This document shows, piece after piece, positions 1 to 64,000 of a DNA stretch of 64,000 nt. The stretch covers positions 31,633-95,632 of the forward strand of contig JAIDTL010000035.1 in the NCBI GenBank assembly GCA_029060725.1, given 5' to 3'. Every line of letters begins with the position of its first letter. Within the stretch, counting starts at the first letter, position 1. The translations under genes were made by a program, and so were the position numbers. The notes beneath the pieces are model-generated. The model made no database searches, was not told the DNA's origin, and was given only the letters and a program-made list of their open reading frames with translations. The stretch comes from Muribaculaceae bacterium. Lineage in GTDB: Bacteria; Bacteroidota; Bacteroidia; Bacteroidales; Muribaculaceae.

Positions 1-1
1 T

Positions 2-142
2 TATCATCAAACTGATAAGAAAAAGGGTTCAGCAACTGCTCTCAAAAATCAGATACTCGAACTCGAGCATACGCGTGAATGGCAGGCTGATCGTCTAAAA
101 AAAATGAGAAATACAATAATTACAGCTGAGCTTAACAAATAG
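2..142 (+). CDS. 3' end of an unidentified gene (partial)
   Basis: An open frame runs from the window edge to a TAG at 140-142 and gives 46 residues. The tail is charged and probably helical (it includes QILELEHTREWQADRLKKM), as in a coiled-coil or helical C-terminus. It is too short to place in a family. It was not in the supplied ORF track because it lacks a start. The 69 bases between it and the next gene hold no recognisable TAnnTTTG promoter, so it could be co-transcribed with the PHP phosphatase. Confidence 0.5.
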   Translation, partial: YHQTDKKKGSATALKNQILELEHTREWQADRLKKMRNTIITAELNK

Positions 143-211
143 TATTCTCCATCATATTTTTACAATTAAAAATTCATTACACCCTAAATCTCATTAGCCA
201 CTCTATCAAAT

Positions 212-1033
212 ATGGAGAATTACCACAGTCATACAGAGTTTTGTGATGCAAGGGCAAGTATGGCAGAAATAGCTGAATCTGCATATAAAGCAGGCTTTAA
301 AGTATGGGGAATTTCACCTCATAGTCCTATCTGTTGCCCATCCGGTGCTAATATGAAGTCGGAAGATATGGATGCTTTCTTATCAGAATCCAAAAGGCTT
401 AAGGGGGAATATGAAGGCAAGATGAAAGTCCTGACCGGAATGGAGATCGATTATATATCGGATACTTTCGGTCCAGATATGGAATATTTCAAATCGCTTC
501 CCCTCGATTATCGTATTGGTTCAGTGCATTTCGTTCGTACTAAAGATGGCAAACCGGTCGACGTCGATGGTCCGGCGGAAAGATTCCTGAAATATCTTGA
601 TTCTGAATATGATGGCGACTTGATTTACGTAGCCGAGACATATTTTGCTATGGAATTGGAGATGCTTGAGAAAGGTGGCTTTGACATCATCGGGCATCTT
701 GATAAGATAGGCGACAACGGCTCGCATGCTTGGAGTGAGCTCGAAGACCAAGTGTGGTATGCAGATTTAGTAGAAAAGGTTATAAAAAAGGCTGTTGAAA
801 AAGATATAATAATTGAAATAAATACTAAGAAATTCGAAACAAGCGGACGATTCTTCCCTGCCGAAAGATGGTGGCCACTTCTTAAGAAGTATGACGCAAA
901 ACTCGTATTAAGCACAGACGCCCATTATCCAGGCAAAGTAGCTTCCGGGTATAACGAAGCCTTCGACCGTCTCCGATCGAAGGGCATGCTTTCCCAACTT
1001 AAGATTATGACCAATTTCTTGGCAGAACGTTAA
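212..1033 (+). CDS. PHP-domain histidinol-phosphatase-like hydrolase
   Basis: A 273-residue PHP-superfamily phosphoesterase of the HisK/HisJ type. It would dephosphorylate histidinol phosphate to histidinol, the penultimate histidine step, using a metal cluster. The metal-binding motifs are visible: N-terminal YHSHTEFCD (residues 4-12), SPHSP near 36, the Glu in GMEIDY, SVHFV, GHLDKIG and the C-terminal STDAHYPG. Length is normal for the family. No other his genes are in the window, so the substrate rests on family similarity; other PHP phosphatases are possible. Its stop codon overlaps the stop of prfC on the opposite strand (shared TTAA). Confidence 0.85.
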
Positions 1034-2613
1034 AATTCGGAGCTGAAATGGAATCTGATTTTGGGGAAGTCAGATTGAGCCATTTGTAAGACATAGTTGC
1101 TGTCGGCCAAGAAGACGTCGCGACCGTCTTTGTCTTTTGCCATAAATTGGTATTTACGCTTTTTGAAGGCGTTTAGCTCTTCTTGGTCGTCGCTTTCAAT
1201 CCAACATGCTTTGTATAAGCTAATGGGTTCCCAACGGCATTGAGCTCCGTATTCATGTAGCAGACGGTATTGGATCACTTCAAACTGAAGTTGACCGACA
1301 GTTCCAATAATCTTGCGACCATTGAACTGATTTGTAAACATCTGAGCTACACCTTCATCCATCAGCTGGTTGATACCCTTGTCAAGCTGTTTTGCCTTCA
1401 TTGGATCGGCATTTTCAAGATACTTGAACATTTCAGGTGAGAAGGATGGGAGTCCCTTGAAATGTAGATTTTCGCCTGATGTCAATGTGTCGCCTATCTT
1501 AAAGTTGCCTGTATCCGGAATACCTACAATGTCTCCGGGAAATGCTTCATCTACAATATTTTTCTTCTGAGCCATGAAGGCAGTAGGAGCAGCAAACTTC
1601 ATCATCTTGTTGTGGCGCACATGCTTGTAGTTGACATTGCGTTCAAACTTTCCACTACATATCTTGACAAAAGCAATGCAGCTGCGGTGATTGGGATCCA
1701 TATTGGCATGAATCTTAAAGACAAAGCCTGTGAATCCTTCTTCTTTGGGATCGACTGTTCGTTCTTCTGCATCTATTGGAAGAGGGGCTGGAGCTATTTC
1801 GCAAAAACAGTCAAGAAGTTCTTTCACACCAAATGTATTGAGTGCAGAACCAAAAAATACAGGTGCGACTTCACCACGCAGATATGCCTCTTTGTCAAAT
1901 TCAGGATATACACCCTCTATGAGTTCAAGATCTTCTCGAAGCTTTTCTGCATCGGCTTTTCCTACGAGTTCATCTACTATCGGAGAGTTTACATCTTCAA
2001 TTTCAACGCGTTCGCTAATAGTCTGTTTTGATGGAGTGAAAAGATCGAGACCATGCTCGTAGATATTATAGACACCCTTGAATTTCTCACCAATGTTAAT
2101 AGGCCATGAAAGAGGACGGACAGAAATCTTTAGCTCCTGTTCAAGTTCGTCGAGAATGTCAAAAGGATCACGTCCTTCTCGGTCAAGTTTATTTACAAAA
2201 ATGATGACAGGAGTCTTGCGCATACGGCATACTTCCATCAGTCGCCTCGTCTGAGTTTCCACACCTTTGGCTACGTCGACTACAATAATAACTGAGTCAA
2301 CCGCTGTCAATGTGCGGAAAGTGTCTTCTGCAAAGTCTTGGTGGCCCGGGGTGTCAAGGATATTGATTTTATAATCCTTGTAATTAAAACCCATTACCGA
2401 GGTAGCAACCGATATACCACGCTGCTTCTCGATTTCCATCCAGTCTGACGTTGCTGTCTTTTTTATCTTGTTGCTTTTTACTGCGCCTGCGACATGAATT
2501 GCTCCACCGAAAAGAAGAAGTTTTTCGGTGAGGGTGGTTTTGCCGGCATCAGGGTGTGAAATGATCGCGAAAGTGCGACGGCGTGCTATTTCTTTATTTA
2601 GTTCTTCAGACAT
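1030..2613 (-). CDS. prfC: Peptide chain release factor 3
   Basis: RF3 is the translational GTPase that recycles RF1/RF2 from the ribosome after peptide release. At 527 residues it has the usual length. The G-motifs are clear: P-loop [13 protein letters not shown] near residues 20-32, switch [14 protein letters not shown], and [10 protein letters not shown]. The RF3-specific C-terminal domain follows ([12 protein letters not shown]). It lies 3 bases downstream of the DUF4924 gene and is probably transcribed from that gene's promoter. It converges on the PHP phosphatase with overlapping stops and no intervening terminator hairpin, so the two transcripts probably overlap at their 3' ends. Confidence 0.97.
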
Positions 2614-2616
2614 GGC

Positions 2617-3165
2617 TTATTCAAGATCAAGCTCGTTGTTGTAGTCTTTTTTATAATATTGGGCGAGAGTTCCGAGGAAATGAGAAATATCATTGGCTGC
2701 TTGGAGCGTTTCATTTGAAATTTCTTTACCTTGAATTTTCAGCATAAGTATGCCGTAAAGAAAATTGAACAGTGTCTCCATTTCACCTGCCTTGTTTTCA
2801 CCTGCTCTTGCACGGAGTTCTACGATCAGTGGTAACACCTTATAATATTCAGAAGCATATTTAGCATATTTCGGATCTTTTACAAGGCGTGCATTGAGGT
2901 CGTCAAGGGCTATTATGACATTTTTGTTGATCTGAAGGTGACCTTTCTCTACAACTCCTTCTCTGCGCATCATATCAATGAGGGATTCATACCATTCAGT
3001 CATCTCCTTGCGTTGCTCTTCTGAGAGATCTTCGTGCTTATTCACTATATTTTCTTCTATGCGGTCAAGGTCAAGGCCAAAAGCCCTGATCAGATCTTCG
3101 ATCTGCCACATATAGAGCAGATATTCCGCAATATTTTCTCTTTTTTTCTGTGAAGCTGTAATCAT
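2617..3165 (-). CDS. DUF4924 family protein
   Basis: A 182-residue, largely helical cytosolic protein. Its start (MITASQKKRENIAEYLLYMW) fits the DUF4924 family of Bacteroidetes, whose function is unknown. There is no signal peptide or membrane segment. It is the first gene of a two-gene unit with prfC (3-base gap). The best promoter ends only 4 bases before the ATG, so the message looks leaderless or nearly so. The ATG is kept because the residues right after it look like the normal family N-terminus. Confidence 0.8.
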   Translation of the reverse strand: MITASQKKRENIAEYLLYMWQIEDLIRAFGLDLDRIEENIVNKHEDLSEEQRKEMTEWYESLIDMMRREGVVEKGHLQINKNVIIALDDLNARLVKDPKYAKYASEYYKVLPLIVELRARAGENKAGEMETLFNFLYGILMLKIQGKEISNETLQAANDISHFLGTLAQYYKKDYNNELDLE

Positions 3166-3169
3166 AGTG

Positions 3170-3200
3170 CAAAATTACAAAAATTCAACTTATTGTGCAA
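3170..3200 (-). promoter_or_regulatory. Promoter of DUF4924-prfC
   Basis: On the minus strand TTG (3198-3200) lies 20 bases upstream of TAATTTTG (3170-3177), matching the Bacteroidetes sigma-ABfr consensus TTTG-N19/20-TAnnTTTG. The -7 box is followed by CACT and then the ATG, which puts the expected transcription start at or next to the start codon. Confidence 0.7.
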
Positions 3201-3314
3201 TTTTTAATGATAGATTTTAATTTTCTATTGTTATATAATTGTATACTATTCTGCAATTTTATTCAATATTATGCATATTGCTTTATAAATATTCACTTTT
3301 TGAAAACAGTCATT

Positions 3315-4676
3315 ATGGATTCGAAGAAATTTCTTCTGCAAGAAAAAGATATACCGACTGCATGGTATAATATCGTTGCAGATATGCCGATAAAGCCGCA
3401 GCCAATGATCAATCCGGCTACCGGCGAGCCTCTAAAAGCTGAAGACTTGATGCCACTTTTCTCAAAAGAGGCTTCTCTTCAAGAGATGAACTCAACCGAT
3501 AGGTTTATTGAGATTCCTGAAGAGGTGAGAGAAATGTATAAGATCTATCGTCCTACGCCACTCGTTAGGGCAAGGGGGCTTGAAAAAGCACTTAACACAA
3601 AAGCACATATTTATTTTAAGAATGAAAGTGTAAGTCCTGTAGGAAGCCACAAGCTTAATTCTGCCATTCCTCAGGCATATTTCTGCAAAAGGGAGGGGGT
3701 TACGAATATCACAACAGAGACCGGTGCAGGACAATGGGGAGCAGCACTATCCCTTGCAGCTAAACATTTTGGTCTTAATCTTGCTGTGTATATGGTAAAG
3801 GTGTCTTTCAATCAGAAACCATATCGCAGATCTATTATGCAGACTTATGGAGCCGAAGTGATAGCCTCGCCATCTATGTCTACTAAAGCCGGACGCAAGA
3901 TAATAACTGAAAATCCGACATATCAAGGTTCACTGGGAACTGCAATCTCTGAGGCTGTTGAACTCGCAATGTCAACAGAAAACTGTAAGTATGTACTTGG
4001 ATCTGTATTAAACCATGTGGCACTGCATCAGACCGTAATTGGTCTTGAGGCTGAAAAACAGATGGAGATGGCAGGGGAGTACCCCGATGTTGTGATTGGA
4101 TGCTTTGGTGGTGGAAGTAATTTCTCAGGCATTTCATTCCCATTCATGCGCCATAATTTCAGTGGAGAGCGTAATACCCGTTTTATTGCGGCAGAACCGG
4201 AGTCTTGTCCGAAACTGACACGCGGAAAACTACGCTATGATTTTGGTGATGAGGCAGGATATACCCCAATGATTCCTATGTATACTCTCGGTCATGATTT
4301 TGCACCTGCCAATATTCATGCCGGAGGTCTCCGCTATCATGGAGCCGGCTCTGTGGTAAGCCAGCTTAAGAGTCAGGACCTTATCGAGGCTGTAGATATA
4401 CATCAACTTGAGACATTTGCAGCAGCAACACTGTTTGCTCAGACTGAGGGAATCATTCCTGCTCCTGAAAGTTCTCATGCAATTGCAGCTGCTATCCGTG
4501 AGGCTAAAAAAGCAAATGAAGAAGGTACAGCACCTGTGATTCTCTTCAATTTATCAGGACATGGACTTATTGATATGGCAGCCTACGATAGCTATATCTC
4601 AGGCGATCTCACTAATTATCACGTATCAGATGAAATGATTGAAAAGAACACTCAAAATCTGAAAAAAGTGAAATAA
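3315..4676 (+). CDS. trpB: Tryptophan synthase beta chain, TrpB2 type
   Basis: A PLP enzyme that condenses indole with serine to form tryptophan. At 453 residues it is the longer TrpB2-type paralogue and not the roughly 400-residue TrpB1 that pairs with TrpA. The PLP-lysine segment reads SPVGSHKLNSA, followed by ETGAGQWG and the glycine-rich phosphate loop CFGGGSNFSG. The ORF could be extended to 3195, but the added residues are AT-rich hydrophobic nonsense, and MDSKKFLLQEKDIP is the natural N-terminus. No trpA or other trp genes are nearby, so indole salvage is a possible role (inference). The upstream region lacks a clean TAnnTTTG box. Confidence 0.93.
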   Translation: MDSKKFLLQEKDIPTAWYNIVADMPIKPQPMINPATGEPLKAEDLMPLFSKEASLQEMNSTDRFIEIPEEVREMYKIYRPTPLVRARGLEKALNTKAHIYFKNESVSPVGSHKLNSAIPQAYFCKREGVTNITTETGAGQWGAALSLAAKHFGLNLAVYMVKVSFNQKPYRRSIMQTYGAEVIASPSMSTKAGRKIITENPTYQGSLGTAISEAVELAMSTENCKYVLGSVLNHVALHQTVIGLEAEKQMEMAGEYPDVVIGCFGGGSNFSGISFPFMRHNFSGERNTRFIAAEPESCPKLTRGKLRYDFGDEAGYTPMIPMYTLGHDFAPANIHAGGLRYHGAGSVVSQLKSQDLIEAVDIHQLETFAAATLFAQTEGIIPAPESSHAIAAAIREAKKANEEGTAPVILFNLSGHGLIDMAAYDSYISGDLTNYHVSDEMIEKNTQNLKKVK

Positions 4677-4703
4677 AGAAAGAGGTATCCAACGACTTGG
4701 TAG

Positions 4704-4724
4704 GGACGCACGGCTCGTGCGTCC
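4704..4724 (+). terminator. REP-like hairpin 1, likely trpB2 terminator
   Basis: GGACGCACG-gct-CGTGCGTCC forms a 9-bp perfect GC-rich stem followed by TTTAATTTT. It sits 27 bases after the trpB2 stop. It shares its sequence with the second hairpin 30 bases on, so this may be a REP-type palindrome that also serves as a terminator. Confidence 0.75.
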
Positions 4725-4752
4725 TTTAATTTTGAATAATTAGAGCATAAAA

Positions 4753-4777
4753 AAGGACACACGATTCGTGCGTCCTT
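4753..4777 (-). terminator. REP-like hairpin 2, likely serA terminator
   Basis: AAGGACACACG-att-CGTGCGTCCTT is an 11-bp stem with one A-C mismatch on the plus strand. On the minus strand the mismatch becomes a G-U wobble and the stem runs into TTTTTTATG, so it fits a rho-independent terminator for serA. It is a near copy of hairpin 1. Confidence 0.75.
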
Positions 4778-4801
4778 ATAATGTTATTGGGTAAAATAAC
4801 G

Positions 4802-5719
4802 TTATTTGTTAACTTGGTATTTGTTCCACCCATCTTTGAGATAGGCGAGGACTTGCTCAGCAGCGGCAACACCGGCGTTGAAATTGGCTTCTGCAGTTTG
4901 AGCTCCCATTTTCTTTGGAGTGAAGAATACGCGGGCTCCAAATTTCTTTTCAAATTCTTCAGCTGCATCAGGCTTGATATCGCTGACATAGCGAAGATCA
5001 GGACGTTCTTCAAGAGCCTTGATCAGACCCTCTTCATCTATTACTTCCTTACGTGCTGTATTGACAAGGACACCACCTTTAGGCATTTTCATCACGAGAT
5101 CATAACCTATACTTTTCTTTGTCTCTGCAGTAGCGGGAATATGTAGCGATACAAAATCATTTTCCGAGAATAGAGCATCTACGTCATGCACCGGACGAAC
5201 ACCTTCAGCTTCCATGACTGCATCATCAACAAATTTGTCGAGAGCGGAGATCTTCATACCGAATCCTTTGGCAATTCTTGCAACGTTTCTGCCTACTTGA
5301 CCGAAAGCATAAATACCAAGGTTTTTATCTTTCAATTCAGAACCGGATTTGCCATTATATTGGTTGCGGCACATCATAACTACCATTCCGAATACGAGTT
5401 CTGCAACGGCATTAGAGTTCTGTCCGGGAGTGTTCATGACGCAAATGCCATGTTTTGTAGCAGCTTCGAGGTCTATATTGTCATAGCCAGCGCCGGCTCT
5501 TACGATGACTTTCAGTTTTGGAGCAGCCTCCATAACTTCATCATCTACTTTGTCGCTTCTGACGATAAGACCTTCTACATCCTTTACCGCTTCAATGAGA
5601 TCTTCGCGTGTTCCCATCTCGACGAGTTTCAGTTCATTGCCACTTGCATTGACGGTATTGGCGATAGCCTTAACCGCATCTTTTGCAAAGGGCTTTTCAG
5701 TGAAAACTAATACTTTCAT
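4802..5719 (-). CDS. serA: D-3-phosphoglycerate dehydrogenase (short, Lys-type)
   Basis: Catalyses the first step of phosphoserine synthesis, 3-phosphoglycerate to 3-phosphohydroxypyruvate with NAD+. At 305 residues it is the short form with only substrate- and cofactor-binding domains and no ACT regulatory domain, so serine feedback through ACT is not expected. The nucleotide-binding stretch is YAFGQVGRNVARI; VLVNTARKEVIDE carries the active-site Arg. The usual catalytic His in 'PHxGAxT' is replaced by Lys (TPKKMGAQT, about residue 267), as in the type IIIK enzymes known from Bacteroidetes and Entamoeba. It lies 21 bases downstream of serC in the same operon. Confidence 0.93.
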   Translation of the reverse strand: MKVLVFTEKPFAKDAVKAIANTVNASGNELKLVEMGTREDLIEAVKDVEGLIVRSDKVDDEVMEAAPKLKVIVRAGAGYDNIDLEAATKHGICVMNTPGQNSNAVAELVFGMVVMMCRNQYNGKSGSELKDKNLGIYAFGQVGRNVARIAKGFGMKISALDKFVDDAVMEAEGVRPVHDVDALFSENDFVSLHIPATAETKKSIGYDLVMKMPKGGVLVNTARKEVIDEEGLIKALEERPDLRYVSDIKPDAAEEFEKKFGARVFFTPKKMGAQTAEANFNAGVAAAEQVLAYLKDGWNKYQVNK

Positions 5720-5740
5720 AGTAGTGAAAAGAGATTTTTA

Positions 5741-6811
5741 TTAATGAAGGGATTCGAACTCATGCATGCATTCGATAAGAGCATCTACAGATTCCATTGG
5801 CAGAGCGTTGTAGAGGGAAGCGCGGAAGCCGCCTACGTCGCGATGGCCCTTGATGCCCATCATGCCTTTGGAAGTAGCGAAGTCAATGAATTCTTTTTCG
5901 AGTTCTGCATATTCAGGCTTCATTACGAAGCAAACATTCATGATAGAACGTGATGCCTTATCTTGCACTGTAGCCACAAACATCTTGCTTGAGTCGATAG
6001 CCTCATACAGTTTCTCTGCCTTTGCGATATCCATCTTCTCGATTTCTCTAATACCACCTAAGCTCTTGTAGTATTTAAGAGTCTGGAGTGCGGCGAAGAT
6101 AGGAAGCACAGGAGGCGTATTGAACATAGAGCCCTTGTCAACGTGTGTCTTATATTTAAGCATCGTTGGGATTACGCGACTTACTTTGTCGAGAGCAGCA
6201 TCTTTAATAATGCAGATAGTCACTCCAGAAGGTGCGAGATTCTTTTGAGCGCCGGCGTAAATGAGATCGTATTTGCTTACGTCGACAGGACGAGAGAAAA
6301 TATCAGAACTCATGTCGCATATCATTGGAACGGAAACTTCAGGATCTTTGCGGATTTCAGTTCCGTAGATAGTATTGTTGGATGTATAGTGGAAATAGTC
6401 GACGTCTGAAGGAACTGTCCAACCGGTTGGAATCACAGTATATTTGGAATCTTTTCCGGAAGCAACCACATCTACTTCGCCAAAGAGTTTTGCCTCCTTG
6501 ATTGCTTTTGAAGCCCAAACTCCGGTGTCAAGATATGCAGCTTTTGTGTTGAGGAAGTTCATTGGAGCCATTGCAAACTGAAGGCTTGCACCGCCACCGA
6601 GGAAGAGTACACTATATCCTTCTGGCACTTCGAGGAGCTCTTTTACCAGAGCTACCGCCTCGTCAACGACTGCTTGGAATTGTTTGCTACGGTGAGAGAT
6701 CTCGAGGATTGAGAGACCCATGTCTGCAAAGTCAAGAATCGCGTCAGCAGTGTTCTTGATGGTGTACTGGCTCAATATTGATGGGCCGGCGTAGAAATTG
6801 TGTTTCTTCAT
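5741..6811 (-). CDS. serC: Phosphoserine aminotransferase
   Basis: A PLP-dependent transaminase converting 3-phosphohydroxypyruvate and glutamate to phosphoserine; it may also serve pyridoxal phosphate synthesis. The start [15 protein letters not shown] and the PLP-lysine segment [14 protein letters not shown] are diagnostic, and 356 residues is the normal length. It is first in the serC-serA operon and has a strong upstream promoter with a leader of about 60 bases. Confidence 0.96.
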
Positions 6812-6878
6812 CTTTATAGGTTTTAGATGTATATATGTTTACTAACTCTAAGAAAGAACATGTTGCAGTTCTATGATG

Positions 6879-6909
6879 CAAATTTAATAAATTAATATCA
6901 AAATGCCAA
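6879..6909 (-). promoter_or_regulatory. Promoter of serC-serA
   Basis: Minus-strand TTG (6907-6909), 20-base spacer, TAAATTTG (6879-6886). This matches the Bacteroidetes consensus exactly and lies 68 bases upstream of the serC ATG. Confidence 0.75.
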
Positions 6910-6968
6910 CTTTTAAGGTAAATTTTATGCTATGACCATGCATTATAATATATAATTGTCCGTTTCCC

Positions 6969-8354
6969 TCAGATGATTTGCTGTTTAAGCTTTTCCACAT
7001 ACTCATCTATGCGATGAAGTTCAGCCGGAATATCTATCTCTTGAGGGCAATGATGGACACACTTTCGGCATCCTATGCAGTGGCTCGCTTGCCGCAGCTT
7101 CGGGACTGACCTGTCATATCCTACGAGAAATGCACGGCGTGCTTCAGCATATTTAGGCGATTGCTTTGAAGTCGGGATATTATCTTCGTTGACACACTTA
7201 TTATAATGCAGTAGATTGGCAGGAATATCAATGCCATACGGACACGGCATGCAATATTTACAATCGTTGCAAGGCACCGTAGGATATTGTTTCATAATGT
7301 CTGCTGTCTCCTGAAGAAAAACCAAATCTTCTTCTGTAAGGGGATTGAGTGGACTATATGTATGGATATTATCTTCAAGATGCTCCATATAGGTCATACC
7401 ACTCAATACAGTTAATACGTCAGGGTGTGTACCCGCAAAACGAAATGCCCATGAAGCCACACTCTCCTCAGGATTGCGCTGCTTGAGTCTGTTGGCTATA
7501 TGATCCGGCACTTTTGAAAGTCTGCCTCCGAGCAGAGGCTCCATGATCACTGCAGGTATTTCTCGCTTTGCCAGCTCTTGATAGAGATAATTAGCATTAG
7601 TGCTTAATGGTTCTTCTTCAGCTGTATGTTTCCAATCCATATAGTTAAGCTGAATCTGAACGAAATCCCATTTATACTCATCATGCTTAGATAGAAGATA
7701 GTCGAATACTTCTATGTCTCCATGATAAGAGAATCCAAGATTTTTGATCCTTCCCGCTTCTCTCTCTTTCATGAGGAAATCAAGAATTCCATTGTCAAAG
7801 TATCTTTGATTTAAAGTTTCCAATCCTCCGCCTCCTACCGCGTGGAGAAGCATATAATCGATATAATCAGTTTGGAGTTCCTTCATCGAGTTCTTATACA
7901 TTTCGATGGAGGCTTCTCTTGATTGGGTTGCAGGGTTAAAGTTGGAGAGTTTTGTAGCTATATAATAGCTTTCGCGGGGATGACGGCTCAATGCGATTCC
8001 GGTTGCTTTTTCTGATTTCCCTTGGCAATATACAGGAGATGTATCGAAATAGTTTACGCCGTTTTCAAGAGCTGTGTCTACAAGACGGTTCACCATTTCC
8101 TGGTCTATCTCCTCTTCGCCTTCTGCTCCCCCTTCGACGGGCTTAGTTGGCCATCTCATACACCCATACCCTAAAATTGATACCTTTTCTCCGGTTTTGG
8201 GATTAGTACGATAGGTCATCTCTCCTTCCTTCAGATCAGGAGAAGCAGAAACCGCTTTAGTGGCATTTTTACATCCGGCTAAAGTAAGACTTGCAACGGA
8301 AGTGCCGATTCCGAGTCGCTTAAGGAAACCGCGACGGCTTATGTTATTATTCAT
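6969..8354 (-). CDS. Exported aldo/keto reductase with C-terminal 4Fe-4S ferredoxin domain
   Basis: 461 residues. The N-terminus has a twin-arginine motif (SRRGFLK, residues 5-11) followed by a lipobox-like LTLAGC, suggesting folded Tat export as a lipoprotein (inference). The body is an aldo/keto reductase barrel with the expected Asp and Tyr in YFDTSPVY, Lys in IATKLS and His in MLLHAVG. The C-terminus carries two ferredoxin-type Cys motifs, CNDCKYCMPCPYGIDIP and CIGCRKCVHHCPQEIDIP. It lies 14 bases downstream of the polyferredoxin gene, which may feed it electrons. The physiological substrate is unknown. Confidence 0.88.
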   Translation of the reverse strand: MNNNISRRGFLKRLGIGTSVASLTLAGCKNATKAVSASPDLKEGEMTYRTNPKTGEKVSILGYGCMRWPTKPVEGGAEGEEEIDQEMVNRLVDTALENGVNYFDTSPVYCQGKSEKATGIALSRHPRESYYIATKLSNFNPATQSREASIEMYKNSMKELQTDYIDYMLLHAVGGGGLETLNQRYFDNGILDFLMKEREAGRIKNLGFSYHGDIEVFDYLLSKHDEYKWDFVQIQLNYMDWKHTAEEEPLSTNANYLYQELAKREIPAVIMEPLLGGRLSKVPDHIANRLKQRNPEESVASWAFRFAGTHPDVLTVLSGMTYMEHLEDNIHTYSPLNPLTEEDLVFLQETADIMKQYPTVPCNDCKYCMPCPYGIDIPANLLHYNKCVNEDNIPTSKQSPKYAEARRAFLVGYDRSVPKLRQASHCIGCRKCVHHCPQEIDIPAELHRIDEYVEKLKQQII

Positions 8355-8368
8355 ATTTCTTATTTTGG

Positions 8369-9901
8369 TCAGATGATTCGGTGATTTTCATGTCCTTCTA
8401 CGTAGATAGCACTGAAAGGTCGTGCCGGACAAAGATTTTCGCATGCTCCGCAACCTATACATCTCTCAGTGTTGACAGTCGGTATCATGTGTCCGTTTTT
8501 GTATTCTACCATTGTTATAGCTCCGGTAGGGCAGTGGCGTGCACAGTTCCCACATTCTACATCATCTGTGATAGGCACACAGTTTGATTTCACCCATACA
8601 GCATGTCCAATTTGAATAGATGATTTTTCAGCGATGTCTAACGGACGAATAGCACCAGTCGGGCATACGTCTGAACAGCGTGTGCACTCAGGTCTGCAAT
8701 ATCCGTTTTCGTATGAAGATTCCGGTTGCATAAAGTTTTCAATGTCTGTCATCGGACGTAATACTCCATTAGGACAGGCTGAAATGCAAAGCTGGCAAGC
8801 AGTGCAATGATCATTAAGGTTTCGCAAGCTTATAGCTCCCGGAGGTGCGATGCGGGTCTTTCGGTTAGGTTTCTTTTTGTCTTCGATGACAGCGAGTCCG
8901 CCATCAAAAGTCTTATCTGCTGCTGAGAGGGCTGCCGAAGTGCCTAATATGGCAGCCGAGGTAATGAATTGGCGTCGTGAACCATCTATTTTCTCATTTG
9001 CCTGATGGGCATTTGCAGCTTTTAGTCCTACATATTTATAAGACAATGCCCCTTTATTGCATTTTCCTATGCAATCGAAGCAGGACACACAGCGCGAGTA
9101 ATCTATATTATGATTTGGGATGTCGATACAAGATGCTTTGCAATTGCGTGAACAAAGCTTACAGTCTACACATTTCGACTTGTCGATGACAATGCGAAAT
9201 AATGCGAAGCGTGAGAAGAAGCCAAGTACGGTACCGACCGGACAGATTGTATTGCAATAAGTTCTGCCATTTCTCCAGGCAAGAATTGCCAAAACTATTA
9301 GAGTTATGCCTGCTACGATAAGAACACCATATCCGTATTGCCAATATTCCACTTGATAGAAAGCGTAACTATTTCGTTGTTCTGCCCAAGTGGCAAGAAG
9401 ATTATTCCCCCAGATCCATATCGGTTTCAAAAGACTTGAAGCAATTCTGCCGTATGCGCTATATGGAGCAAGAAGTGCAACCATTGAATTAATGCCTAAA
9501 ATGATTGCAATCAGCATAATCCCAAGAAATGTATATCTGAGGATATTTAAAGGTTTTGAATACGAATATCTATTTTTTTTAGCTTTCTTTCCTGCCCATC
9601 CAAATCCGTCTTGCAGGATTCCCAATGGGCATATCACAGAGCAATAAAGCCGTCCGAAAAGCAATGTAAGAATTATAAGTCCTATTATAACAAGTACATT
9701 CAAAGACAGGATGGCAGGGAGAAACTGAATTTTTGCCATCCATCCGAAGATGGAATGCCATGTACCCGTAAAGTCTAAAAATAAAGGTGTTATCAAAAGA
9801 ATGCTTATTAAGGCAAGTATTATTCTGATATTCCTTAAAGGTGTCTTTATAGAATCTCTTTTTGTTGATTTTTTTGTCGCTGACTTTTCGTTTTTATTCA
9901 T
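8369..9901 (-). CDS. Membrane polyferredoxin, NapH-NapG-like fusion
   Basis: 510 residues. The first ~230 contain about five hydrophobic segments with two NapH/NosR-type motifs, CSVICPLGILQDG and CNTICPVGTVLG. A cytosolic-type ferredoxin pair follows (CVDCKLCSRNC, CVSCFDCIGKC). Near residue 308 is an internal twin-arginine, signal-like stretch (GSRRQFITSAAILG), and then a NapG-like module with further 4Fe-4S motifs (CTACQLCISACPNG, CTRCSDVCPTGAI, CGNCARHCPTGAI, CIGCGACENLCPA). It looks like NapH and NapG joined in one chain, probably passing electrons from the quinone pool across the membrane. No nap, nos or other reductase is in the window; the likely acceptor is the aldo/keto reductase encoded next. 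Confidence 0.85.
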   Translation of the reverse strand: MNKNEKSATKKSTKRDSIKTPLRNIRIILALISILLITPLFLDFTGTWHSIFGWMAKIQFLPAILSLNVLVIIGLIILTLLFGRLYCSVICPLGILQDGFGWAGKKAKKNRYSYSKPLNILRYTFLGIMLIAIILGINSMVALLAPYSAYGRIASSLLKPIWIWGNNLLATWAEQRNSYAFYQVEYWQYGYGVLIVAGITLIVLAILAWRNGRTYCNTICPVGTVLGFFSRFALFRIVIDKSKCVDCKLCSRNCKASCIDIPNHNIDYSRCVSCFDCIGKCNKGALSYKYVGLKAANAHQANEKIDGSRRQFITSAAILGTSAALSAADKTFDGGLAVIEDKKKPNRKTRIAPPGAISLRNLNDHCTACQLCISACPNGVLRPMTDIENFMQPESSYENGYCRPECTRCSDVCPTGAIRPLDIAEKSSIQIGHAVWVKSNCVPITDDVECGNCARHCPTGAITMVEYKNGHMIPTVNTERCIGCGACENLCPARPFSAIYVEGHENHRII

Positions 9902-9947
9902 ATAGTGTTCCTTGTGTTAGGAGATAATTTTAATGATTTTTCTATGG

Positions 9948-9978
9948 CAAAATTAATAAAAAATCTATAAAAACCAAA
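9948..9978 (-). promoter_or_regulatory. Promoter of the polyferredoxin / aldo-keto reductase operon
   Basis: Minus-strand TTTG (9975-9978), 19-base spacer, TAATTTTG (9948-9955), 46 bases upstream of the ATG. It lies next to the terminator of the preceding GH43 gene, so the operon is insulated. Confidence 0.7.
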
Positions 9979-9984
9979 ATCTTG

Positions 9985-10020
9985 AGTAAAAATAGGGGAT
10001 AATTTAAAATAATTATCCCC
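9985..10020 (-). terminator. Terminator of the GH43 gene
   Basis: Perfect 10-bp stem GGGGATAATT / AATTATCCCC (9995-10004 and 10011-10020) with a 6-base loop. On the minus strand it is followed by TATTTTTACT. It sits 30 bases past the GH43 stop codon. Confidence 0.75.
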
Positions 10021-10050
10021 GGTTGATTTCATTAATAAAGTGGAAAATGC

Positions 10051-12684
10051 TTATCTTTGAATATACTTTCTTCCGCCGCGGATTACAATTCCTTTATAAG
10101 ACTCATCAACCTCTTGACCGAAAATATTGTATACTTTATCAATGTCTGGATTTGCATTAACTAATATATCATCAATGCCTGTGTCAAGATCCGATCCGTC
10201 GATATATGATTTTTCGTTTACGAAAAAGAGAGTTATTTTCTCCGGTTTTGACGCAATATTCATATTGAATGAATAATTGTATGCTTTTCCAGCTTCGGTC
10301 GTTATGGTTGAATTCATTGAGAAATTGCCATTATAATCGTATGCGGTGTGCATATCTACCAATGAATTGTTCATATCGTTTTTAAAAGTATCCCAATTGT
10401 AGTCGCTTGAGCATCCATTATTGCTCATGGTCGTATTGTTCCAATTGTCGCAGCGTATACCGAAGTATTCTGTATAAGCGCTTGCCCCATGTGTTGAGTT
10501 TGCACCATAAAGACACCAATTGTGCCAATTTTCGGCTGCTCCTGAATAGTTGTAGAAGTGAAAGTCAGCTGATTCTCCCATCTGAATCACATAGTCGTCC
10601 ATTGAAAAATTAGACCACCATCCGGCATTGATATCCTTCTTTTGAGACACTGGATAATAGACTGCTGCTTCCGGTTGGTGTGTTTTGTCTCCTGTAGATC
10701 GAGTATATGGTCCCATCTTAAAAAAGAGATCTCCTGATTTCACTTCTATTGAAATTGTGATTTCGTGTCCATCTTCAGTGGGAGAATAAATGCCTTCAGA
10801 CGACAAAGTTTCGGGCTCCGGTTCGCCTGTTGCAGCATTTCTCACATCAAATGTCAGAGTGACATTTTCAAATTGCGGTGCATCGCCCTGAATAAGAGTG
10901 TTATCGTTTCCAATGAAGTTATTGACTAATCTTTTATATGCATCAGCTACCGCACTCTTAGGAGTTAGTTTATAGAGCCAAACGGGGACTCCATTCTTGT
11001 TAGTGGCTGTAAAGCATATAGAAGGCATGTCTTGATATCCGTCAACATTCTGGTTTAAAACTACTCCATAATATGCTACGTTGTTGATGTTCAACGTCAC
11101 ATAAGATTTTCCATCCTCAGAGTAAGCCCAAGTGCCCGCGCGGTCACCTGAGATCTTACCATCTTCAGAAAGCTTGACAGTTATGGGTGTTGACTCAGCC
11201 ATATTATTATGATCAAGTTTATAAGGATGGATTAGAAGTTTGTATGTTCCTGCTATTTCTTGAGGAGAGAAAAGTTGCCGGCTTTCAATATCGGCTTGGC
11301 GGGTTTGTTTCCCCGTGAATCGGAATGGGGAAGCGACGGGCCAACCAAGTTCATTGATAAAGAGTTGACGAGTTCTGACATTGAATCCTAAAGTACCGTT
11401 ATGGAATTTAGTATGGTAAACTACAAATGCATCTCCCTCAGAATCGACTATTGCTGAATTATGCCCTTCTGCACATTCTCCGACAGTCATTGTGCCCCAA
11501 TTATTCATAGCCCCTATGATTTTAACACCTTTATTCGTAGCTGCTTTCGGACCATAGTTAAGCTGATAATTGGTATATGTTGCTGCAGCTCCGGCACTGT
11601 CTTTATAAGGTCCATCAGGATTTGAAGAGCGGAAAATGCGCATTTCATATCCACCATCAGGAGCTAATCCTCCGTACGTCACAAAGAGATAGTAATAATC
11701 TCCAATCTTCTGGATATATGGTCCTTCCCCGGATACGTAGCATCCTCCTGCTATTAGTCTTCCGAAGTAAGGATCACTTGTATATCCGGTAAATGAAGCA
11801 CCATTAGGTGCCTTTCCATTATAGGTTTTAGCATCGTAAGTATATGTATAATCACGAAGACCTGTGTTGGGGTCAAGTTTTATTATGAAAATACCTCCTG
11901 ACCATGAGCCGTAGACCATCCAAAGCTGATCGTCGTCGTCAAAGAAAATGCATGGATCAATGCAATTGGGCCAAAGGTTGCCCCAAGCGGAAGTCTTGTA
12001 GCGCGAGGGTAGTTGGTCCAGTTCTCCAAGTACAAGTTCGAGATCAGTGTCCTTATAGGAAACACTCTTTCCTGAATAAGTCTGGCCATTGAACCCACTG
12101 CTTATAATGGGAGCTTGATATTGGAATGGACCTGTCGGTTTGTCAGAAGTGAGTAAAACAATTGTGGATGCCCAGTAATCACCGTTAAGCGACAAATACA
12201 TACACCATTTTCCCATATTGGGATTGTAAATTACATCAGGAGCCCATTGGTCGCCGGAAATCCAATTAGCTTCACTTACTGGCTTGCGATCTCCAACTTG
12301 GATTCCGGCGTATGTAGAACAATATGCTCCGGCGTCAAATGATCGGAGTGTTTCTGTTGTAGTGACTCCATTACGAGTCACTTGTACGGAATGCTCAGGA
12401 CTTGATTTGAATTCCTGGGCGTAGCCTTTAGTATAAATTCCGGAATTGTTGATGTTGGTCAGATTAATAAGATCGGTAGTTTTTGCAAATCCTATATGCG
12501 AACCCATTATATAATAGGTCTCATCTACTGGATTATAATAAATCGACGGATCATGAACTCCAACCTCTTTGTAAGATTTAGAAGTTGGCATATCAGAGAT
12601 ATCACTAATTGTTAATTCAGTCTCAGCTTTTCCTATAAATGGCATAATAAAAGCAGACAACAAAATTATAGCATGTCTATACAT
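10051..12684 (-). CDS. Secreted GH43-family glycosidase (arabinan-type)
   Basis: 877 residues with a cleavable signal peptide (MYRHAIILLSAFIMPFIGKA). The five-bladed GH43 catalytic module spans about residues 30-480. Its triad candidates are Asp in VHDPSIYY (near 43), Asp in CIDPCIFFDD (near 243) and Glu in SGEGPYIQ (near 317). Sequence around EGHNSAIVD resembles endo-arabinanases and related arabinosidases. A beta-rich region of unknown role follows, then a C-terminal region with aromatic, ligand-binding-like sequence (residues ~650-830). The last ~25 residues (VYNIFGQEV...GIVIRGG) form a short sorting-like tail. No SusC/SusD pair is adjacent. The exact bond specificity cannot be told from sequence alone. 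Confidence 0.85.
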   Translation of the reverse strand: MYRHAIILLSAFIMPFIGKAETELTISDISDMPTSKSYKEVGVHDPSIYYNPVDETYYIMGSHIGFAKTTDLINLTNINNSGIYTKGYAQEFKSSPEHSVQVTRNGVTTTETLRSFDAGAYCSTYAGIQVGDRKPVSEANWISGDQWAPDVIYNPNMGKWCMYLSLNGDYWASTIVLLTSDKPTGPFQYQAPIISSGFNGQTYSGKSVSYKDTDLELVLGELDQLPSRYKTSAWGNLWPNCIDPCIFFDDDDQLWMVYGSWSGGIFIIKLDPNTGLRDYTYTYDAKTYNGKAPNGASFTGYTSDPYFGRLIAGGCYVSGEGPYIQKIGDYYYLFVTYGGLAPDGGYEMRIFRSSNPDGPYKDSAGAAATYTNYQLNYGPKAATNKGVKIIGAMNNWGTMTVGECAEGHNSAIVDSEGDAFVVYHTKFHNGTLGFNVRTRQLFINELGWPVASPFRFTGKQTRQADIESRQLFSPQEIAGTYKLLIHPYKLDHNNMAESTPITVKLSEDGKISGDRAGTWAYSEDGKSYVTLNINNVAYYGVVLNQNVDGYQDMPSICFTATNKNGVPVWLYKLTPKSAVADAYKRLVNNFIGNDNTLIQGDAPQFENVTLTFDVRNAATGEPEPETLSSEGIYSPTEDGHEITISIEVKSGDLFFKMGPYTRSTGDKTHQPEAAVYYPVSQKKDINAGWWSNFSMDDYVIQMGESADFHFYNYSGAAENWHNWCLYGANSTHGASAYTEYFGIRCDNWNNTTMSNNGCSSDYNWDTFKNDMNNSLVDMHTAYDYNGNFSMNSTITTEAGKAYNYSFNMNIASKPEKITLFFVNEKSYIDGSDLDTGIDDILVNANPDIDKVYNIFGQEVDESYKGIVIRGGRKYIQR

Positions 12685-12731
12685 TATTTTTATGTGTTAG
12701 GTTTATTAGTATGATAGTAGTTATTGTTTTG

Positions 12732-12762
12732 CAAAGGTAATGAAAAAATTGTTATAAGCAAA
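12732..12762 (-). promoter_or_regulatory. Promoter of the GH43 gene
   Basis: Minus-strand TTTG (12759-12762), 19-base spacer, TACCTTTG (12732-12739), 48 bases before the ATG. It shares the 256-base divergent intergenic region with the next promoter. I see no further structure there beyond AT-rich sequence. Confidence 0.7.
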
Positions 12763-12881
12763 ATTAAGTGAAAGAAATTATTAATTAAAAATTTATCTTG
12801 TTAATCCTTTAATTCGTATAAAATATACTTAATAATGAAATATCGTTGAGTAATTAATAGAAATTTCTGACAGAATTATTT

Positions 12882-12910
12882 TTGATATATATATTTTTTT
12901 ATTAACTTTG
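12882..12910 (+). promoter_or_regulatory. Promoter of the small secreted protein gene
   Basis: TAACTTTG (12903-12910) is a full -7 match. The nearest TTG (12882-12884) gives an 18-base spacer, slightly shorter than usual. The ATG follows after 30 bases. Confidence 0.6.
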
Positions 12911-12940
12911 CATTTAAAAATAAAAATCAAAGCGAAAAAT

Positions 12941-13639
12941 ATGAAGAAATTTCTACTTGGCGCAGCGTTAGTAGCTGTATGTGCTTCAGCAAGTGCGGAA
13001 GACTTTTCAAAATTCTTTAAGATTACATATAATGATGAGACCATCGAAAATGGTCAGACTGTAGTTGATGGGTATTATTATGATCCGATTCTCGTAGACT
13101 ATCCCCAATTTGCAGGCGATGATTGGGATAGTGATTACGATAGCAAGGCGGAAATATTTGCCACAAATATATCAGATGAACCCCAAAGGCTTGAATTCCG
13201 TCTGCAGTATGTGACGCCTGCGGTGGAAGTATTCAATGCTAACGAAGCTCTTGGAGACGTTACTGTATGTTTCTTCAGTCAAAATGGGGAAGCTAATTGT
13301 CTTCCCAATCCATTTGATTTTAGCAGTGAGATGCCTCAAGAGGCTATCAGTGCTGAGGAATATATGAGAATGGATGTTGAGCACTTAGGTTTCAAGGATC
13401 TTACTCCAGTCACTGTAAAACTTGAGATGAGGGTGATGGACGAAGACAAAGAGATAGCCAATGCTTATATTTTTGTAAACTTCACTAATAAGACAGATAT
13501 TACAATGGCTGTAGAAGGAATTCAAGCAGAATCATCCTCAGAATTCTATACAATCCAAGGTGTGCGTGTTGCAGAACCTCAGAAAGGACAAATCTACATA
13601 GAGCGTAAAGGATCTAAAGTTTCAAAGCGTATCTTCTAA
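12941..13639 (+). CDS. Secreted protein of unknown function with C-terminal sorting-like tail
   Basis: 232 residues from the ATG at 12941. The upstream in-frame ATG at 12908 is rejected because it overlaps the promoter's -7 box and would bury the signal peptide. The N-terminus MKKFLLGAALVAVCASASA is a classic signal peptide. The mature part is acidic with alternating beta-like strands and no recognised domain. The end (FYTIQGVRVAEPQKGQIYI, then a basic stretch) follows the same tail pattern as the GH43 enzyme divergent to it and the GH51 enzyme at 34-38 kb. Function unknown; the shared intergenic region with GH43 is the only context clue. Confidence 0.75.
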   Translation: MKKFLLGAALVAVCASASAEDFSKFFKITYNDETIENGQTVVDGYYYDPILVDYPQFAGDDWDSDYDSKAEIFATNISDEPQRLEFRLQYVTPAVEVFNANEALGDVTVCFFSQNGEANCLPNPFDFSSEMPQEAISAEEYMRMDVEHLGFKDLTPVTVKLEMRVMDEDKEIANAYIFVNFTNKTDITMAVEGIQAESSSEFYTIQGVRVAEPQKGQIYIERKGSKVSKRIF

Positions 13640-13657
13640 TATTAAAATATAATAGTA

Positions 13658-13697
13658 AAACGCCGTCGAAATATTATTCTGACGGCGTTTGTTTTTG
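13658..13697 (+). terminator. Terminator after the small secreted protein gene
   Basis: Perfect 10-bp stem AAACGCCGTC / GACGGCGTTT (13658-13667 and 13681-13690), 13-base loop, then GTTTTTG. On the minus strand it ends in GTTTTAC, so it may also stop transcription coming from pth. Confidence 0.8.
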
Positions 13698-13745
13698 TTA
13701 GGAGAAGATTACTATCCCTACATTAGTGTCAAAAATGAAAATTAA

Positions 13746-14387
13746 TCAATTGAAATGATTCATAGCGAAAGCCGGTCCTGACAGACAGTAAGCAGAGACG
13801 CAGTCTGCAGCCTTGTCAAGGATAGCCGGGAGATCCTTTCGTTCCTCTGGCGTAAAAACTCCAAGAACATAGTCAATCTGATGACCACGAGTGAACTCAT
13901 TGCCAACTCCTATCCTCAGACGAGCATAATTGGAGTTGCCTAATTCCGAAGCAATGTTCTTCAGACCGTTATGACCTCCGTCTGATCCACGTTGCTTCAA
14001 TCGTATAGAACCGAAAGGAAGCGCGAGATCATCAACTACAATAAGAAGATTTTCTAATGGAAGTTTCTCCTGATTCATCCAATAGCGTACGGCGACACCA
14101 CTTAGGTTCATAAATGTTGAGGGCTTGAGAAGCATCAGCTCGCAATTCTTAATCTTCACTGTTGTCATATCACCATAACGACAGGATTTCCATGTTGCAC
14201 CTGCTCTATCAGCAAGCACATCCACTACCATAAACCCTGCATTGTGGCGTGTGCCTACATAGTCAGGTCCGATATTTCCAAGTCCTACAATAAGAAACTT
14301 TTTCATAGCAGTAATATTTTCAGAGTCATTCTTCTGACTTTGATTGTCATGATGAAAGAGACTCATAATATAATCCCAAAAACTCAT
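13746..14387 (-). CDS. pth: Peptidyl-tRNA hydrolase
   Basis: Releases tRNA from prematurely dissociated peptidyl-tRNA. Family motifs are clear: [19 protein letters not shown] with the catalytic His, [22 protein letters not shown] and [12 protein letters not shown]. The core matches the usual ~187 residues. This ORF has 27 extra residues before [11 protein letters not shown] (alternative start at 14306). The extension ([16 protein letters not shown]) looks coding-like, so the longer form is given, but the shorter start is quite possible. It lies downstream of rplY, a common pairing, separated by a hairpin that may reduce read-through. Confidence 0.93.
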
Positions 14388-14414
14388 AGCTTTAGAGTGA
14401 GGGGCTAATTGTTA

Positions 14415-14446
14415 AAATAAAGGCGATATGGTGTTGCCATATCGCC
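14415..14446 (-). terminator. Hairpin between rplY and pth
   Basis: Perfect 10-bp stem GGCGATATGG / CCATATCGCC (14422-14431 and 14437-14446) with a 5-base loop. On the minus strand it is followed by TTTATTTTAAC. It is placed to terminate or attenuate transcription leaving rplY before pth. Confidence 0.7.
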
Positions 14447-14471
14447 CGAAAATATTTGTCGGCAATCGTGA

Positions 14472-15119
14472 TTACTCTGCTTTTGCAGCAGCACCACGAG
14501 CAGCTCTTGTAAGCTGAACTGCACAAACGACAGCATTCTTTGCATTCATCAGTTCGAGACCTTCGAAGTGGAGGTCGCCAACTGCGAGAGACTTGCCAAG
14601 ACCAAGGTGGTCAACATTGACAACGAGCTGTTCGGGGATTTCGTTATAGAGAGCTTTAACTTTAAGCTTACGCATAGAGAGCTGGAGCTTACCACCGGCT
14701 TTCACACCTTCAGCGTGACCTTCGATCTTAACAGGTACTTCCATGATGATTGGCTTGTCGGGATAAACTTCGAGGAAGTCGATGTGGAGGACAGTATCCT
14801 TGACAGGCTGGAAAGCCAGATCTTTCATAACTGCCTTACGTACTTTTCCATTGAGTTCGAGGTCAATTTCGAAAATGTCAGGAGTGAAGATGAGCTTACG
14901 CACGTCTTCAGATGTCACTGTGATGTCGGTAGTAATCATACCGCGCTTTGCATCAAGTTCTACGAGTTTCTCACCCGGCTCAAGAGCACCTGTATAGGGG
15001 AGTTCTACGATTTTGCCACCGTTAAGCACAGCGGGAATTTTTCCTTCTTTGCGGATGGCTTTCACAGCCTTTTTGCCGAGATCTTGACGTGCCTCAGCCT
15101 TGAGATTGAATTTCTTCAT
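14472..15119 (-). CDS. rplY: 50S ribosomal protein L25 / general stress protein Ctc
   Basis: 215 residues, the long CTC/TL5 form: an N-terminal 5S rRNA-binding L25 domain (MKKFNLKAEARQDLGKKAVK onward, to about residue 95) and a C-terminal beta domain (DFLEVYPDKPIIMEVPVKI, KLQLSMRKLKVKA). The tail is Ala-rich (AARGAAAKAE). It binds 5S rRNA in the large subunit. It has a strong promoter and an unusually long leader for this window, which suggests post-transcriptional control (inference). Confidence 0.96.
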   Translation of the reverse strand: MKKFNLKAEARQDLGKKAVKAIRKEGKIPAVLNGGKIVELPYTGALEPGEKLVELDAKRGMITTDITVTSEDVRKLIFTPDIFEIDLELNGKVRKAVMKDLAFQPVKDTVLHIDFLEVYPDKPIIMEVPVKIEGHAEGVKAGGKLQLSMRKLKVKALYNEIPEQLVVNVDHLGLGKSLAVGDLHFEGLELMNAKNAVVCAVQLTRAARGAAAKAE

Positions 15120-15231
15120 TTTTTTTGATGTGTTACTAAAAATATTGAATATTTCCCATCACACTGTGGGTCCGGCTCATGGCATTCACGATGCCTTTCA
15201 GCCGCCCTTTATTGCTTTTGGGCTTTTCAGA
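15120..15231 (-). promoter_or_regulatory. Structured 5' leader of rplY (candidate r-protein leader)
   Basis: About 110 transcribed bases between the predicted start and the ATG, against roughly 0-75 for other genes here. On the minus strand it contains GGCAT-cgtga-ATGCC (15181-15195), a CCCA-N8-TGGG stem just downstream, and GCCC/GGGC pairing at the 5' end. It ends in a purine/T-rich stretch before the ATG. The pairing was judged by eye only. Confidence 0.4.
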
Positions 15232-15234
15232 CTG

Positions 15235-15265
15235 CAAAATTACAAAAAATATTTGTATTTGCCAA
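15235..15265 (-). promoter_or_regulatory. Promoter of rplY
   Basis: Minus-strand TTG (15263-15265, within TTTTGG), 20-base spacer, TAATTTTG (15235-15242). This is a full consensus match, and it lies between the 3' end of the addB-like gene and rplY. Confidence 0.75.
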
Positions 15266-15308
15266 AATATTTTTATGTTGTTTTGAATTTTATGCACTAC
15301 TCGTAAGG

Positions 15309-18300
15309 TTATCGCCAACAGATAGTTTTGAATTGGCAATAATTGCACGATGTGAAATTATTAGGAGGACTAAATGGTGTTTCAGGGTCAAAGATCTGAA
15401 TGAGGGTATGCTCCAGGTTGCTGAGAAATTCTTCATTCATTTCTTTGTGATTTTGTTGAATAGTATCTCCTATTTTGGGATATGTGTGTTGACCGGACTT
15501 CAATGAATTGATATCATAAAGTTCAAGCACGAGTGGAAGATGTGGCAGTCCATTTCCTTTACTGAAGAGATCAAGCAATGGGCGAGGTGCATCTTTTTTT
15601 AGATTTTTATTTGGAAGCGCATCAAACAGGTTGGCATATAGCCAGAGCTGAAGCAGATTCCTTCCTTTGGCATCACCTTCGAAGACACTCTGCATTGATT
15701 CTGTTTGGACATGCACAGCTCCTGTCTTGTAGTCAACTACTCTGAGAGCTTCACTTTCAGGTCCATTTACTTTATCAAGACGGTCGATAGCAAAGCGCAT
15801 GTTGATCGGCTCTCCTTCCAGCATCTTTAGGCTAACATTGCCTTCGATTTCCACACCATAAAGGAGGAATGGCGCCTGACTCAGGTCAAAATCAAGAATG
15901 TTTAACACTTGCTTTATAAGCACTTTTGCAACGAAAGCTACAGATCCTCGCAATGGAGTGTCGAGTTTGTCTTCTTTTCTGTGGAAATGATATTTATTTA
16001 TCCCATATCTGATAAGTCGCTCTATTTCAGTTCTATTCTTTTTCTTGGCATTAATGAGCTTAGCATCAATAATCTCCGGGTGGTCGAGATAGTATCCTTG
16101 CTTGTCTTCAGGCAGATAAATGTTTTGCATCACATAGTGCAGTATCGTGCCCTGTGTGATGGCATCGATATAGTCTACAGATTCTTCATCAGTGTGAATT
16201 CTAAGGAGATGCTCGAAGTAAAAACGTATCTGACAGTCGGCATATCGTGTCAGCGCTGTTGCCGATAGGTTTCTTCCTTGTTTGCTGGAATCTCGATAAG
16301 CAGAGAGAAGCTCCATAATTTCTTGGTTCTTCTCAATTGGAGAGGGTTTTAGATCTGACTTTGATATGTCAAAAGATCGAGACTCAAGTTTAAGCGTTTC
16401 TTTTGCATATAGATATTGAAGCTGTAAGACGTAGCGGGAGATGTCGCCACTCCTTGCTCCTTCAGAAGAGCGGGCATCATAAAGGAGCACTACTTCTTTA
16501 GCACGTGCTATCATGCGGAAGAAATAATATGCAAATATTGACTCCGAGTAATTGATAGGAGGAAGACCGTAGGCTTTGCGCAGTGAATCTGAAATGAATG
16601 TGCGGACTCTCCGACGAGCCGGAAGTATCCTTTCGTTGAGCGACGGGATAATGATACGGTTGAAATCGAGAGCACGAGTCTCAAGCATACCCATCACTTG
16701 GAGCCCTCTTAAGGGTTGACCTTCGAATGTCACAATCTCACCTGAAATAAGGCGTTCCGAGAGAGCAAGGAAGGTGCGCCATTGCATGGAAATCTCATAT
16801 TCTTGCACAGTGGCAAGAAGTTGCTTGAGTAGCAATCGATAGACTTCAATATTAGCAACATCCACATTTTCTTTCAATATCTTCATGTCGTCATTCGATA
16901 TGGACTCAGATGCCTTCCCTAAAATAGCATCAAGCCACATGACGACTTGTGCGGGTGTGGAGTCGTCTGATAGAGGTGCAAGAAGTTCAGACATCTCTTT
17001 TGATATTCCCCTGACCTCCTGGATATTGACAATGGAATGATGGTGTTTTTTTATCCATTCTTTCACTTTTGAGACTGCATCTCCAAAAAGAGAGTGGCTG
17101 AAAGGGTGAGAAAGCACCAATTCAAGATCTTTAAAGTAGTAGCCTACGTAATTGCCGGATTTTCTACGGCTACTTTGTAGGCGTTTTAAAAGCGACACAA
17201 AAGTGGCTGCCCCTGAAAGTTTCAATGGATAGCCCATTGTTAAGTTGACATCCTGAATGTTGTCTGGCAGAGAATAGAGAATAGGAATGAGCAGGCTTTC
17301 ATCAGGAAGCACTACGGCTACTTTCGCATCGTCGAATTCAGATTCATCAATGCGTTTTCCTATCTTCTCAATCTCATCGCAAGCTACCTTCGCCTGAAGA
17401 GTATTGGAAGGCACGGCTATCACCTTTATATTGCCAGGCATTTCATTTACTGCAGACATTGACAAGTAAGGTGATGCCCACTCCGGTGATGGCCAACGCT
17501 TCATATTGCGCAGCACGTATCTTCCTGCTCCGGAAGTCATGTCGTTGATTACCGGTCCAGGAGTGTCCCAGAAGAAATCTGCAAACGGCTCATCCAAATC
17601 TTCGGTTCTATAAGATGCAAGAGCATCAAATATTCGGCTTTCCGAATGAGTAAGTGCATTGAAACCAATGAAAATTATTTTCTTGGCAGTAACGGAATCC
17701 GGTATTTCTTCTTCCAAAATATCGGCTGCAAGTCTGTAGGCTCCGCCTGATGAAATTAGTCCCCTCAGATCCAAAGACTCCTTAAAGGCATGATAGAGTG
17801 GAGCCATAGTTTGCCAAATAGGCAGGAATTTCTTGTGGAGCTCATTGTCTATATTGTCGTTGAAATTTTTCCAAAAACCGGTGGCTACATCCGCAGGGTC
17901 GTAAACTTGTCCGAAAAACTCCTCCATTACTTTCAGCTGCTCTTCGGTTAAGAAGTTGGAACTGATTTCCTTGAGATCCTTTACATTTTTGAAGATTTCT
18001 TCAGGATCAATGTCTTGCATGTCAACTTCGTTGAAGTCGGAGAGGGCAGTTTCTCCCCAACGGCGAAATCGGTCGAATTCCTGAATGTTTTTTACCCCCA
18101 TTCTTTTTTGAAGCTCCATATATGCTTTATACATTATGAATAGGAGTTCAATGCGACTTGCCACGACTTTCCCTGACACTTTCTCCACAAATTCTGACAT
18201 TGTAGTGACTTCCGGAAGAATGTTGACATTTCCTTTAAGAGAATTCGTCAAATTCTTGAGAAAGAAAGTACAAGCTCGGCGACTTGGAAACACAAAAGTA

Positions 18301-18368
18301 TATTCAGAAAGATCTGTGTCAAGGTCAGAATATGCTTGCGCTATAGATTCAAGAAATGGAATAGACAT
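15309..18368 (-). CDS. AddB-like PD-(D/E)XK nuclease / inactivated helicase
   Basis: 1019 residues resembling the AddB/RexB subunit of the AddAB recombination nuclease that processes double-strand ends. The N-terminus (TFVFPSRRACTFFLKNL) is the degenerate UvrD-like helicase region. The nuclease is C-terminal: AIDRLDKV ... RVVDYKTG supplies the Asp and DxK residues of the PD-(D/E)XK fold. Four Cys for a 4Fe-4S staple are present: one in YADCQIRFYFE and three in SCNYCQFKTICWR at the extreme C-terminus. No addA helicase lies beside it, so the partner must be elsewhere. Transcribed divergently from holB. Confidence 0.85.
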   Translation of the reverse strand: MSIPFLESIAQAYSDLDTDLSEYTFVFPSRRACTFFLKNLTNSLKGNVNILPEVTTMSEFVEKVSGKVVASRIELLFIMYKAYMELQKRMGVKNIQEFDRFRRWGETALSDFNEVDMQDIDPEEIFKNVKDLKEISSNFLTEEQLKVMEEFFGQVYDPADVATGFWKNFNDNIDNELHKKFLPIWQTMAPLYHAFKESLDLRGLISSGGAYRLAADILEEEIPDSVTAKKIIFIGFNALTHSESRIFDALASYRTEDLDEPFADFFWDTPGPVINDMTSGAGRYVLRNMKRWPSPEWASPYLSMSAVNEMPGNIKVIAVPSNTLQAKVACDEIEKIGKRIDESEFDDAKVAVVLPDESLLIPILYSLPDNIQDVNLTMGYPLKLSGAATFVSLLKRLQSSRRKSGNYVGYYFKDLELVLSHPFSHSLFGDAVSKVKEWIKKHHHSIVNIQEVRGISKEMSELLAPLSDDSTPAQVVMWLDAILGKASESISNDDMKILKENVDVANIEVYRLLLKQLLATVQEYEISMQWRTFLALSERLISGEIVTFEGQPLRGLQVMGMLETRALDFNRIIIPSLNERILPARRRVRTFISDSLRKAYGLPPINYSESIFAYYFFRMIARAKEVVLLYDARSSEGARSGDISRYVLQLQYLYAKETLKLESRSFDISKSDLKPSPIEKNQEIMELLSAYRDSSKQGRNLSATALTRYADCQIRFYFEHLLRIHTDEESVDYIDAITQGTILHYVMQNIYLPEDKQGYYLDHPEIIDAKLINAKKKNRTEIERLIRYGINKYHFHRKEDKLDTPLRGSVAFVAKVLIKQVLNILDFDLSQAPFLLYGVEIEGNVSLKMLEGEPINMRFAIDRLDKVNGPESEALRVVDYKTGAVHVQTESMQSVFEGDAKGRNLLQLWLYANLFDALPNKNLKKDAPRPLLDLFSKGNGLPHLPLVLELYDINSLKSGQHTYPKIGDTIQQNHKEMNEEFLSNLEHTLIQIFDPETPFSPPNNFTSCNYCQFKTICWR

Positions 18369-18390
18369 TGTTGATTTCGTATTTTTTGTG

Positions 18391-18398
18391 CAAACTTA
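18391..18398 (-). promoter_or_regulatory. -7 box for the addB-like gene
   Basis: Minus-strand TAAGTTTG, 22 bases before the ATG. No TTG is found at the right distance upstream, so this is a weaker match. It lies immediately beside the holB promoter. Confidence 0.45.
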
Positions 18399-18408
18399 AT
18401 AAAAAAAT

Positions 18409-18439
18409 TTGGTACTACCTTATTTTTTTTGTAAATTTG
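18409..18439 (+). promoter_or_regulatory. Promoter of holB
   Basis: TTG (18409-18411), 20-base spacer, TAAATTTG (18432-18439), 41 bases before the holB ATG. It is back-to-back with the addB -7 box. Confidence 0.75.
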
Positions 18440-18480
18440 CAATAAATCTGGCGGGATAAAGCCAACTACCTAAAATTGAA

Positions 18481-19593
18481 ATGAAATTTTCAGACATAAC
18501 CGGACATAAATCAACGATTGACTCGCTTCGCGATCTTGTCGATACAGACCGCCTTCCCCACGCAATTCTAATGGGAGGTCAGGAAGGAATCGGCAAGATG
18601 CGTGTAGCCAGAGCCTTCGTCAGCTATCTTTATTGTCTTGACAAAAAGAATGGCGACAGTTGCGGCAAGTGTCCGGCATGTCTGCAGAATGCGCATCACA
18701 ATAATCCGGATGTTCATTATATTTTCCCAAGAACCGGAGCAAATACAAAAAGTACAGAAAGTTTTCTTCCCCAGTGGTATGAATTTCTCGACAAAAACTC
18801 ATTTATGTCGAAAGAAGAATGGGCGAGGGCTATTGATGCCGGAAATACAGTACCTGTGATCTATCGCAGCGATGCTACTGAGATATCTCGGACGGCTGCT
18901 CTATCAAGTTTCGCATATCGATATAAGACATACGTAATATGGATGCCCGAGAGGATGCAACCGCAATGTGCCAACGCGCTTCTGAAGCTTCTTGAGGAAC
19001 CATTTCCTGACACCATCTTCCTCCTTGTCAGCAATGCACCGGATAATCTTCTTCCGACTATCTTCTCAAGAACACAGAGATTTAATCTCAAGCCACTCAA
19101 AGATGAGGAAGTATGCAGTATTCTGGTTTCTGAAGGAATTCCTTATCAGGAAGCTCAAGAAATTGCTGCTCTCTCAGAAGGAAATATGATTAAGGCATTT
19201 GACATTGCGGGAGAAGGAGGCGAGATAAAAGAATTTTCTGCCCTTTTCATGCAGATGATGCGTCTTGCATACGCACGCAATGCCGGCGGCCTGCGTATGC
19301 TAAGCGATTCTATTGCTGCTATGGGCAGGGAGAAGACGGCTCGATATCTTGCTTATTGTGCTCGGTTGACACGCGAAAATTTTATCTACAATCTTAAAAA
19401 TCCTGAACTCAACTCGATGACACGAGGTGAGGAACAGTTTAGTGTTCGCTTTTCTCCATTCATCAACCATAAGAATGTAGAGCGTCTGATTGCAGAGATA
19501 CAGCGTGCTCACGATGATATACTTAGAAATGCAAATGGAAAGCTCGTAATGTTCGACTTTATGCTGAAGGTTATGTTGCAATTAAGAAAATAG
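18481..19593 (+). CDS. holB: DNA polymerase III subunit delta'
   Basis: A clamp-loader subunit of the replicative polymerase, 370 residues. The P-loop-like GGQEGIGKMRVA is degenerate after GK, as expected for delta', which does not hydrolyse ATP. A four-Cys zinc module follows (YCLDKKNGDSCGKCPACLQ). The sensor/arginine region LLKLLEEPFPDTIFLLVS and FSRTQRF are typical of the DnaX/HolB family. It is followed at 36 bases by a nucleotidyltransferase gene, with no terminator between. Confidence 0.93.
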   Translation: MKFSDITGHKSTIDSLRDLVDTDRLPHAILMGGQEGIGKMRVARAFVSYLYCLDKKNGDSCGKCPACLQNAHHNNPDVHYIFPRTGANTKSTESFLPQWYEFLDKNSFMSKEEWARAIDAGNTVPVIYRSDATEISRTAALSSFAYRYKTYVIWMPERMQPQCANALLKLLEEPFPDTIFLLVSNAPDNLLPTIFSRTQRFNLKPLKDEEVCSILVSEGIPYQEAQEIAALSEGNMIKAFDIAGEGGEIKEFSALFMQMMRLAYARNAGGLRMLSDSIAAMGREKTARYLAYCARLTRENFIYNLKNPELNSMTRGEEQFSVRFSPFINHKNVERLIAEIQRAHDDILRNANGKLVMFDFMLKVMLQLRK

Positions 19594-19629
19594 ATAATAA
19601 AACCAATAACTTATATAAAACCCAATAAA

Positions 19630-20535
19630 ATGAAACCAACTTTGTTTATCCTCGCAGCAGGAATGGGAAGCCGCTATGGTGGCCTAAAGCAACTTGACTC
19701 TCTTGGTCCTTCCGGCGAGACTATAATGGATTACAGCGTTTATGACGCTCTCCGTGCCGGCTTTGGCAAGATTGTATTCGTGATCCGTCACGATTTTGAG
19801 CAGGATTTCCGCGACAAGGTAATCTCTAAATATGAAGGTCATGTTCCTGTAGAAGTAGTATTCCAAGATATTCACGATCTTCCGGAAGGATTTTCTGTTC
19901 CTGAAGGTCGTCAAAAACCGTGGGGTACAAACCATGCTGTGCTCATGGCAAAGGATGTAATCAAAGAACCCTTCGTAGTCATCAACGCTGATGACTATTA
20001 CGGACCGGAAAGTTTCCAGCTTGCAGCTGAAACTCTTAAGGATCTTGAAGGAAAGACCGGAGAATATTGCATGATCGGTTTCAAAATTGAAAACACCCTT
20101 AGTGAAAACGGTGGTGTAAGCCGAGGCCTTTGCGAAGTTAACGAAGAAGGCTATCTGACAGGCGTTAAGGAATGTCACGGCATACAGCGCAAGGGAGAAG
20201 GCCTTATCCATATTGAGGATGAAGTAGAAAAACCATTCCCGGCAGGTAGCAGCGTCAGCATGAATATGTGGGGCTTTACTCCCGACTATTTCGGCTACAG
20301 CGAAAAGGCTTTTGTAAAGTTCCTTTCTGAGCATGGCAATGAACTCAAATCTGAATTCTATATCCCGACTGTTGTCAATGATCTCATACAGAATGGTGAA
20401 GCTACACTCAAGGTGGTGCAGACTCCTTCAAAATGGTTTGGCGTGACTTTCGCTGCCGACCGTCAGGCAACTGTGGATCAGTTTAAAGCCCTCGTAGACG
20501 CCGGCGTATATCCTTCACCTCTTTTTTCTAAATAA
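19630..20535 (+). CDS. Sugar nucleotidyltransferase family protein
   Basis: 301 residues with an N-terminal NTP-transferase fold. The signature FILAAGMGSRYGGLKQL binds the nucleotide, and VINADDYYG supplies the metal-binding Asp. It would transfer NMP to a sugar phosphate; the sugar is not readable from sequence. It lies 3 bases upstream of galE, so a role in making nucleotide sugars for surface glycans is likely (inference). Confidence 0.85.
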   Translation: MKPTLFILAAGMGSRYGGLKQLDSLGPSGETIMDYSVYDALRAGFGKIVFVIRHDFEQDFRDKVISKYEGHVPVEVVFQDIHDLPEGFSVPEGRQKPWGTNHAVLMAKDVIKEPFVVINADDYYGPESFQLAAETLKDLEGKTGEYCMIGFKIENTLSENGGVSRGLCEVNEEGYLTGVKECHGIQRKGEGLIHIEDEVEKPFPAGSSVSMNMWGFTPDYFGYSEKAFVKFLSEHGNELKSEFYIPTVVNDLIQNGEATLKVVQTPSKWFGVTFAADRQATVDQFKALVDAGVYPSPLFSK

Positions 20536-20538
20536 GAC

Positions 20539-21561
20539 ATGGCTATAAAGATTTTGGTCACAGGTGGCACAGGATATATTGGTAGCCACACTGTAGTAGA
20601 GCTGCAACAAGCAGGTTATGAAGTGGTCATAATTGATAACCTTTCCAATTCTAACCGTGATGTGTTAAAAGGCATTGAAGCTATTACAGGTATTTCTCCG
20701 GTCTTCGTAGAAGGAGATTGCACTGATCTTGAGACACTCAAAAAGCTTTTCGAACAGAATCCGGGTATCAAAGGAATTATCAATTTTGCTGCGTCAAAAG
20801 CAGTAGGAGAGAGCGTGCAGAAGCCACTCCTATATTATAGGAATAACCTCAATACTCTTATCAATCTTCTTGAATGCATGCCTCAGTATGGAGTGAAGGG
20901 AATAGTATTCTCAAGTAGCTGCACTGTATATGGAGAGCCTGACGTGAATCCTATAGATGAGACTGCACCTATCAAGCCGGCAACCTCTCCGTACGGCAAC
21001 ACCAAGCAGATATCAGAAGAAATCATTACTGATTATATCCACAGTGGCGCTCCTATAAAGAGTATTATTCTTCGCTACTTTAATCCTATAGGTGCGCATC
21101 CAAGTGCAAAGATCGGTGAACTTCCTCTTGGTGTTCCACAAAATCTTGTGCCTTATCTGACACAGGCTGCAGCCGGTATACGTAAAGAACTTACTGTATT
21201 CGGAAATGACTATAACACTCCTGATGGAAGCTGCATCCGCGACTATATTGACGTAGTTGACCTTGCAAAAGCTCACGTTGTGGCTATGCGTCGTATGCTT
21301 GACGGCGAAGATACTGACAATATTGAGATTTTCAATCTTGGCACCGGCCGTGGAGTATCTGTGTTGGAACTTATCAATGAATTTGAAAAAGCAACCGGCG
21401 TTCCCGTGCCACACAAGATAGGAGGAAGGCGAGAAGGTGATATCGAGAAGATATGGGCAATTCCTGATAAAGCCAACAATGTGCTTGGCTGGAAAGCAGA
21501 AGTCCCTGTAGGAGAGACACTCGCTAATGCATGGAGATGGCAGTGTTCGCTTCAGAAATGA
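20539..21561 (+). CDS. galE: UDP-glucose 4-epimerase
   Basis: Interconverts UDP-glucose and UDP-galactose. It is an extended SDR enzyme of 340 residues with the NAD-binding TGGTGYIGSHT at the N-terminus, the catalytic Tyr/Lys in SPYGNTKQISEE, Ser/Thr in SSSCTVYG, and LRYFNPIGAHPSA for substrate binding. Normal length. Probably co-transcribed with the nucleotidyltransferase; a strong hairpin follows. Confidence 0.95.
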   Translation: MAIKILVTGGTGYIGSHTVVELQQAGYEVVIIDNLSNSNRDVLKGIEAITGISPVFVEGDCTDLETLKKLFEQNPGIKGIINFAASKAVGESVQKPLLYYRNNLNTLINLLECMPQYGVKGIVFSSSCTVYGEPDVNPIDETAPIKPATSPYGNTKQISEEIITDYIHSGAPIKSIILRYFNPIGAHPSAKIGELPLGVPQNLVPYLTQAAAGIRKELTVFGNDYNTPDGSCIRDYIDVVDLAKAHVVAMRRMLDGEDTDNIEIFNLGTGRGVSVLELINEFEKATGVPVPHKIGGRREGDIEKIWAIPDKANNVLGWKAEVPVGETLANAWRWQCSLQK

Positions 21562-21591
21562 TTGTAAAACTTCTAATAATTATAGAATAGG

Positions 21592-21628
21592 AAATGACCA
21601 TAAATTATTTATGGTCATTTTTAATTCT
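21592..21628 (+). terminator. Terminator after galE
   Basis: Perfect 13-bp stem AAATGACCATAAA / TTTATGGTCATTT (21592-21604 and 21608-21620) with a 3-base loop, then TTAATTCT. It lies 30 bases past the galE stop. Confidence 0.75.
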
Positions 21629-21645
21629 ATTTTTTATTCAATTTG

Positions 21646-21677
21646 TTTGATTGTTTTGATTAATTTTCTTAATTTTG
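21646..21677 (+). promoter_or_regulatory. Promoter of the lipoprotein-DUF5723 pair
   Basis: TTTG (21646-21649), 20-base spacer, TAATTTTG (21670-21677), 61 bases before the ATG. Full consensus match. Confidence 0.75.
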
Positions 21678-21738
21678 CAGTCATATTTAAAAACAACTTA
21701 CAATAGGCGTAAATAATAACAACAATAATATTAAGCAA

Positions 21739-23463
21739 ATGAAAAGACAGACTCTTGTTTATGGCGTTTTGTCGTTAACTGCAGTAGCTTCTATAACAAG
21801 TTGCGTAGATGACAAATACGACCTTTCTGACATTGATACGACATCTCGTTTCACTGTCGACAATCTAACTGTTCCAGTTCCCCTTTCAGAGATTAAGCTC
21901 GAAAATGTCATTAATCTTGATGATAATGAAAACATCGAGAAAGTCATAGACAAAGATGGTAATGAATATTATGCTATTGTCAAAGGTGGAGAAATTGCTA
22001 CTTCTGAATTAAGTATTGATGGAATTCATGTTGCTCAGCCATCGTTCTCTCCATCTATCTTCTCAGTTGATCTACCGGTGCCGGGTGGCATAGTTCTCCC
22101 AGGCGTGGCTATTGATCTCCCTGCCATCGATCTTCCGCACGTAGATCTTCAATCATACGAGTTTGGCATGAATAATGTAGATAAAGCTCTTATAAAGCTT
22201 AAGGATGTCCATACAAAAAATCCTATTAAGATTCAGGTAGTATTGACAGTTCCCTCAGTACTCATAAATGCTAAATCTTCAATAGCATTTCAGAATATCA
22301 AGCTTCAGCTTCCTTGGGGTATGATTTCAAGCAATCCCAATTATGATAAAGAAACAGGTATGCTGATTATTAACGAATTGGCAGTTGACCAGAATGGAAA
22401 GGCTACACTTGATTTTGAGGCTAACGGACTTGATTTAGGAAATAAAGGAACAGTTGTCGATGGTTATCTTGGCATCTCAGGAATGGTAGGTATCGATGCA
22501 GCACAGATAAAAATATCTGTGGCAGATATTGAAATTCCTTCAAGTATTGATATCAAGGCAGAATATTCTGTATCTTCCTTCGATATTTCAAGCTTTAGCG
22601 GCACCATCAACTATGAAATGGATGATATAGATATTGATCCTATTTCTCTTAGCGGTCTACCCGATTTTCTTGACAGTCCTGAGACTGACATAGTTATTGC
22701 TAATCCGCAGATTCTTGTCAGCATCAATAATCCGGTAGGAAAATACGGTCTCACCGGTTCCGGTATGATTAGACTCACTTCAAAGTTCAAGAATGGAGAA
22801 TCGATCAATTATGATAGTGATGAATTCTTTATTGCAGGAGATCACACAGATCTTGCATTCTGCACACCTAAGACCGGATATACAGATGTAAAGTTTGACG
22901 GTCTCCGTAAAGTGCTTTCAAGCGATGGAGTAGGTTTGCCCGAAGAAGTTAAAGTAAATATTCAGAATATTAGCTTTGCAGGAGATGTGACTGATTTCCC
23001 ACTTGGTGACAATATTGGAACAGCAGATGGTAGCTACGAATTCAGTGCTCCTCTCGGTTTTGGCGAAGGTTCAAAAGTAGTATATGAGACCACTGAAGAT
23101 GGCTGGGGTAGCGACGATCTTGATGACGTAAATATCACCAAGATTCATTTGAAAGCTATTTGCTCTACAAATCTTCCTGTAAGTGTTCAATTGACAGTTG
23201 TTCCTGTTGACAAAAACGGTAATGAGATACGTGTAAAAGAAAACAGTGGCCTATTTAGTGTTCCAGCGAAAGCTAATAACGTTCCAGTTGAGCTTTTGAT
23301 TGAAAGTGTCAATGGACCAATCAAGGATTTTGACGGCGTTAAGTTTAGAGCTGTTGTAAATCAGGACAGTGCTGACAATGTTGATGCACTTGGCCCAGAC
23401 CTTTATATCAACCTTGGCGATGTACGCGTGACCGTAGACGGATATTACGAAACAGAATTCTAA
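21739..23463 (+). CDS. Large lipoprotein of unknown function
   Basis: 574 residues with a lipoprotein signal (MKRQTLVYGVLSLTAVASITSC, lipobox SITSC). The residues after the Cys (VDDKYDLSDIDTTSRF) resemble a recurring Bacteroidales lipoprotein N-terminus. The rest is beta-rich with repeated segments such as VPLSEIKL and IDLPAIDLPHVDL and many Asp/Asn. No catalytic motif is seen. It lies 19 bases before a DUF5723 outer-membrane protein, so the two may form one envelope assembly (inference). Confidence 0.75.
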   Translation: MKRQTLVYGVLSLTAVASITSCVDDKYDLSDIDTTSRFTVDNLTVPVPLSEIKLENVINLDDNENIEKVIDKDGNEYYAIVKGGEIATSELSIDGIHVAQPSFSPSIFSVDLPVPGGIVLPGVAIDLPAIDLPHVDLQSYEFGMNNVDKALIKLKDVHTKNPIKIQVVLTVPSVLINAKSSIAFQNIKLQLPWGMISSNPNYDKETGMLIINELAVDQNGKATLDFEANGLDLGNKGTVVDGYLGISGMVGIDAAQIKISVADIEIPSSIDIKAEYSVSSFDISSFSGTINYEMDDIDIDPISLSGLPDFLDSPETDIVIANPQILVSINNPVGKYGLTGSGMIRLTSKFKNGESINYDSDEFFIAGDHTDLAFCTPKTGYTDVKFDGLRKVLSSDGVGLPEEVKVNIQNISFAGDVTDFPLGDNIGTADGSYEFSAPLGFGEGSKVVYETTEDGWGSDDLDDVNITKIHLKAICSTNLPVSVQLTVVPVDKNGNEIRVKENSGLFSVPAKANNVPVELLIESVNGPIKDFDGVKFRAVVNQDSADNVDALGPDLYINLGDVRVTVDGYYETEF

Positions 23464-23482
23464 CCCTCAGCAATAAACAACG

Positions 23483-24844
23483 ATGAACATCATAAATAAA
23501 AAAATTATAGCTCTTTCCTTCGCTGCAGCTTCTGTAATGACAATGTCTGCTCAAGAGGCTGCTACAGGATACTTCATGGAAAACTACAACATGAAGTGGC
23601 AGATGAACCCCGCAATGGGCAATCGCAACGGATATGTCGGATTCCCGGCTTTAGGCAATATTAATGTTGGTGTGAATGGCAATATTAGTGCTACAGACCT
23701 TGTGTATCCTCTGAATGGCAAAACAGTGTTGTTTACCAATCCCGGAATCTCCGCTGAAGAAGTGCTTGGAAATCTTCATAATACCAATCGTCTTAATCAA
23801 AGCTTGAATCTTAACATCATTCAATTCGGATTCAAAGCTTTTGGTGGCTACAACAACCTTGCTATCAATGTTAAGGAAAATGCAAGCTTCGATCTTCCCA
23901 AAAGCATATTTTCACTTTTGAAAGAAGGTATCGGAAATAAAACATACGACATCACTGATCTTCGTGCTAAAGCAACCGCTTACGCAGAAATAGCACTTAA
24001 CCACTCTCGTGAGATTAAGCAAGTGCCGGGTCTTCGTGCAGGTATCAGTGCGAAGTTCCTTCTTCCGGTAGCTTTTGCTGAGGCAAATTTCAATGAACTC
24101 CAGCTTGAACTTGGCGAAAACAACTGGAAAGCTCGTTCAAATGCTCAATTACGCATCGGTATGGACGGCTTAAAATATGAGACTGACGTAAATGACCGCA
24201 CCCACAACCGCTATGTAAGCGGTGTCAACACTGACGACATGAAATTTGGAGTAAACGGTTTTGGTTTTGCTGTTGATCTTGGTGCGACATACGAATGGAA
24301 AGACTTTACTTTCTCTCTTGCATTCACAGATCTTGGTGCGCTTAATTTTAGCAAAGTGCAGGAAGCTTCTACCAATGGCACTAAGTCTTTCGAGCTTGAA
24401 GGTCATAAAATTGGAATCGGTGACGATGGTGAGGCTTGGGATAAAATCGTAGATGATTTGTCTCCGCTTTATGAACTTGAAGACAATGGCACCATCTCTT
24501 CTTCCGTTGCAGTTCAAGGTAAGATGCGTGTAGGTGTTGACTACAAGTTCCCTTACTACAACAAGCTTCACTTTGGACTGATGAACACTACAAACTTCAG
24601 CTCAATTTTCCCTTCCACAGAGTTCCGTGTATCAGCCAACGTTGAGCCTGTTAAGGGTGTAGCTGCTTCTGTAAGTGCAGCTGCTGGAACATACGGTGCA
24701 AACTATGGCTTCCTTCTTAGCCTCGGTAACAAGGGATTCAATTTCCTGATAGGTATGGACTATGCAGCAATGAAGATGGATAAGAATCATATTCCTCTGT
24801 CCACCAACTGTGATTTCCACATGGGTATAAACTTCCCATTCTGA
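23483..24844 (+). CDS. DUF5723 family outer-membrane-type protein
   Basis: 453 residues with a signal peptide (IIALSFAAASVMTMSAQEA). The body has alternating amphipathic strands and ends DFHMGINFPF, with a terminal Phe as in many outer-membrane beta-barrels. Early sequence WQMNPAMGNRNGYVGFPALG fits the DUF5723 family of Bacteroidetes; function unknown. Second gene of the operon with the preceding lipoprotein; a GC-rich terminator follows. Confidence 0.8.
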   Translation: MNIINKKIIALSFAAASVMTMSAQEAATGYFMENYNMKWQMNPAMGNRNGYVGFPALGNINVGVNGNISATDLVYPLNGKTVLFTNPGISAEEVLGNLHNTNRLNQSLNLNIIQFGFKAFGGYNNLAINVKENASFDLPKSIFSLLKEGIGNKTYDITDLRAKATAYAEIALNHSREIKQVPGLRAGISAKFLLPVAFAEANFNELQLELGENNWKARSNAQLRIGMDGLKYETDVNDRTHNRYVSGVNTDDMKFGVNGFGFAVDLGATYEWKDFTFSLAFTDLGALNFSKVQEASTNGTKSFELEGHKIGIGDDGEAWDKIVDDLSPLYELEDNGTISSSVAVQGKMRVGVDYKFPYYNKLHFGLMNTTNFSSIFPSTEFRVSANVEPVKGVAASVSAAAGTYGANYGFLLSLGNKGFNFLIGMDYAAMKMDKNHIPLSTNCDFHMGINFPF

Positions 24845-24874
24845 TCAGGTCAATAGATTTATATCCTGAATATT

Positions 24875-24907
24875 CGGCTTCGCAATAATGCGGAGCCGTT
24901 TTTTTAT
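24875..24907 (+). terminator. Terminator after the DUF5723 gene
   Basis: 9-bp stem CGGCTTCGC / GCGGAGCCG (24875-24883 and 24890-24898) with one T-G wobble and a 6-base loop, followed by TTTTTTT. A classic rho-independent terminator. Confidence 0.88.
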
Positions 24908-24939
24908 CTATTTGCAACCCGGTTTCACTGATTTTTTTG

Positions 24940-24947
24940 TAATTTTG
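24940..24947 (+). promoter_or_regulatory. -7 box of the RND efflux operon
   Basis: TAATTTTG, 25 bases before the adaptor ATG. No TTG lies at 19-21 bases upstream (nearest gives 25). A poor -33 box may mean an activator is needed; no operator for a metal regulator was recognised. Confidence 0.5.
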
Positions 24948-24972
24948 CATTGTATTTAGAAGTGCTGTTATC

Positions 24973-26208
24973 ATGAAAAGAAAATTCATAAAAATATCAA
25001 TGCTGATCTGCTCGGCTCTTGTCATTAATTCCGCAAATTTTGGATGTGGAAAAAGTCATACGGAAACGGAAACTGCCGATGAACATCATGATCACGACGG
25101 ACATGATCATGAAAGCGAAGGGCATGACCATTATGAAGAGGATGAGCATGATCATGGCCATTCTGATGGTGAGGGGCATGAGGGTCATGACCATAGCGGT
25201 CTAATCGAGATGAATGAGCATACTATGCATAGATTCGGAGTGCAGACAGAAAAAATCAATCCTTCGGATTTTGCAGAGGTGACTTTGGTATCAGGCCGGA
25301 TAGAGGCTAAAGCTTCGGATGAAGGTGTAGCTACAGCTACCCGCAATGGCATACTTACACTTTCTCCTAATATCAATACCGGAGTAAGAGTCAATGCAGG
25401 TAGCGCCATAGGGTCAATTTCTGCGTCAAATGTACAAGGAGGAGACCCTACAGTGCAAGCCATAGCTGTCAGGAATGCTGCCAAACGTGAGCTTGATCGT
25501 CTTAAGCCTTTGCATGATGATGGCATCGTCAGCACTGAAGAATATAATAATGCACTTAAGGCATACGAGGAAGCCGATGCTGCTGTGAAGACATCGAAGC
25601 AGGGAAGTGCAAGTGTGACTTCACCAAAGTCGGGCGTGATAACCCAACTATTGGCAAAAACCGGAGAATATGTTGAGATAGGACAGAGAATAGCTGTCGT
25701 AAGTGGCAACACAAGTCTTACTCTAAGGGCAGACGTGCCTGAGAAATATATCGGTCGGCTTCCGGGAATTACATCTGCTAATTTCCGTCCGGCCTCTTCC
25801 GATCAAATACTTGATCTTGACGAACTGAATGGAAAGTTGATTTCAAATTCTGGGTCATCGGTATCAGAATCTGGATACATACCGGTCTATTTTTCATTCA
25901 GCAATAACGGTGCGGTTGCTCCGGGTGCTTTTGCAGAGATATATTTGAAGTCTGGTGTTCGTCATGATGTGATCTCTGTGCCCAAGGATGCCATTGTGGA
26001 AATCAACGGCAATAAATGTGTCTACGCTTCTCATGGTGAAGATCATTTTATCAAGCATATTGTGACTCTCGGAGCTTCCGATGGAAAAAGGGTAGAGGTG
26101 CTTTCAGGTCTTGATGCAGGAGAAGAAGTCGTAGTGAAAGGAGCGCAAGCTGTCAGAATGGCTGAGACTTCAGCCACAGCAGTTCCGGGTCATACTCATA
26201 ATCATTAA
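24973..26208 (+). CDS. RND efflux periplasmic adaptor (CusB/CzcB type) with His-rich N-terminus
   Basis: 411 residues. A lipoprotein-like signal (LVINSANFGCGK) is followed at about residues 30-75 by a dense His/Asp/Glu stretch (HHDHDGHDHESEGHDHYEED and more), likely to bind divalent metals. The membrane-fusion body follows: barrel-sandwich and alpha-hairpin (KRELDRLKPLHDDGIVSTEE), beta-barrel and membrane-proximal domains. The last residues are again His-rich (PGHTHNH). It links the inner-membrane pump to the outer-membrane channel encoded next. The His stretch and gene order point to Zn/Co/Cu-type cations; which metal is not readable. Confidence 0.92.
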   Translation: MKRKFIKISMLICSALVINSANFGCGKSHTETETADEHHDHDGHDHESEGHDHYEEDEHDHGHSDGEGHEGHDHSGLIEMNEHTMHRFGVQTEKINPSDFAEVTLVSGRIEAKASDEGVATATRNGILTLSPNINTGVRVNAGSAIGSISASNVQGGDPTVQAIAVRNAAKRELDRLKPLHDDGIVSTEEYNNALKAYEEADAAVKTSKQGSASVTSPKSGVITQLLAKTGEYVEIGQRIAVVSGNTSLTLRADVPEKYIGRLPGITSANFRPASSDQILDLDELNGKLISNSGSSVSESGYIPVYFSFSNNGAVAPGAFAEIYLKSGVRHDVISVPKDAIVEINGNKCVYASHGEDHFIKHIVTLGASDGKRVEVLSGLDAGEEVVVKGAQAVRMAETSATAVPGHTHNH

Positions 26209-26219
26209 AAGCTACTGTC

Positions 26220-29200
26220 ATGCTGAATAAAATTATCAATTGGTCTCTGACCAACAGGCTGATCGTGCTTTTGGCTGTCTGCGCCACGATAATAGCAGGT
26301 CTATTCGTGCTTGTCCGCACTGAGATAGATATATTTCCTGACCTCAACGCCCCTACAGTGGCGATTATGACTGAGGCTGCCGGACTCGCTCCGGAGGAAG
26401 TGGAAAAATCAGTGACTTATCCTATAGAGACGGCAGTCAATGGAGCATCCGGAGTGAGAAGGGTGCGTTCAAGTTCCGCTACAGGATTTTCAGTAGTATG
26501 GGTAGAATTTGATTGGAATACGGATGCTTATAAGGCCCGTCAGACAGTAAGTGAGCGACTTTCCGGTATCGAAGGAAGCCTTCCTGCAAATGTAGGTAAT
26601 CCTGTCATGGGTCCGCAGTCATCAATACTTGGTGAGATCATGATTATCGGTCTTACATCAGACAGCATATCACAAGGAGAGCTTCGCAGTGTGGCTGACC
26701 GCACCATACGTCCGCGTCTCCTTTCACTTGCCGGGGTCAGCCAAGTTTCAGTGATCGGTGGCGAGGAACTTGAATACCAGATTCTGCTAAGTCCGGAAAA
26801 GATGCGTCATTACGGTGTTTCGCTTTCCGACGTAGTGGATGCTACGGAGAATATGAATGTCAATGTTTCCGGAGGCGTTACATACGAGTACGGCAATGAA
26901 TATTTGATAAAGGGTGTAGTCGCTACCACTGATGCTTCAGAGATCGCGGATGCTGCGGTCAAGAATGAATCGGGACAATCCTTTAAGATAGGGGATATAG
27001 CAGAAGTAAAAGTAGGTCCTAAAACACCGAAAATTGGTACTGCAACATTGCGGACTAAGCCGGCAGTGCTGGTAACTGTCACGAAGCAACCAGCTGTCGG
27101 ATCGATAGAACTTACCAAAGAAATTAATAAGGAATTAGAAAATCTCAGCAACTCTCTTCCCTCAGGAATAGAAGTTGATACTCAAATCTTCAACCAAAGC
27201 CAGTTTATCCAGACCTCTGTAAGCAATTTGCAGCAGTCATTGCTTGAGGGAGCATTGTTTGTGATAATCGTACTGTTCTTTTTCCTGATGAATCTGAGGA
27301 CTACTGTTATTTCAGTTGTGGCAATTCCACTATCGATTCTCATTACTGTGATTGCCCTTTATTATATGGGTTTCACTATCAATACGATGACTCTCGGTGG
27401 CATTGCAATTGCAATTGGTTCGCTCGTAGATGATGCAATTGTAGATGTTGAGAATGTCTACAAGCGACTCAGAGAAAACAGAATGAAAAGTGGAGATGAG
27501 CGTCTGCCAATTATAAAGGTAGTATATGAAGCTTCTCGCGAAGTCCGTAAGCCTATTCTTAATTCTACTCTCATCATAGTAGCATCATTTATTCCTTTAT
27601 TCTTCCTAAGTGGAATAGAAGGACGGCTATTGAAACCTCTTGGCATTGCATTTATCGTGGCTCTTGCAGCATCTACAGTTGTAGCTCTCACCCTTACACC
27701 GGTATTATGCAGTTATCTTCTTGCTGGAGATAAAAAGAAGGAGGCAAAAGAGTTGGATAAAGAGCCAAAGACTGCTTTATGGCTTCGTGAGCATTATTCT
27801 AATCTCCTTGATAAAGTGCTCTTGCGTCCACGTCCATGGCTTATAGGAGTCTCTGCACTTTTTGTCATTGCAGTCGCTGTTTTCTTTACATTGGGCAGAA
27901 GTTTCCTTCCCGGATTCAATGAAGGAAGCTTTACCATCAATGTCAGCGCAATGCCCGGTATATCTCTCGAACAGAGCGACAGCATGGGTATTGCTGCAGA
28001 GCGTATCATTATGTCAGTTCCGGAAGTGAGAAATGTGGCTCGTAAGACAGGACGTGCCGAACTTGATGAGCATGCACTTGGCGTAAATACTTCAGAAATG
28101 GAAGTCCCATATATCCTTGACAAGGGGAGGAAAAAGAATGAAGTGGTAAGGGAACTACGCGAAAAACTTTCGGAATTGCCGGGAGTGAATGTTGAGATTG
28201 GTCAACCTATATCACATCGTATAGATGCAATGCTGAGCGGAGCACAAGCACAAATCGCAGTTAAGATCTTCGGCTATGACCTTGACAAACTCTACACGAT
28301 AGGTCAGCAGATCGGATCAGAAATGAAGGAAGTGTCTGGAGTGGTAGATGTCAATGTGGAGCAGCAAATTTCCCGTCCGCAACTTGATATCGTGCCAAGG
28401 CGAGAGATGCTTTCCAAATACGGGATTACAATTCCTGAGTTTGCGAGATATGTTCAGATGGCTATTGGTGGTGACGTGGTCAGTCAGGTGTTTGTAGGCA
28501 ATCGTCCTTACGATCTCACTGTGAAGGTGGAAGATACTAAACGCGATACAAAGGAGCGAATTGAAGATTTGATGATTGACAGCAATGTCGGTATGATTCC
28601 TCTTTCATACGTCGCTGATGTGAAAGTGGGTAGTGGTCCTAACACTATCAATAGGGAAAATGTCAGCCGATTGCTTACTGTTTCTGCAAATGTTGATGGG
28701 CGAGACCTTAAAAGTGCTGTCGATGAGATAAAGAAGACAATAGCAGAACATGTGGAGCTTCCGGAGGGTTACTTCGTGACATACGGCGGACAATTTGAAA
28801 ATGAAGAGGCTGCGTCACGAATGCTTTCTTTGACATCAATTCTTGCTTTGGTAGTAATATTCTTCTTGATTTATTCGGAGTTCAAAAGCGTGGCAGAATC
28901 TCTTACAATTCTTGTGAACATGCCTTTGGCTCTCATCGGCGGAGTTCTCATATTGAGGTTCACCACTGGAGATTTAAATATTCCGGCAATCATTGGTTTT
29001 ATTTCCCTAATGGGTATTTCAACCCGCAATGGAATGCTTTTAATCTCTCGCTATAACCGTCTGCGCTCGGAAGGAATGGGGATAATGGAGACTGTGAAAA
29101 AAGGTTCCGCTGATCGTCTGCTTCCCATCATAATGACAGCCCTGACATCAGCATTGGCTCTTGTGCCGATAGCAGTACGAGGGGGAGAACCCGGCAATGA

Positions 29201-29330
29201 AATTCAGTCACCTCTTGCCATCGTTATCCTTGGAGGTTTGATAAGCAGCACGTTGTTGAACATTTTTATCGTGCCGGTGTTGTACAAATGGATTCATCAA
29301 CGTAAAGAAAAGAAATCTACGGTTGCATAA
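26220..29330 (+). CDS. Heavy-metal RND efflux pump (CusA/CzcA family)
   Basis: 1036 residues, a full-length inner-membrane RND proton antiporter. TM1 follows the N-terminus (LIVLLAVCATIIAGLFVLV). The periplasmic loops carry typical HME-RND sequence (FPDLNAPTVAIMTEAAGL; VTYPIETAVNGASGV). TM4 has the proton-relay Asp pair in GSLVDDAIVDVENV. A second repeat of TM helices ends at about residue 1025. It lies 11 bases after the adaptor and 25 before the outer-membrane channel. HME-type over HAE-type is supported by the adaptor's metal-binding region. Confidence 0.95.
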   Translation: MLNKIINWSLTNRLIVLLAVCATIIAGLFVLVRTEIDIFPDLNAPTVAIMTEAAGLAPEEVEKSVTYPIETAVNGASGVRRVRSSSATGFSVVWVEFDWNTDAYKARQTVSERLSGIEGSLPANVGNPVMGPQSSILGEIMIIGLTSDSISQGELRSVADRTIRPRLLSLAGVSQVSVIGGEELEYQILLSPEKMRHYGVSLSDVVDATENMNVNVSGGVTYEYGNEYLIKGVVATTDASEIADAAVKNESGQSFKIGDIAEVKVGPKTPKIGTATLRTKPAVLVTVTKQPAVGSIELTKEINKELENLSNSLPSGIEVDTQIFNQSQFIQTSVSNLQQSLLEGALFVIIVLFFFLMNLRTTVISVVAIPLSILITVIALYYMGFTINTMTLGGIAIAIGSLVDDAIVDVENVYKRLRENRMKSGDERLPIIKVVYEASREVRKPILNSTLIIVASFIPLFFLSGIEGRLLKPLGIAFIVALAASTVVALTLTPVLCSYLLAGDKKKEAKELDKEPKTALWLREHYSNLLDKVLLRPRPWLIGVSALFVIAVAVFFTLGRSFLPGFNEGSFTINVSAMPGISLEQSDSMGIAAERIIMSVPEVRNVARKTGRAELDEHALGVNTSEMEVPYILDKGRKKNEVVRELREKLSELPGVNVEIGQPISHRIDAMLSGAQAQIAVKIFGYDLDKLYTIGQQIGSEMKEVSGVVDVNVEQQISRPQLDIVPRREMLSKYGITIPEFARYVQMAIGGDVVSQVFVGNRPYDLTVKVEDTKRDTKERIEDLMIDSNVGMIPLSYVADVKVGSGPNTINRENVSRLLTVSANVDGRDLKSAVDEIKKTIAEHVELPEGYFVTYGGQFENEEAASRMLSLTSILALVVIFFLIYSEFKSVAESLTILVNMPLALIGGVLILRFTTGDLNIPAIIGFISLMGISTRNGMLLISRYNRLRSEGMGIMETVKKGSADRLLPIIMTALTSALALVPIAVRGGEPGNEIQSPLAIVILGGLISSTLLNIFIVPVLYKWIHQRKEKKSTVA

Positions 29331-29355
29331 GTCAGTATAAACTATACTACTAAAC

Positions 29356-30540
29356 ATGAATAAAAGATATTATTTAGCAATAGTTCCGGCACTCTTATCG
29401 AGTGCCGGAGTTTATGCCATCACTCCTCAAGAAGCGGCTAATTCCATTCTTAGCCGCAATGGCGATCGACTTCAGATAGCGGTAGAGCAAAATGCAAAAG
29501 ACCTTGAAACCCGTACGCTTGCCAACGCGCCTGATCCGAGTCTGGAGGGTGATTATATGGTAATGCCTGAGGGGGTTGATAATCGTTGGAATGTGGCAAT
29601 AGGATATGAGATGGAATGGCCCGGCGTATATAAATCGCGTCGAGAGTTGGGGAAAGCTATGCGAAATGCAAATGCCGCGGAGGCAGATGCCGGAGTATAC
29701 AACAAATATATTGAGATTCTAAAAGAGATTGGCACGTATCTATATGCTGAGCGCCGCATAGCAATGATGCGTCATATTCAGTCTGCTACAGACTCCCTTT
29801 ATAATGCAGCGGTTAAAGCCACCAAGGGTGGGCAAATGTCACGCCTTAATTTATCGAAGATAACTTTGGAGCAAGGGCGTGTCAATACACTGATTGCAAA
29901 TCTGGAAGCGGAAAAAAACGGAAGTGAGGGAAATCTTAAGACTCTCAATGGAGGTTATGATTGTGGGGCTCTCCTGAGGAGTATAGACCGCGAATGGGTG
30001 ATGACTCCTACACATTCATTAGAAGAGTATCTGGAAGAAGCAAGGACGAATCCTGAGCTGAAGAAAGCTATTTCTGAATTGGAAGTTGCTGAGCGAAACA
30101 TTGGTGTGGCTAAAGCAGAGGGATTGCCAAATATCTCAATAGGCTATCATCACGATTTTGAGGATGCAATGCATTTTAATGGTGCTACCCTTGGCGTTTC
30201 TATACCATTGTTTGCCAATAGGGGCAAGGTTAAGGCAGCGCAGGCTGCAAAGGCTGTAGCGGAGTATCAGGTCACTGTGACAAATGATAAGGTGGAATCA
30301 GAGATAACGGCTCTGTATGAAGAAGTACAACTTATCGATCAGGCTTTGAAAGTGCCTATGGAGGTGTTTGCGTCTACAGATTATAATACTCTTCTTTTGA
30401 AGGCGTATCGAGGAGGAGAACTTTCATTGACCGATTATCTTCAAGAGCGGTCATGGTTTAGCGAGGCACATCTCGATCTTCTCGAACTCCAATATCAGCG
30501 TGAGCAGCGCATGTGGCTATTGTCGCTCTTATGCAAATAA
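29356..30540 (+). CDS. TolC-family outer-membrane efflux channel (CusC/CzcC-like)
   Basis: 394 residues with a signal peptide (AIVPALLSSAGVYA). Two long helical stretches (TRTLANAPDPSLEG..., RTNPELKKAISELEVAERN) and an internal duplication fit the OEP/TolC family; slightly short for the family. It forms the outer-membrane exit duct of the efflux complex encoded by the two preceding genes. The operon ends here; 76 bases later begins the left repeat of the RloB cassette. No T-tailed terminator is seen directly after it. Confidence 0.92.
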   Translation: MNKRYYLAIVPALLSSAGVYAITPQEAANSILSRNGDRLQIAVEQNAKDLETRTLANAPDPSLEGDYMVMPEGVDNRWNVAIGYEMEWPGVYKSRRELGKAMRNANAAEADAGVYNKYIEILKEIGTYLYAERRIAMMRHIQSATDSLYNAAVKATKGGQMSRLNLSKITLEQGRVNTLIANLEAEKNGSEGNLKTLNGGYDCGALLRSIDREWVMTPTHSLEEYLEEARTNPELKKAISELEVAERNIGVAKAEGLPNISIGYHHDFEDAMHFNGATLGVSIPLFANRGKVKAAQAAKAVAEYQVTVTNDKVESEITALYEEVQLIDQALKVPMEVFASTDYNTLLLKAYRGGELSLTDYLQERSWFSEAHLDLLELQYQREQRMWLLSLLCK

Positions 30541-30616
30541 GGGCTTGAAATAATAAAGAAAGTTGCTATCGCATACAGCTGAAAATAAGCTTTAAGGCGA
30601 CCATAGAATCAGCCGT

Positions 30617-30733
30617 GATGGAATTTTTTAGGTCATCAGGAGTGTTAAAATGGGGTAAAAATGCCCATTTTAACACTCCTGATGGAAATTTTTGGGAATT
30701 TCAGCGTTTTTCAGCTTCCAAGACTTTGATGAA
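30617..30733. repeat. Left 117-bp direct repeat with 20-bp-arm palindrome
   Basis: Matches 32510-32626 at 112 of 117 bases with no gap. It contains a perfect inverted repeat, ATCAGGAGTGTTAAAATGGG (30635-30654) and its complement (30664-30683), with a 9-base loop. The hairpin is itself bracketed by the near-identical direct words GATGGAATTTTTTAGG and GATGGAAATTTTTGGG. The right-hand 33 bases are the last 11 codons of rloB. Neither strand has a T-tract directly after the stem, so it is a poor intrinsic terminator. Confidence 0.9.
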
Positions 30734-31258
30734 TTCATATATGTTTGATGATGGATTTGTAGGCCAAACCATTTTCTCTGCCTTTAAACTTGCTGCATCC
30801 TTATTAGCCAGCAAATGCAATTGCTGATCCATTGTCAACTTACCTTTCATATATGCTTTCCATACTTGATGGCTTGACATAAGCTCCTTAAGTATTGAAT
30901 CCGGTTGAACATACCTACGATGGTTCTTCGAATGCAGCATATACCACAATTCTATTGATGGATTAGATAATATGGTTGTGCCGGGAAGACTCATAAGTTT
31001 CTCCACAATGCAATCCACGTCAGCATCATATATGAAGAAGACCTGACAATCGTCATTTCTGGTAAGACCCAGTTCCTTCAAATATTGGTTTACGAGTCGT
31101 AAAGATACTGCATTTCCACTTACTTTTGTCTTAATTGTGATTGGAAGTCTATAATGCCGCTTTAATAGATTGACGTATTCCTCCTCCGTCTCTCCTTCAC
31201 ATACAACAAGAAACACTTTATGAGGTTTGCGAGTCTTCTTATACCTTCGTTCTCTCAT
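30701..31258 (-). CDS. rloB: RloB-family TOPRIM-like protein (AbiLii-like)
   Basis: 185 residues. The N-terminus is basic (MRERRYKKTRKP), followed by the RloB/TOPRIM signature VVCEGETEEEY (Glu near residue 21), then FFIYDADVDCI with the DxD acidic pair, and NPSIELWYML, typical of RloB. Known relatives are RloB (restriction-linked ORF) and AbiLii of lactococcal AbiL, where an ATPase and a TOPRIM-like protein act together in abortive infection. It lies 7 bases after the ATPase gene. It is probably the effector nuclease triggered by the ATPase (inference). Its last 11 codons lie inside the left direct repeat. Confidence 0.85.
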   Translation of the reverse strand: MRERRYKKTRKPHKVFLVVCEGETEEEYVNLLKRHYRLPITIKTKVSGNAVSLRLVNQYLKELGLTRNDDCQVFFIYDADVDCIVEKLMSLPGTTILSNPSIELWYMLHSKNHRRYVQPDSILKELMSSHQVWKAYMKGKLTMDQQLHLLANKDAASLKAEKMVWPTNPSSNIYEFIKVLEAEKR

Positions 31259-31265
31259 AACTGAT

Positions 31266-32432
31266 CTAAATGCCGGAAATCAAAGATTTAATATTCCCAA
31301 TATATGGCACTCCATCGAAGCGTCCCTGCAAATATGCCGCCCTGAGATCCGGAATACGCTCTATTCCATCATAGTCTGAGAGAGGTATGAATTCAGAATT
31401 CCCGTTGGTATGTTTTGTGACCAACACTATCTGCTCGGGTCGCAGTTTGTTAGTGTTAAGAAGCATGGGATTGTGGCTTGTGAATATGAACTGCATGTTT
31501 TTCGTTGCCCTTATGGCATCTAATATGAATTCCGCAAGGTAAAGATGCAGTTTCAGATCAAATTCATCTAAAAATACAGTGCATCCGTCATATTGCTTCT
31601 TAAAAAGAACCATAAGAATAAAAAGAAGTCTTTTTGTGCCTTCAGATTCCTCTTTGTCGAAATCAAATGAGATAGCAGGGTCCTCTTTGTGAAAACTGAG
31701 TAGCCTCATTTGTCCGGCTACAGTTTCATCCCATCGAATGTCAATAATGTCGCTGTCACTTACCTCTAAAGCTTTCAAAAGGACGGGGCGGCACAATTCA
31801 AAATCCTCTCTTGCTATATCCGTGAGATTGAATCCATCAATCTCAGTGATTACCCTATGTAAGAAAAAATTATAGACCACTTGGGGAATTGCCCTGTTCA
31901 TTGAACTTGCCCGACTAAGGAAAAGGGTCTTAGAACCGGTATTTGCTTCTATTTCTGCCGGGCGAGGAATTAATCCTTTTCCATATGAATAGGCGTTACC
32001 GGCTTCTCTAACAAAAACCTTTGCCTTCCTTCGATTGGGATAATGATAAAGACTTTCTGTCATGATCTTCCCGTCTTTAATAGAGAAGGAGTATTCATAT
32101 TCCACGTCATCAACCACGAAATCTATGTAAAATTCTGATGGTTTATCTTTTTCAAATTTAAATGGTTGGAAATCGAATTTATCTCCTTCATTTGAAAGGT
32201 GTGAGTTTATAATAAGATTGCGGCAGAATGCCATTGTCTTGATAATATTAGATTTTCCGGCAGCATTTCCACCGAAAAGTCCTATTATATTGACAAATTT
32301 ATCTCCATTGAAATCAATAAGGTTTTCTGTAAGTGGATCCATATTCTTATGGGATGACGAGTCAACAGTGAAGTCAAGGACCGCATCATCACGCAAAGAA
32401 AAAAAATTTTTTACCTTCAGGGCGATTACCAT
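31266..32432 (-). CDS. AAA/ABC-type ATPase, RloA/AbiLi-like
   Basis: 388 residues of the AAA_15/AAA_21 'overcoming lysogenization defect'-like ATPase class. Walker A is GGNAAGKS (residues 54-61), the Walker B region is CTVFLDEFDLKLH, and the switch is FIFTSHNPMLL. The N-terminus (MVIALKVKNFFSLRDDAVLD) has the usual self-start of this family. Paired with RloB in one operon, this is the arrangement of RloAB and AbiL; PARIS (AriA/AriB) has the same logic but a DUF4435 partner. It likely senses phage and controls RloB (inference). It has its own promoter, as an independent cassette would. Confidence 0.85.
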   Translation of the reverse strand: MVIALKVKNFFSLRDDAVLDFTVDSSSHKNMDPLTENLIDFNGDKFVNIIGLFGGNAAGKSNIIKTMAFCRNLIINSHLSNEGDKFDFQPFKFEKDKPSEFYIDFVVDDVEYEYSFSIKDGKIMTESLYHYPNRRKAKVFVREAGNAYSYGKGLIPRPAEIEANTGSKTLFLSRASSMNRAIPQVVYNFFLHRVITEIDGFNLTDIAREDFELCRPVLLKALEVSDSDIIDIRWDETVAGQMRLLSFHKEDPAISFDFDKEESEGTKRLLFILMVLFKKQYDGCTVFLDEFDLKLHLYLAEFILDAIRATKNMQFIFTSHNPMLLNTNKLRPEQIVLVTKHTNGNSEFIPLSDYDGIERIPDLRAAYLQGRFDGVPYIGNIKSLISGI

Positions 32433-32453
32433 AATTAATCATATTATTTCGTG

Positions 32454-32484
32454 CAAAGATAAAAAAAATCATCTTATAATGCAA
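32454..32484 (-). promoter_or_regulatory. Promoter of the RloA-RloB cassette
   Basis: Minus-strand TTG (32482-32484), 20-base spacer, TATCTTTG (32454-32461), 22 bases before the ATG. It lies between the right repeat and the ATPase gene, so the cassette carries its own promoter. Confidence 0.75.
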
Positions 32485-32509
32485 GTTTTAAGAACCCGAT
32501 TATTATTGA

Positions 32510-32626
32510 GATGGAATTTTTTAGGTCATTAGGAGTGTTAAAATGGGGTAAAAATGCCCATTTTAACACTCCTGATGGAAATTTTTGGGAATTTCAGCGT
32601 TTCTCTGATTCCAAGATTTTGATGAA
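32510..32626. repeat. Right 117-bp direct repeat
   Basis: Second copy of the left repeat, 1893 bases away and in the same orientation. Only 1 of the 84 non-coding bases differs (T at 32530 for C), against 4 of 33 in the part equivalent to the rloB 3' end. The palindrome is kept with 17 perfect pairs (32531-32547 with 32557-32573). A 47-codon plus-strand frame (32511-32654) also reads through it; the same frame is open through the left copy, so it may simply reflect the shared sequence. Confidence 0.9.
32594..32626 (-). pseudogene. Relic of the 3' end of a second rloB gene
   Basis: Minus-strand codons read FIKILESEKR followed by TGA, against FIKVLEAEKR-stop at the end of the intact rloB. Differences are conservative (V/I, A/S) plus one silent change, and an in-frame TGA precedes the phenylalanine. 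It appears to be the remaining end of a diverged rloB homologue, with the same 3' palindrome after it. It is only 11 codons long, so the case rests on the ungapped extension of the repeat into coding sequence. Confidence 0.6.
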
Positions 32627-32642
32627 TCAGACTTGTCTGATT
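32625..32642. repeat. 18-base perfect inverted repeat beside the right repeat
   Basis: AATCAGAC-tt-GTCTGATT sits exactly where similarity between the two long repeats ends, 24 bases before the TlpA-like gene's stop. It could be a boundary or protein-binding site, or a small hairpin by chance. Confidence 0.4.
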
Positions 32643-32666
32643 GCTTCTGAATAAGGGTTAGTTGCT

Positions 32667-33800
32667 TCAGTAAAAGTAGGAGTCGAGGGCAGCCTTGACT
32701 TCGTCGGGTCCGAAGTCGGCGAAGACGATTTTACCTTCCGGGTCGATGATGAATACTCCTGAGCTTGATGCTCCATGGCGATCGAATACACGAAATTCAT
32801 TGTCAAGGTCAACGAGTGTGGGCCATGGATATTGGTCTTTCTCTACGACACTTCGGAGTGCATCGGTGTTTTTAAATTCTCTTGTCAGTGCGAATACATT
32901 GAGACCTTTCTTTAGATATGGGTCGATGAATGCAGCAATCTCTTGACATTCACGTCGGCACGGAGCGCACCATGTAGCCCATAAGATTACCAGATTATAA
33001 CATCCGGGTTTGAGGAAATCATAAGCCTTTACTTTTTCTCCGTCTATAGTTCTGACGTCATAATCATGATAGGTGCCTCCATATATCTGAAGACCTGAGT
33101 TTGCATTTTTAGCGATACTTTGATGAGCCGGATGTCCGGGATATTTGTCTGAATAGTATTCGTTATATGTTTTGATTTGGTTCATCAATGCATGATCATT
33201 GAATCGGAAGGATGCCAAACGATAATCAAGATCAAGCATAAAGGATATCATCGGATTCTGTGCATAGTAATCTTGTTCCCACTTATTTGTCTCATCATTC
33301 AATAATTCGTACATTTCTGAAGCTACATTCTCGTCTTCAATCTTTTCTATCTCCTCAGCTTTTGACATGAATGTTTCCATTTCAAGTTCTTTCATCCTGT
33401 CAGATGCCAGTTGTTCCTGACCTGTGGAAACAACATCAATCCTGTCGTCATGCAATGTTGCTGTTATCTCTGCACCGTCTTCGATCAGAAAATACGCAAA
33501 ACGTGAAGTACTGCCATTGTTTATTAATTGAGATAAGTCTGTGATGTGATACTGCTCTATGAAATCTGTCTCGATGTCAATTTCATAGATTCCATTCTCA
33601 AGTTTTGTCCTATAAGGACTTTTTGCTGTGTCTTCTCTTGCTTTTGAAATCGCGAGTTCTGTCGGTGCAACTCCTTTAGCTGCCTTTACTGTTATGTGAG
33701 TCTTTTCCTTTGCCATTGCAGTTATTGAACTGCAAATCATTAAAGCTGAAACGGAAGATTTTACCAAAGCTGATACAGATATAGATTTTTTAGTAGCCAT
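32667..33800 (-). CDS. TlpA-like thiol-disulfide oxidoreductase
   Basis: 377 residues with an N-terminal signal peptide (SSVSALMICSSITAMA). A helical, acidic N-terminal region of about 230 residues, like the DUF4369-type extensions of Bacteroidetes, precedes a thioredoxin fold whose active site is WATWCAPCRREC (CAPC near residue 278). FIIDPEGKIVFADFG is the cis-Pro/beta region. It probably reduces or resolves disulfides in the periplasm. No partner is encoded next to it. No TAnnTTTG promoter was found in the 179-base upstream gap. Confidence 0.88.
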   Translation of the reverse strand: MATKKSISVSALVKSSVSALMICSSITAMAKEKTHITVKAAKGVAPTELAISKAREDTAKSPYRTKLENGIYEIDIETDFIEQYHITDLSQLINNGSTSRFAYFLIEDGAEITATLHDDRIDVVSTGQEQLASDRMKELEMETFMSKAEEIEKIEDENVASEMYELLNDETNKWEQDYYAQNPMISFMLDLDYRLASFRFNDHALMNQIKTYNEYYSDKYPGHPAHQSIAKNANSGLQIYGGTYHDYDVRTIDGEKVKAYDFLKPGCYNLVILWATWCAPCRRECQEIAAFIDPYLKKGLNVFALTREFKNTDALRSVVEKDQYPWPTLVDLDNEFRVFDRHGASSSGVFIIDPEGKIVFADFGPDEVKAALDSYFY

Positions 33801-33914
33801 AAATATTTCGTTGGATGTTTGAATTCATAAATGAGTTTATGCAACTTCATATACATATTAGACGTAAGAATGTAGTAACTAGTGTTAATTTTAAAGTTAA
33901 ATAATGTTAAAGTA

Positions 33915-33949
33915 GATAAAAAGAGCGGGCTTCCATTGAAGCTCGCTCT
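33915..33949 (-). terminator. Terminator of the GH51-GH43 gene
   Basis: 12-bp stem AGAGCGGGCTTC / GAAGCTCGCTCT (33922-33933 and 33938-33949) with a 4-base loop and one G-T pair. On the minus strand it runs into TTTTTATCT. It lies 30 bases after the stop. Confidence 0.85.
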
Positions 33950-33979
33950 AAGATAGGCTAATTATGAAATTTCGATAGA

Positions 33980-36900
33980 TTACTTGATTATAATCTTTTT
34001 ATTTCCTATCAGATAGATTCCTTTCTCAAGACCTTCGGTAGCATTTGATGCTTTCACATCATTCTTGATCAATGTTCCATCCGTAGAGTAAACATTTACG
34101 ATTGCGTCAGGATTCATGCTGATAATGTCGACGGCATCAGTTTCCGGTTTGTAGAATAGACGGAAGTTGTCGAAGATTGTCCAGTCGCCATCTACCATTT
34201 CAAGCTTGCGTATACCGACACGAATATCTCCTGGTTGCTCCATAATTAATTCTACATTGTTGTCGGAATACTTGTGATCATTATTGAATGCAGTTGCTGC
34301 ACTATACATATTGTTAGGATAATTGCTATATTCCTCATCGTAGAGCGACATAACCGGCTTGGTGTTTTCGTTTATGTATAGTGTGGCAAGAATTTCTTCA
34401 GTACCGTCATTATGAGCAGGTTGAGCTGTCGCGGGTAGACCATATCGGTAGAATGCCTGAGCTTCAAGACGATAAGTCCCTGAAGGCATTGCCTTCAGCA
34501 CTTGGTATGTGTCAAACACCCGACTAAAATGCTCTGCGACATTGTTGGAAACTGCGGTAAATGCAGTTCCGCTCCAACCCGTATTGACATTATTGTCAAA
34601 GCTTGAATTCTTCATCAGATGAGTGATGTCGATATATCCATTTTCAAGTTTTTCACCCTCTGCAAGATACTTGCCGTTTGCTGCAATGAGCATATCATGA
34701 GCAGCCGGAAGAGCTTCAAGAAGTGAAGACACGGTGCGGTTTTCAGCAAGCACTTTCTCTGTATAATCAATAGCATCATTGAATGTGGACGTAGTTCCGG
34801 TCTCCTTGGCATTTTTGGCTTGACGGAGAAGTCCTTTAACCGAGCTATAAAGCTGAAGCATATCATATTCATCTTTATCCACATAGATTACAGAACCATG
34901 CTGGAAAGCACCTGTTCCAGCAAGTCTCACTGACAATCCTGTCTTCAGACCATCATAATCCATATCTGCAACCTTATAGTTGTAATCTCCGTCGAAACGC
35001 ATGAAATACATATTGTAGACATCCTCTCCAATTCTACGGATTTGAGTGGGAGCTTCTACTTGGGTAGTATTCTGGTCATCAACCTTTCCGATTTCAGTCC
35101 ACTTACTTCCTGTCAGAGTAGGCGAGGTGTATTCGAAAATACCTGTAGATGCAACTCCGGCTCCGGTTCTCTTGACGAGCATGTGATATAGACCGTCATA
35201 TTCATTGAATACGATGTCTGCATCGATTAGGGATACACCCGGATCCATCAAAAGTCTCGGCTGAGTGAGAGTCTTGAAATCCTTATCAGCGTATGAATAA
35301 TACATTCTGTCGTAGTGGTCCCAATCATTGGATGAGAGCAGCGAGTAATAAACGAGATATGCGCCTTCTCCGTTGTTGGCAGTAGCATCCCAAATGAATT
35401 GAGGTGCCCATACGCGGTCGATCTTTGCATATTCTTCATCAGTCTTGTAGCAATCGGTTGTAGCATCGCTGTCAGAGAAAATGGTTTTTCCTTTTCTGAA
35501 ATCGAAGACTGAGCTTTCCCAATGCACGAGGTCATAGCTGCGGAGAAGATCCATTCCATAATTGTTCCATTTTCCACTTTTGGCGTTGCACATATCTGTG
35601 GTCACCATAAAATATTCCTGTGAGCCTTGTCCGCGTCCGAGATAAGCATCACGCGTGCCCCCCTCGATACTTGCAAGCTCTGCAGTGTTGAATATCTCTT
35701 CTCCGTCAAGAAGTTGCTCGAATCGTTTTCCGAGTCCTTCTTTATCTCCGAGAGCCATATTGGTGATTTCCTTTCCGGAATTCATGTAAGTATAAAGGTA
35801 GCCATACCAATTATCGGCTGGAGCAAGACTTACGGGTAACTTAACAGTGCCTTCGGCACCATCAGGGAATTTTGCAATGACTGCTATTGTTCCAGCGTCT
35901 ATTGTCTTGTCAGTTGAATTGGGGCTTGTAATCTCTAATTGGGCAGAATGGCGATTGGAGGTCACCGCTATCATCAGAGGACCTCCGTCTGGGGTCTCCC
36001 ACTGGAGTTGAATTCCTGAGGAAGTCATTACCGGAAGCGAAGTGGACTGATGAAGCCAATTAAGCTTCTGTGAAATTGAAGTCAATTCTTCCTTAAGTGC
36101 GTTAAGCTGTTCTTCAGTCGCTGCTTTCCATACAGTTGGCGTAAAGTCAATGTCATCGAGCGCGATGGTCAGAATGGAAAGGGAATATGCAGGAGCTTCA
36201 TATTTCAGTGCATTGCCTTCGGCTAAAATGGTATTAGCTGACAATGGAGCTACTTTATAAGGATTCTCCATCGTGTTCTCATCCGTATCTGAAGCAGAGG
36301 TCAGGAGAGTAAGGTCTGCGTTAAGTATTCTGGCATTTGCCATATTGAGCACCACTTCTGAAGCTTGATCCCGGGTGTTGACGAGCTTTACATACATCAC
36401 CTTGTTTGCATCATCTATCGAAGAAGATACATATACTTTCCTTTCCGACGGAAGAGTAAGATCATGAATGAGTTCTCCATCAAGATAGCACTTGATTCTT
36501 GTTCCCTCCACTTCCATTCGTATGCGATAAGTTTTGCCTGACTGGATATTTCCGGCTTTAAGGTCATAGTCAGACTTTGTTCCGTTTGTGCATACTTGTA
36601 GACCATGCTGACCGTTGTTCCATCCTCCGATATTCCACCATATATAGTTGTCGCGGTCAGCCAAATTTACAGCTACGAGGAAACCCTCTGCGCCTGATTT
36701 TTTTGTAGCGTCGAGTTCAAGCACATAGCTTGAAGGAAGCACGGTATTGCAGAATGCTATGCGACCCTGTTCGGAACTGTTTTGCTGGCAAAGTTGTCCG
36801 TCCTTGATACTCCAGCCGGATGAAGGAAGATCCCAATTTCCTGCTTCTCCAGAGAAATCCTCTTCAAGCAGAATCTTACCATCCATATCCATTACTTTGA

Positions 36901-38599
36901 TATTATCGTATGATACAGTAGTAGACCATGAAGATACGCCAATTTTGTTTTCACCTCCATTTATAAGATTTCCTGATTCAGTCCACTTCACATTCTGCTT
37001 GCCAAGATATTGAGGCATAAGTTTCTGAACATAATAGGAAGGAGTGCCAAAAGATGACTCGTGGTTAAAGCGTATCATGTCAGGAAGCCAACCACCGCCA
37101 CGCTCCTCATGGTAGAAAATCGGTGCGTATGAAGCCATCACGCAAATATCTGAATTATTTTCCAAACCTTGCATATATACGGCTTCTCCAAGGGCTGCTC
37201 GAAGATGTCCGTTGGTGCCGTACCCGTCAGTCACTGCATATTCACCCACGTATACTTTCGGCCCGCTACGGTCGTAAGAGTCATACTTGGAATATCGCTG
37301 TTCAAACCATTTGGGAGTACGGTAGTAGTGCTCGTCTACCATCTCCACCGGGAAGGAATTGCGCCAAGATGGATCGTCAGTACCCCAAGCCTCAACGTTT
37401 CCGATAAGTGTTACTTCAGGATATTTCGCTTTGATTGCATCATAAAAAGCCTTGTAGCGTTCAGGGTAGTGGTCGCTTCTGTCATCATCGAAGTTATAGT
37501 TTTCATTTCCAATTTCGAGCAGTCGCATGTTGAATGGTTCAGGATGACCATTTTCCGCACGCTTTGCACCCCAGTAAGTGTTGATATCTCCATTGCAATA
37601 TTCCAAAGCATCGAGCGCTTCCTGGATATATTCATCGATATCGGTATAGTCTTTGATCCAGCCATGACCGATACCTACATTGACAACGAATAGAGGTTCG
37701 GCACCAAGATCTTCTGTAAGCTGAAGGAATTCATGAAATCCGAGACCGTCTGTGGATGGATAGCCCCAGTTGGCATTGAAGTGACCGGGACGTTCTTCAA
37801 TAGGACCGATAGTCTTTTTCCATTCGAAACGGCGCTGACCTTCAAGGGTGCCGTCTCCTTCAATGTAGCATCCTCCGGGGAATCTCACGAATTTTGGCTT
37901 GAGTCCTTCGAGCATTTTTGCAAGATCTTCACGGCATCCGTTTTCCCTGTCCATATAGGTCTTTGGGAATAGGCTTACCATACCGACCGTCACAGCCCCG
38001 GCATTGCTGAAAGTCAGATTGAAAGTGCATTTACCTGAATACTGATCTGTTTCAGGCGCATTCACGGGAATAGTGATTTTCTGCCATTTGCAGTCAAGGT
38101 CTATATCAGCAGTTCCTGATGCTACGGAGTTTCCATTTTCAGTGATAGATCCTGTGACTTTACCCTTATATCCATTGTCGCTCTTTAGCCAAACTGTAAG
38201 ATTGAAAGTATCTCCTCCACGGCATGGGATTCCCCAATAGCCGGTATTAGAAATTCCTTCATCAGCTCCGTTAAGCTTCAAATTGAGAGCTGCATGACGG
38301 TTTTCATTCATCAGATTAGCTCTTGTGATTGACATTGAAGCTTTTCCTATTGCCGACCAATAGTCTGGTGATGATGCGTCTTCAAAGCATCTGTTTCGGA
38401 TAAGTTCGGCATACAGGCCTCCATCTCCGGCATTGTTGATTTCTTCATAGAAGATGCCATACTGCAAAGGACTTATCATCGGTCCTCTTTTTGCGGCATC
38501 AAAATTAAGTGTCACTTGTGAAGAAATTCCAAGTGGAATCGCAGCAGCTAACAGTGTACCTGCTAACGATGAGATTAATTTTTGTCGCATATATTTCAA
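33980..38599 (-). CDS. Secreted multidomain alpha-L-arabinofuranosidase: GH51 + lectin-like + GH43-like
   Basis: 1539 residues with a signal peptide (ISSLAGTLLAAAIPLGISS). A GH51 module holds the acid/base Glu in EIGNENYN (near 363) and the nucleophile Glu in VYVGEYAV (near 451). A concanavalin/LamG-like domain (about 570-760, LLEEDFSGEAGNWDLPSSGW) is inserted before the GH51 beta domain. A GH43-like module follows (about 970-1290) with triad candidates in TRDAYLGRG, SLIDADIVF and QVEAPTQIR and the family stretch WAPQFIWD. A C-terminal jelly-roll-like domain and a short sorting-like tail (VNVYSTDGTLI...GIYLIGNKK) end the chain. It would remove arabinose from arabinan or arabinoxylan. Two glycosidase folds in one chain is uncommon. 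Confidence 0.85.
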   Translation of the reverse strand: MKYMRQKLISSLAGTLLAAAIPLGISSQVTLNFDAAKRGPMISPLQYGIFYEEINNAGDGGLYAELIRNRCFEDASSPDYWSAIGKASMSITRANLMNENRHAALNLKLNGADEGISNTGYWGIPCRGGDTFNLTVWLKSDNGYKGKVTGSITENGNSVASGTADIDLDCKWQKITIPVNAPETDQYSGKCTFNLTFSNAGAVTVGMVSLFPKTYMDRENGCREDLAKMLEGLKPKFVRFPGGCYIEGDGTLEGQRRFEWKKTIGPIEERPGHFNANWGYPSTDGLGFHEFLQLTEDLGAEPLFVVNVGIGHGWIKDYTDIDEYIQEALDALEYCNGDINTYWGAKRAENGHPEPFNMRLLEIGNENYNFDDDRSDHYPERYKAFYDAIKAKYPEVTLIGNVEAWGTDDPSWRNSFPVEMVDEHYYRTPKWFEQRYSKYDSYDRSGPKVYVGEYAVTDGYGTNGHLRAALGEAVYMQGLENNSDICVMASYAPIFYHEERGGGWLPDMIRFNHESSFGTPSYYVQKLMPQYLGKQNVKWTESGNLINGGENKIGVSSWSTTVSYDNIKVMDMDGKILLEEDFSGEAGNWDLPSSGWSIKDGQLCQQNSSEQGRIAFCNTVLPSSYVLELDATKKSGAEGFLVAVNLADRDNYIWWNIGGWNNGQHGLQVCTNGTKSDYDLKAGNIQSGKTYRIRMEVEGTRIKCYLDGELIHDLTLPSERKVYVSSSIDDANKVMYVKLVNTRDQASEVVLNMANARILNADLTLLTSASDTDENTMENPYKVAPLSANTILAEGNALKYEAPAYSLSILTIALDDIDFTPTVWKAATEEQLNALKEELTSISQKLNWLHQSTSLPVMTSSGIQLQWETPDGGPLMIAVTSNRHSAQLEITSPNSTDKTIDAGTIAVIAKFPDGAEGTVKLPVSLAPADNWYGYLYTYMNSGKEITNMALGDKEGLGKRFEQLLDGEEIFNTAELASIEGGTRDAYLGRGQGSQEYFMVTTDMCNAKSGKWNNYGMDLLRSYDLVHWESSVFDFRKGKTIFSDSDATTDCYKTDEEYAKIDRVWAPQFIWDATANNGEGAYLVYYSLLSSNDWDHYDRMYYSYADKDFKTLTQPRLLMDPGVSLIDADIVFNEYDGLYHMLVKRTGAGVASTGIFEYTSPTLTGSKWTEIGKVDDQNTTQVEAPTQIRRIGEDVYNMYFMRFDGDYNYKVADMDYDGLKTGLSVRLAGTGAFQHGSVIYVDKDEYDMLQLYSSVKGLLRQAKNAKETGTTSTFNDAIDYTEKVLAENRTVSSLLEALPAAHDMLIAANGKYLAEGEKLENGYIDITHLMKNSSFDNNVNTGWSGTAFTAVSNNVAEHFSRVFDTYQVLKAMPSGTYRLEAQAFYRYGLPATAQPAHNDGTEEILATLYINENTKPVMSLYDEEYSNYPNNMYSAATAFNNDHKYSDNNVELIMEQPGDIRVGIRKLEMVDGDWTIFDNFRLFYKPETDAVDIISMNPDAIVNVYSTDGTLIKNDVKASNATEGLEKGIYLIGNKKIIIK

Positions 38600-38622
38600 T
38601 AGTTAGGTTTTTATTCCGGATG

Positions 38623-38654
38623 CAAATATAATAAAGATTTGATAATTTGACAAA
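38623..38654 (-). promoter_or_regulatory. Promoter of the GH51-GH43 gene
   Basis: Minus-strand TTTG (38651-38654), 20-base spacer, TATATTTG (38623-38630), 24 bases before the ATG. Full consensus match. Confidence 0.75.
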
Positions 38655-38665
38655 TAATACTAAAA

Positions 38666-40081
38666 TTATGTGCGATCTTTGAAGTAAGAATATGTTGACT
38701 GCACTTTCCTCACAAAGTTAACAGTCTCTTTCCCTCGGAAATATCCATTTTTTACTACAGGATCGCGGTAATATGCCGGTTTCGACTTCATGATCGCTGC
38801 CACCTCTACATTGTCGTCCCATTTCTGCGAATTGAGCCCATATTTATTAGCAAGCGCAATCGCGTCAAGGATATGTCCTGGACCTGAATTATATGAAGCA
38901 AGTATGAAATTTTCTCTTTCAATCGGATCCGGCACCTTCTTTTCAAACAGATTGTTCAGATCCGACAATATATTAATTGCGACATCTACACATTTCGACG
39001 GATTGAGCATTTCTTCAGGAGTATAATCGTAAGATTCCGCTGTGCGAGGCATCACCTGCATTATGCCCATGGCACCCGCCCAACTTCTTACATCTGCATC
39101 AAAATGAGACTCCACGTAAGCAATAGCAGCAATAAGTCGCCAGTCAAGACCTGATTTCTTTGCGGCAGCCTTGAAGACATTATCATAGTTGGATATTCGG
39201 CCATCTGTAAATGTAAGCAGCCTAAGATCTTCTAAATCATCATGTGGACCATCAAAGAATTCAAGCTTGGAAAGATGATAATATTTTTTGAATAAGTCCC
39301 TCTCATCATTCTTTTCATCGGCAAACCATTTGTCGAGAGCTTTGGCAATACCTTGAGATTCTGATGCCACGGCCCAACGTGAGTATTGATCAAGACTGAC
39401 TTTGACAGATATATCGAGACCCGGATAATAGGAGAGAGCCGCTTCAGCTACATCTGAGTCAACAATTGTCAATGGAATCTCACCTTTCCATACCATATTC
39501 AGCAAGTCATCGTCGCTTATTGTATCTTTCGCTACAGTCTTTATTTTGATTCCTCCTCCTATTTCTTCATCAAGATTTATGATTCGATAATAATATTTTG
39601 AATCATTTTGTACCGATACTTCGCGACCAACAAGATCTGTAACATCTTTTACAACAGAATCTTTTGACAAATCAATGTTTTGCACCAGAACTTGGTTGCT
39701 CACATTGCGAGGTCCGCAAAGTAGCACACGGTCTTGAAACTCAGCTGTGACAGGCACAGGGCTCGCCAGTACATCTATTTTCCCTTCATCAAGCCATTGT
39801 ATCATTTCAGATATTGTGCCGCCTACAATAACTTTGAATTCAATTCCATAAAATTTTGTGAATCTTGACATCAATTCATAATCATATCCCATTGGGGTGC
39901 CACGATAGTCAAAATAGGTGGTTGGGGAGTTGAGCATACCTACACGTAAGGTGTCAGGAAGCTGGACATGCATCCCATCAAGATCTATTTCATGTCCTTT
40001 CTTGCGTCCGCACTGACAGGATGTCATAACAAATGCAGATATTATAAATATAATGGTGGCAAAAGTCTTTAGTTTTTTCAT
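38666..40081 (-). CDS. MltF-like lytic transglycosylase with solute-binding domain
   Basis: 471 residues from the ATG at 40081. That start is preferred over 40120 because it gives a clean lipoprotein signal (MKKLKTFATIIFIISAFVMTSC). A periplasmic substrate-binding (SBP_bac_3) domain spans about 40-280 (LRVGMLNSPTTYFDYRGTPM). A lysozyme-like SLT domain follows, with the catalytic Glu in AYVESHFDADV (near 322), GAMGIMQVMP and ASYNSGPGHI. This is the MltF layout: cleavage of peptidoglycan glycan strands to anhydromuropeptides, gated by a sensory domain. It is monocistronic. Confidence 0.9.
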   Translation of the reverse strand: MKKLKTFATIIFIISAFVMTSCQCGRKKGHEIDLDGMHVQLPDTLRVGMLNSPTTYFDYRGTPMGYDYELMSRFTKFYGIEFKVIVGGTISEMIQWLDEGKIDVLASPVPVTAEFQDRVLLCGPRNVSNQVLVQNIDLSKDSVVKDVTDLVGREVSVQNDSKYYYRIINLDEEIGGGIKIKTVAKDTISDDDLLNMVWKGEIPLTIVDSDVAEAALSYYPGLDISVKVSLDQYSRWAVASESQGIAKALDKWFADEKNDERDLFKKYYHLSKLEFFDGPHDDLEDLRLLTFTDGRISNYDNVFKAAAKKSGLDWRLIAAIAYVESHFDADVRSWAGAMGIMQVMPRTAESYDYTPEEMLNPSKCVDVAINILSDLNNLFEKKVPDPIERENFILASYNSGPGHILDAIALANKYGLNSQKWDDNVEVAAIMKSKPAYYRDPVVKNGYFRGKETVNFVRKVQSTYSYFKDRT

Positions 40082-40182
40082 GACATTAGTCTTTTTTTGA
40101 ATATCCGGTATGTTGCTCATTCTTTGCCTATTTCATCACCTTAGTAACTGCAAAGATAAGTGATTATATTTATTTTTGAATG

Positions 40183-40214
40183 CAAATTTACTAAAACTCT
40201 TTTGATTATGCAAA
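40183..40214 (-). promoter_or_regulatory. Promoter of the mltF-like gene
   Basis: Minus-strand TTTG (40211-40214), 20-base spacer, TAAATTTG (40183-40190). A second -7-like box, TATCTTTG (40151-40158), lies closer but its spacing to a TTTG is too long (24). The rest of the roughly 370-base gap to hppA is AT-rich with no other gene or hairpin that I can support. Confidence 0.7.
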
Positions 40215-40370
40215 ATTTTAGTAATTATTTAACTGATATATGATTTGTAAGTTTGTAATATTGGGTTATAAAATTCTTATTATGACATAATAAAAATTTT
40301 GATGTGTAGAAATAAATGTTAAAAAATTAGAAAAATAGACTTTTTATGTAAAAATTTCACAAATTTCTAT

Positions 40371-40378
40371 TAATTTTG
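40371..40378 (+). promoter_or_regulatory. -7 box of hppA
   Basis: TAATTTTG, 69 bases before the hppA ATG. No TTG lies at the usual distance upstream (only T-rich sequence). Confidence 0.5.
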
Positions 40379-40447
40379 CACCGAATTTTTGCAAATTCAA
40401 AATAACTAATTTTTAATAACTCATCAACAACTTTTTTAGGTATTACA

Positions 40448-42691
40448 ATGGTTAATAATCTATTTTGGCTTGTGCCCGCTTCTTCAGTAGTAGCATTAGC
40501 GCTCGCTTTTTATTTTTTCCGTTGGATGAAAGGTCAGGATGAGGGCACGGACACTATGAAGAAGATCGCTTCTCATGTGCGTCAAGGAGCCATGTCCTAC
40601 CTGCGTCAGCAATACAAGATAGTGACAGTGGTGTTCCTCTGCCTTGTAGTGCTTTTCTCCATTATGGCATACGGTTTTCACGTTCAGAATGAATGGGTGC
40701 CCGTTGCATTCCTCACCGGTGGTTTCTTTTCCGGGCTTGCCGGTTTCTTGGGAATGAAGACGGCTACATACGCATCTGCCCGCACTGCCAATGCTGCCCG
40801 CGAATCACTAAACTCCGGTCTTAAAGTGGCATTCCGTTCCGGTGCTGTAATGGGTCTGGTAGTGGTCGGTCTTGGTCTTCTTGATATCTCTTTCTGGTAT
40901 CTAATCCTCAATTGGGCTATTGATCTTCCTGATACACAGAAACTCACAATGATCACTACTACAATGCTTACCTTCGGTATGGGTGCAAGTACGCAGGCTC
41001 TGTTCGCGCGTGTAGGTGGTGGCATATATACAAAGGCTGCCGACGTAGGTGCTGACCTTGTAGGCAAAGTCGAGGCTGGAATTCCGGAAGACGATCCTCG
41101 TAATCCTGCCACAATCGCAGACAATGTAGGTGACAATGTAGGTGATGTAGCCGGTATGGGTGCGGATCTTTATGAGTCATATTGCGGGTCAATCCTTGCA
41201 ACAGCTGCTCTTGGTGCAGCTGCCGGTGCCGTTGGTTTTATGGATGTGGAAGCAGGAAGCGTAGCCCTTCAGACTAAGGCGGTCATGGCTCCAATGCTAA
41301 TTGCTGCTGTCGGCATTCTTTTGTCGATTATTGGAATCTTTGCAGTGAAGACGAAGGAAAACGCTACAATGAAGAATCTTCTTGGAGCCCTTGCCACAGG
41401 TACAAACCTCAGTTCTGCACTCATTGTTGCTGCTACATTCCTCATCATGTGGGCGCTTGAGATTCCCAATTGGATCAATCTTTCACTCTCTGTAGTAGTA
41501 GGTCTTTTCGTTGGTATTGTAATTGGTCAAGCTACAGAATATTACACATCTCAGTCTTACAAACCTACTAAGAAACTTGCTGAAAGCGGAACTACCGGGC
41601 CTGCTACAGTAATTATTTCCGGTGTTGGTCTTGGTATGATCTCTACTGCAGTGCCTGTGATTGCTGTTGTATTTGGTATTATCATGAGCTATTACCTTGC
41701 ATCCGGTTTTGATTTCGCTAACATTTCATGGGGCCTTTATGGTATAGGTATAGCTGCCGTCGGTATGCTTTCAACTCTTGGTATCACTCTTGCTACAGAT
41801 GCTTACGGACCTATCGCTGACAATGCAGGTGGAAATGCTGAAATGAGTAGTCTTGGCGAAAATGTTCGCAAGCGCACAGATGCTCTCGACTCGCTTGGCA
41901 ACACTACTGCAGCTACAGGTAAGGGTTTTGCTATCGGTTCTGCCGCTCTCACAGGTCTTGCTCTTCTTGCTTCATACGTCGAAGAAATCCGTATGGGTCT
42001 TCACCACATCGGACAAGAGTTCATCCAAGTTGGCACTACTATCGACCCTGTAAGCAATCTTGAGATACCGCGTATGATAGCTTTGAATCAAGCTACATTC
42101 CGAGATTTTATGGTGGCATACGATGTCAATCTAATGAACCCTATGGTACTTTCCGGTATGTTTATTGGTGCCATGATGGCATTCCTTTTCTGTGGTCTGA
42201 CTATGAATGCTGTAGGTCGTGCCGCTTCTCACATGGTTGAGGAAGTTCGTCGTCAGTTCCGTGAAATAAAGGGAATTCTTACCGGTCAAGCAGAACCTGA
42301 TTATGCTCGCTGTGTGCAGATTTCTACAAAGGGTGCTCAGCGTGAGATGGTATTCCCATCACTGCTTGCTATAGCTGTTCCTATTATCGTAGGTCTAATA
42401 TTCGGGGTTCCAGGAGTCATCGGTCTTCTTATCGGTGGTCTTTCAGCAGGATTTGTATTGGCTGTATTCATGGCAAACTCAGGTGGTGCTTGGGATAACG
42501 CCAAGAAATATATTGAAGAAGGTAACTTCGGTGGCAAAGGAAGTGAAGTTCATAAGGCGACAGTTGTTGGCGACACCGTCGGTGACCCATTCAAGGATAC
42601 ATCCGGTCCAAGTCTTAACATCCTCATCAAATTGATGTCGATGGTAGCAATTGTAATGGCTGGCCTTACGGTTTCCTGGAGTCTTTTCTAA
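40448..42691 (+). CDS. hppA: Membrane pyrophosphatase, K+-dependent (probably Na+-pumping)
   Basis: 747 residues with about 16 hydrophobic segments. It hydrolyses PPi to drive Na+ and/or H+ out of the cytoplasm. Catalytic loops are intact: [20 protein letters not shown] with [37 protein letters not shown], and [19 protein letters not shown]. The K+-dependence determinant is Ala in [10 protein letters not shown], where K+-independent enzymes have Lys. Na+ transport is inferred from the K+-dependent class and the Bacteroidales setting. Single-gene unit, ended by a bidirectional terminator. Confidence 0.95.
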
Positions 42692-42710
42692 AAACATAAT
42701 AATAAATGAA

Positions 42711-42749
42711 AAAAAGGAGTCAAGCAAAACAACTTGACTCCTTTTTTTA
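42711..42749 (+). terminator. Bidirectional terminator between hppA and sbcC
   Basis: Perfect 14-bp stem AAAAAGGAGTCAAG / CTTGACTCCTTTTT (42711-42724 and 42733-42746) with an 8-base loop. T-runs on both strands let it serve hppA and the converging sbcC. Confidence 0.88.
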
Positions 42750-42827
42750 TATGACTCCAAGATCCCAATCTAAAGGATTTCATTGCTTCCCAGACTATTT
42801 GGGGTGATGTTAGAATTTGCATAAAGA

Positions 42828-45800
42828 TTACGGAATAACGATTTTTGATCGTCCTTCTCCAAAACTATGAAGCTGTATTTGACAATCTATCTGCTCTGTA
42901 AGTTCTTCGCGGTGGGAGATGACTCCAACACGTCTGCCGGACTGACCATTGATCTCAGGTAATCGCCTCAGAGTACTCATCACCATATCGAGACTCTTTG
43001 CGTCGAGAGTTCCGAATCCTTCATCAATGAAGAGAATATCTACATTCATATCAGGTCTGTTCATTGCCGACAAGGCAAGAGAAAGAGCAAGAGAGATCAT
43101 AAATCGTTCCCCTCCTGAAAGGACAGTTACGCTACGAGGTTCGTTATTGTTATAGCGGTCTTTGACGAGAATTGACAGATGCTCATTTTCATCGCTGCAA
43201 GTGAGTATATAATGGTCGGTGATCTGACGTAGATATATATTGGCGTTATTTAGAAGTGGACGCAGTATATGCGACTGTACAAGGGTCCTAAACCGTGTGC
43301 CTCCGAAATAGCGATTCATTATTACCCATTTTTCCATTCGGACTCTTTTGTTTTCAAGTTCGATTCGATGGCTATCGGTCTCTTTTCTAATTTTAGCATT
43401 TGCATCTAATTTTTCCTTTATTACACCAAGGCTTAGCGAAAGCTCACGATATTGATTTTCGAGCGACTCTAAGCGTGCCTTAAGGATATCCGGATTTTCA
43501 ATCTCAGACTCATCTTTGATGTGCAGAGCTGTCATATTCTCTTGTTTTTTCTTAGATGCCTCTTCAAGACGAGTAGCAAGACTTTGTCTTTCTTTGACAT
43601 GAATATCTTGCTTCTTTCTCATGATTTGTATTTCATCAGTCGCTTTGATTAGCTGCCGCAGAGTGGCTTCAGTTGTTCCACTCTTAACATAATAATCAAG
43701 CAGCCTTTTATCCCTATCATGGATTAATGATTCATTGTCAGCAATTCTGTACTTAATTGTCTCAATTAAGATATGGAAATCGTACCAAATTTTCTGAATG
43801 TCATCTGTCTTGATACTATTAAAATTTTCTGACTTTGACTTTGATTCTAAAGGCTCATAATCTTTCAGAAGCATCAAAAGTTTTTCTTTTATATTGGCGA
43901 TTGATTCCAAATTCTTGAGATTAGCTTTGTAGTCAGCTTCTTCTTTTGTAAATGCAGTAATTTTCTCTGAATAGTTATCTGCATCTTTTTTTAGCTGACC
44001 GGCAATACTGATTGGGTCTTTATTCCATTCGCTGTCATAAATATTTAGGTTTTTAGAGAGCAAAAGGAGCAAATCATTCTTTTCATTTTTCAGTTCGATT
44101 GCTCTATCCTTAGAATGCTTTATGGTCTGATCTTTTTGCGCAAGAGTTCGAAGTGAATCTTGTAGTTTTCTGTCTTCTGCTTTTAGCCCATCGTCAATGG
44201 AAGTCTTGCGCTTGATGAGTTCGTCAATCTCCTTTTGAATTTTCTCTGCACGCTCCAAAAGTTGGGAATTGCTTTTTATTATACTCTCAATAGATGATAT
44301 TTCATCAGCTATAGTCTCCTTTAGATTGTCTGTAGGGCTTAGGTCGAGCTTAATGACAGTTTGTTTTATATCATTCTCATTTTTGCATATCTTATTCTTG
44401 CGTTTCTTTAGATCATTTTCTTTGGCTTTCAGTTCGCCTGAAAGGATGTCAAGATCTCTCTTTGCCTCATCAGCTCTTTTTTTAGACGATGCATAAGAGG
44501 CTGCACATTTTTTCTTTTCCTCTTCAAGAGGGAAAAGAATTTTGGAAAAATAATTTTCGTTGTTCCATTCTTGGAATTTATCTTCAATTGATTGTCCGCA
44601 AAGAGGGCAATGCGTTGCATGTTCTTCTGCAAGCTGGCGTCTTATTGCCTTGAAATTATCCTCTACACACTGAAGCATTGTCCTATATCGACTTTCTGAC
44701 TCTTCTTTTTCCTTTTCTAACTTGCCGCATTCAGCTGAAGCCTTTTCTGAAATATCTGTCAGTTTTGACAGGGATTTGACAATTTTTGAGATTTCCTTTT
44801 CGGTTTTGTTACTCTCTTCTATTTCAGTGTATACTGCTTCTAAACGAGAAGAAAGGTCCTTTAAGCAAGATTGTCTCTTCACCATTTTGTCTTTTTCTTC
44901 TCGAAGCAAAGATGGTTTTAAAGCATCTCGTTCATTAGTTTTCTCATCAATTATAGTTTGGCTTTCAGCACAGCGCTTATTCATTTCAGCTACTATGCCT
45001 TTCTGCGACGAGATTGTTTGTATAAGGACTTCTAACTCTGCATTGACTTTTTCTATTTCACGTTCTTTCTTATTTATCTCTTCGCCTATCGTTACAAATC
45101 GCTTAATATTATTGATTACGGCTGAAGACATTGCAAAGAGTTCCTTAAGCGGAGCTTGGCGTTCTATCCAAAGTCTTTGCTGCTCAAGGTTAGCAAATGT
45201 CATTTTAGCATCTTGTTCACGTTTGGATAAGTCGTCAGAAAGTAATATAAAATATGTTTTCTTTTCTTGAAGAGTTTTTTTATCGGCATCAAGAGAATCT
45301 GTAGCTTTTATTTTGTCGGAAAGTAATTCTCTATAAGTTGTCGTAGTATCCCAGAGATTAAGGATAGCGTTTCTTTCCTTATAGTCTACGGACTCCTCAA
45401 GTTCCCTTAATCTTTTGCTTTCTTCTTGTAGGCCGGTCAATTCTTTATTGACATTTATGAGATCTTCGGTATTTTTAATACATTGTCGAATTCTTTCTGT
45501 CTCTTTATGGCACGCTGCGGCTTGAGCCACCTTTACAGATTGGTCTTCAGTCAATTTGTCAATAGTTTCCTTGTCGAGTATCTTTTTACTTAGCTCATCA
45601 TATATCTTCTTGCTTGTCTCATATTCTTGCTTAGAAGTCTTGAAAATGGTGGTTATGGCATCTCCATAACGTGAAAAGATATCAGTTGCCGTAAGTTGCT
45701 CAAGTATTCGTTCCCTCTCTTCTTTTTTGCCAGTAAGGAACGTCTCAAACTGACCTTGCGCAAGCATAGCCATTCTGCTGAACTGCTCAAAAGTCAGACC

Positions 45801-46283
45801 GACTGCACTTTGTATTTTCTCTCTTATTTCTTCTTTCTTATTTTCTATTATTTGAGAGTCACCGATTTTTAAAGTCCATTCCGGTTTCCGATAATTACAA
45901 TGAGAAGTTCTTCCAAGAGAATAGCGGGAAACGTAATCAACATTGTCATTTCCGGTAAAATAAAGCTCGCTATAACAGTCATCTTTCCATGAAATACCAA
46001 TCCTTGTATATTGAGTGATGTCGTTGACCGAAATTTCTTCACCGTCATTGTTGCGATAGTTATTGTTTTTAATTCCGTTTACGCTCTTGACTCGAGGAGT
46101 TGTACCATATAGTGACATTGAAATGCAGTCAAGGATGACAGATTTTCCAGATCCGGTATCACCGGTAATAAGGAAAAGAGACGCAGGTCTTCCTGAGTCA
46201 TGGTCGATAAGATCCTTTTCGAAATCGATTTCACCTTCTTCGATTGAAGCTATATTGCGGATTATAAGTCGTTTTATTTTCAT
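42828..46283 (-). CDS. sbcC: Exonuclease subunit SbcC
   Basis: 1151 residues from the ATG at 46283. The longer ORF start at 46355 would overlap sbcD by 59 bases and adds a non-family N-terminus; MKIKRLIIRNIASIEEGEID is the normal start. It is a Rad50-like SMC-type ATPase: Walker A GDTGSGKS, two long coiled-coil arms, zinc hook CPLC near residue 559, signature LSGGERFMISLALSLALS and Walker B DILFIDEGFG. With SbcD it cuts hairpins and protein-blocked DNA ends. The gene lies 13 bases downstream of sbcD. Confidence 0.95.
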   Translation of the reverse strand: MKIKRLIIRNIASIEEGEIDFEKDLIDHDSGRPASLFLITGDTGSGKSVILDCISMSLYGTTPRVKSVNGIKNNNYRNNDGEEISVNDITQYTRIGISWKDDCYSELYFTGNDNVDYVSRYSLGRTSHCNYRKPEWTLKIGDSQIIENKKEEIREKIQSAVGLTFEQFSRMAMLAQGQFETFLTGKKEERERILEQLTATDIFSRYGDAITTIFKTSKQEYETSKKIYDELSKKILDKETIDKLTEDQSVKVAQAAACHKETERIRQCIKNTEDLINVNKELTGLQEESKRLRELEESVDYKERNAILNLWDTTTTYRELLSDKIKATDSLDADKKTLQEKKTYFILLSDDLSKREQDAKMTFANLEQQRLWIERQAPLKELFAMSSAVINNIKRFVTIGEEINKKEREIEKVNAELEVLIQTISSQKGIVAEMNKRCAESQTIIDEKTNERDALKPSLLREEKDKMVKRQSCLKDLSSRLEAVYTEIEESNKTEKEISKIVKSLSKLTDISEKASAECGKLEKEKEESESRYRTMLQCVEDNFKAIRRQLAEEHATHCPLCGQSIEDKFQEWNNENYFSKILFPLEEEKKKCAASYASSKKRADEAKRDLDILSGELKAKENDLKKRKNKICKNENDIKQTVIKLDLSPTDNLKETIADEISSIESIIKSNSQLLERAEKIQKEIDELIKRKTSIDDGLKAEDRKLQDSLRTLAQKDQTIKHSKDRAIELKNEKNDLLLLLSKNLNIYDSEWNKDPISIAGQLKKDADNYSEKITAFTKEEADYKANLKNLESIANIKEKLLMLLKDYEPLESKSKSENFNSIKTDDIQKIWYDFHILIETIKYRIADNESLIHDRDKRLLDYYVKSGTTEATLRQLIKATDEIQIMRKKQDIHVKERQSLATRLEEASKKKQENMTALHIKDESEIENPDILKARLESLENQYRELSLSLGVIKEKLDANAKIRKETDSHRIELENKRVRMEKWVIMNRYFGGTRFRTLVQSHILRPLLNNANIYLRQITDHYILTCSDENEHLSILVKDRYNNNEPRSVTVLSGGERFMISLALSLALSAMNRPDMNVDILFIDEGFGTLDAKSLDMVMSTLRRLPEINGQSGRRVGVISHREELTEQIDCQIQLHSFGEGRSKIVIP

Positions 46284-46296
46284 ATTTTCGTATATC

Positions 46297-47538
46297 TTAT
46301 TGTTCTTCCTGAGTCTTTCTAATCGACTCTTCGACTTCTCTGAAAAGATCATCAAGATCTTCTTCTGTCAGTTCGGGATATGATCCGGCTGTCTTCCTGA
46401 CAAATTCACGCGGGTCTGTCATCTGTTTTATATCCTCAATATCAATATGGATTTGGGTGTCTGCCGAATTATTAGAATTTAAATCGTCGGAACTTACGAA
46501 AATCATACGAGGATTATATCTTATGTCTTTTCCGCTTTTGTCTATCATTTCATAGACAATTGAGTTAAAGTCAGCGGGAATTACCGCATTATTGGATATT
46601 CGGAATCGTATATAGACATTGTCGCCGGTCTTTATGAATTTTTTTAGATATGAAATGGCTTCTTTAGCTGTAGCAAATGGTTCAACACTGTCTACGGGCA
46701 GAGTGACAAAATGACGTAGTTGTTCGATCTTCAGTTGGCGTATAGCGACATTTCCCTTATGCTTTTCGATGTCGACAAGGCTCACGGAATGAGGATAATT
46801 TTCATCTTCACTCACATGGAGCACACTACCGGAGTATCGGGCTACTGGAGAAGGATAAGTGTGGGTTTCTTCATCGTATACCGCTGCATGACCGAGGGTC
46901 TGGGATTTGTGAATATGTCCAAGCGCAAGGTAATCGTAGGCAGAACCAAACTTCTCGATTGCTACCGGGCGTAGATTGCCAATTTCAGGATTATGCCCTT
47001 CCATGTCGCTACCTATGGCTGCAAGATGACCTGTCATCACTACAGGCAGATTTTCTTCGTTGAGAGATTTTACATATTCTTGAAGATGAAGCATAGTGTC
47101 GGTACGTTCTCCTGAGATATAAGGCACAGTAATTATAAATCCTGACGGTGTCCTTGCCACATAGCGATCCTCCCATCCTTCAGGTGCTGTAGTAAGGAGA
47201 GGCGGGGGAGTACCTACAACAGTAATTCCTGCTAAATCCCAAACTTTGCTGTGAGATTCAATACGAGAAGCAGAATCATGATTACCAGCCACCATAACAA
47301 TAAATAATGATGGAAATTCCCGACGAAGTTTTACTATCTCAGCATTGAAAGCAGTCCATACGGAGGCAGCAGGTTGGGCGACGTCATAAATGTCTCCTGA
47401 TATAATCATGACATCGGGAGAATAGTTTTCTATCCATTTATGCAATTGCTTAAAGAAATGGATATGCTCATCAAGACGGTCATAATGTTGATATATATTT
47501 TGGCCGAAATGGAGGTCGGCTGTATGAAGTATTCGCAT
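46297..47538 (-). CDS. sbcD: Exonuclease subunit SbcD
   Basis: 413 residues, Mre11-like calcineurin-type phosphoesterase. Metal-binding motifs: MRILHTADLHFG, VMIISGDIYD, VMVAGNHDS, VMTGHLAA and LALGHIHKSQ. The capping domain is C-terminal. It is the nuclease partner of SbcC, encoded just downstream. The gene follows the M50-type protease gene at 13 bases, so the three probably form one operon. Confidence 0.96.
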   Translation of the reverse strand: MRILHTADLHFGQNIYQHYDRLDEHIHFFKQLHKWIENYSPDVMIISGDIYDVAQPAASVWTAFNAEIVKLRREFPSLFIVMVAGNHDSASRIESHSKVWDLAGITVVGTPPPLLTTAPEGWEDRYVARTPSGFIITVPYISGERTDTMLHLQEYVKSLNEENLPVVMTGHLAAIGSDMEGHNPEIGNLRPVAIEKFGSAYDYLALGHIHKSQTLGHAAVYDEETHTYPSPVARYSGSVLHVSEDENYPHSVSLVDIEKHKGNVAIRQLKIEQLRHFVTLPVDSVEPFATAKEAISYLKKFIKTGDNVYIRFRISNNAVIPADFNSIVYEMIDKSGKDIRYNPRMIFVSSDDLNSNNSADTQIHIDIEDIKQMTDPREFVRKTAGSYPELTEEDLDDLFREVEESIRKTQEEQ

Positions 47539-47551
47539 GAAGATGAGTTAA

Positions 47552-48715
47552 TTAAAGTGTGGAATTCTGAAGTGTTTGAGTATGAATAAAGAGCATGTCT
47601 TCTATCAATGCAAGGTCACTTTTTACTTCTCCCTGAAGAAGATATTCGTTTTTTCGAGCTTTGAAGTGTTCATATATATCCGTTGCCTTTTCCTTGTCTT
47701 TGTCAAGATATAAGGCTATTGCCACGAGAAGCCTTTCTTTCGAAGACATCATCTTTCTATAAGTATCAATATATTTCCTAAGATCATTATCAAGTAGCAG
47801 ATCGGCTTTTACTATTTTACCGGTGCGTAGGTACAGGAAAGCAAGTTCGCATGCAATCTCTTTTACATAGAGAGGCATTATTTCATCTTTATGGCAATAA
47901 AGAGATTCCATGCCTTCAAGGGCATTATCATACTTCTTATCGTCGATAAATCGGCTATAATACATCAATGGAATGGAGACTTCAAGTGCATTCTTATAAT
48001 TGATGCCCCGAGGATTAAAAAAAAGATCATCAGGCATATCCTTTGGGCGCATACCCTTTTGGATTAGTGCATTTGCTCTAAGTTGATTCATTATGCCTTG
48101 TTTGCTTAAAAGATTTCTCTTTAAAAGCTTTACATTATATCCATCGTTGCTGATACCTCCGGCTTGCATCGGTATGCCATTGATAAGAATCATTATCGCA
48201 TCGGTCATCGCAAAAATTGCCAAAGCTTCCACCACGAAGGGGTTAAGATTCAAAAAAAAGAGAGGGAGAATGGCAATGAGGAGAATGATATTGGCTACTA
48301 CTCCTCCAATATTATACCATCCTATCGGAATTTTCTCGAGTGGAAGATCAGGAGGTGTGAGAATACACTGACCTCCTGTCCCGGCAATGGCAAACTTTTT
48401 TATCTTGAATTTCCCATTTTCTTTCAGCAAAGTAAAGTTAAATATACGGAAACTTACAAATTTATATCCGGATAAAAGTCCACATACAAGATGACCAAGT
48501 TCATGAATGGGGACAATAATGGCCAACGACACAAAAAGCGAACCTATAGCCACAAGAAAAACAGCCAAGCCCTCAGAAATATCAATAGAATAATACTTTT
48601 GAATATACTCATTCCAAGTAGTGTCGGTGAATAAAACGACAATTAGCCCCCCAATGAGCATTCCGATTAGTCCTCCGACAAGAAGACCTCCTATCAGTTT
48701 CAAGATGGTTTTCAT
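47552..48715 (-). CDS. M50-type membrane zinc metalloprotease with helical C-terminal domain
   Basis: 387 residues. Four hydrophobic segments fill the first ~200. The second carries the zinc motif HELGH (residues 71-75), and NGIPMQAGGISNDG supplies the third ligand Asp, as in site-2 proteases. The segment near WYNIGGVVANIILL is family-typical. The remaining ~190 residues are soluble, helical and TPR-like (YDNALEGMESLYCHKDEIMP, KATDIYEHFKARKN). There is no PDZ domain, unlike RseP. Substrate unknown. It heads the operon with sbcDC. No TAnnTTTG box was found upstream; the 273-base gap to ddl holds only the ddl promoter. Confidence 0.82.
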   Translation of the reverse strand: MKTILKLIGGLLVGGLIGMLIGGLIVVLFTDTTWNEYIQKYYSIDISEGLAVFLVAIGSLFVSLAIIVPIHELGHLVCGLLSGYKFVSFRIFNFTLLKENGKFKIKKFAIAGTGGQCILTPPDLPLEKIPIGWYNIGGVVANIILLIAILPLFFLNLNPFVVEALAIFAMTDAIMILINGIPMQAGGISNDGYNVKLLKRNLLSKQGIMNQLRANALIQKGMRPKDMPDDLFFNPRGINYKNALEVSIPLMYYSRFIDDKKYDNALEGMESLYCHKDEIMPLYVKEIACELAFLYLRTGKIVKADLLLDNDLRKYIDTYRKMMSSKERLLVAIALYLDKDKEKATDIYEHFKARKNEYLLQGEVKSDLALIEDMLFIHTQTLQNSTL

Positions 48716-48900
48716 AAGTAAGTTTTAAGTAGAGTATCTTCATATTTATTATTTAACGCATCTGACTGATTCGATAGTATAAGATTGCGACATAATTTGC
48801 AATTCATCATTGACGCTCAGCTATCTTCCAACTCCATTATACAACGTATCAAATTATGAAGTAATTTTGCAAAAAATTTTCGATTTTCAGTGATTTTTAT

Positions 48901-48908
48901 TAATTTTG
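48901..48908 (+). promoter_or_regulatory. -7 box of ddl
   Basis: TAATTTTG, 80 bases before the ddl ATG; a second identical box lies at 48862-48869. Neither has a clean TTG at the usual spacing. The leader contains a small AGAC-ttttt-GTCT stem. Confidence 0.45.
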
Positions 48909-48988
48909 CACTTTGTTAGAGACGATAGACTTTTTGTCTGGCCAATCGCCTTAAATATATAAAATAAATTGAATATTATCAGCTGATT

Positions 48989-50185
48989 ATGAAAACTAAC
49001 GTTGCAGTTTTTTTCGGTGGTCGTAGTGTGGAGCATGAGATTTCCGTCATCTCCGCGTTACAGGCTATCAGTGCCTTTAATCAGGAGAAATACAACATAA
49101 TTCCTATTTATATTTCCAAGCAAGGACGCTGGTATACAGGCGACAACCTGCTCAATATCCGCAACTATCGAGACATGAACTCTCTCGTGGCAAATGCGGA
49201 AGAAGTATTTATGCGCCCTGAATATGGAGATTTTAATCTTTATCGCGTCAACACCAAAGCCGGTCTTTTCTCAAAGAAAGATCCGGTTGTAGCAGAACTT
49301 CACGTTGCCATTCCGGTGCTCCACGGCACTAATGGCGAGGACGGCGTCTTCGAAGGATTGCTTGAGACTATTGGAATCCCATTTGCAGGATGCAATACTC
49401 TCAGTTCAGCCAATGGTATGGACAAGATAACGATGAAGATGATACTTCGCGAATCAGGAGTGCCGGTTGTAGACTATGTTTGGTTTACCGATAAGGAATG
49501 GAGCCGCAAGCGTGATGAACTCATCGAGCGAATTGAGACAAAAATAGGGTATCCTGTGATCGTAAAACCTGCAAATCTCGGATCGAGTGTTGGTATTGGA
49601 AAAGCAGGCGATCGCCAGTCGCTTATAGAAAAAGTGGATAATGCTTGTCGTTTCTCACAACGTATAATCGTAGAGCACATGCTTGAAAAGATGAAGGAAA
49701 TCAACTGTTCGGTGCTCGGTGATTGCGATGACTATCAACCCTCAGTGTGCGAAGAGCCTATTTCTAAAGGTGATTTCCTAAGCTATGATGAGAAATACCG
49801 TGGAGGCAATGAGGGTATGGCTGCAAGTGAAAAGCGAATACCGGCTGATCTTCCAAAAGAGACTTCAGAACAAGTACAACACCTTGCATGCGAGACCTTC
49901 AGGGTTCTTTCGTGCCACGGAGTAAGTAGAGTAGACGTAATGATCGACGAAAAAGATGGTCAGATATATGTCAACGAGATCAATACCATTCCAGGCTCTC
50001 TTTCCTACTATCTTTGGGAAGCCACAGGAATAAAATTTGCCGATCTCATGGACAAACTCGTGCAACTTGCCCTTAAACGCAAGCGTGAAGTAGAGCGTAA
50101 GACGTTTAGCTACGACCGTAATATCTTCGCTCTCGGTGGTGGAGGCAAAGGTGGTGTAAAAGGAGCTAAAGGCGCAAAATTTTAA
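48989..50185 (+). CDS. ddl: D-alanine--D-alanine ligase
   Basis: An ATP-grasp enzyme making D-Ala-D-Ala for peptidoglycan, 398 residues. Motifs: VAVFFGGRSVEHEISVIS at the N-terminus, HGTNGEDGVFEGLLE, VKPANLGSSVGIGKA for ATP, and VNEINTIPGSLSYYLWEA with the metal-binding Glu/Asn. After the normal end the chain carries a low-complexity Gly/Lys/Ala tail (GGGGKGGVKGAKGAKF) of unknown purpose. It is 32 bases upstream of ileS and may be co-transcribed with it. Confidence 0.94.
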   Translation: MKTNVAVFFGGRSVEHEISVISALQAISAFNQEKYNIIPIYISKQGRWYTGDNLLNIRNYRDMNSLVANAEEVFMRPEYGDFNLYRVNTKAGLFSKKDPVVAELHVAIPVLHGTNGEDGVFEGLLETIGIPFAGCNTLSSANGMDKITMKMILRESGVPVVDYVWFTDKEWSRKRDELIERIETKIGYPVIVKPANLGSSVGIGKAGDRQSLIEKVDNACRFSQRIIVEHMLEKMKEINCSVLGDCDDYQPSVCEEPISKGDFLSYDEKYRGGNEGMAASEKRIPADLPKETSEQVQHLACETFRVLSCHGVSRVDVMIDEKDGQIYVNEINTIPGSLSYYLWEATGIKFADLMDKLVQLALKRKREVERKTFSYDRNIFALGGGGKGGVKGAKGAKF

Positions 50186-50217
50186 TGACAAAGTAATCGA
50201 ATAACGCAAAACGCAAT

Positions 50218-53200
50218 ATGAAAAAATTTAAGGAATATTCAACCCCGCTCAATCTCTCTAATGTAAACAAGGAGATTCTTGAAGTTTGGGATCGTCATAA
50301 TCTCTTCGAGACATCAATGGATGTTCGTAAGGGCTGCCCTACATTCGTATTTTTTGAAGGTCCACCGTCTGCCAACGGCATGCCGGGTATTCACCATGTG
50401 ATGGCTCGTACTATCAAAGATATCTTCTGCAGATATAAGACTATGAAAGGTTTCCACGTTAAGCGCAAAGCTGGTTGGGACACTCATGGTCTCCCGGTAG
50501 AATTAGGCGTGGAGAAAACCCTTGGCATTACAAAGGAAGACATTGGCAAGAAAATATCGGTAGAAGAATACAACGCCGCATGTCGCCGCGAAGTAATGAA
50601 ATATACTAAGGAATGGACCGATCTGACTCACAAGATGGGATATTGGGTCGATCTCGACAATCCATACATCACCTACGATAACTCTTACATCGAATCGGTG
50701 TGGTGGTTGCTTCGCCAGCTTTATGAAAAGGGCTATCTTTATAAGGGCTACACAATACAGCCATATTCTCCGGCTGCAGGAACGGGCCTTTCAAGCCATG
50801 AGCTCAACCAGCCCGGTTGCTATCGTGACGTCAAGGATACCACTGCTACTGCTCTTTTCAAGATAATCGAACCAAAAGAAGAGATGACCGGATGGGGAGA
50901 ACCTTATTTTATGGCTTGGACCACAACTCCGTGGACACTTCCTTCAAATACCGCTCTCTGTGTTGGACCAAAGTATGACTACGTAGCTATTCGCACATAC
51001 AATCCTTATACCGGAAGTCCTATTACAGTGGTAATGGCAGAAGTGCTTATTCCATCTTATTTCAAGGCTGATGGTGAGAAGTTGCCACTCTCAGAATATA
51101 AGCATGGGGATAAGATTATACCCTACGAAATCGTAGGAAAATGGAAGGGTTCTGAGCTTGTTGGTATGCATTATTCTCAACTTATGCCGTGGGTAAAGCC
51201 TACTGAAAAAGTCAATGAATTTGCTCCTGAATATGTAAAGGAATATGCAGCTGCACATCCTGAAAAATGCTATGAAGTCGGAACGGATCGTTTCGTTGAA
51301 ATTGCAGAAGAGGCGTTCAGAGTAATTCCCGGCGACTATGTGACTACTGATGATGGTACTGGTATAGTTCATATTGCTCCGACCTTCGGTGCTGATGACG
51401 CAAAAGTTGCTAAGGCTGCCGGTATACCGTCGCTCTACATGATTAACAAAAGAGGCGAGACTCGCCCAATGGTAGACCTTACGGGTAAATATTATACTCT
51501 TGATGAACTTGCTCCTGAATTTGTTGAGAAGTGTGTCGATGTAGATTTATATTCAAAGCATGCCGGCGATTATGTGAAGAATGCTTACGACCCTAAGTAT
51601 AATGAAGGAGGAAAGTATGATGAAGCAGCTGCCAATAAGGCAGAAGACCTTAATGTTGTGCTCTGTATGGAGATGAAGATGTCTGGTCAGGCATTCAGCA
51701 TAGCAAAACATGTGCACAATTATCCTCATTGCTGGCGCACTGATAAACCTGTACTTTATTATCCTCTCGATAGTTGGTTTATTCGTACTCCTGAGGCACG
51801 CGAACGTCTTATCGAACTTAATAAGACAATAAAGTGGAAGCCTGAATCTACAGGATCAGGACGTTTTGGTAAATGGCTTGAGAATGTACAGGATTGGAAT
51901 CTTAGCCGTTCACGTTACTGGGGCACTCCACTTCCTATCTGGCGTACAGAAGATGGCAAGGAGGAAATCTGTGTTGGAAGCTACCAAGAACTGTACGACG
52001 AGATGGAGAAAGCTGTTAAGGCAGGATTCATGAAGGAGAATCCATTTGCTGCAAAAGGTTTCAACCCCGGCGACTACTCAAAAGAAAATTACGATAAAAT
52101 CGATCCGCATCGTCCGTATGTAGATGAAATCACTCTGGTGTCTCCGACAGGACGCCCAATGAAGCGAGAGCTTGACCTTATCGACGTTTGGTTTGACTCA
52201 GGAGCAATGCCTTACGCTCAGTGTCACTATCCATTCGAAAACAAGGAGGCTCTTGACAGCCACGAGATCTATCCAGCAGATTTCATCGCTGAAGGTGTCG
52301 ACCAAACTCGCGGATGGTTCTTCACTCTCCACGCTATAGCAGGGATGGTATTCGATACGGTTAGTTACAAAGCTGTCATTTCCAATGGGCTTGTGCTTGA
52401 TAAGAACGGCAACAAGATGAGTAAGCGTCTTGGAAACGCTATCGACCCATTCGGCAACATCGAGAAGTTCGGAAGCGATCCTGTACGTTGGTATATGATC
52501 TCTAACTCATCTCCTTGGGATAATCTTAAATATGACGAAGATGGAGTGGTAGAAGTAAGCCGTAAACTATTCTCTACACTTTATAATACTTATAAATTCT
52601 TTGCTCAGTATGCCAATGTAGATGGTTTTACCGGAGATGAAGCTCAGATTCCGGTAGCGGAACGTCCGGAAATCGATCGGTGGGTATTATCCTTGCTCAA
52701 TACACTTATTGAAGAAGTGGAATCAGACCTTGATGACTACGAACCGACAAAAGCTGCTCGTGCTATTGAGACTTTTGTCAACGACAACCTCTCTAACTGG
52801 TATGTTCGTCTCAACCGTAAACGTTTCTGGGCTGGTGAAATGGATTCGGATAAACTCGCTGCATATCAGACACTTTATACTTGTCTTAAGACCATTGCAT
52901 TGCTGATGGCTCCATTCGCTCCGTTCTATGCAGATCGTCTTTATAGTGATCTTACAGGAGCTTCCGAAGGTGCTGACGGATATGCGTCAGTGCATCTTGC
53001 TGATTTCCCGGTAAGTGATCCGGCTCTTGTAGATCCGGCTCTCGAACGTCGTATGGCTCTTGCTCAGGTGGCTACTTCGCTCGTACTTGCTCTTCGCCGC
53101 AAAGTCAATATTAAGGTTCGCCAACCGCTTAGCCAACTGCTTGTTCCGGCAATTGATGCGTCACAAAAAGCCGATTTTGAAGCTATAGCAGCTCTTGTCG

Positions 53201-53778
53201 CAGCAGAGGTCAATGTAAAGGAAGTAAAAATTGTTGATAATGAAGGTTCCGGGCTTGTAAAGAAGGTGAAAGCTGACTTTAAGAAGCTTGGTCCGCGTTA
53301 TGGCAAGGTAATGAAAGATCTTGGAAAGGCCATCACTGCTATGACAGCTGAGCAAATTGCACTCCTTGAAAGAGAAGGGAAGATAGAATTCCCTGAAATC
53401 AATGGAAGTCCGGTAATAACACTTGAAGACGTTGAAATCATTCCCGAAGACGTTCCCGGATGGCTCGTTGCCAATGAAGGCAACGTGACCGTAGCTCTTG
53501 ATGTGACTGTCACAGAAGAACTTCGCAATGAGGGGCTCGCACGTGATCTTATAAATAGAATTCAGAACATTCGTAAAGAGTCTGATTTTGCTATCACCGA
53601 CCGCGTGAAAGTTATACTTTCAGATACTCCAGAAGTGGCTGCTTGCCTTGCAGACTACAAGGACTATATAGCATCGCAGGTTCTTGCCGATTCTATTGAA
53701 CTTGCGACTGAAGTACCTGCTCCTGCAAAAGAACTTGATATTGACGGTATGAAGATTCTCGCCAACGTAGTGCGCTGA
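50218..53778 (+). CDS. ileS: Isoleucine--tRNA ligase
   Basis: 1186 residues, long type typical of Bacteroidetes. The class I signature is PSANGMPGIHHVMA (HIGH variant) near residue 60, KMSKS is NKMSKRLGN, and the CP1 editing domain has AWTTTPWTLPSNTAL. The C-terminal region GLARDLINRIQNIRKE is family-typical. It attaches isoleucine to tRNA-Ile. The gene lies 5 bases before lspA. In other Bacteroidales a dksA-like gene usually sits in that position; it is missing here. Confidence 0.97.
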   Translation: MKKFKEYSTPLNLSNVNKEILEVWDRHNLFETSMDVRKGCPTFVFFEGPPSANGMPGIHHVMARTIKDIFCRYKTMKGFHVKRKAGWDTHGLPVELGVEKTLGITKEDIGKKISVEEYNAACRREVMKYTKEWTDLTHKMGYWVDLDNPYITYDNSYIESVWWLLRQLYEKGYLYKGYTIQPYSPAAGTGLSSHELNQPGCYRDVKDTTATALFKIIEPKEEMTGWGEPYFMAWTTTPWTLPSNTALCVGPKYDYVAIRTYNPYTGSPITVVMAEVLIPSYFKADGEKLPLSEYKHGDKIIPYEIVGKWKGSELVGMHYSQLMPWVKPTEKVNEFAPEYVKEYAAAHPEKCYEVGTDRFVEIAEEAFRVIPGDYVTTDDGTGIVHIAPTFGADDAKVAKAAGIPSLYMINKRGETRPMVDLTGKYYTLDELAPEFVEKCVDVDLYSKHAGDYVKNAYDPKYNEGGKYDEAAANKAEDLNVVLCMEMKMSGQAFSIAKHVHNYPHCWRTDKPVLYYPLDSWFIRTPEARERLIELNKTIKWKPESTGSGRFGKWLENVQDWNLSRSRYWGTPLPIWRTEDGKEEICVGSYQELYDEMEKAVKAGFMKENPFAAKGFNPGDYSKENYDKIDPHRPYVDEITLVSPTGRPMKRELDLIDVWFDSGAMPYAQCHYPFENKEALDSHEIYPADFIAEGVDQTRGWFFTLHAIAGMVFDTVSYKAVISNGLVLDKNGNKMSKRLGNAIDPFGNIEKFGSDPVRWYMISNSSPWDNLKYDEDGVVEVSRKLFSTLYNTYKFFAQYANVDGFTGDEAQIPVAERPEIDRWVLSLLNTLIEEVESDLDDYEPTKAARAIETFVNDNLSNWYVRLNRKRFWAGEMDSDKLAAYQTLYTCLKTIALLMAPFAPFYADRLYSDLTGASEGADGYASVHLADFPVSDPALVDPALERRMALAQVATSLVLALRRKVNIKVRQPLSQLLVPAIDASQKADFEAIAALVAAEVNVKEVKIVDNEGSGLVKKVKADFKKLGPRYGKVMKDLGKAITAMTAEQIALLEREGKIEFPEINGSPVITLEDVEIIPEDVPGWLVANEGNVTVALDVTVTEELRNEGLARDLINRIQNIRKESDFAITDRVKVILSDTPEVAACLADYKDYIASQVLADSIELATEVPAPAKELDIDGMKILANVVR

Positions 53779-53783
53779 AGAAT

Positions 53784-54470
53784 ATGACAAATAGTCTAAA
53801 AAATAATTCCACCAGCCACCCTGTAATTACTACAGGATGGCTGGTCACTATAGTGATGCTTCTGGTCATCATAGTAGATCAGTCAGTGAAATTATATGTA
53901 AAGACCCATTTCTATATGGGAGAGGCTTATGAAGTGTTTCCATGGTTCCAAATAAAATTTATAGAAAACAATGGCATGGCATTCGGTATGCAACTTTTCA
54001 ATAAGTTCATACTGACCTTTGGCCGCATTGCCGCTGTAATATTCTTTATATGGTTCATAAAAAAGACGCTTGAATTGTCTGATTTAAGAAAAGGCTTTTA
54101 TATTGCTTGCGCTCTCATCACAGCAGGGGCTGCCGGTAATATATTTGACTGCGTCTTTTATGGAGAGATATTCAACAATCCTTTTCCACCGCAACATGCA
54201 GTGCTATTCCCATCCGGAGGTGGATATGCGGGTTGGTTTGAAGGAAGGGTTGTAGACATGCTCTATTTTCCATTCTTTTCATTCACTTGGCCATCTTGGC
54301 TTCCAGGCATCGGAGGCAAGGAATATGAGTTCTTCCAATACATCTTCAACATTGCAGATGCATCGATATGCGTTGGAGTTGCTTTGCTTATCATTTTCTT
54401 CTCATCAGATTGCTCGAAAGCATTCAATTCTGTCTTCGACAAGAATAAGAATCAGGATGCAAAAAAATAG
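53784..54470 (+). CDS. lspA: Lipoprotein signal peptidase II
   Basis: 228 residues with four membrane segments, longer than the ~165 residues of E. coli LspA owing to an extra loop, as usual in Bacteroidetes. Catalytic Asp candidates lie in GAAGNIFDCVFYG and NIADASICVG; FIENNGMAFGM is the conserved N-terminal motif. It cleaves prolipoproteins at the lipobox, several of which are encoded in this window. Between ileS and the DUF4296 lipoprotein gene, with gaps of 5 and 6 bases. Confidence 0.95.
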   Translation: MTNSLKNNSTSHPVITTGWLVTIVMLLVIIVDQSVKLYVKTHFYMGEAYEVFPWFQIKFIENNGMAFGMQLFNKFILTFGRIAAVIFFIWFIKKTLELSDLRKGFYIACALITAGAAGNIFDCVFYGEIFNNPFPPQHAVLFPSGGGYAGWFEGRVVDMLYFPFFSFTWPSWLPGIGGKEYEFFQYIFNIADASICVGVALLIIFFSSDCSKAFNSVFDKNKNQDAKK

Positions 54471-54476
54471 TATGAT

Positions 54477-55364
54477 ATGTGTAAGGAATATTGGTCCATA
54501 TTAATTCTTTCGGTGCTTCTTCTATTTTCAGGATGCTCTAAGCGCCCTAAAAATATACTCAGCGAGGATAAAATGGTGGCTATAATGGCAGATATCCAAA
54601 TAGCAGAAGCATACGAACGCAACGGCTCATCCAACGAATTTCTTCAAGGCAAACAACGTGAACTTCTCGGTAGAGGAGTCTTGATGCAACATGGTGTCAG
54701 CACAGCAGAAATGGATAGCACTCTTGCTTGGTATGGCAGGAATATGGACGAGTATTCTAATCTATTTAAAAAGGTTGACGAAGAACTAAACAGACGTCAA
54801 AAGAAATATGCTAAATCTGCCGGGGAGTCGCAAAACGAGAACTCCTCAGCAGATCTTTGGCCTTACAGCAAGCATTTTGTTGTCGATAAAAATTCATTGA
54901 CCGATGGCCTTATAGTTGAGATTCCGGCTACCGATCTTGCTCCAGGCGACAAACTTACCTGGAAAATGATCGTAGAAGGCGCTTCCTACAGAAGTCTCAC
55001 GCTTGGCGTAGACTATGAAAATAGCACTTCTGATATTTATCGGGTTATGAACCGGACTTTTGATAAATGGGTCGAGATGTCTCTGCAAACTGATTCATTG
55101 CTTTCTGTCAACCGAATTTTTGCCATTGCAGATTTCGGTACGCCCACAAATCGAATACTCATCGATAGTGTACAACTTACACATATTCCTTTTAATAGGG
55201 AGGAATACCTGATGAATGGCTATAAACGTACCATACGCCCGGCCGGCCGTAAGATCGTCTTGCCTCCGGATACTTCTACAAATTCCAACAATGTGCCGGA
55301 CTCTATAATTCCTATGCCTTCTTTGTCAACTGAAAAGAGTCTTGGCGTTAGGACTCGCCGATAA
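54477..55364 (+). CDS. DUF4296 lipoprotein
   Basis: 295 residues. Lipoprotein signal with lipobox (LSVLLLFSGCSKRP), then the DUF4296 helical domain (NILSEDKMVAIMADIQIAEA) to about residue 110, and a beta-rich C-terminal domain. Function unknown; commonly found after lspA in Bacteroidales. The last 145 bases overlap the 3' end of the SprT-like gene on the opposite strand, both frames being open. The final ~45 residues are Pro/Ser/Asn-rich and probably disordered, which tolerates the overlap. Confidence 0.85.
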   Translation: MCKEYWSILILSVLLLFSGCSKRPKNILSEDKMVAIMADIQIAEAYERNGSSNEFLQGKQRELLGRGVLMQHGVSTAEMDSTLAWYGRNMDEYSNLFKKVDEELNRRQKKYAKSAGESQNENSSADLWPYSKHFVVDKNSLTDGLIVEIPATDLAPGDKLTWKMIVEGASYRSLTLGVDYENSTSDIYRVMNRTFDKWVEMSLQTDSLLSVNRIFAIADFGTPTNRILIDSVQLTHIPFNREEYLMNGYKRTIRPAGRKIVLPPDTSTNSNNVPDSIIPMPSLSTEKSLGVRTRR

Positions 55365-55915
55365 CGATTGAAATAACTGCCATACACCCAATACCATTCA
55401 TCTTTTTCCACTTTATCCCATTCTTTAAAAGCTCTGTGGATCTCAAAAACCTTACTTTGGGATACTCTACACACTAATTTTCTGCCATCGGTCATTGTGC
55501 AAAGACAGACTATCGAGTGTGATTTTGCATCGTCACTTTCTAATTCTTTGGGAGAGCAGCGATGGCTTACTGTGATGTTTCTACAAAATCGTAGGTTGAT
55601 ATCTGTCATTAGTTTTCGGAAATACCTACCATGGCTTGACGTATCCTTGATTTTTTTATAATGAATCAGATAATGTATCATCTCATGTATCACAACATCT
55701 TCCAGAACAGACTCTTCAAGATCATATCGACTGCTTAATGTAAGATGATAGATCTCATTAGTGGATCTCCAAGAAGAATTACGTTCCACTTTAAACTGCC
55801 CCATAAACGAACGAGCCTTTGAAATATGCATGAGAGGCAAAGGGAGCATATTATTGAATATGTCACGGTTATATTTAATAAACCGATCTTCTAAAAATTC
55901 TATTGTTGCTTTCAT
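55220..55915 (-). CDS. SprT-like zinc metalloprotease domain protein
   Basis: 231 residues. A SprT-like fold is indicated by the zinc motif HEMIHYLIHY (near residue 76) and the downstream SSHGRYFRKLM that supplies further ligands. A C-terminal region (KDEWYWVYGSYFNRYRR) follows; the last ~48 residues overlap the DUF4296 gene. Relatives of SprT/Spartan degrade DNA-protein crosslinks, but this role is not shown for the bacterial SprT-like group. Starts inside the comEC stop (ATGA, 4-base overlap), so translation is probably coupled. Confidence 0.82.
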   Translation of the reverse strand: MKATIEFLEDRFIKYNRDIFNNMLPLPLMHISKARSFMGQFKVERNSSWRSTNEIYHLTLSSRYDLEESVLEDVVIHEMIHYLIHYKKIKDTSSHGRYFRKLMTDINLRFCRNITVSHRCSPKELESDDAKSHSIVCLCTMTDGRKLVCRVSQSKVFEIHRAFKEWDKVEKDEWYWVYGSYFNRYRRVLTPRLFSVDKEGIGIIESGTLLEFVEVSGGKTILRPAGRMVRL

Positions 55916-57396
55916 GTAAAGTTTTTTCTATTATATATTATAGCGCAAATAGCAAGTAGTATAAGCCAAAGCAAGACTCCCCATAAAGGGAGCTGATAAT
56001 TAATTACAAAGTCCGCACCACCGGATAGCATTTCTGAACTCTTAAGAAGGAAGTTGTAGCCTTGATCGAGTAGATGTCCTAACAATCTTATCTCTAATCC
56101 CACGCACAGAAGAGTAGTATAAAGTATCCCTACCGACAGGTAGACAGGAAGAATTGGGAGAAGCAGAAGGTTGGTAGGAAGAAACATCAAGGGTATCTGA
56201 GAGAAATAATATGATATAAGCACCCATGAGGCTGCTGTCGCTACTATCGTCGCCAAAATCGCCCCACATATATAAAATAGCACAGGATGATGTCTATGAC
56301 TGATAGGATTCATAGAAGAAGCAAAAGCAATCAATGCTCCTACACATACAACGCTTAATTGAAAACCGACGTCAAACAGTGCCATTGGGTCTACGATAAG
56401 TATCAACAGGCACGCTGAACAAAGAGCATTTCCTGCGAAGTTTTTTCTTTCAGTGGCAATTCCAATGAATGCAAAGGTGGTCATAATGCATGCTCTCACG
56501 GATGAATAGGCAAATCCCGTTACGGCAACGAAAAGCCACAAGATTACTATACTTATCAAATATCCCCATTTATAATGCCCCAAAAATTTGAGTGGCATCA
56601 TCAGCATTATGAGAAATCCGGCAAGTATTCCGATATGAAGTCCGCTAAGAGCAAGGATATGAGCAAGACCGCCATTTGCAAAAGTCAAACGTATATCTTC
56701 GTCTAATCCCGTCTTATCGCCCATAATTATTGCTTTCAAAAAGTCAGCAGTCGATTTTGACAGATGACTTCTTTCGATGCGAGATTCAATATACTCTCTA
56801 ATATTATAGAAGAAATGTCTTATACCTTTAGTTTGTCCTACAACTTCAATATGCTTTGGCGATACCCAACCGCTATAAAGTATTCCTGCACTTTTCATCA
56901 TTGGCATGATCTTTCGTCCAATGGAAGTAGTGTCAGATGCTATGTGATGAAGATATTTAGAAGGAATCTTTATTATATCTCCGGTAGAAACCTCTGTAAC
57001 TCCAGTTCTGATTCTTGCTTTTGCACCATTTGTGCCTTCTATTACAGCGTCTATCCTGTCTCCGTATGTCTTTGTCAAAACTCCTGTGACTTCACAATAC
57101 AAGCTGTCAGGAGACGCACCTCCATAGATTTCTTCGATAGCAGCAGGTCGGCTAAATGACTCATTTGTAACGCCAATTCCTAAAAAAAGAAGTATCGCCC
57201 AAGCGATGTGCCATTTCCCAGCCTTGTAAGCAGCTACAGGATCTGAAGATTTCTTGATTAGAAATATGTAAATGGCAATGGCACAAGCTATAGGAAACAC
57301 TCCGACCCACCAAGGTATTTCCAATACCTTGGACATCACTATGCCACCGGCAAGGGAAAGCATTGGAATCAGAGGTCCCTTTAGCAGATTAGCCAT
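55912..57396 (-). CDS. comEC: ComEC/Rec2-family DNA channel protein
   Basis: 494 residues. Two N-terminal membrane segments and a DUF4131 OB-like domain (about 95-190), then the Competence domain with about eight segments starting at KAIIMGDKTGLDEDIRLTF and GLAHILALSGLHIGI, and FAYSSVRACIMTTF. This is the inner-membrane channel for DNA uptake in natural transformation. The metallo-beta-lactamase-like C-terminal domain of Gram-positive ComEC is absent. No other com genes are nearby. It lies 35 bases downstream of aroE. Confidence 0.88.
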   Translation of the reverse strand: MANLLKGPLIPMLSLAGGIVMSKVLEIPWWVGVFPIACAIAIYIFLIKKSSDPVAAYKAGKWHIAWAILLFLGIGVTNESFSRPAAIEEIYGGASPDSLYCEVTGVLTKTYGDRIDAVIEGTNGAKARIRTGVTEVSTGDIIKIPSKYLHHIASDTTSIGRKIMPMMKSAGILYSGWVSPKHIEVVGQTKGIRHFFYNIREYIESRIERSHLSKSTADFLKAIIMGDKTGLDEDIRLTFANGGLAHILALSGLHIGILAGFLIMLMMPLKFLGHYKWGYLISIVILWLFVAVTGFAYSSVRACIMTTFAFIGIATERKNFAGNALCSACLLILIVDPMALFDVGFQLSVVCVGALIAFASSMNPISHRHHPVLFYICGAILATIVATAASWVLISYYFSQIPLMFLPTNLLLLPILPVYLSVGILYTTLLCVGLEIRLLGHLLDQGYNFLLKSSEMLSGGADFVINYQLPLWGVLLWLILLAICAIIYNRKNFT

Positions 57397-57431
57397 TTTT
57401 CTGCATATATATGCAAATCAAGATTTCCCAA

Positions 57432-58220
57432 CTATACTTGATCGTTCCATATTTTCCATGCACCCACTGCTTGAAGTCTAAGCATTTCCAGTCCATTGCT
57501 GATAAAGCATCCATGAGATTTGCATATTTTCATAAACAATGTCTCTGCCGGATTATAGACTAAGTCAAAGCATATTTGTCCTGCATGAAGATATTCGTAT
57601 GGAAATGGAGCCGCTTTGTCGACATCAGGACTTGTTCCAAGAGGGGTACAGTTGACTACAACTTTTGCTTCTTTCACCATTTCCGGTGTCAATTCTTCGT
57701 AAGCTAAGCAATCATCACGATGAGTCCTTCCGATGAGTTGTGTGTCAAAACCAAGGTTGTGCATTGACCACACTACAGCTTTTGAAGCTCCTCCGCTTCC
57801 AAGTACAAGAGCCAAAGGATTTTCTGCAATATTCTGATTATATGTAGTCCCTGATTTTCTAAGGACTTCCTTCATTGATTCCGTGAAACCAAATGCATCA
57901 GAGTTGTATCCTTTCAGAAAAATTTTTCCTGAATCTTCACTTCTTGAAATCTTGATGACATTTACAGCCCCAATACCTTTTGCTTCTTCACTTAATTCAT
58001 TAAGGAATTTCAATGCTTCTACTTTATATGGGATAGTCACATTAAGTCCCTTAAGCAGAGGATGCTCAGCAATAAGAGAGGGTAGGAGATCTATGCTTGA
58101 AAGAGGGTAGAGGTAATATCTTGCCGGTATACCCTCTCTTTCAAATTTTTCGTTGAAATATTTCGCAGAAAAAGAATGTCCGAGAGTTTTCCCTATCAGT
58201 CCGTATTCTTCTTTTACCAT
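57432..58220 (-). CDS. aroE: Shikimate dehydrogenase
   Basis: 262 residues from the ATG at 58220. The ORF track's start at 58250 overlaps the preceding gene by 37 bases and adds MASRRRKGGD, which is not family-like; MVKEEYGLIGKTLGHSFSA is. Shikimate-binding motifs: GHSFSAKYFN, NVTIPYK (catalytic Lys) and YNSDAFGF; the NADP motif is VLGSGGASKAV. It reduces 3-dehydroshikimate in aromatic amino acid synthesis. Its ATG overlaps the stop of the M13 peptidase gene by 7 bases. Confidence 0.94.
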   Translation of the reverse strand: MVKEEYGLIGKTLGHSFSAKYFNEKFEREGIPARYYLYPLSSIDLLPSLIAEHPLLKGLNVTIPYKVEALKFLNELSEEAKGIGAVNVIKISRSEDSGKIFLKGYNSDAFGFTESMKEVLRKSGTTYNQNIAENPLALVLGSGGASKAVVWSMHNLGFDTQLIGRTHRDDCLAYEELTPEMVKEAKVVVNCTPLGTSPDVDKAAPFPYEYLHAGQICFDLVYNPAETLFMKICKSHGCFISNGLEMLRLQAVGAWKIWNDQV

Positions 58221-60184
58221 ATCACCACCCTTTCTTCTTCTGGACGCCACATGGCATCACCTTCTTTGATTTCAAATGCTTTGAAAAATTCATCAATATT
58301 CTTAAGAGTAGCATTTACTCTTAATTTTCCAAGAGAATGAGGATCTGTCTTTGTACTCAATTTTATTTCTTCTTCCCTTATATTGCCGGCCCAAACATTA
58401 GCGTATGCAATATAGAATCTCTGAATGGGAGAGAATCCGTCGATATCTGTAATTTCTTTATCTTTTAAACTGTCAAGATATGCAGTCAAAGATATTCTAA
58501 GACCCCCTTGGTCAGCAATATTCTCGCCAAGAGTATAGCGTCCGTTTGCATGTACTCCCGGAGCCACTTCTATAGCATCGAATTGCTCCACCAGTTTGTC
58601 AGAAAGAGCCTTGAATTTGACGGAGTCCTCATTAGTCCACCATTCTGCGAGATTACCATTTTTATCAAATTGTCTGCCACTGTCGTCAAATCCGTGAGTC
58701 ATCTCATGTCCGATAATCACACCGATAGCTCCATAATTTAGGGCATCATCTGCAGTCGGATCAAAATATGGTGGCTGAAGTATGGCTGCCGGGAAGCATA
58801 CCTCATTGGTTGTAGGATTATAATATGCATTCACAGTCTGAGGAGTCATGTGCCATTCAACTTTATCAACAGGCTTATTCATTTTAGAATAATTGTCCCT
58901 TACATACCATTTAGATGCTTCAAGCACATTCTCAAGATAGGATTTCTTTCTGTCAATATGAATCTCCGAATAATCTTTCCATTTGTCGGGATAACCAATT
59001 TTCACTTTGAAAGTAGAGAGTTTGTCAAGAGCTTTTGCTTTGGTCTCATCGCTCATCCAGGATAGGTTTTCGATATGCTTTCCGAGTGCTGTTCTGAGGT
59101 TCTCTACAAGATGCTTCATCGCTTCTTTGCTCTCTTCAGGAAAGTATTTCTCTACATAGAGTTTGCCTACTGCTTCCCCAAGCATGGAGTTTGGAATAGC
59201 CATCGAACGTTTCCAACGAGGTTTTAATTCCTCTTGTCCGCTCATGACACGTCCGTAAAGCTCGAAACTTGCATTTATAAAATCATCACTAAGAAGATTG
59301 GTTGCATCATTGACAGTCTCAAATGTCATGTAGTCCTTAATTTCTTGATCGGAAAGAGTAGGAATATAATTGGTAATGAAGTCAGTAAATGCAGGATTTG
59401 CCACATTTGCCTTATCGACGTTTTCCAGACCTAACAGACGGAAATAAGTATCCCAATCAAATTTAGGATATTTTGACTTTATTTCCGTTATCGTCATGAT
59501 ATTGTATCTTTTCCTTGGATCTCTCCGATCCTCACGTGTCATCTTATTGCGGGCAAATTCTATTTCAAGCTTAATGACCGAATTCCATACCCGTTCTTGA
59601 GCATCTTCGTCATAACCTATTAGTTCCATTGCCTTTTTCACATATTTTTTATAAGCGGCAAGGATCGTAGCATTGGTTTCGCTTTCTTCCAAATAATAAT
59701 CTCGGTCGCCAAGTCCGAGTCCGACTTCTCCGATGTGAAGGATGTTCATGTCTGAATTCATGGCATCTGTTCCTACACCCGTTCCGAAGAAACTGCTCCC
59801 TATTCCATTGTGTTGCCACGCAAGCAATTCCTCAAGATTGTCAATATCTGCCTTGTTGATCTTTTCAAGCAATGGTTTCAAGGGCTCATATCCTTCTTTG
59901 TTAAGTCTCTCCTCATCCATACCCATGGCATAAAGATCACTTACTTTTTGAGCGACAGTGCCAGCCACTTTTGCATCTTCATGATTCGAAAGATTAAGTA
60001 TAAGATCTTTCAATTGTTCGCGGGCTTGCTCACGTAAAAAGTCAAACATGCCGAATCTTGAGTATTCAGCGGTCAGAGGATGTTGTTCAATCCATCCTCC
60101 ATTACTATATTGATAAAAATCTTCTCTCGGCGAGGTGTTTGTATCAAGATTATTTAGAATAATTCCGTGTTGCATATCATTCAT
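58214..60184 (-). CDS. M13-family (neprilysin/PepO-like) metallopeptidase
   Basis: 656 residues from the ATG at 60184; the longer ORF to 60283 runs into the ABC-F gene and adds an unrelated N-terminus. The zinc motif is IIGHEMTHGFDDSGRQFD (HExxH near residue 490), with the third ligand Glu in ENIADQGGL. The family NAYY-type substrate motif is present (TVNAYYNPTTNE). The C-terminus is WRPEEERVVIW. No signal peptide is visible, unlike most bacterial M13 enzymes, so it may act in the cytoplasm as PepO does. Sits 4 bases after the ABC-F gene. Confidence 0.92.
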   Translation of the reverse strand: MNDMQHGIILNNLDTNTSPREDFYQYSNGGWIEQHPLTAEYSRFGMFDFLREQAREQLKDLILNLSNHEDAKVAGTVAQKVSDLYAMGMDEERLNKEGYEPLKPLLEKINKADIDNLEELLAWQHNGIGSSFFGTGVGTDAMNSDMNILHIGEVGLGLGDRDYYLEESETNATILAAYKKYVKKAMELIGYDEDAQERVWNSVIKLEIEFARNKMTREDRRDPRKRYNIMTITEIKSKYPKFDWDTYFRLLGLENVDKANVANPAFTDFITNYIPTLSDQEIKDYMTFETVNDATNLLSDDFINASFELYGRVMSGQEELKPRWKRSMAIPNSMLGEAVGKLYVEKYFPEESKEAMKHLVENLRTALGKHIENLSWMSDETKAKALDKLSTFKVKIGYPDKWKDYSEIHIDRKKSYLENVLEASKWYVRDNYSKMNKPVDKVEWHMTPQTVNAYYNPTTNEVCFPAAILQPPYFDPTADDALNYGAIGVIIGHEMTHGFDDSGRQFDKNGNLAEWWTNEDSVKFKALSDKLVEQFDAIEVAPGVHANGRYTLGENIADQGGLRISLTAYLDSLKDKEITDIDGFSPIQRFYIAYANVWAGNIREEEIKLSTKTDPHSLGKLRVNATLKNIDEFFKAFEIKEGDAMWRPEEERVVIW

Positions 60185-60188
60185 AATT

Positions 60189-62174
60189 CTAATTTCTTTG
60201 TTGGAGTTCTTCCAGCTCCATAGTTGCAAGTTCCCAAAGAGACATCCCATTTTCAAGATTTTTCTGTGCCTTTGAATATGCATCGAGAGTCTCTTGAGAA
60301 GAGTCGCCGGAAGCTATCTTATCCTCAATCTCTTTTTGAAGCGATTCGAGACGCTCGATTTCGGCTTCAGCATCTTTCACCTTCTTCTCAGCTTTCTTTA
60401 AAACCTTATCTTTTGCTTTTTGCTCAGCGTATGATAGCTTTTGAGAATTTTGAGGTTTAGCCGGCTCTTGTTGACTTGATTTTGTATTGACATCGGCTTC
60501 CGATACTGTTGCTTCCGAAACTTGCTTGCCGGTAGGAGATTTGGTGAGTTCAAGATCTCTAAGGTTTTCAAGATTCTTAGAACGCAAGAAATCATATATA
60601 CCACCAAGATTCTCCTTAACTTTTCCACCTCCGAACTCATATACCTTTTCTACGAGACCGTCAAGAAAATCGCGGTCGTGGCTGACGACAATGACTGTCC
60701 CGTCAAAGTCTCGAATTGCATCTTTGAGAATATCTTTGGTTTTTAGGTCAAGGTGATTGGTAGGTTCGTCAAGAATTAGGAAGTTGACCGGTTCGAGAAG
60801 CAATTTAATCATAGCCAATCGGGTCTTTTCTCCTCCTGAAAGCACTTTGACCTTTTTGTCGGAAGCCTCGCCTCCAAACATGAAAGCTCCGAGGATATCC
60901 CTTATCTTAAGGCGGATATCCCCGACAGCTACATTGTCGATAGTTTCGAAGACTGTAAGATTTTCATCCAGAAGCTGAGCTTGATTCTGTGCAAAATATC
61001 CAATCTTGACATTATGCCCTAACTTCAGCATACCGGTATGATCAATCTCTCCCATGATGCACTTTACGAGAGTAGACTTTCCTTCACCATTCTTGCCGAC
61101 GAAAGCGACCTTTTCTCCTCGTCTGATTCTGAATTCAGCATGGTCAAACACTTGATGATCGCCGTATGCTTTTCCCACATCTTCAAGGATAAGAGGGAAA
61201 TCTCCTGAACGTGGAGCCGGAGGGAATTTTAGTCTTAGACGTGAATTATCAACTTCATCCACTTCAATCGGAACAATCTTTTCAAGTTGTTTGATTCGGC
61301 TTTGCACCTGGATTGCCTTGGTAGCCTGATAACGGAATCTTTCAATGAAAGCTTTGATGTCTGCAATCTGTTTTTGTTGATTCTCGTAGGCTCGCATCTG
61401 CTGCTCAACGCGTTCTTTTCTTAACTCCGTATAGGGAGTATAACTCACCTTATAATCGTAGGCTTTGCCACAAGAAATCTCTATTGTTCGGCGAGTTACA
61501 TTGTCAAGAAAAGCACGGTCGTGGCTCACGAGCATTACAGCCTTGGCTTTAGTCTGCAAAAACTGTTCAAGCCACTGAATAGATTCTATATCAAGATGGT
61601 TGGTAGGCTCATCAAGAAGAAGAAGGTCCGGTTTTTGCAGAAGAATTTTAGCCAACTCTACACGCATACGCCAACCACCGGAAAATTCAGATGTTGGTCT
61701 GTCGAAATCTTCACGGTTAAAGCCAAGTCCTATCAATGTCTTTTCCACTTCAGCCTCCATATTGTCGGCTCCTTCCATCGACAACCTGTCGTTAAGATAT
61801 TCAATGTCTTCTATGAGTTTAGCGTAAGAGTCGCTCTCATAGTCAGTGCGAGTGGCAAGCTGATTGTTAAGATCATCAAGACGCGCCTTGTGCTCGTCTA
61901 TGTGCGCAAAAGCCTTGCGTGCTTCATTTATTATAGAAGTGTCATCGGCAAGCTTCATCTGCTGAGGAAGATAACCTATTGTGACTTCAGTAGGTTTGGA
62001 AACCGTTCCGGAAGTCGGTTGTTGGAGTCCGGATATGATCTTAAGCAGAGTAGATTTGCCTGCACCGTTTTTTCCGGCGAGGCCAATCTTATCAGTTTTG
62101 TTAATGACGAAACTGACGTCAGAGAATATCGGACGTGCGGAAAATTCCATCGTGAGGTCGTTGACACTTACCAT
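60189..62174 (-). CDS. ABC-F family ATPase (Uup/EttA-like)
   Basis: 661 residues with two ABC domains and no membrane segments. Walker A motifs are AGKNGAGKSTLLKI and VGKNGEGKSTLVKC; signatures are SEFSGGWRMRVELAKIL and LSGGEKTRLAMIKLL; Walker B/EQ regions are LLLLDEPTNHLDIES and FLILDEPTNHLDLKT. The linker and a C-terminal coiled coil (KAEKKVKDAEAEIERLES) resemble Uup/YdiF-type translation factors. It probably acts on stalled ribosomes or is a housekeeping factor; no antibiotic-resistance role is shown. Between pyrG (82 bases upstream) and the M13 gene. Confidence 0.93.
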   Translation of the reverse strand: MVSVNDLTMEFSARPIFSDVSFVINKTDKIGLAGKNGAGKSTLLKIISGLQQPTSGTVSKPTEVTIGYLPQQMKLADDTSIINEARKAFAHIDEHKARLDDLNNQLATRTDYESDSYAKLIEDIEYLNDRLSMEGADNMEAEVEKTLIGLGFNREDFDRPTSEFSGGWRMRVELAKILLQKPDLLLLDEPTNHLDIESIQWLEQFLQTKAKAVMLVSHDRAFLDNVTRRTIEISCGKAYDYKVSYTPYTELRKERVEQQMRAYENQQKQIADIKAFIERFRYQATKAIQVQSRIKQLEKIVPIEVDEVDNSRLRLKFPPAPRSGDFPLILEDVGKAYGDHQVFDHAEFRIRRGEKVAFVGKNGEGKSTLVKCIMGEIDHTGMLKLGHNVKIGYFAQNQAQLLDENLTVFETIDNVAVGDIRLKIRDILGAFMFGGEASDKKVKVLSGGEKTRLAMIKLLLEPVNFLILDEPTNHLDLKTKDILKDAIRDFDGTVIVVSHDRDFLDGLVEKVYEFGGGKVKENLGGIYDFLRSKNLENLRDLELTKSPTGKQVSEATVSEADVNTKSSQQEPAKPQNSQKLSYAEQKAKDKVLKKAEKKVKDAEAEIERLESLQKEIEDKIASGDSSQETLDAYSKAQKNLENGMSLWELATMELEELQQRN

Positions 62175-62256
62175 ATTTGAGTTGTTGAGGATGTGAGATT
62201 GTTTAGTAAGGCTGAAAGTTAATAATTATGACTTGATTTAGCTTGAAAGTAAGCAA

Positions 62257-63891
<1,635 letters not shown>

Positions 63892-63899
63892 TCAGCACA

Positions 63900-63930
63900 C
63901 AAAATTACAACATTTTTCGGACATATCCAA
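63900..63930 (-). promoter_or_regulatory. Promoter of pyrG
   Basis: Minus-strand TTG (63928-63930, within TTTGG), 20-base spacer, TAATTTTG (63900-63907), 24 bases before the ATG. Confidence 0.75.
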
Positions 63931-63960
63931 ACAATATTTTATCAAAAAAAATCGAAAAAA

Positions 63961-63992
63961 TTTGCGGATTTTGATTCTATTTGTTAATTTTG
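63961..63992 (+). promoter_or_regulatory. Promoter of a divergent gene beyond the window
   Basis: TTTG (63961-63964), 20-base spacer, TAATTTTG (63985-63992). This is a full consensus match on the plus strand, predicting a divergently transcribed gene starting just past position 64000. Confidence 0.65.
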
Positions 63993-64000
63993 AAAATTGA

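Follow-up and report, generated by a model that had tools for sequence, protein, structure and literature searches.

The closest described system to the locus analyzed here is AbiL: the same two adjacent proteins, AbiLi and AbiLii (RloA and RloB), are encoded by a gene pair in a 64,000-nucleotide stretch of a contig from a gut Muribaculaceae bacterium (JAIDTL010000035.1; hereafter the window). Unlike AbiL, this pair is flanked by long direct repeats, which are missing from the more distant AbiL pairs in the genus; literature searches gave no report of AbiL accompanied by repeats of this kind. As in integron cassettes with their attC sites, an imperfect palindrome comes immediately after the final stop codon in a defence cassette present at multiple loci; unlike in integron cassettes, the repeats are near-identical within a locus, the cassettes are single and not arrayed, and no integrase was seen nearby. 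Integron attC was rejected as a candidate, its GTTRRRY and RYYYAAC core sites being found in 0 of 26 repeat copies. Direct repeats at the two ends, along with solo copies resembling deletion products, recall LTR-type terminal repeats and direct-repeat-bounded islands; here, however, the repeat overlaps the end of a coding gene and has a palindromic core, and a mobility gene is absent. MITEs and REP/REPIN sequences are likewise short palindromic non-coding elements, and one insertion of the present element is flanked by a direct duplication, but there are at most two full copies per genome (111 genomes), the duplication is 31-34 bp long, the association is with one gene pair, and the element is restricted to one genus.

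A repeat search of window positions 20000-42000 identified one long direct-repeat family with copies at 30617-30734 (R2) and 32510-32627 (R1), 118 nt each, 96% identical and 1893 bp apart. A whole-genome search gave E = 1.5e-49 for the second copy against chance, and R1 and R2 are the only full copies in the whole genome of the window (G000). The locus consists of the following features:

30616-30705: R2 element core, profile match
30617..30734, minus strand: R2, direct repeat; covers the last rloB codons and extends 84 bp beyond the stop codon
30634..30684: R2 palindromic core, 51 bp; predicted hairpin of -36.4 kcal/mol, z -9.1
30701..31258, minus strand: rloB, RloB family, AbiLii-like (Pfam PF13707, 5.7e-19; PADLOC AbiLii, 5.2e-20)
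31266..32432, minus strand: rloA, AAA_21 ATPase, AbiLi-like (Pfam PF13304, 2e-29; PADLOC AbiLi, 2.2e-67)
32454..32461, minus strand: TATCTTTG, between R1 and rloA, which we take to be a Bacteroidetes-type -7 promoter motif (TAnnTTTG)
32510..32627, minus strand: R1, second repeat copy, 77 bp upstream of the rloA start
32527..32577: R1 palindromic core, 51 bp, one mismatch
32594..32626, minus strand: rloB 3'-end relic in R1 (FIKILESEKR and stop); weaker similarity continues to ~32642

The two genes are adjacent, with a gap of 7 bp, and the PADLOC and Pfam matches show an AbiLi ATPase adjoining a RloB-family AbiLii protein, the gene composition of AbiL; rloAB is predicted to be an AbiL-type anti-phage pair with a role in defence. 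Only rloA and rloB lie between R1 and R2, and no transposase or integrase was found in or beside the cassette; an autonomous transposon or integrative element was rejected, as its own transposase or integrase is absent from this interval.

Read on the minus strand from 32626 to 32594, R1 contains TTCATCAAAATCTTGGAATCAGAGAAACGCTGA, which translates into FIKILESEKR and a stop, while the intact rloB ends with TTCATCAAAGTCTTGGAAGCTGAAAAACGCTGA (30733-30701), that is, FIKVLEAEKR and a stop. The copies differ at 4 of these 33 coding bases and at 1 of the 84 bases after the stop; the first-pass annotation had described the repeat as entering the rloB coding end with the same counts, and realignment reproduced them exactly. 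A weaker match between R1 and the rloB tail reaches ~49 nt upstream of the stop, and none of 200 shuffles of the bases upstream of the element equalled the observed relic match. Among the 14 rloB tails compared, the closest to the R1 tail is that of its own rloB.

The match of R1 to the tail of its own rloB exceeded all shuffles in G000, G014, G037, G045 and G085; since G000 and G014 share the same OEP/tlpA site, these five relics represent four independent sites. In G083, whose own rloB lies beyond the contig end, DFIEALENEK upstream of R1 (a protein-level match) plausibly marks an rloB-tail relic at a fifth independent site. In G027, G005, G042, G075, G031 and G134, an R1 relic is either missing or statistically weak. 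At the four independent sites the relic measures at most ~53 nt, and comparison of loci across relatives yielded no convincing longer rloB remnant upstream of R1. Because the same short relic precedes rloA at four independent sites, and plausibly at a fifth, a one-off local event is unlikely, be it the lost tandem unit or the swap at this point that had been proposed initially; the sequences compared indicate that the relic recurs with the cassette and is not a single local accident.

Aligned copies from relatives define an element of ~91 bp, composed of two ~20-bp direct motifs (ACGACCYAAAAAWTTCCATC and variants) that lie 64 bp apart around an imperfect palindrome; the first bases of the element usually supply the rloB stop codon. 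Two-sided changes preserve the palindrome at 16 of 25 pair positions, and pairing is 66% in register versus 21-38% when slid by 1-3 bases (counted on mirror positions, as RNAalifold on the MAFFT alignment gave no consensus pairs). The weakest element copies (G045, G042, G035, G025 and G083) are individually little or no better than shuffled sequence, and no match to a curated RNA family in Rfam was found in four related loci containing repeat copies.

Comparison of the orthologous locus in G000 and G014 has shown that the relic is identical at 27 of 34 positions (7 differ), the tlpA-R1 spacer, which at its low end shares a few bases with the relic, at 32 of 39, the R1-rloA spacer at 64 of 77 and the R2-OEP spacer at 66 of 75. 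The element, by contrast, has one change in 156 positions over both copies, with an inverted 11-bp loop excluded (relic versus element, Fisher p about 5e-8). The same pattern of a drifting relic and a held element was observed for G005 versus G055, G000 versus G079, and G027 versus G085. The relic appears to drift as a dead copy, like the adjacent non-coding DNA, and the palindromic element appears to be constrained; given both, the contrast between 4/33 and 1/84 needs no second rloB allele. In the G000/G014 alignment examined by eye, one of the four R1 differences is common to both R1 copies and hence older than the split, and each of the remaining three seems confined to a single copy or lineage. 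The palindrome loop is inverted in both G014 (L064) copies relative to both G000 copies (32527-32577 and 30634-30684), which points to exchange between R1 and R2; it is also inverted between R1 and R2 of G085 (L077). Such conservation of both copies exceeds the needs of a passive scar; they could have a regulatory role, which is compatible with mobility.

We scanned 111 genomes of the genus and 294 others of the order with the element profile; according to record titles and completeness figures, most or all of them are assemblies from metagenomes, and contig ends hold several of the repeats. The element was found in 25 of the 111 genomes of the genus, with a maximum of two full copies per genome, and in 0 of the 294 others. 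In 17 of the 25 carriers rloA or rloB adjoins the repeat, so that, although five carriers have a solo copy and in one a pair surrounds a RhuM-like gene, the repeat is not the widespread one, with no rloB nearby, that the first-pass annotation had set against its own reading. Complete pairs bracketing rloAB, ~1.84-1.97 kb apart, occupy about nine chromosome sites: at OEP/tlpA (G000, G014), trmD (G027, G085) and glgA (G005, and G055, where the pair is split over contigs), and also in G037, G045, G031, G042, G075 and G125 (R1 weak). The solo copies are found in G052, G061, G035, G023 and G133; G089 has a repeat remnant at the OEP site and lacks tlpA and rloAB there, and G043 has a related copy at a contig end. 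All 16 rloB genes with at least 43% identity have the repeat on their own contig; beside the pair at seven convincing divergent rloB loci (40% or less), neither the repeat nor matching direct repeats were found. There was no tandem array among 17 loci, and searches of phage records, plasmid records and viral contigs gave zero matches.

Several loci depart from this pattern. In G012 (L079), a 233-bp direct repeat with the same palindromic element (3718-3950 and 4892-5124) brackets a RhuM-like gene transcribed against the direction of the element; the repeat can thus bracket cargo other than AbiL. G134 (L129) has rloAB and R1, with R2 missing directly after the rloB stop, and represents a natural single-repeat derivative. 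In G042 (L071), an unrelated 106-bp direct repeat just past R2 (4657-4762 and 7826-7932) brackets a segment of ~3 kb with an AAA_14/DUF4143 ATPase; ATPase-like genes, DUF4143-type and others, often adjoin the repeat (G027, G037, G042, G045, G052, G085 and G133), as might be expected of shared hotspots for insertion. G133 (L155) also has a distant rloB with an in-frame TAG, likely a pseudogene. In G058 (L153), a distant AbiL pair has another, different direct repeat of 43 bp (88%) outside it (755-797 and 3355-3397), ~95 bp upstream of its rloA and 700 bp beyond its rloB.

Within one clade, the rloA tree and the GlgA+OEP tree give the same groups, (G000, G014), (G005, G055) and G134, yet the cassette sits at three sites among them: OEP/tlpA, glgA and that of G134. 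G042 and G032 share RloA at 91%, and their right flanks differ. Comparison of neighbour genes identified relatives without the repeat at cassette sites. The clean empty-site comparison, the sole such case, is provided by the G061 solo: an insertion of ~112 bases lies close to the 3' terminus of tatD, with 31-34 bp of the tatD end directly repeated on its two sides; in G096 (TatD 97% identical) the tatD site is uninterrupted. This solo has no rloB relic, and may be a deletion product of a relic-free cassette or an element that moved alone. In full cassettes target duplication was not above the shuffle level; it is clear only at the G061 solo. The OEP/tlpA site looks empty in G054, where tlpA is largely deleted, with a possible imperfect duplication of 17-20 bp. 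The absence of tlpA from G089 (L133, 1-193) and of most of it from G054 (L228), at the cassette site of G000, suggests repeated deletions there. For the trmD, glgA and GAPDH neighbours, relatives are clearly without the repeat, with intergenic DNA too variable for exact boundaries; for the neighbour gene in G037 no relative was found as an empty-site reference. Taken together, sister clades with the cassette at three sites, the solo copies and the one empty-site comparison support movement.

The best explanation of the observed architecture, its recurrence at many sites, the relics, the constraint on the element, its presence and absence in relatives and the empty site of one solo is that a small mobile AbiL cassette of ~2 kb, with its end located within rloB, is probably bounded by R1 and R2 as its terminal direct repeats. 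The order of the cassette would be R1, promoter, rloA, rloB and R2, with the repeat comprising the ~91-bp palindromic element and as much as ~50 nt from the 3' end of rloB. Insertion would leave a second copy of this end, including the last rloB codons, upstream of rloA, where the codons, being non-coding, would decay and the palindromic element would be retained. Recombination between R1 and R2 could then delete rloAB and leave a solo repeat. The repeat may serve as the recognition end for insertion, with the mobilising enzyme presumably supplied in trans; candidate routes of end duplication are integration of a circle into a resident repeat, rolling-circle read-through and break repair.

A tandem array that once existed and lost its upstream unit, leaving only the last rloB codons and the repeat, would also account for R1 being an rloB end with the 3' element, and the solo repeats along with the deletion in G089 demonstrate that deletions do happen here. 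None of the 17 loci retains such an array, however, and with breakpoints uniformly distributed in a unit of ~1.7 kb the probability of four remnants of at most ~53 nt is about 1e-6; four short remnants at independent sites would require a mechanism that fixes the breakpoint, and we consider tandem loss unlikely. Alternatively, the repeats could be a functional part of AbiL (a regulatory or structured RNA or DNA element, or a terminator), both copies being kept by selection and gene conversion and the rloB tail in R1 being carried along. The strong conservation of both copies between species, the two-sided changes in the palindrome and the loop inverted in both G014 copies, a sign of concerted change, fit this explanation. 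It is nevertheless quite doubtful, as solo copies exist without rloAB, one of them inserted in tatD with a direct duplication, another repeat pair flanks the RhuM-like gene, rloAB of G134 has no R2, and more distant AbiL pairs have no repeat.

The first-pass annotation had interpreted R1 as the end of another, diverged rloB allele sharing the same 3' element, with either the loss of a tandem unit or a swap of cassettes; under a swap, R1 would be what remains of a genuinely different rloB formerly present here. The greater difference in the coding part than in the non-coding part (4/33 versus 1/84) is as expected from a swap, and R1 does hold an rloB end followed by the same 3' element; the divergent allele was not supported, because the R1 tail is nearest to its own rloB, neither the R1 tail nor the R2 tail is the same in G000 and G014, and the changes in R1 resemble those of non-coding DNA, all of which makes a swap very improbable. 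Just as improbable is a dispersed repeat of the REP or MITE type whose presence on either side of rloAB is incidental. The solo copies, one with a direct duplication, and the palindromic core are in line with it, but the repeat is almost always found beside rloAB, none of the 111 genomes has many copies, and rloB coding sequence is present within R1 at several sites; it was rejected on the whole-genome match, the profile search of the 111 genomes and the absence of the element from the 294 other genomes of the order.

Returning to the mobile cassette, it is conceivable, though on balance we doubt it, that it represents a new kind of non-autonomous mobile defence cassette, with a palindromic end that extends into the coding end of its cargo and is duplicated upstream at insertion. 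It would be moved by a putative host or phage enzyme making a long (about 30-bp) target duplication, and its cargo could be AbiL or another gene, for instance the RhuM-like one. The hopping of small defence genes without a transposase is a poorly understood process. With a genus-specific repeat at many sites, solo copies and an empty site, both ends of the moving unit may be defined and the mobilising enzyme may be searched for, while the coding scar would provide both a direction and a neutral clock and would record the length of cassette end copied on insertion.
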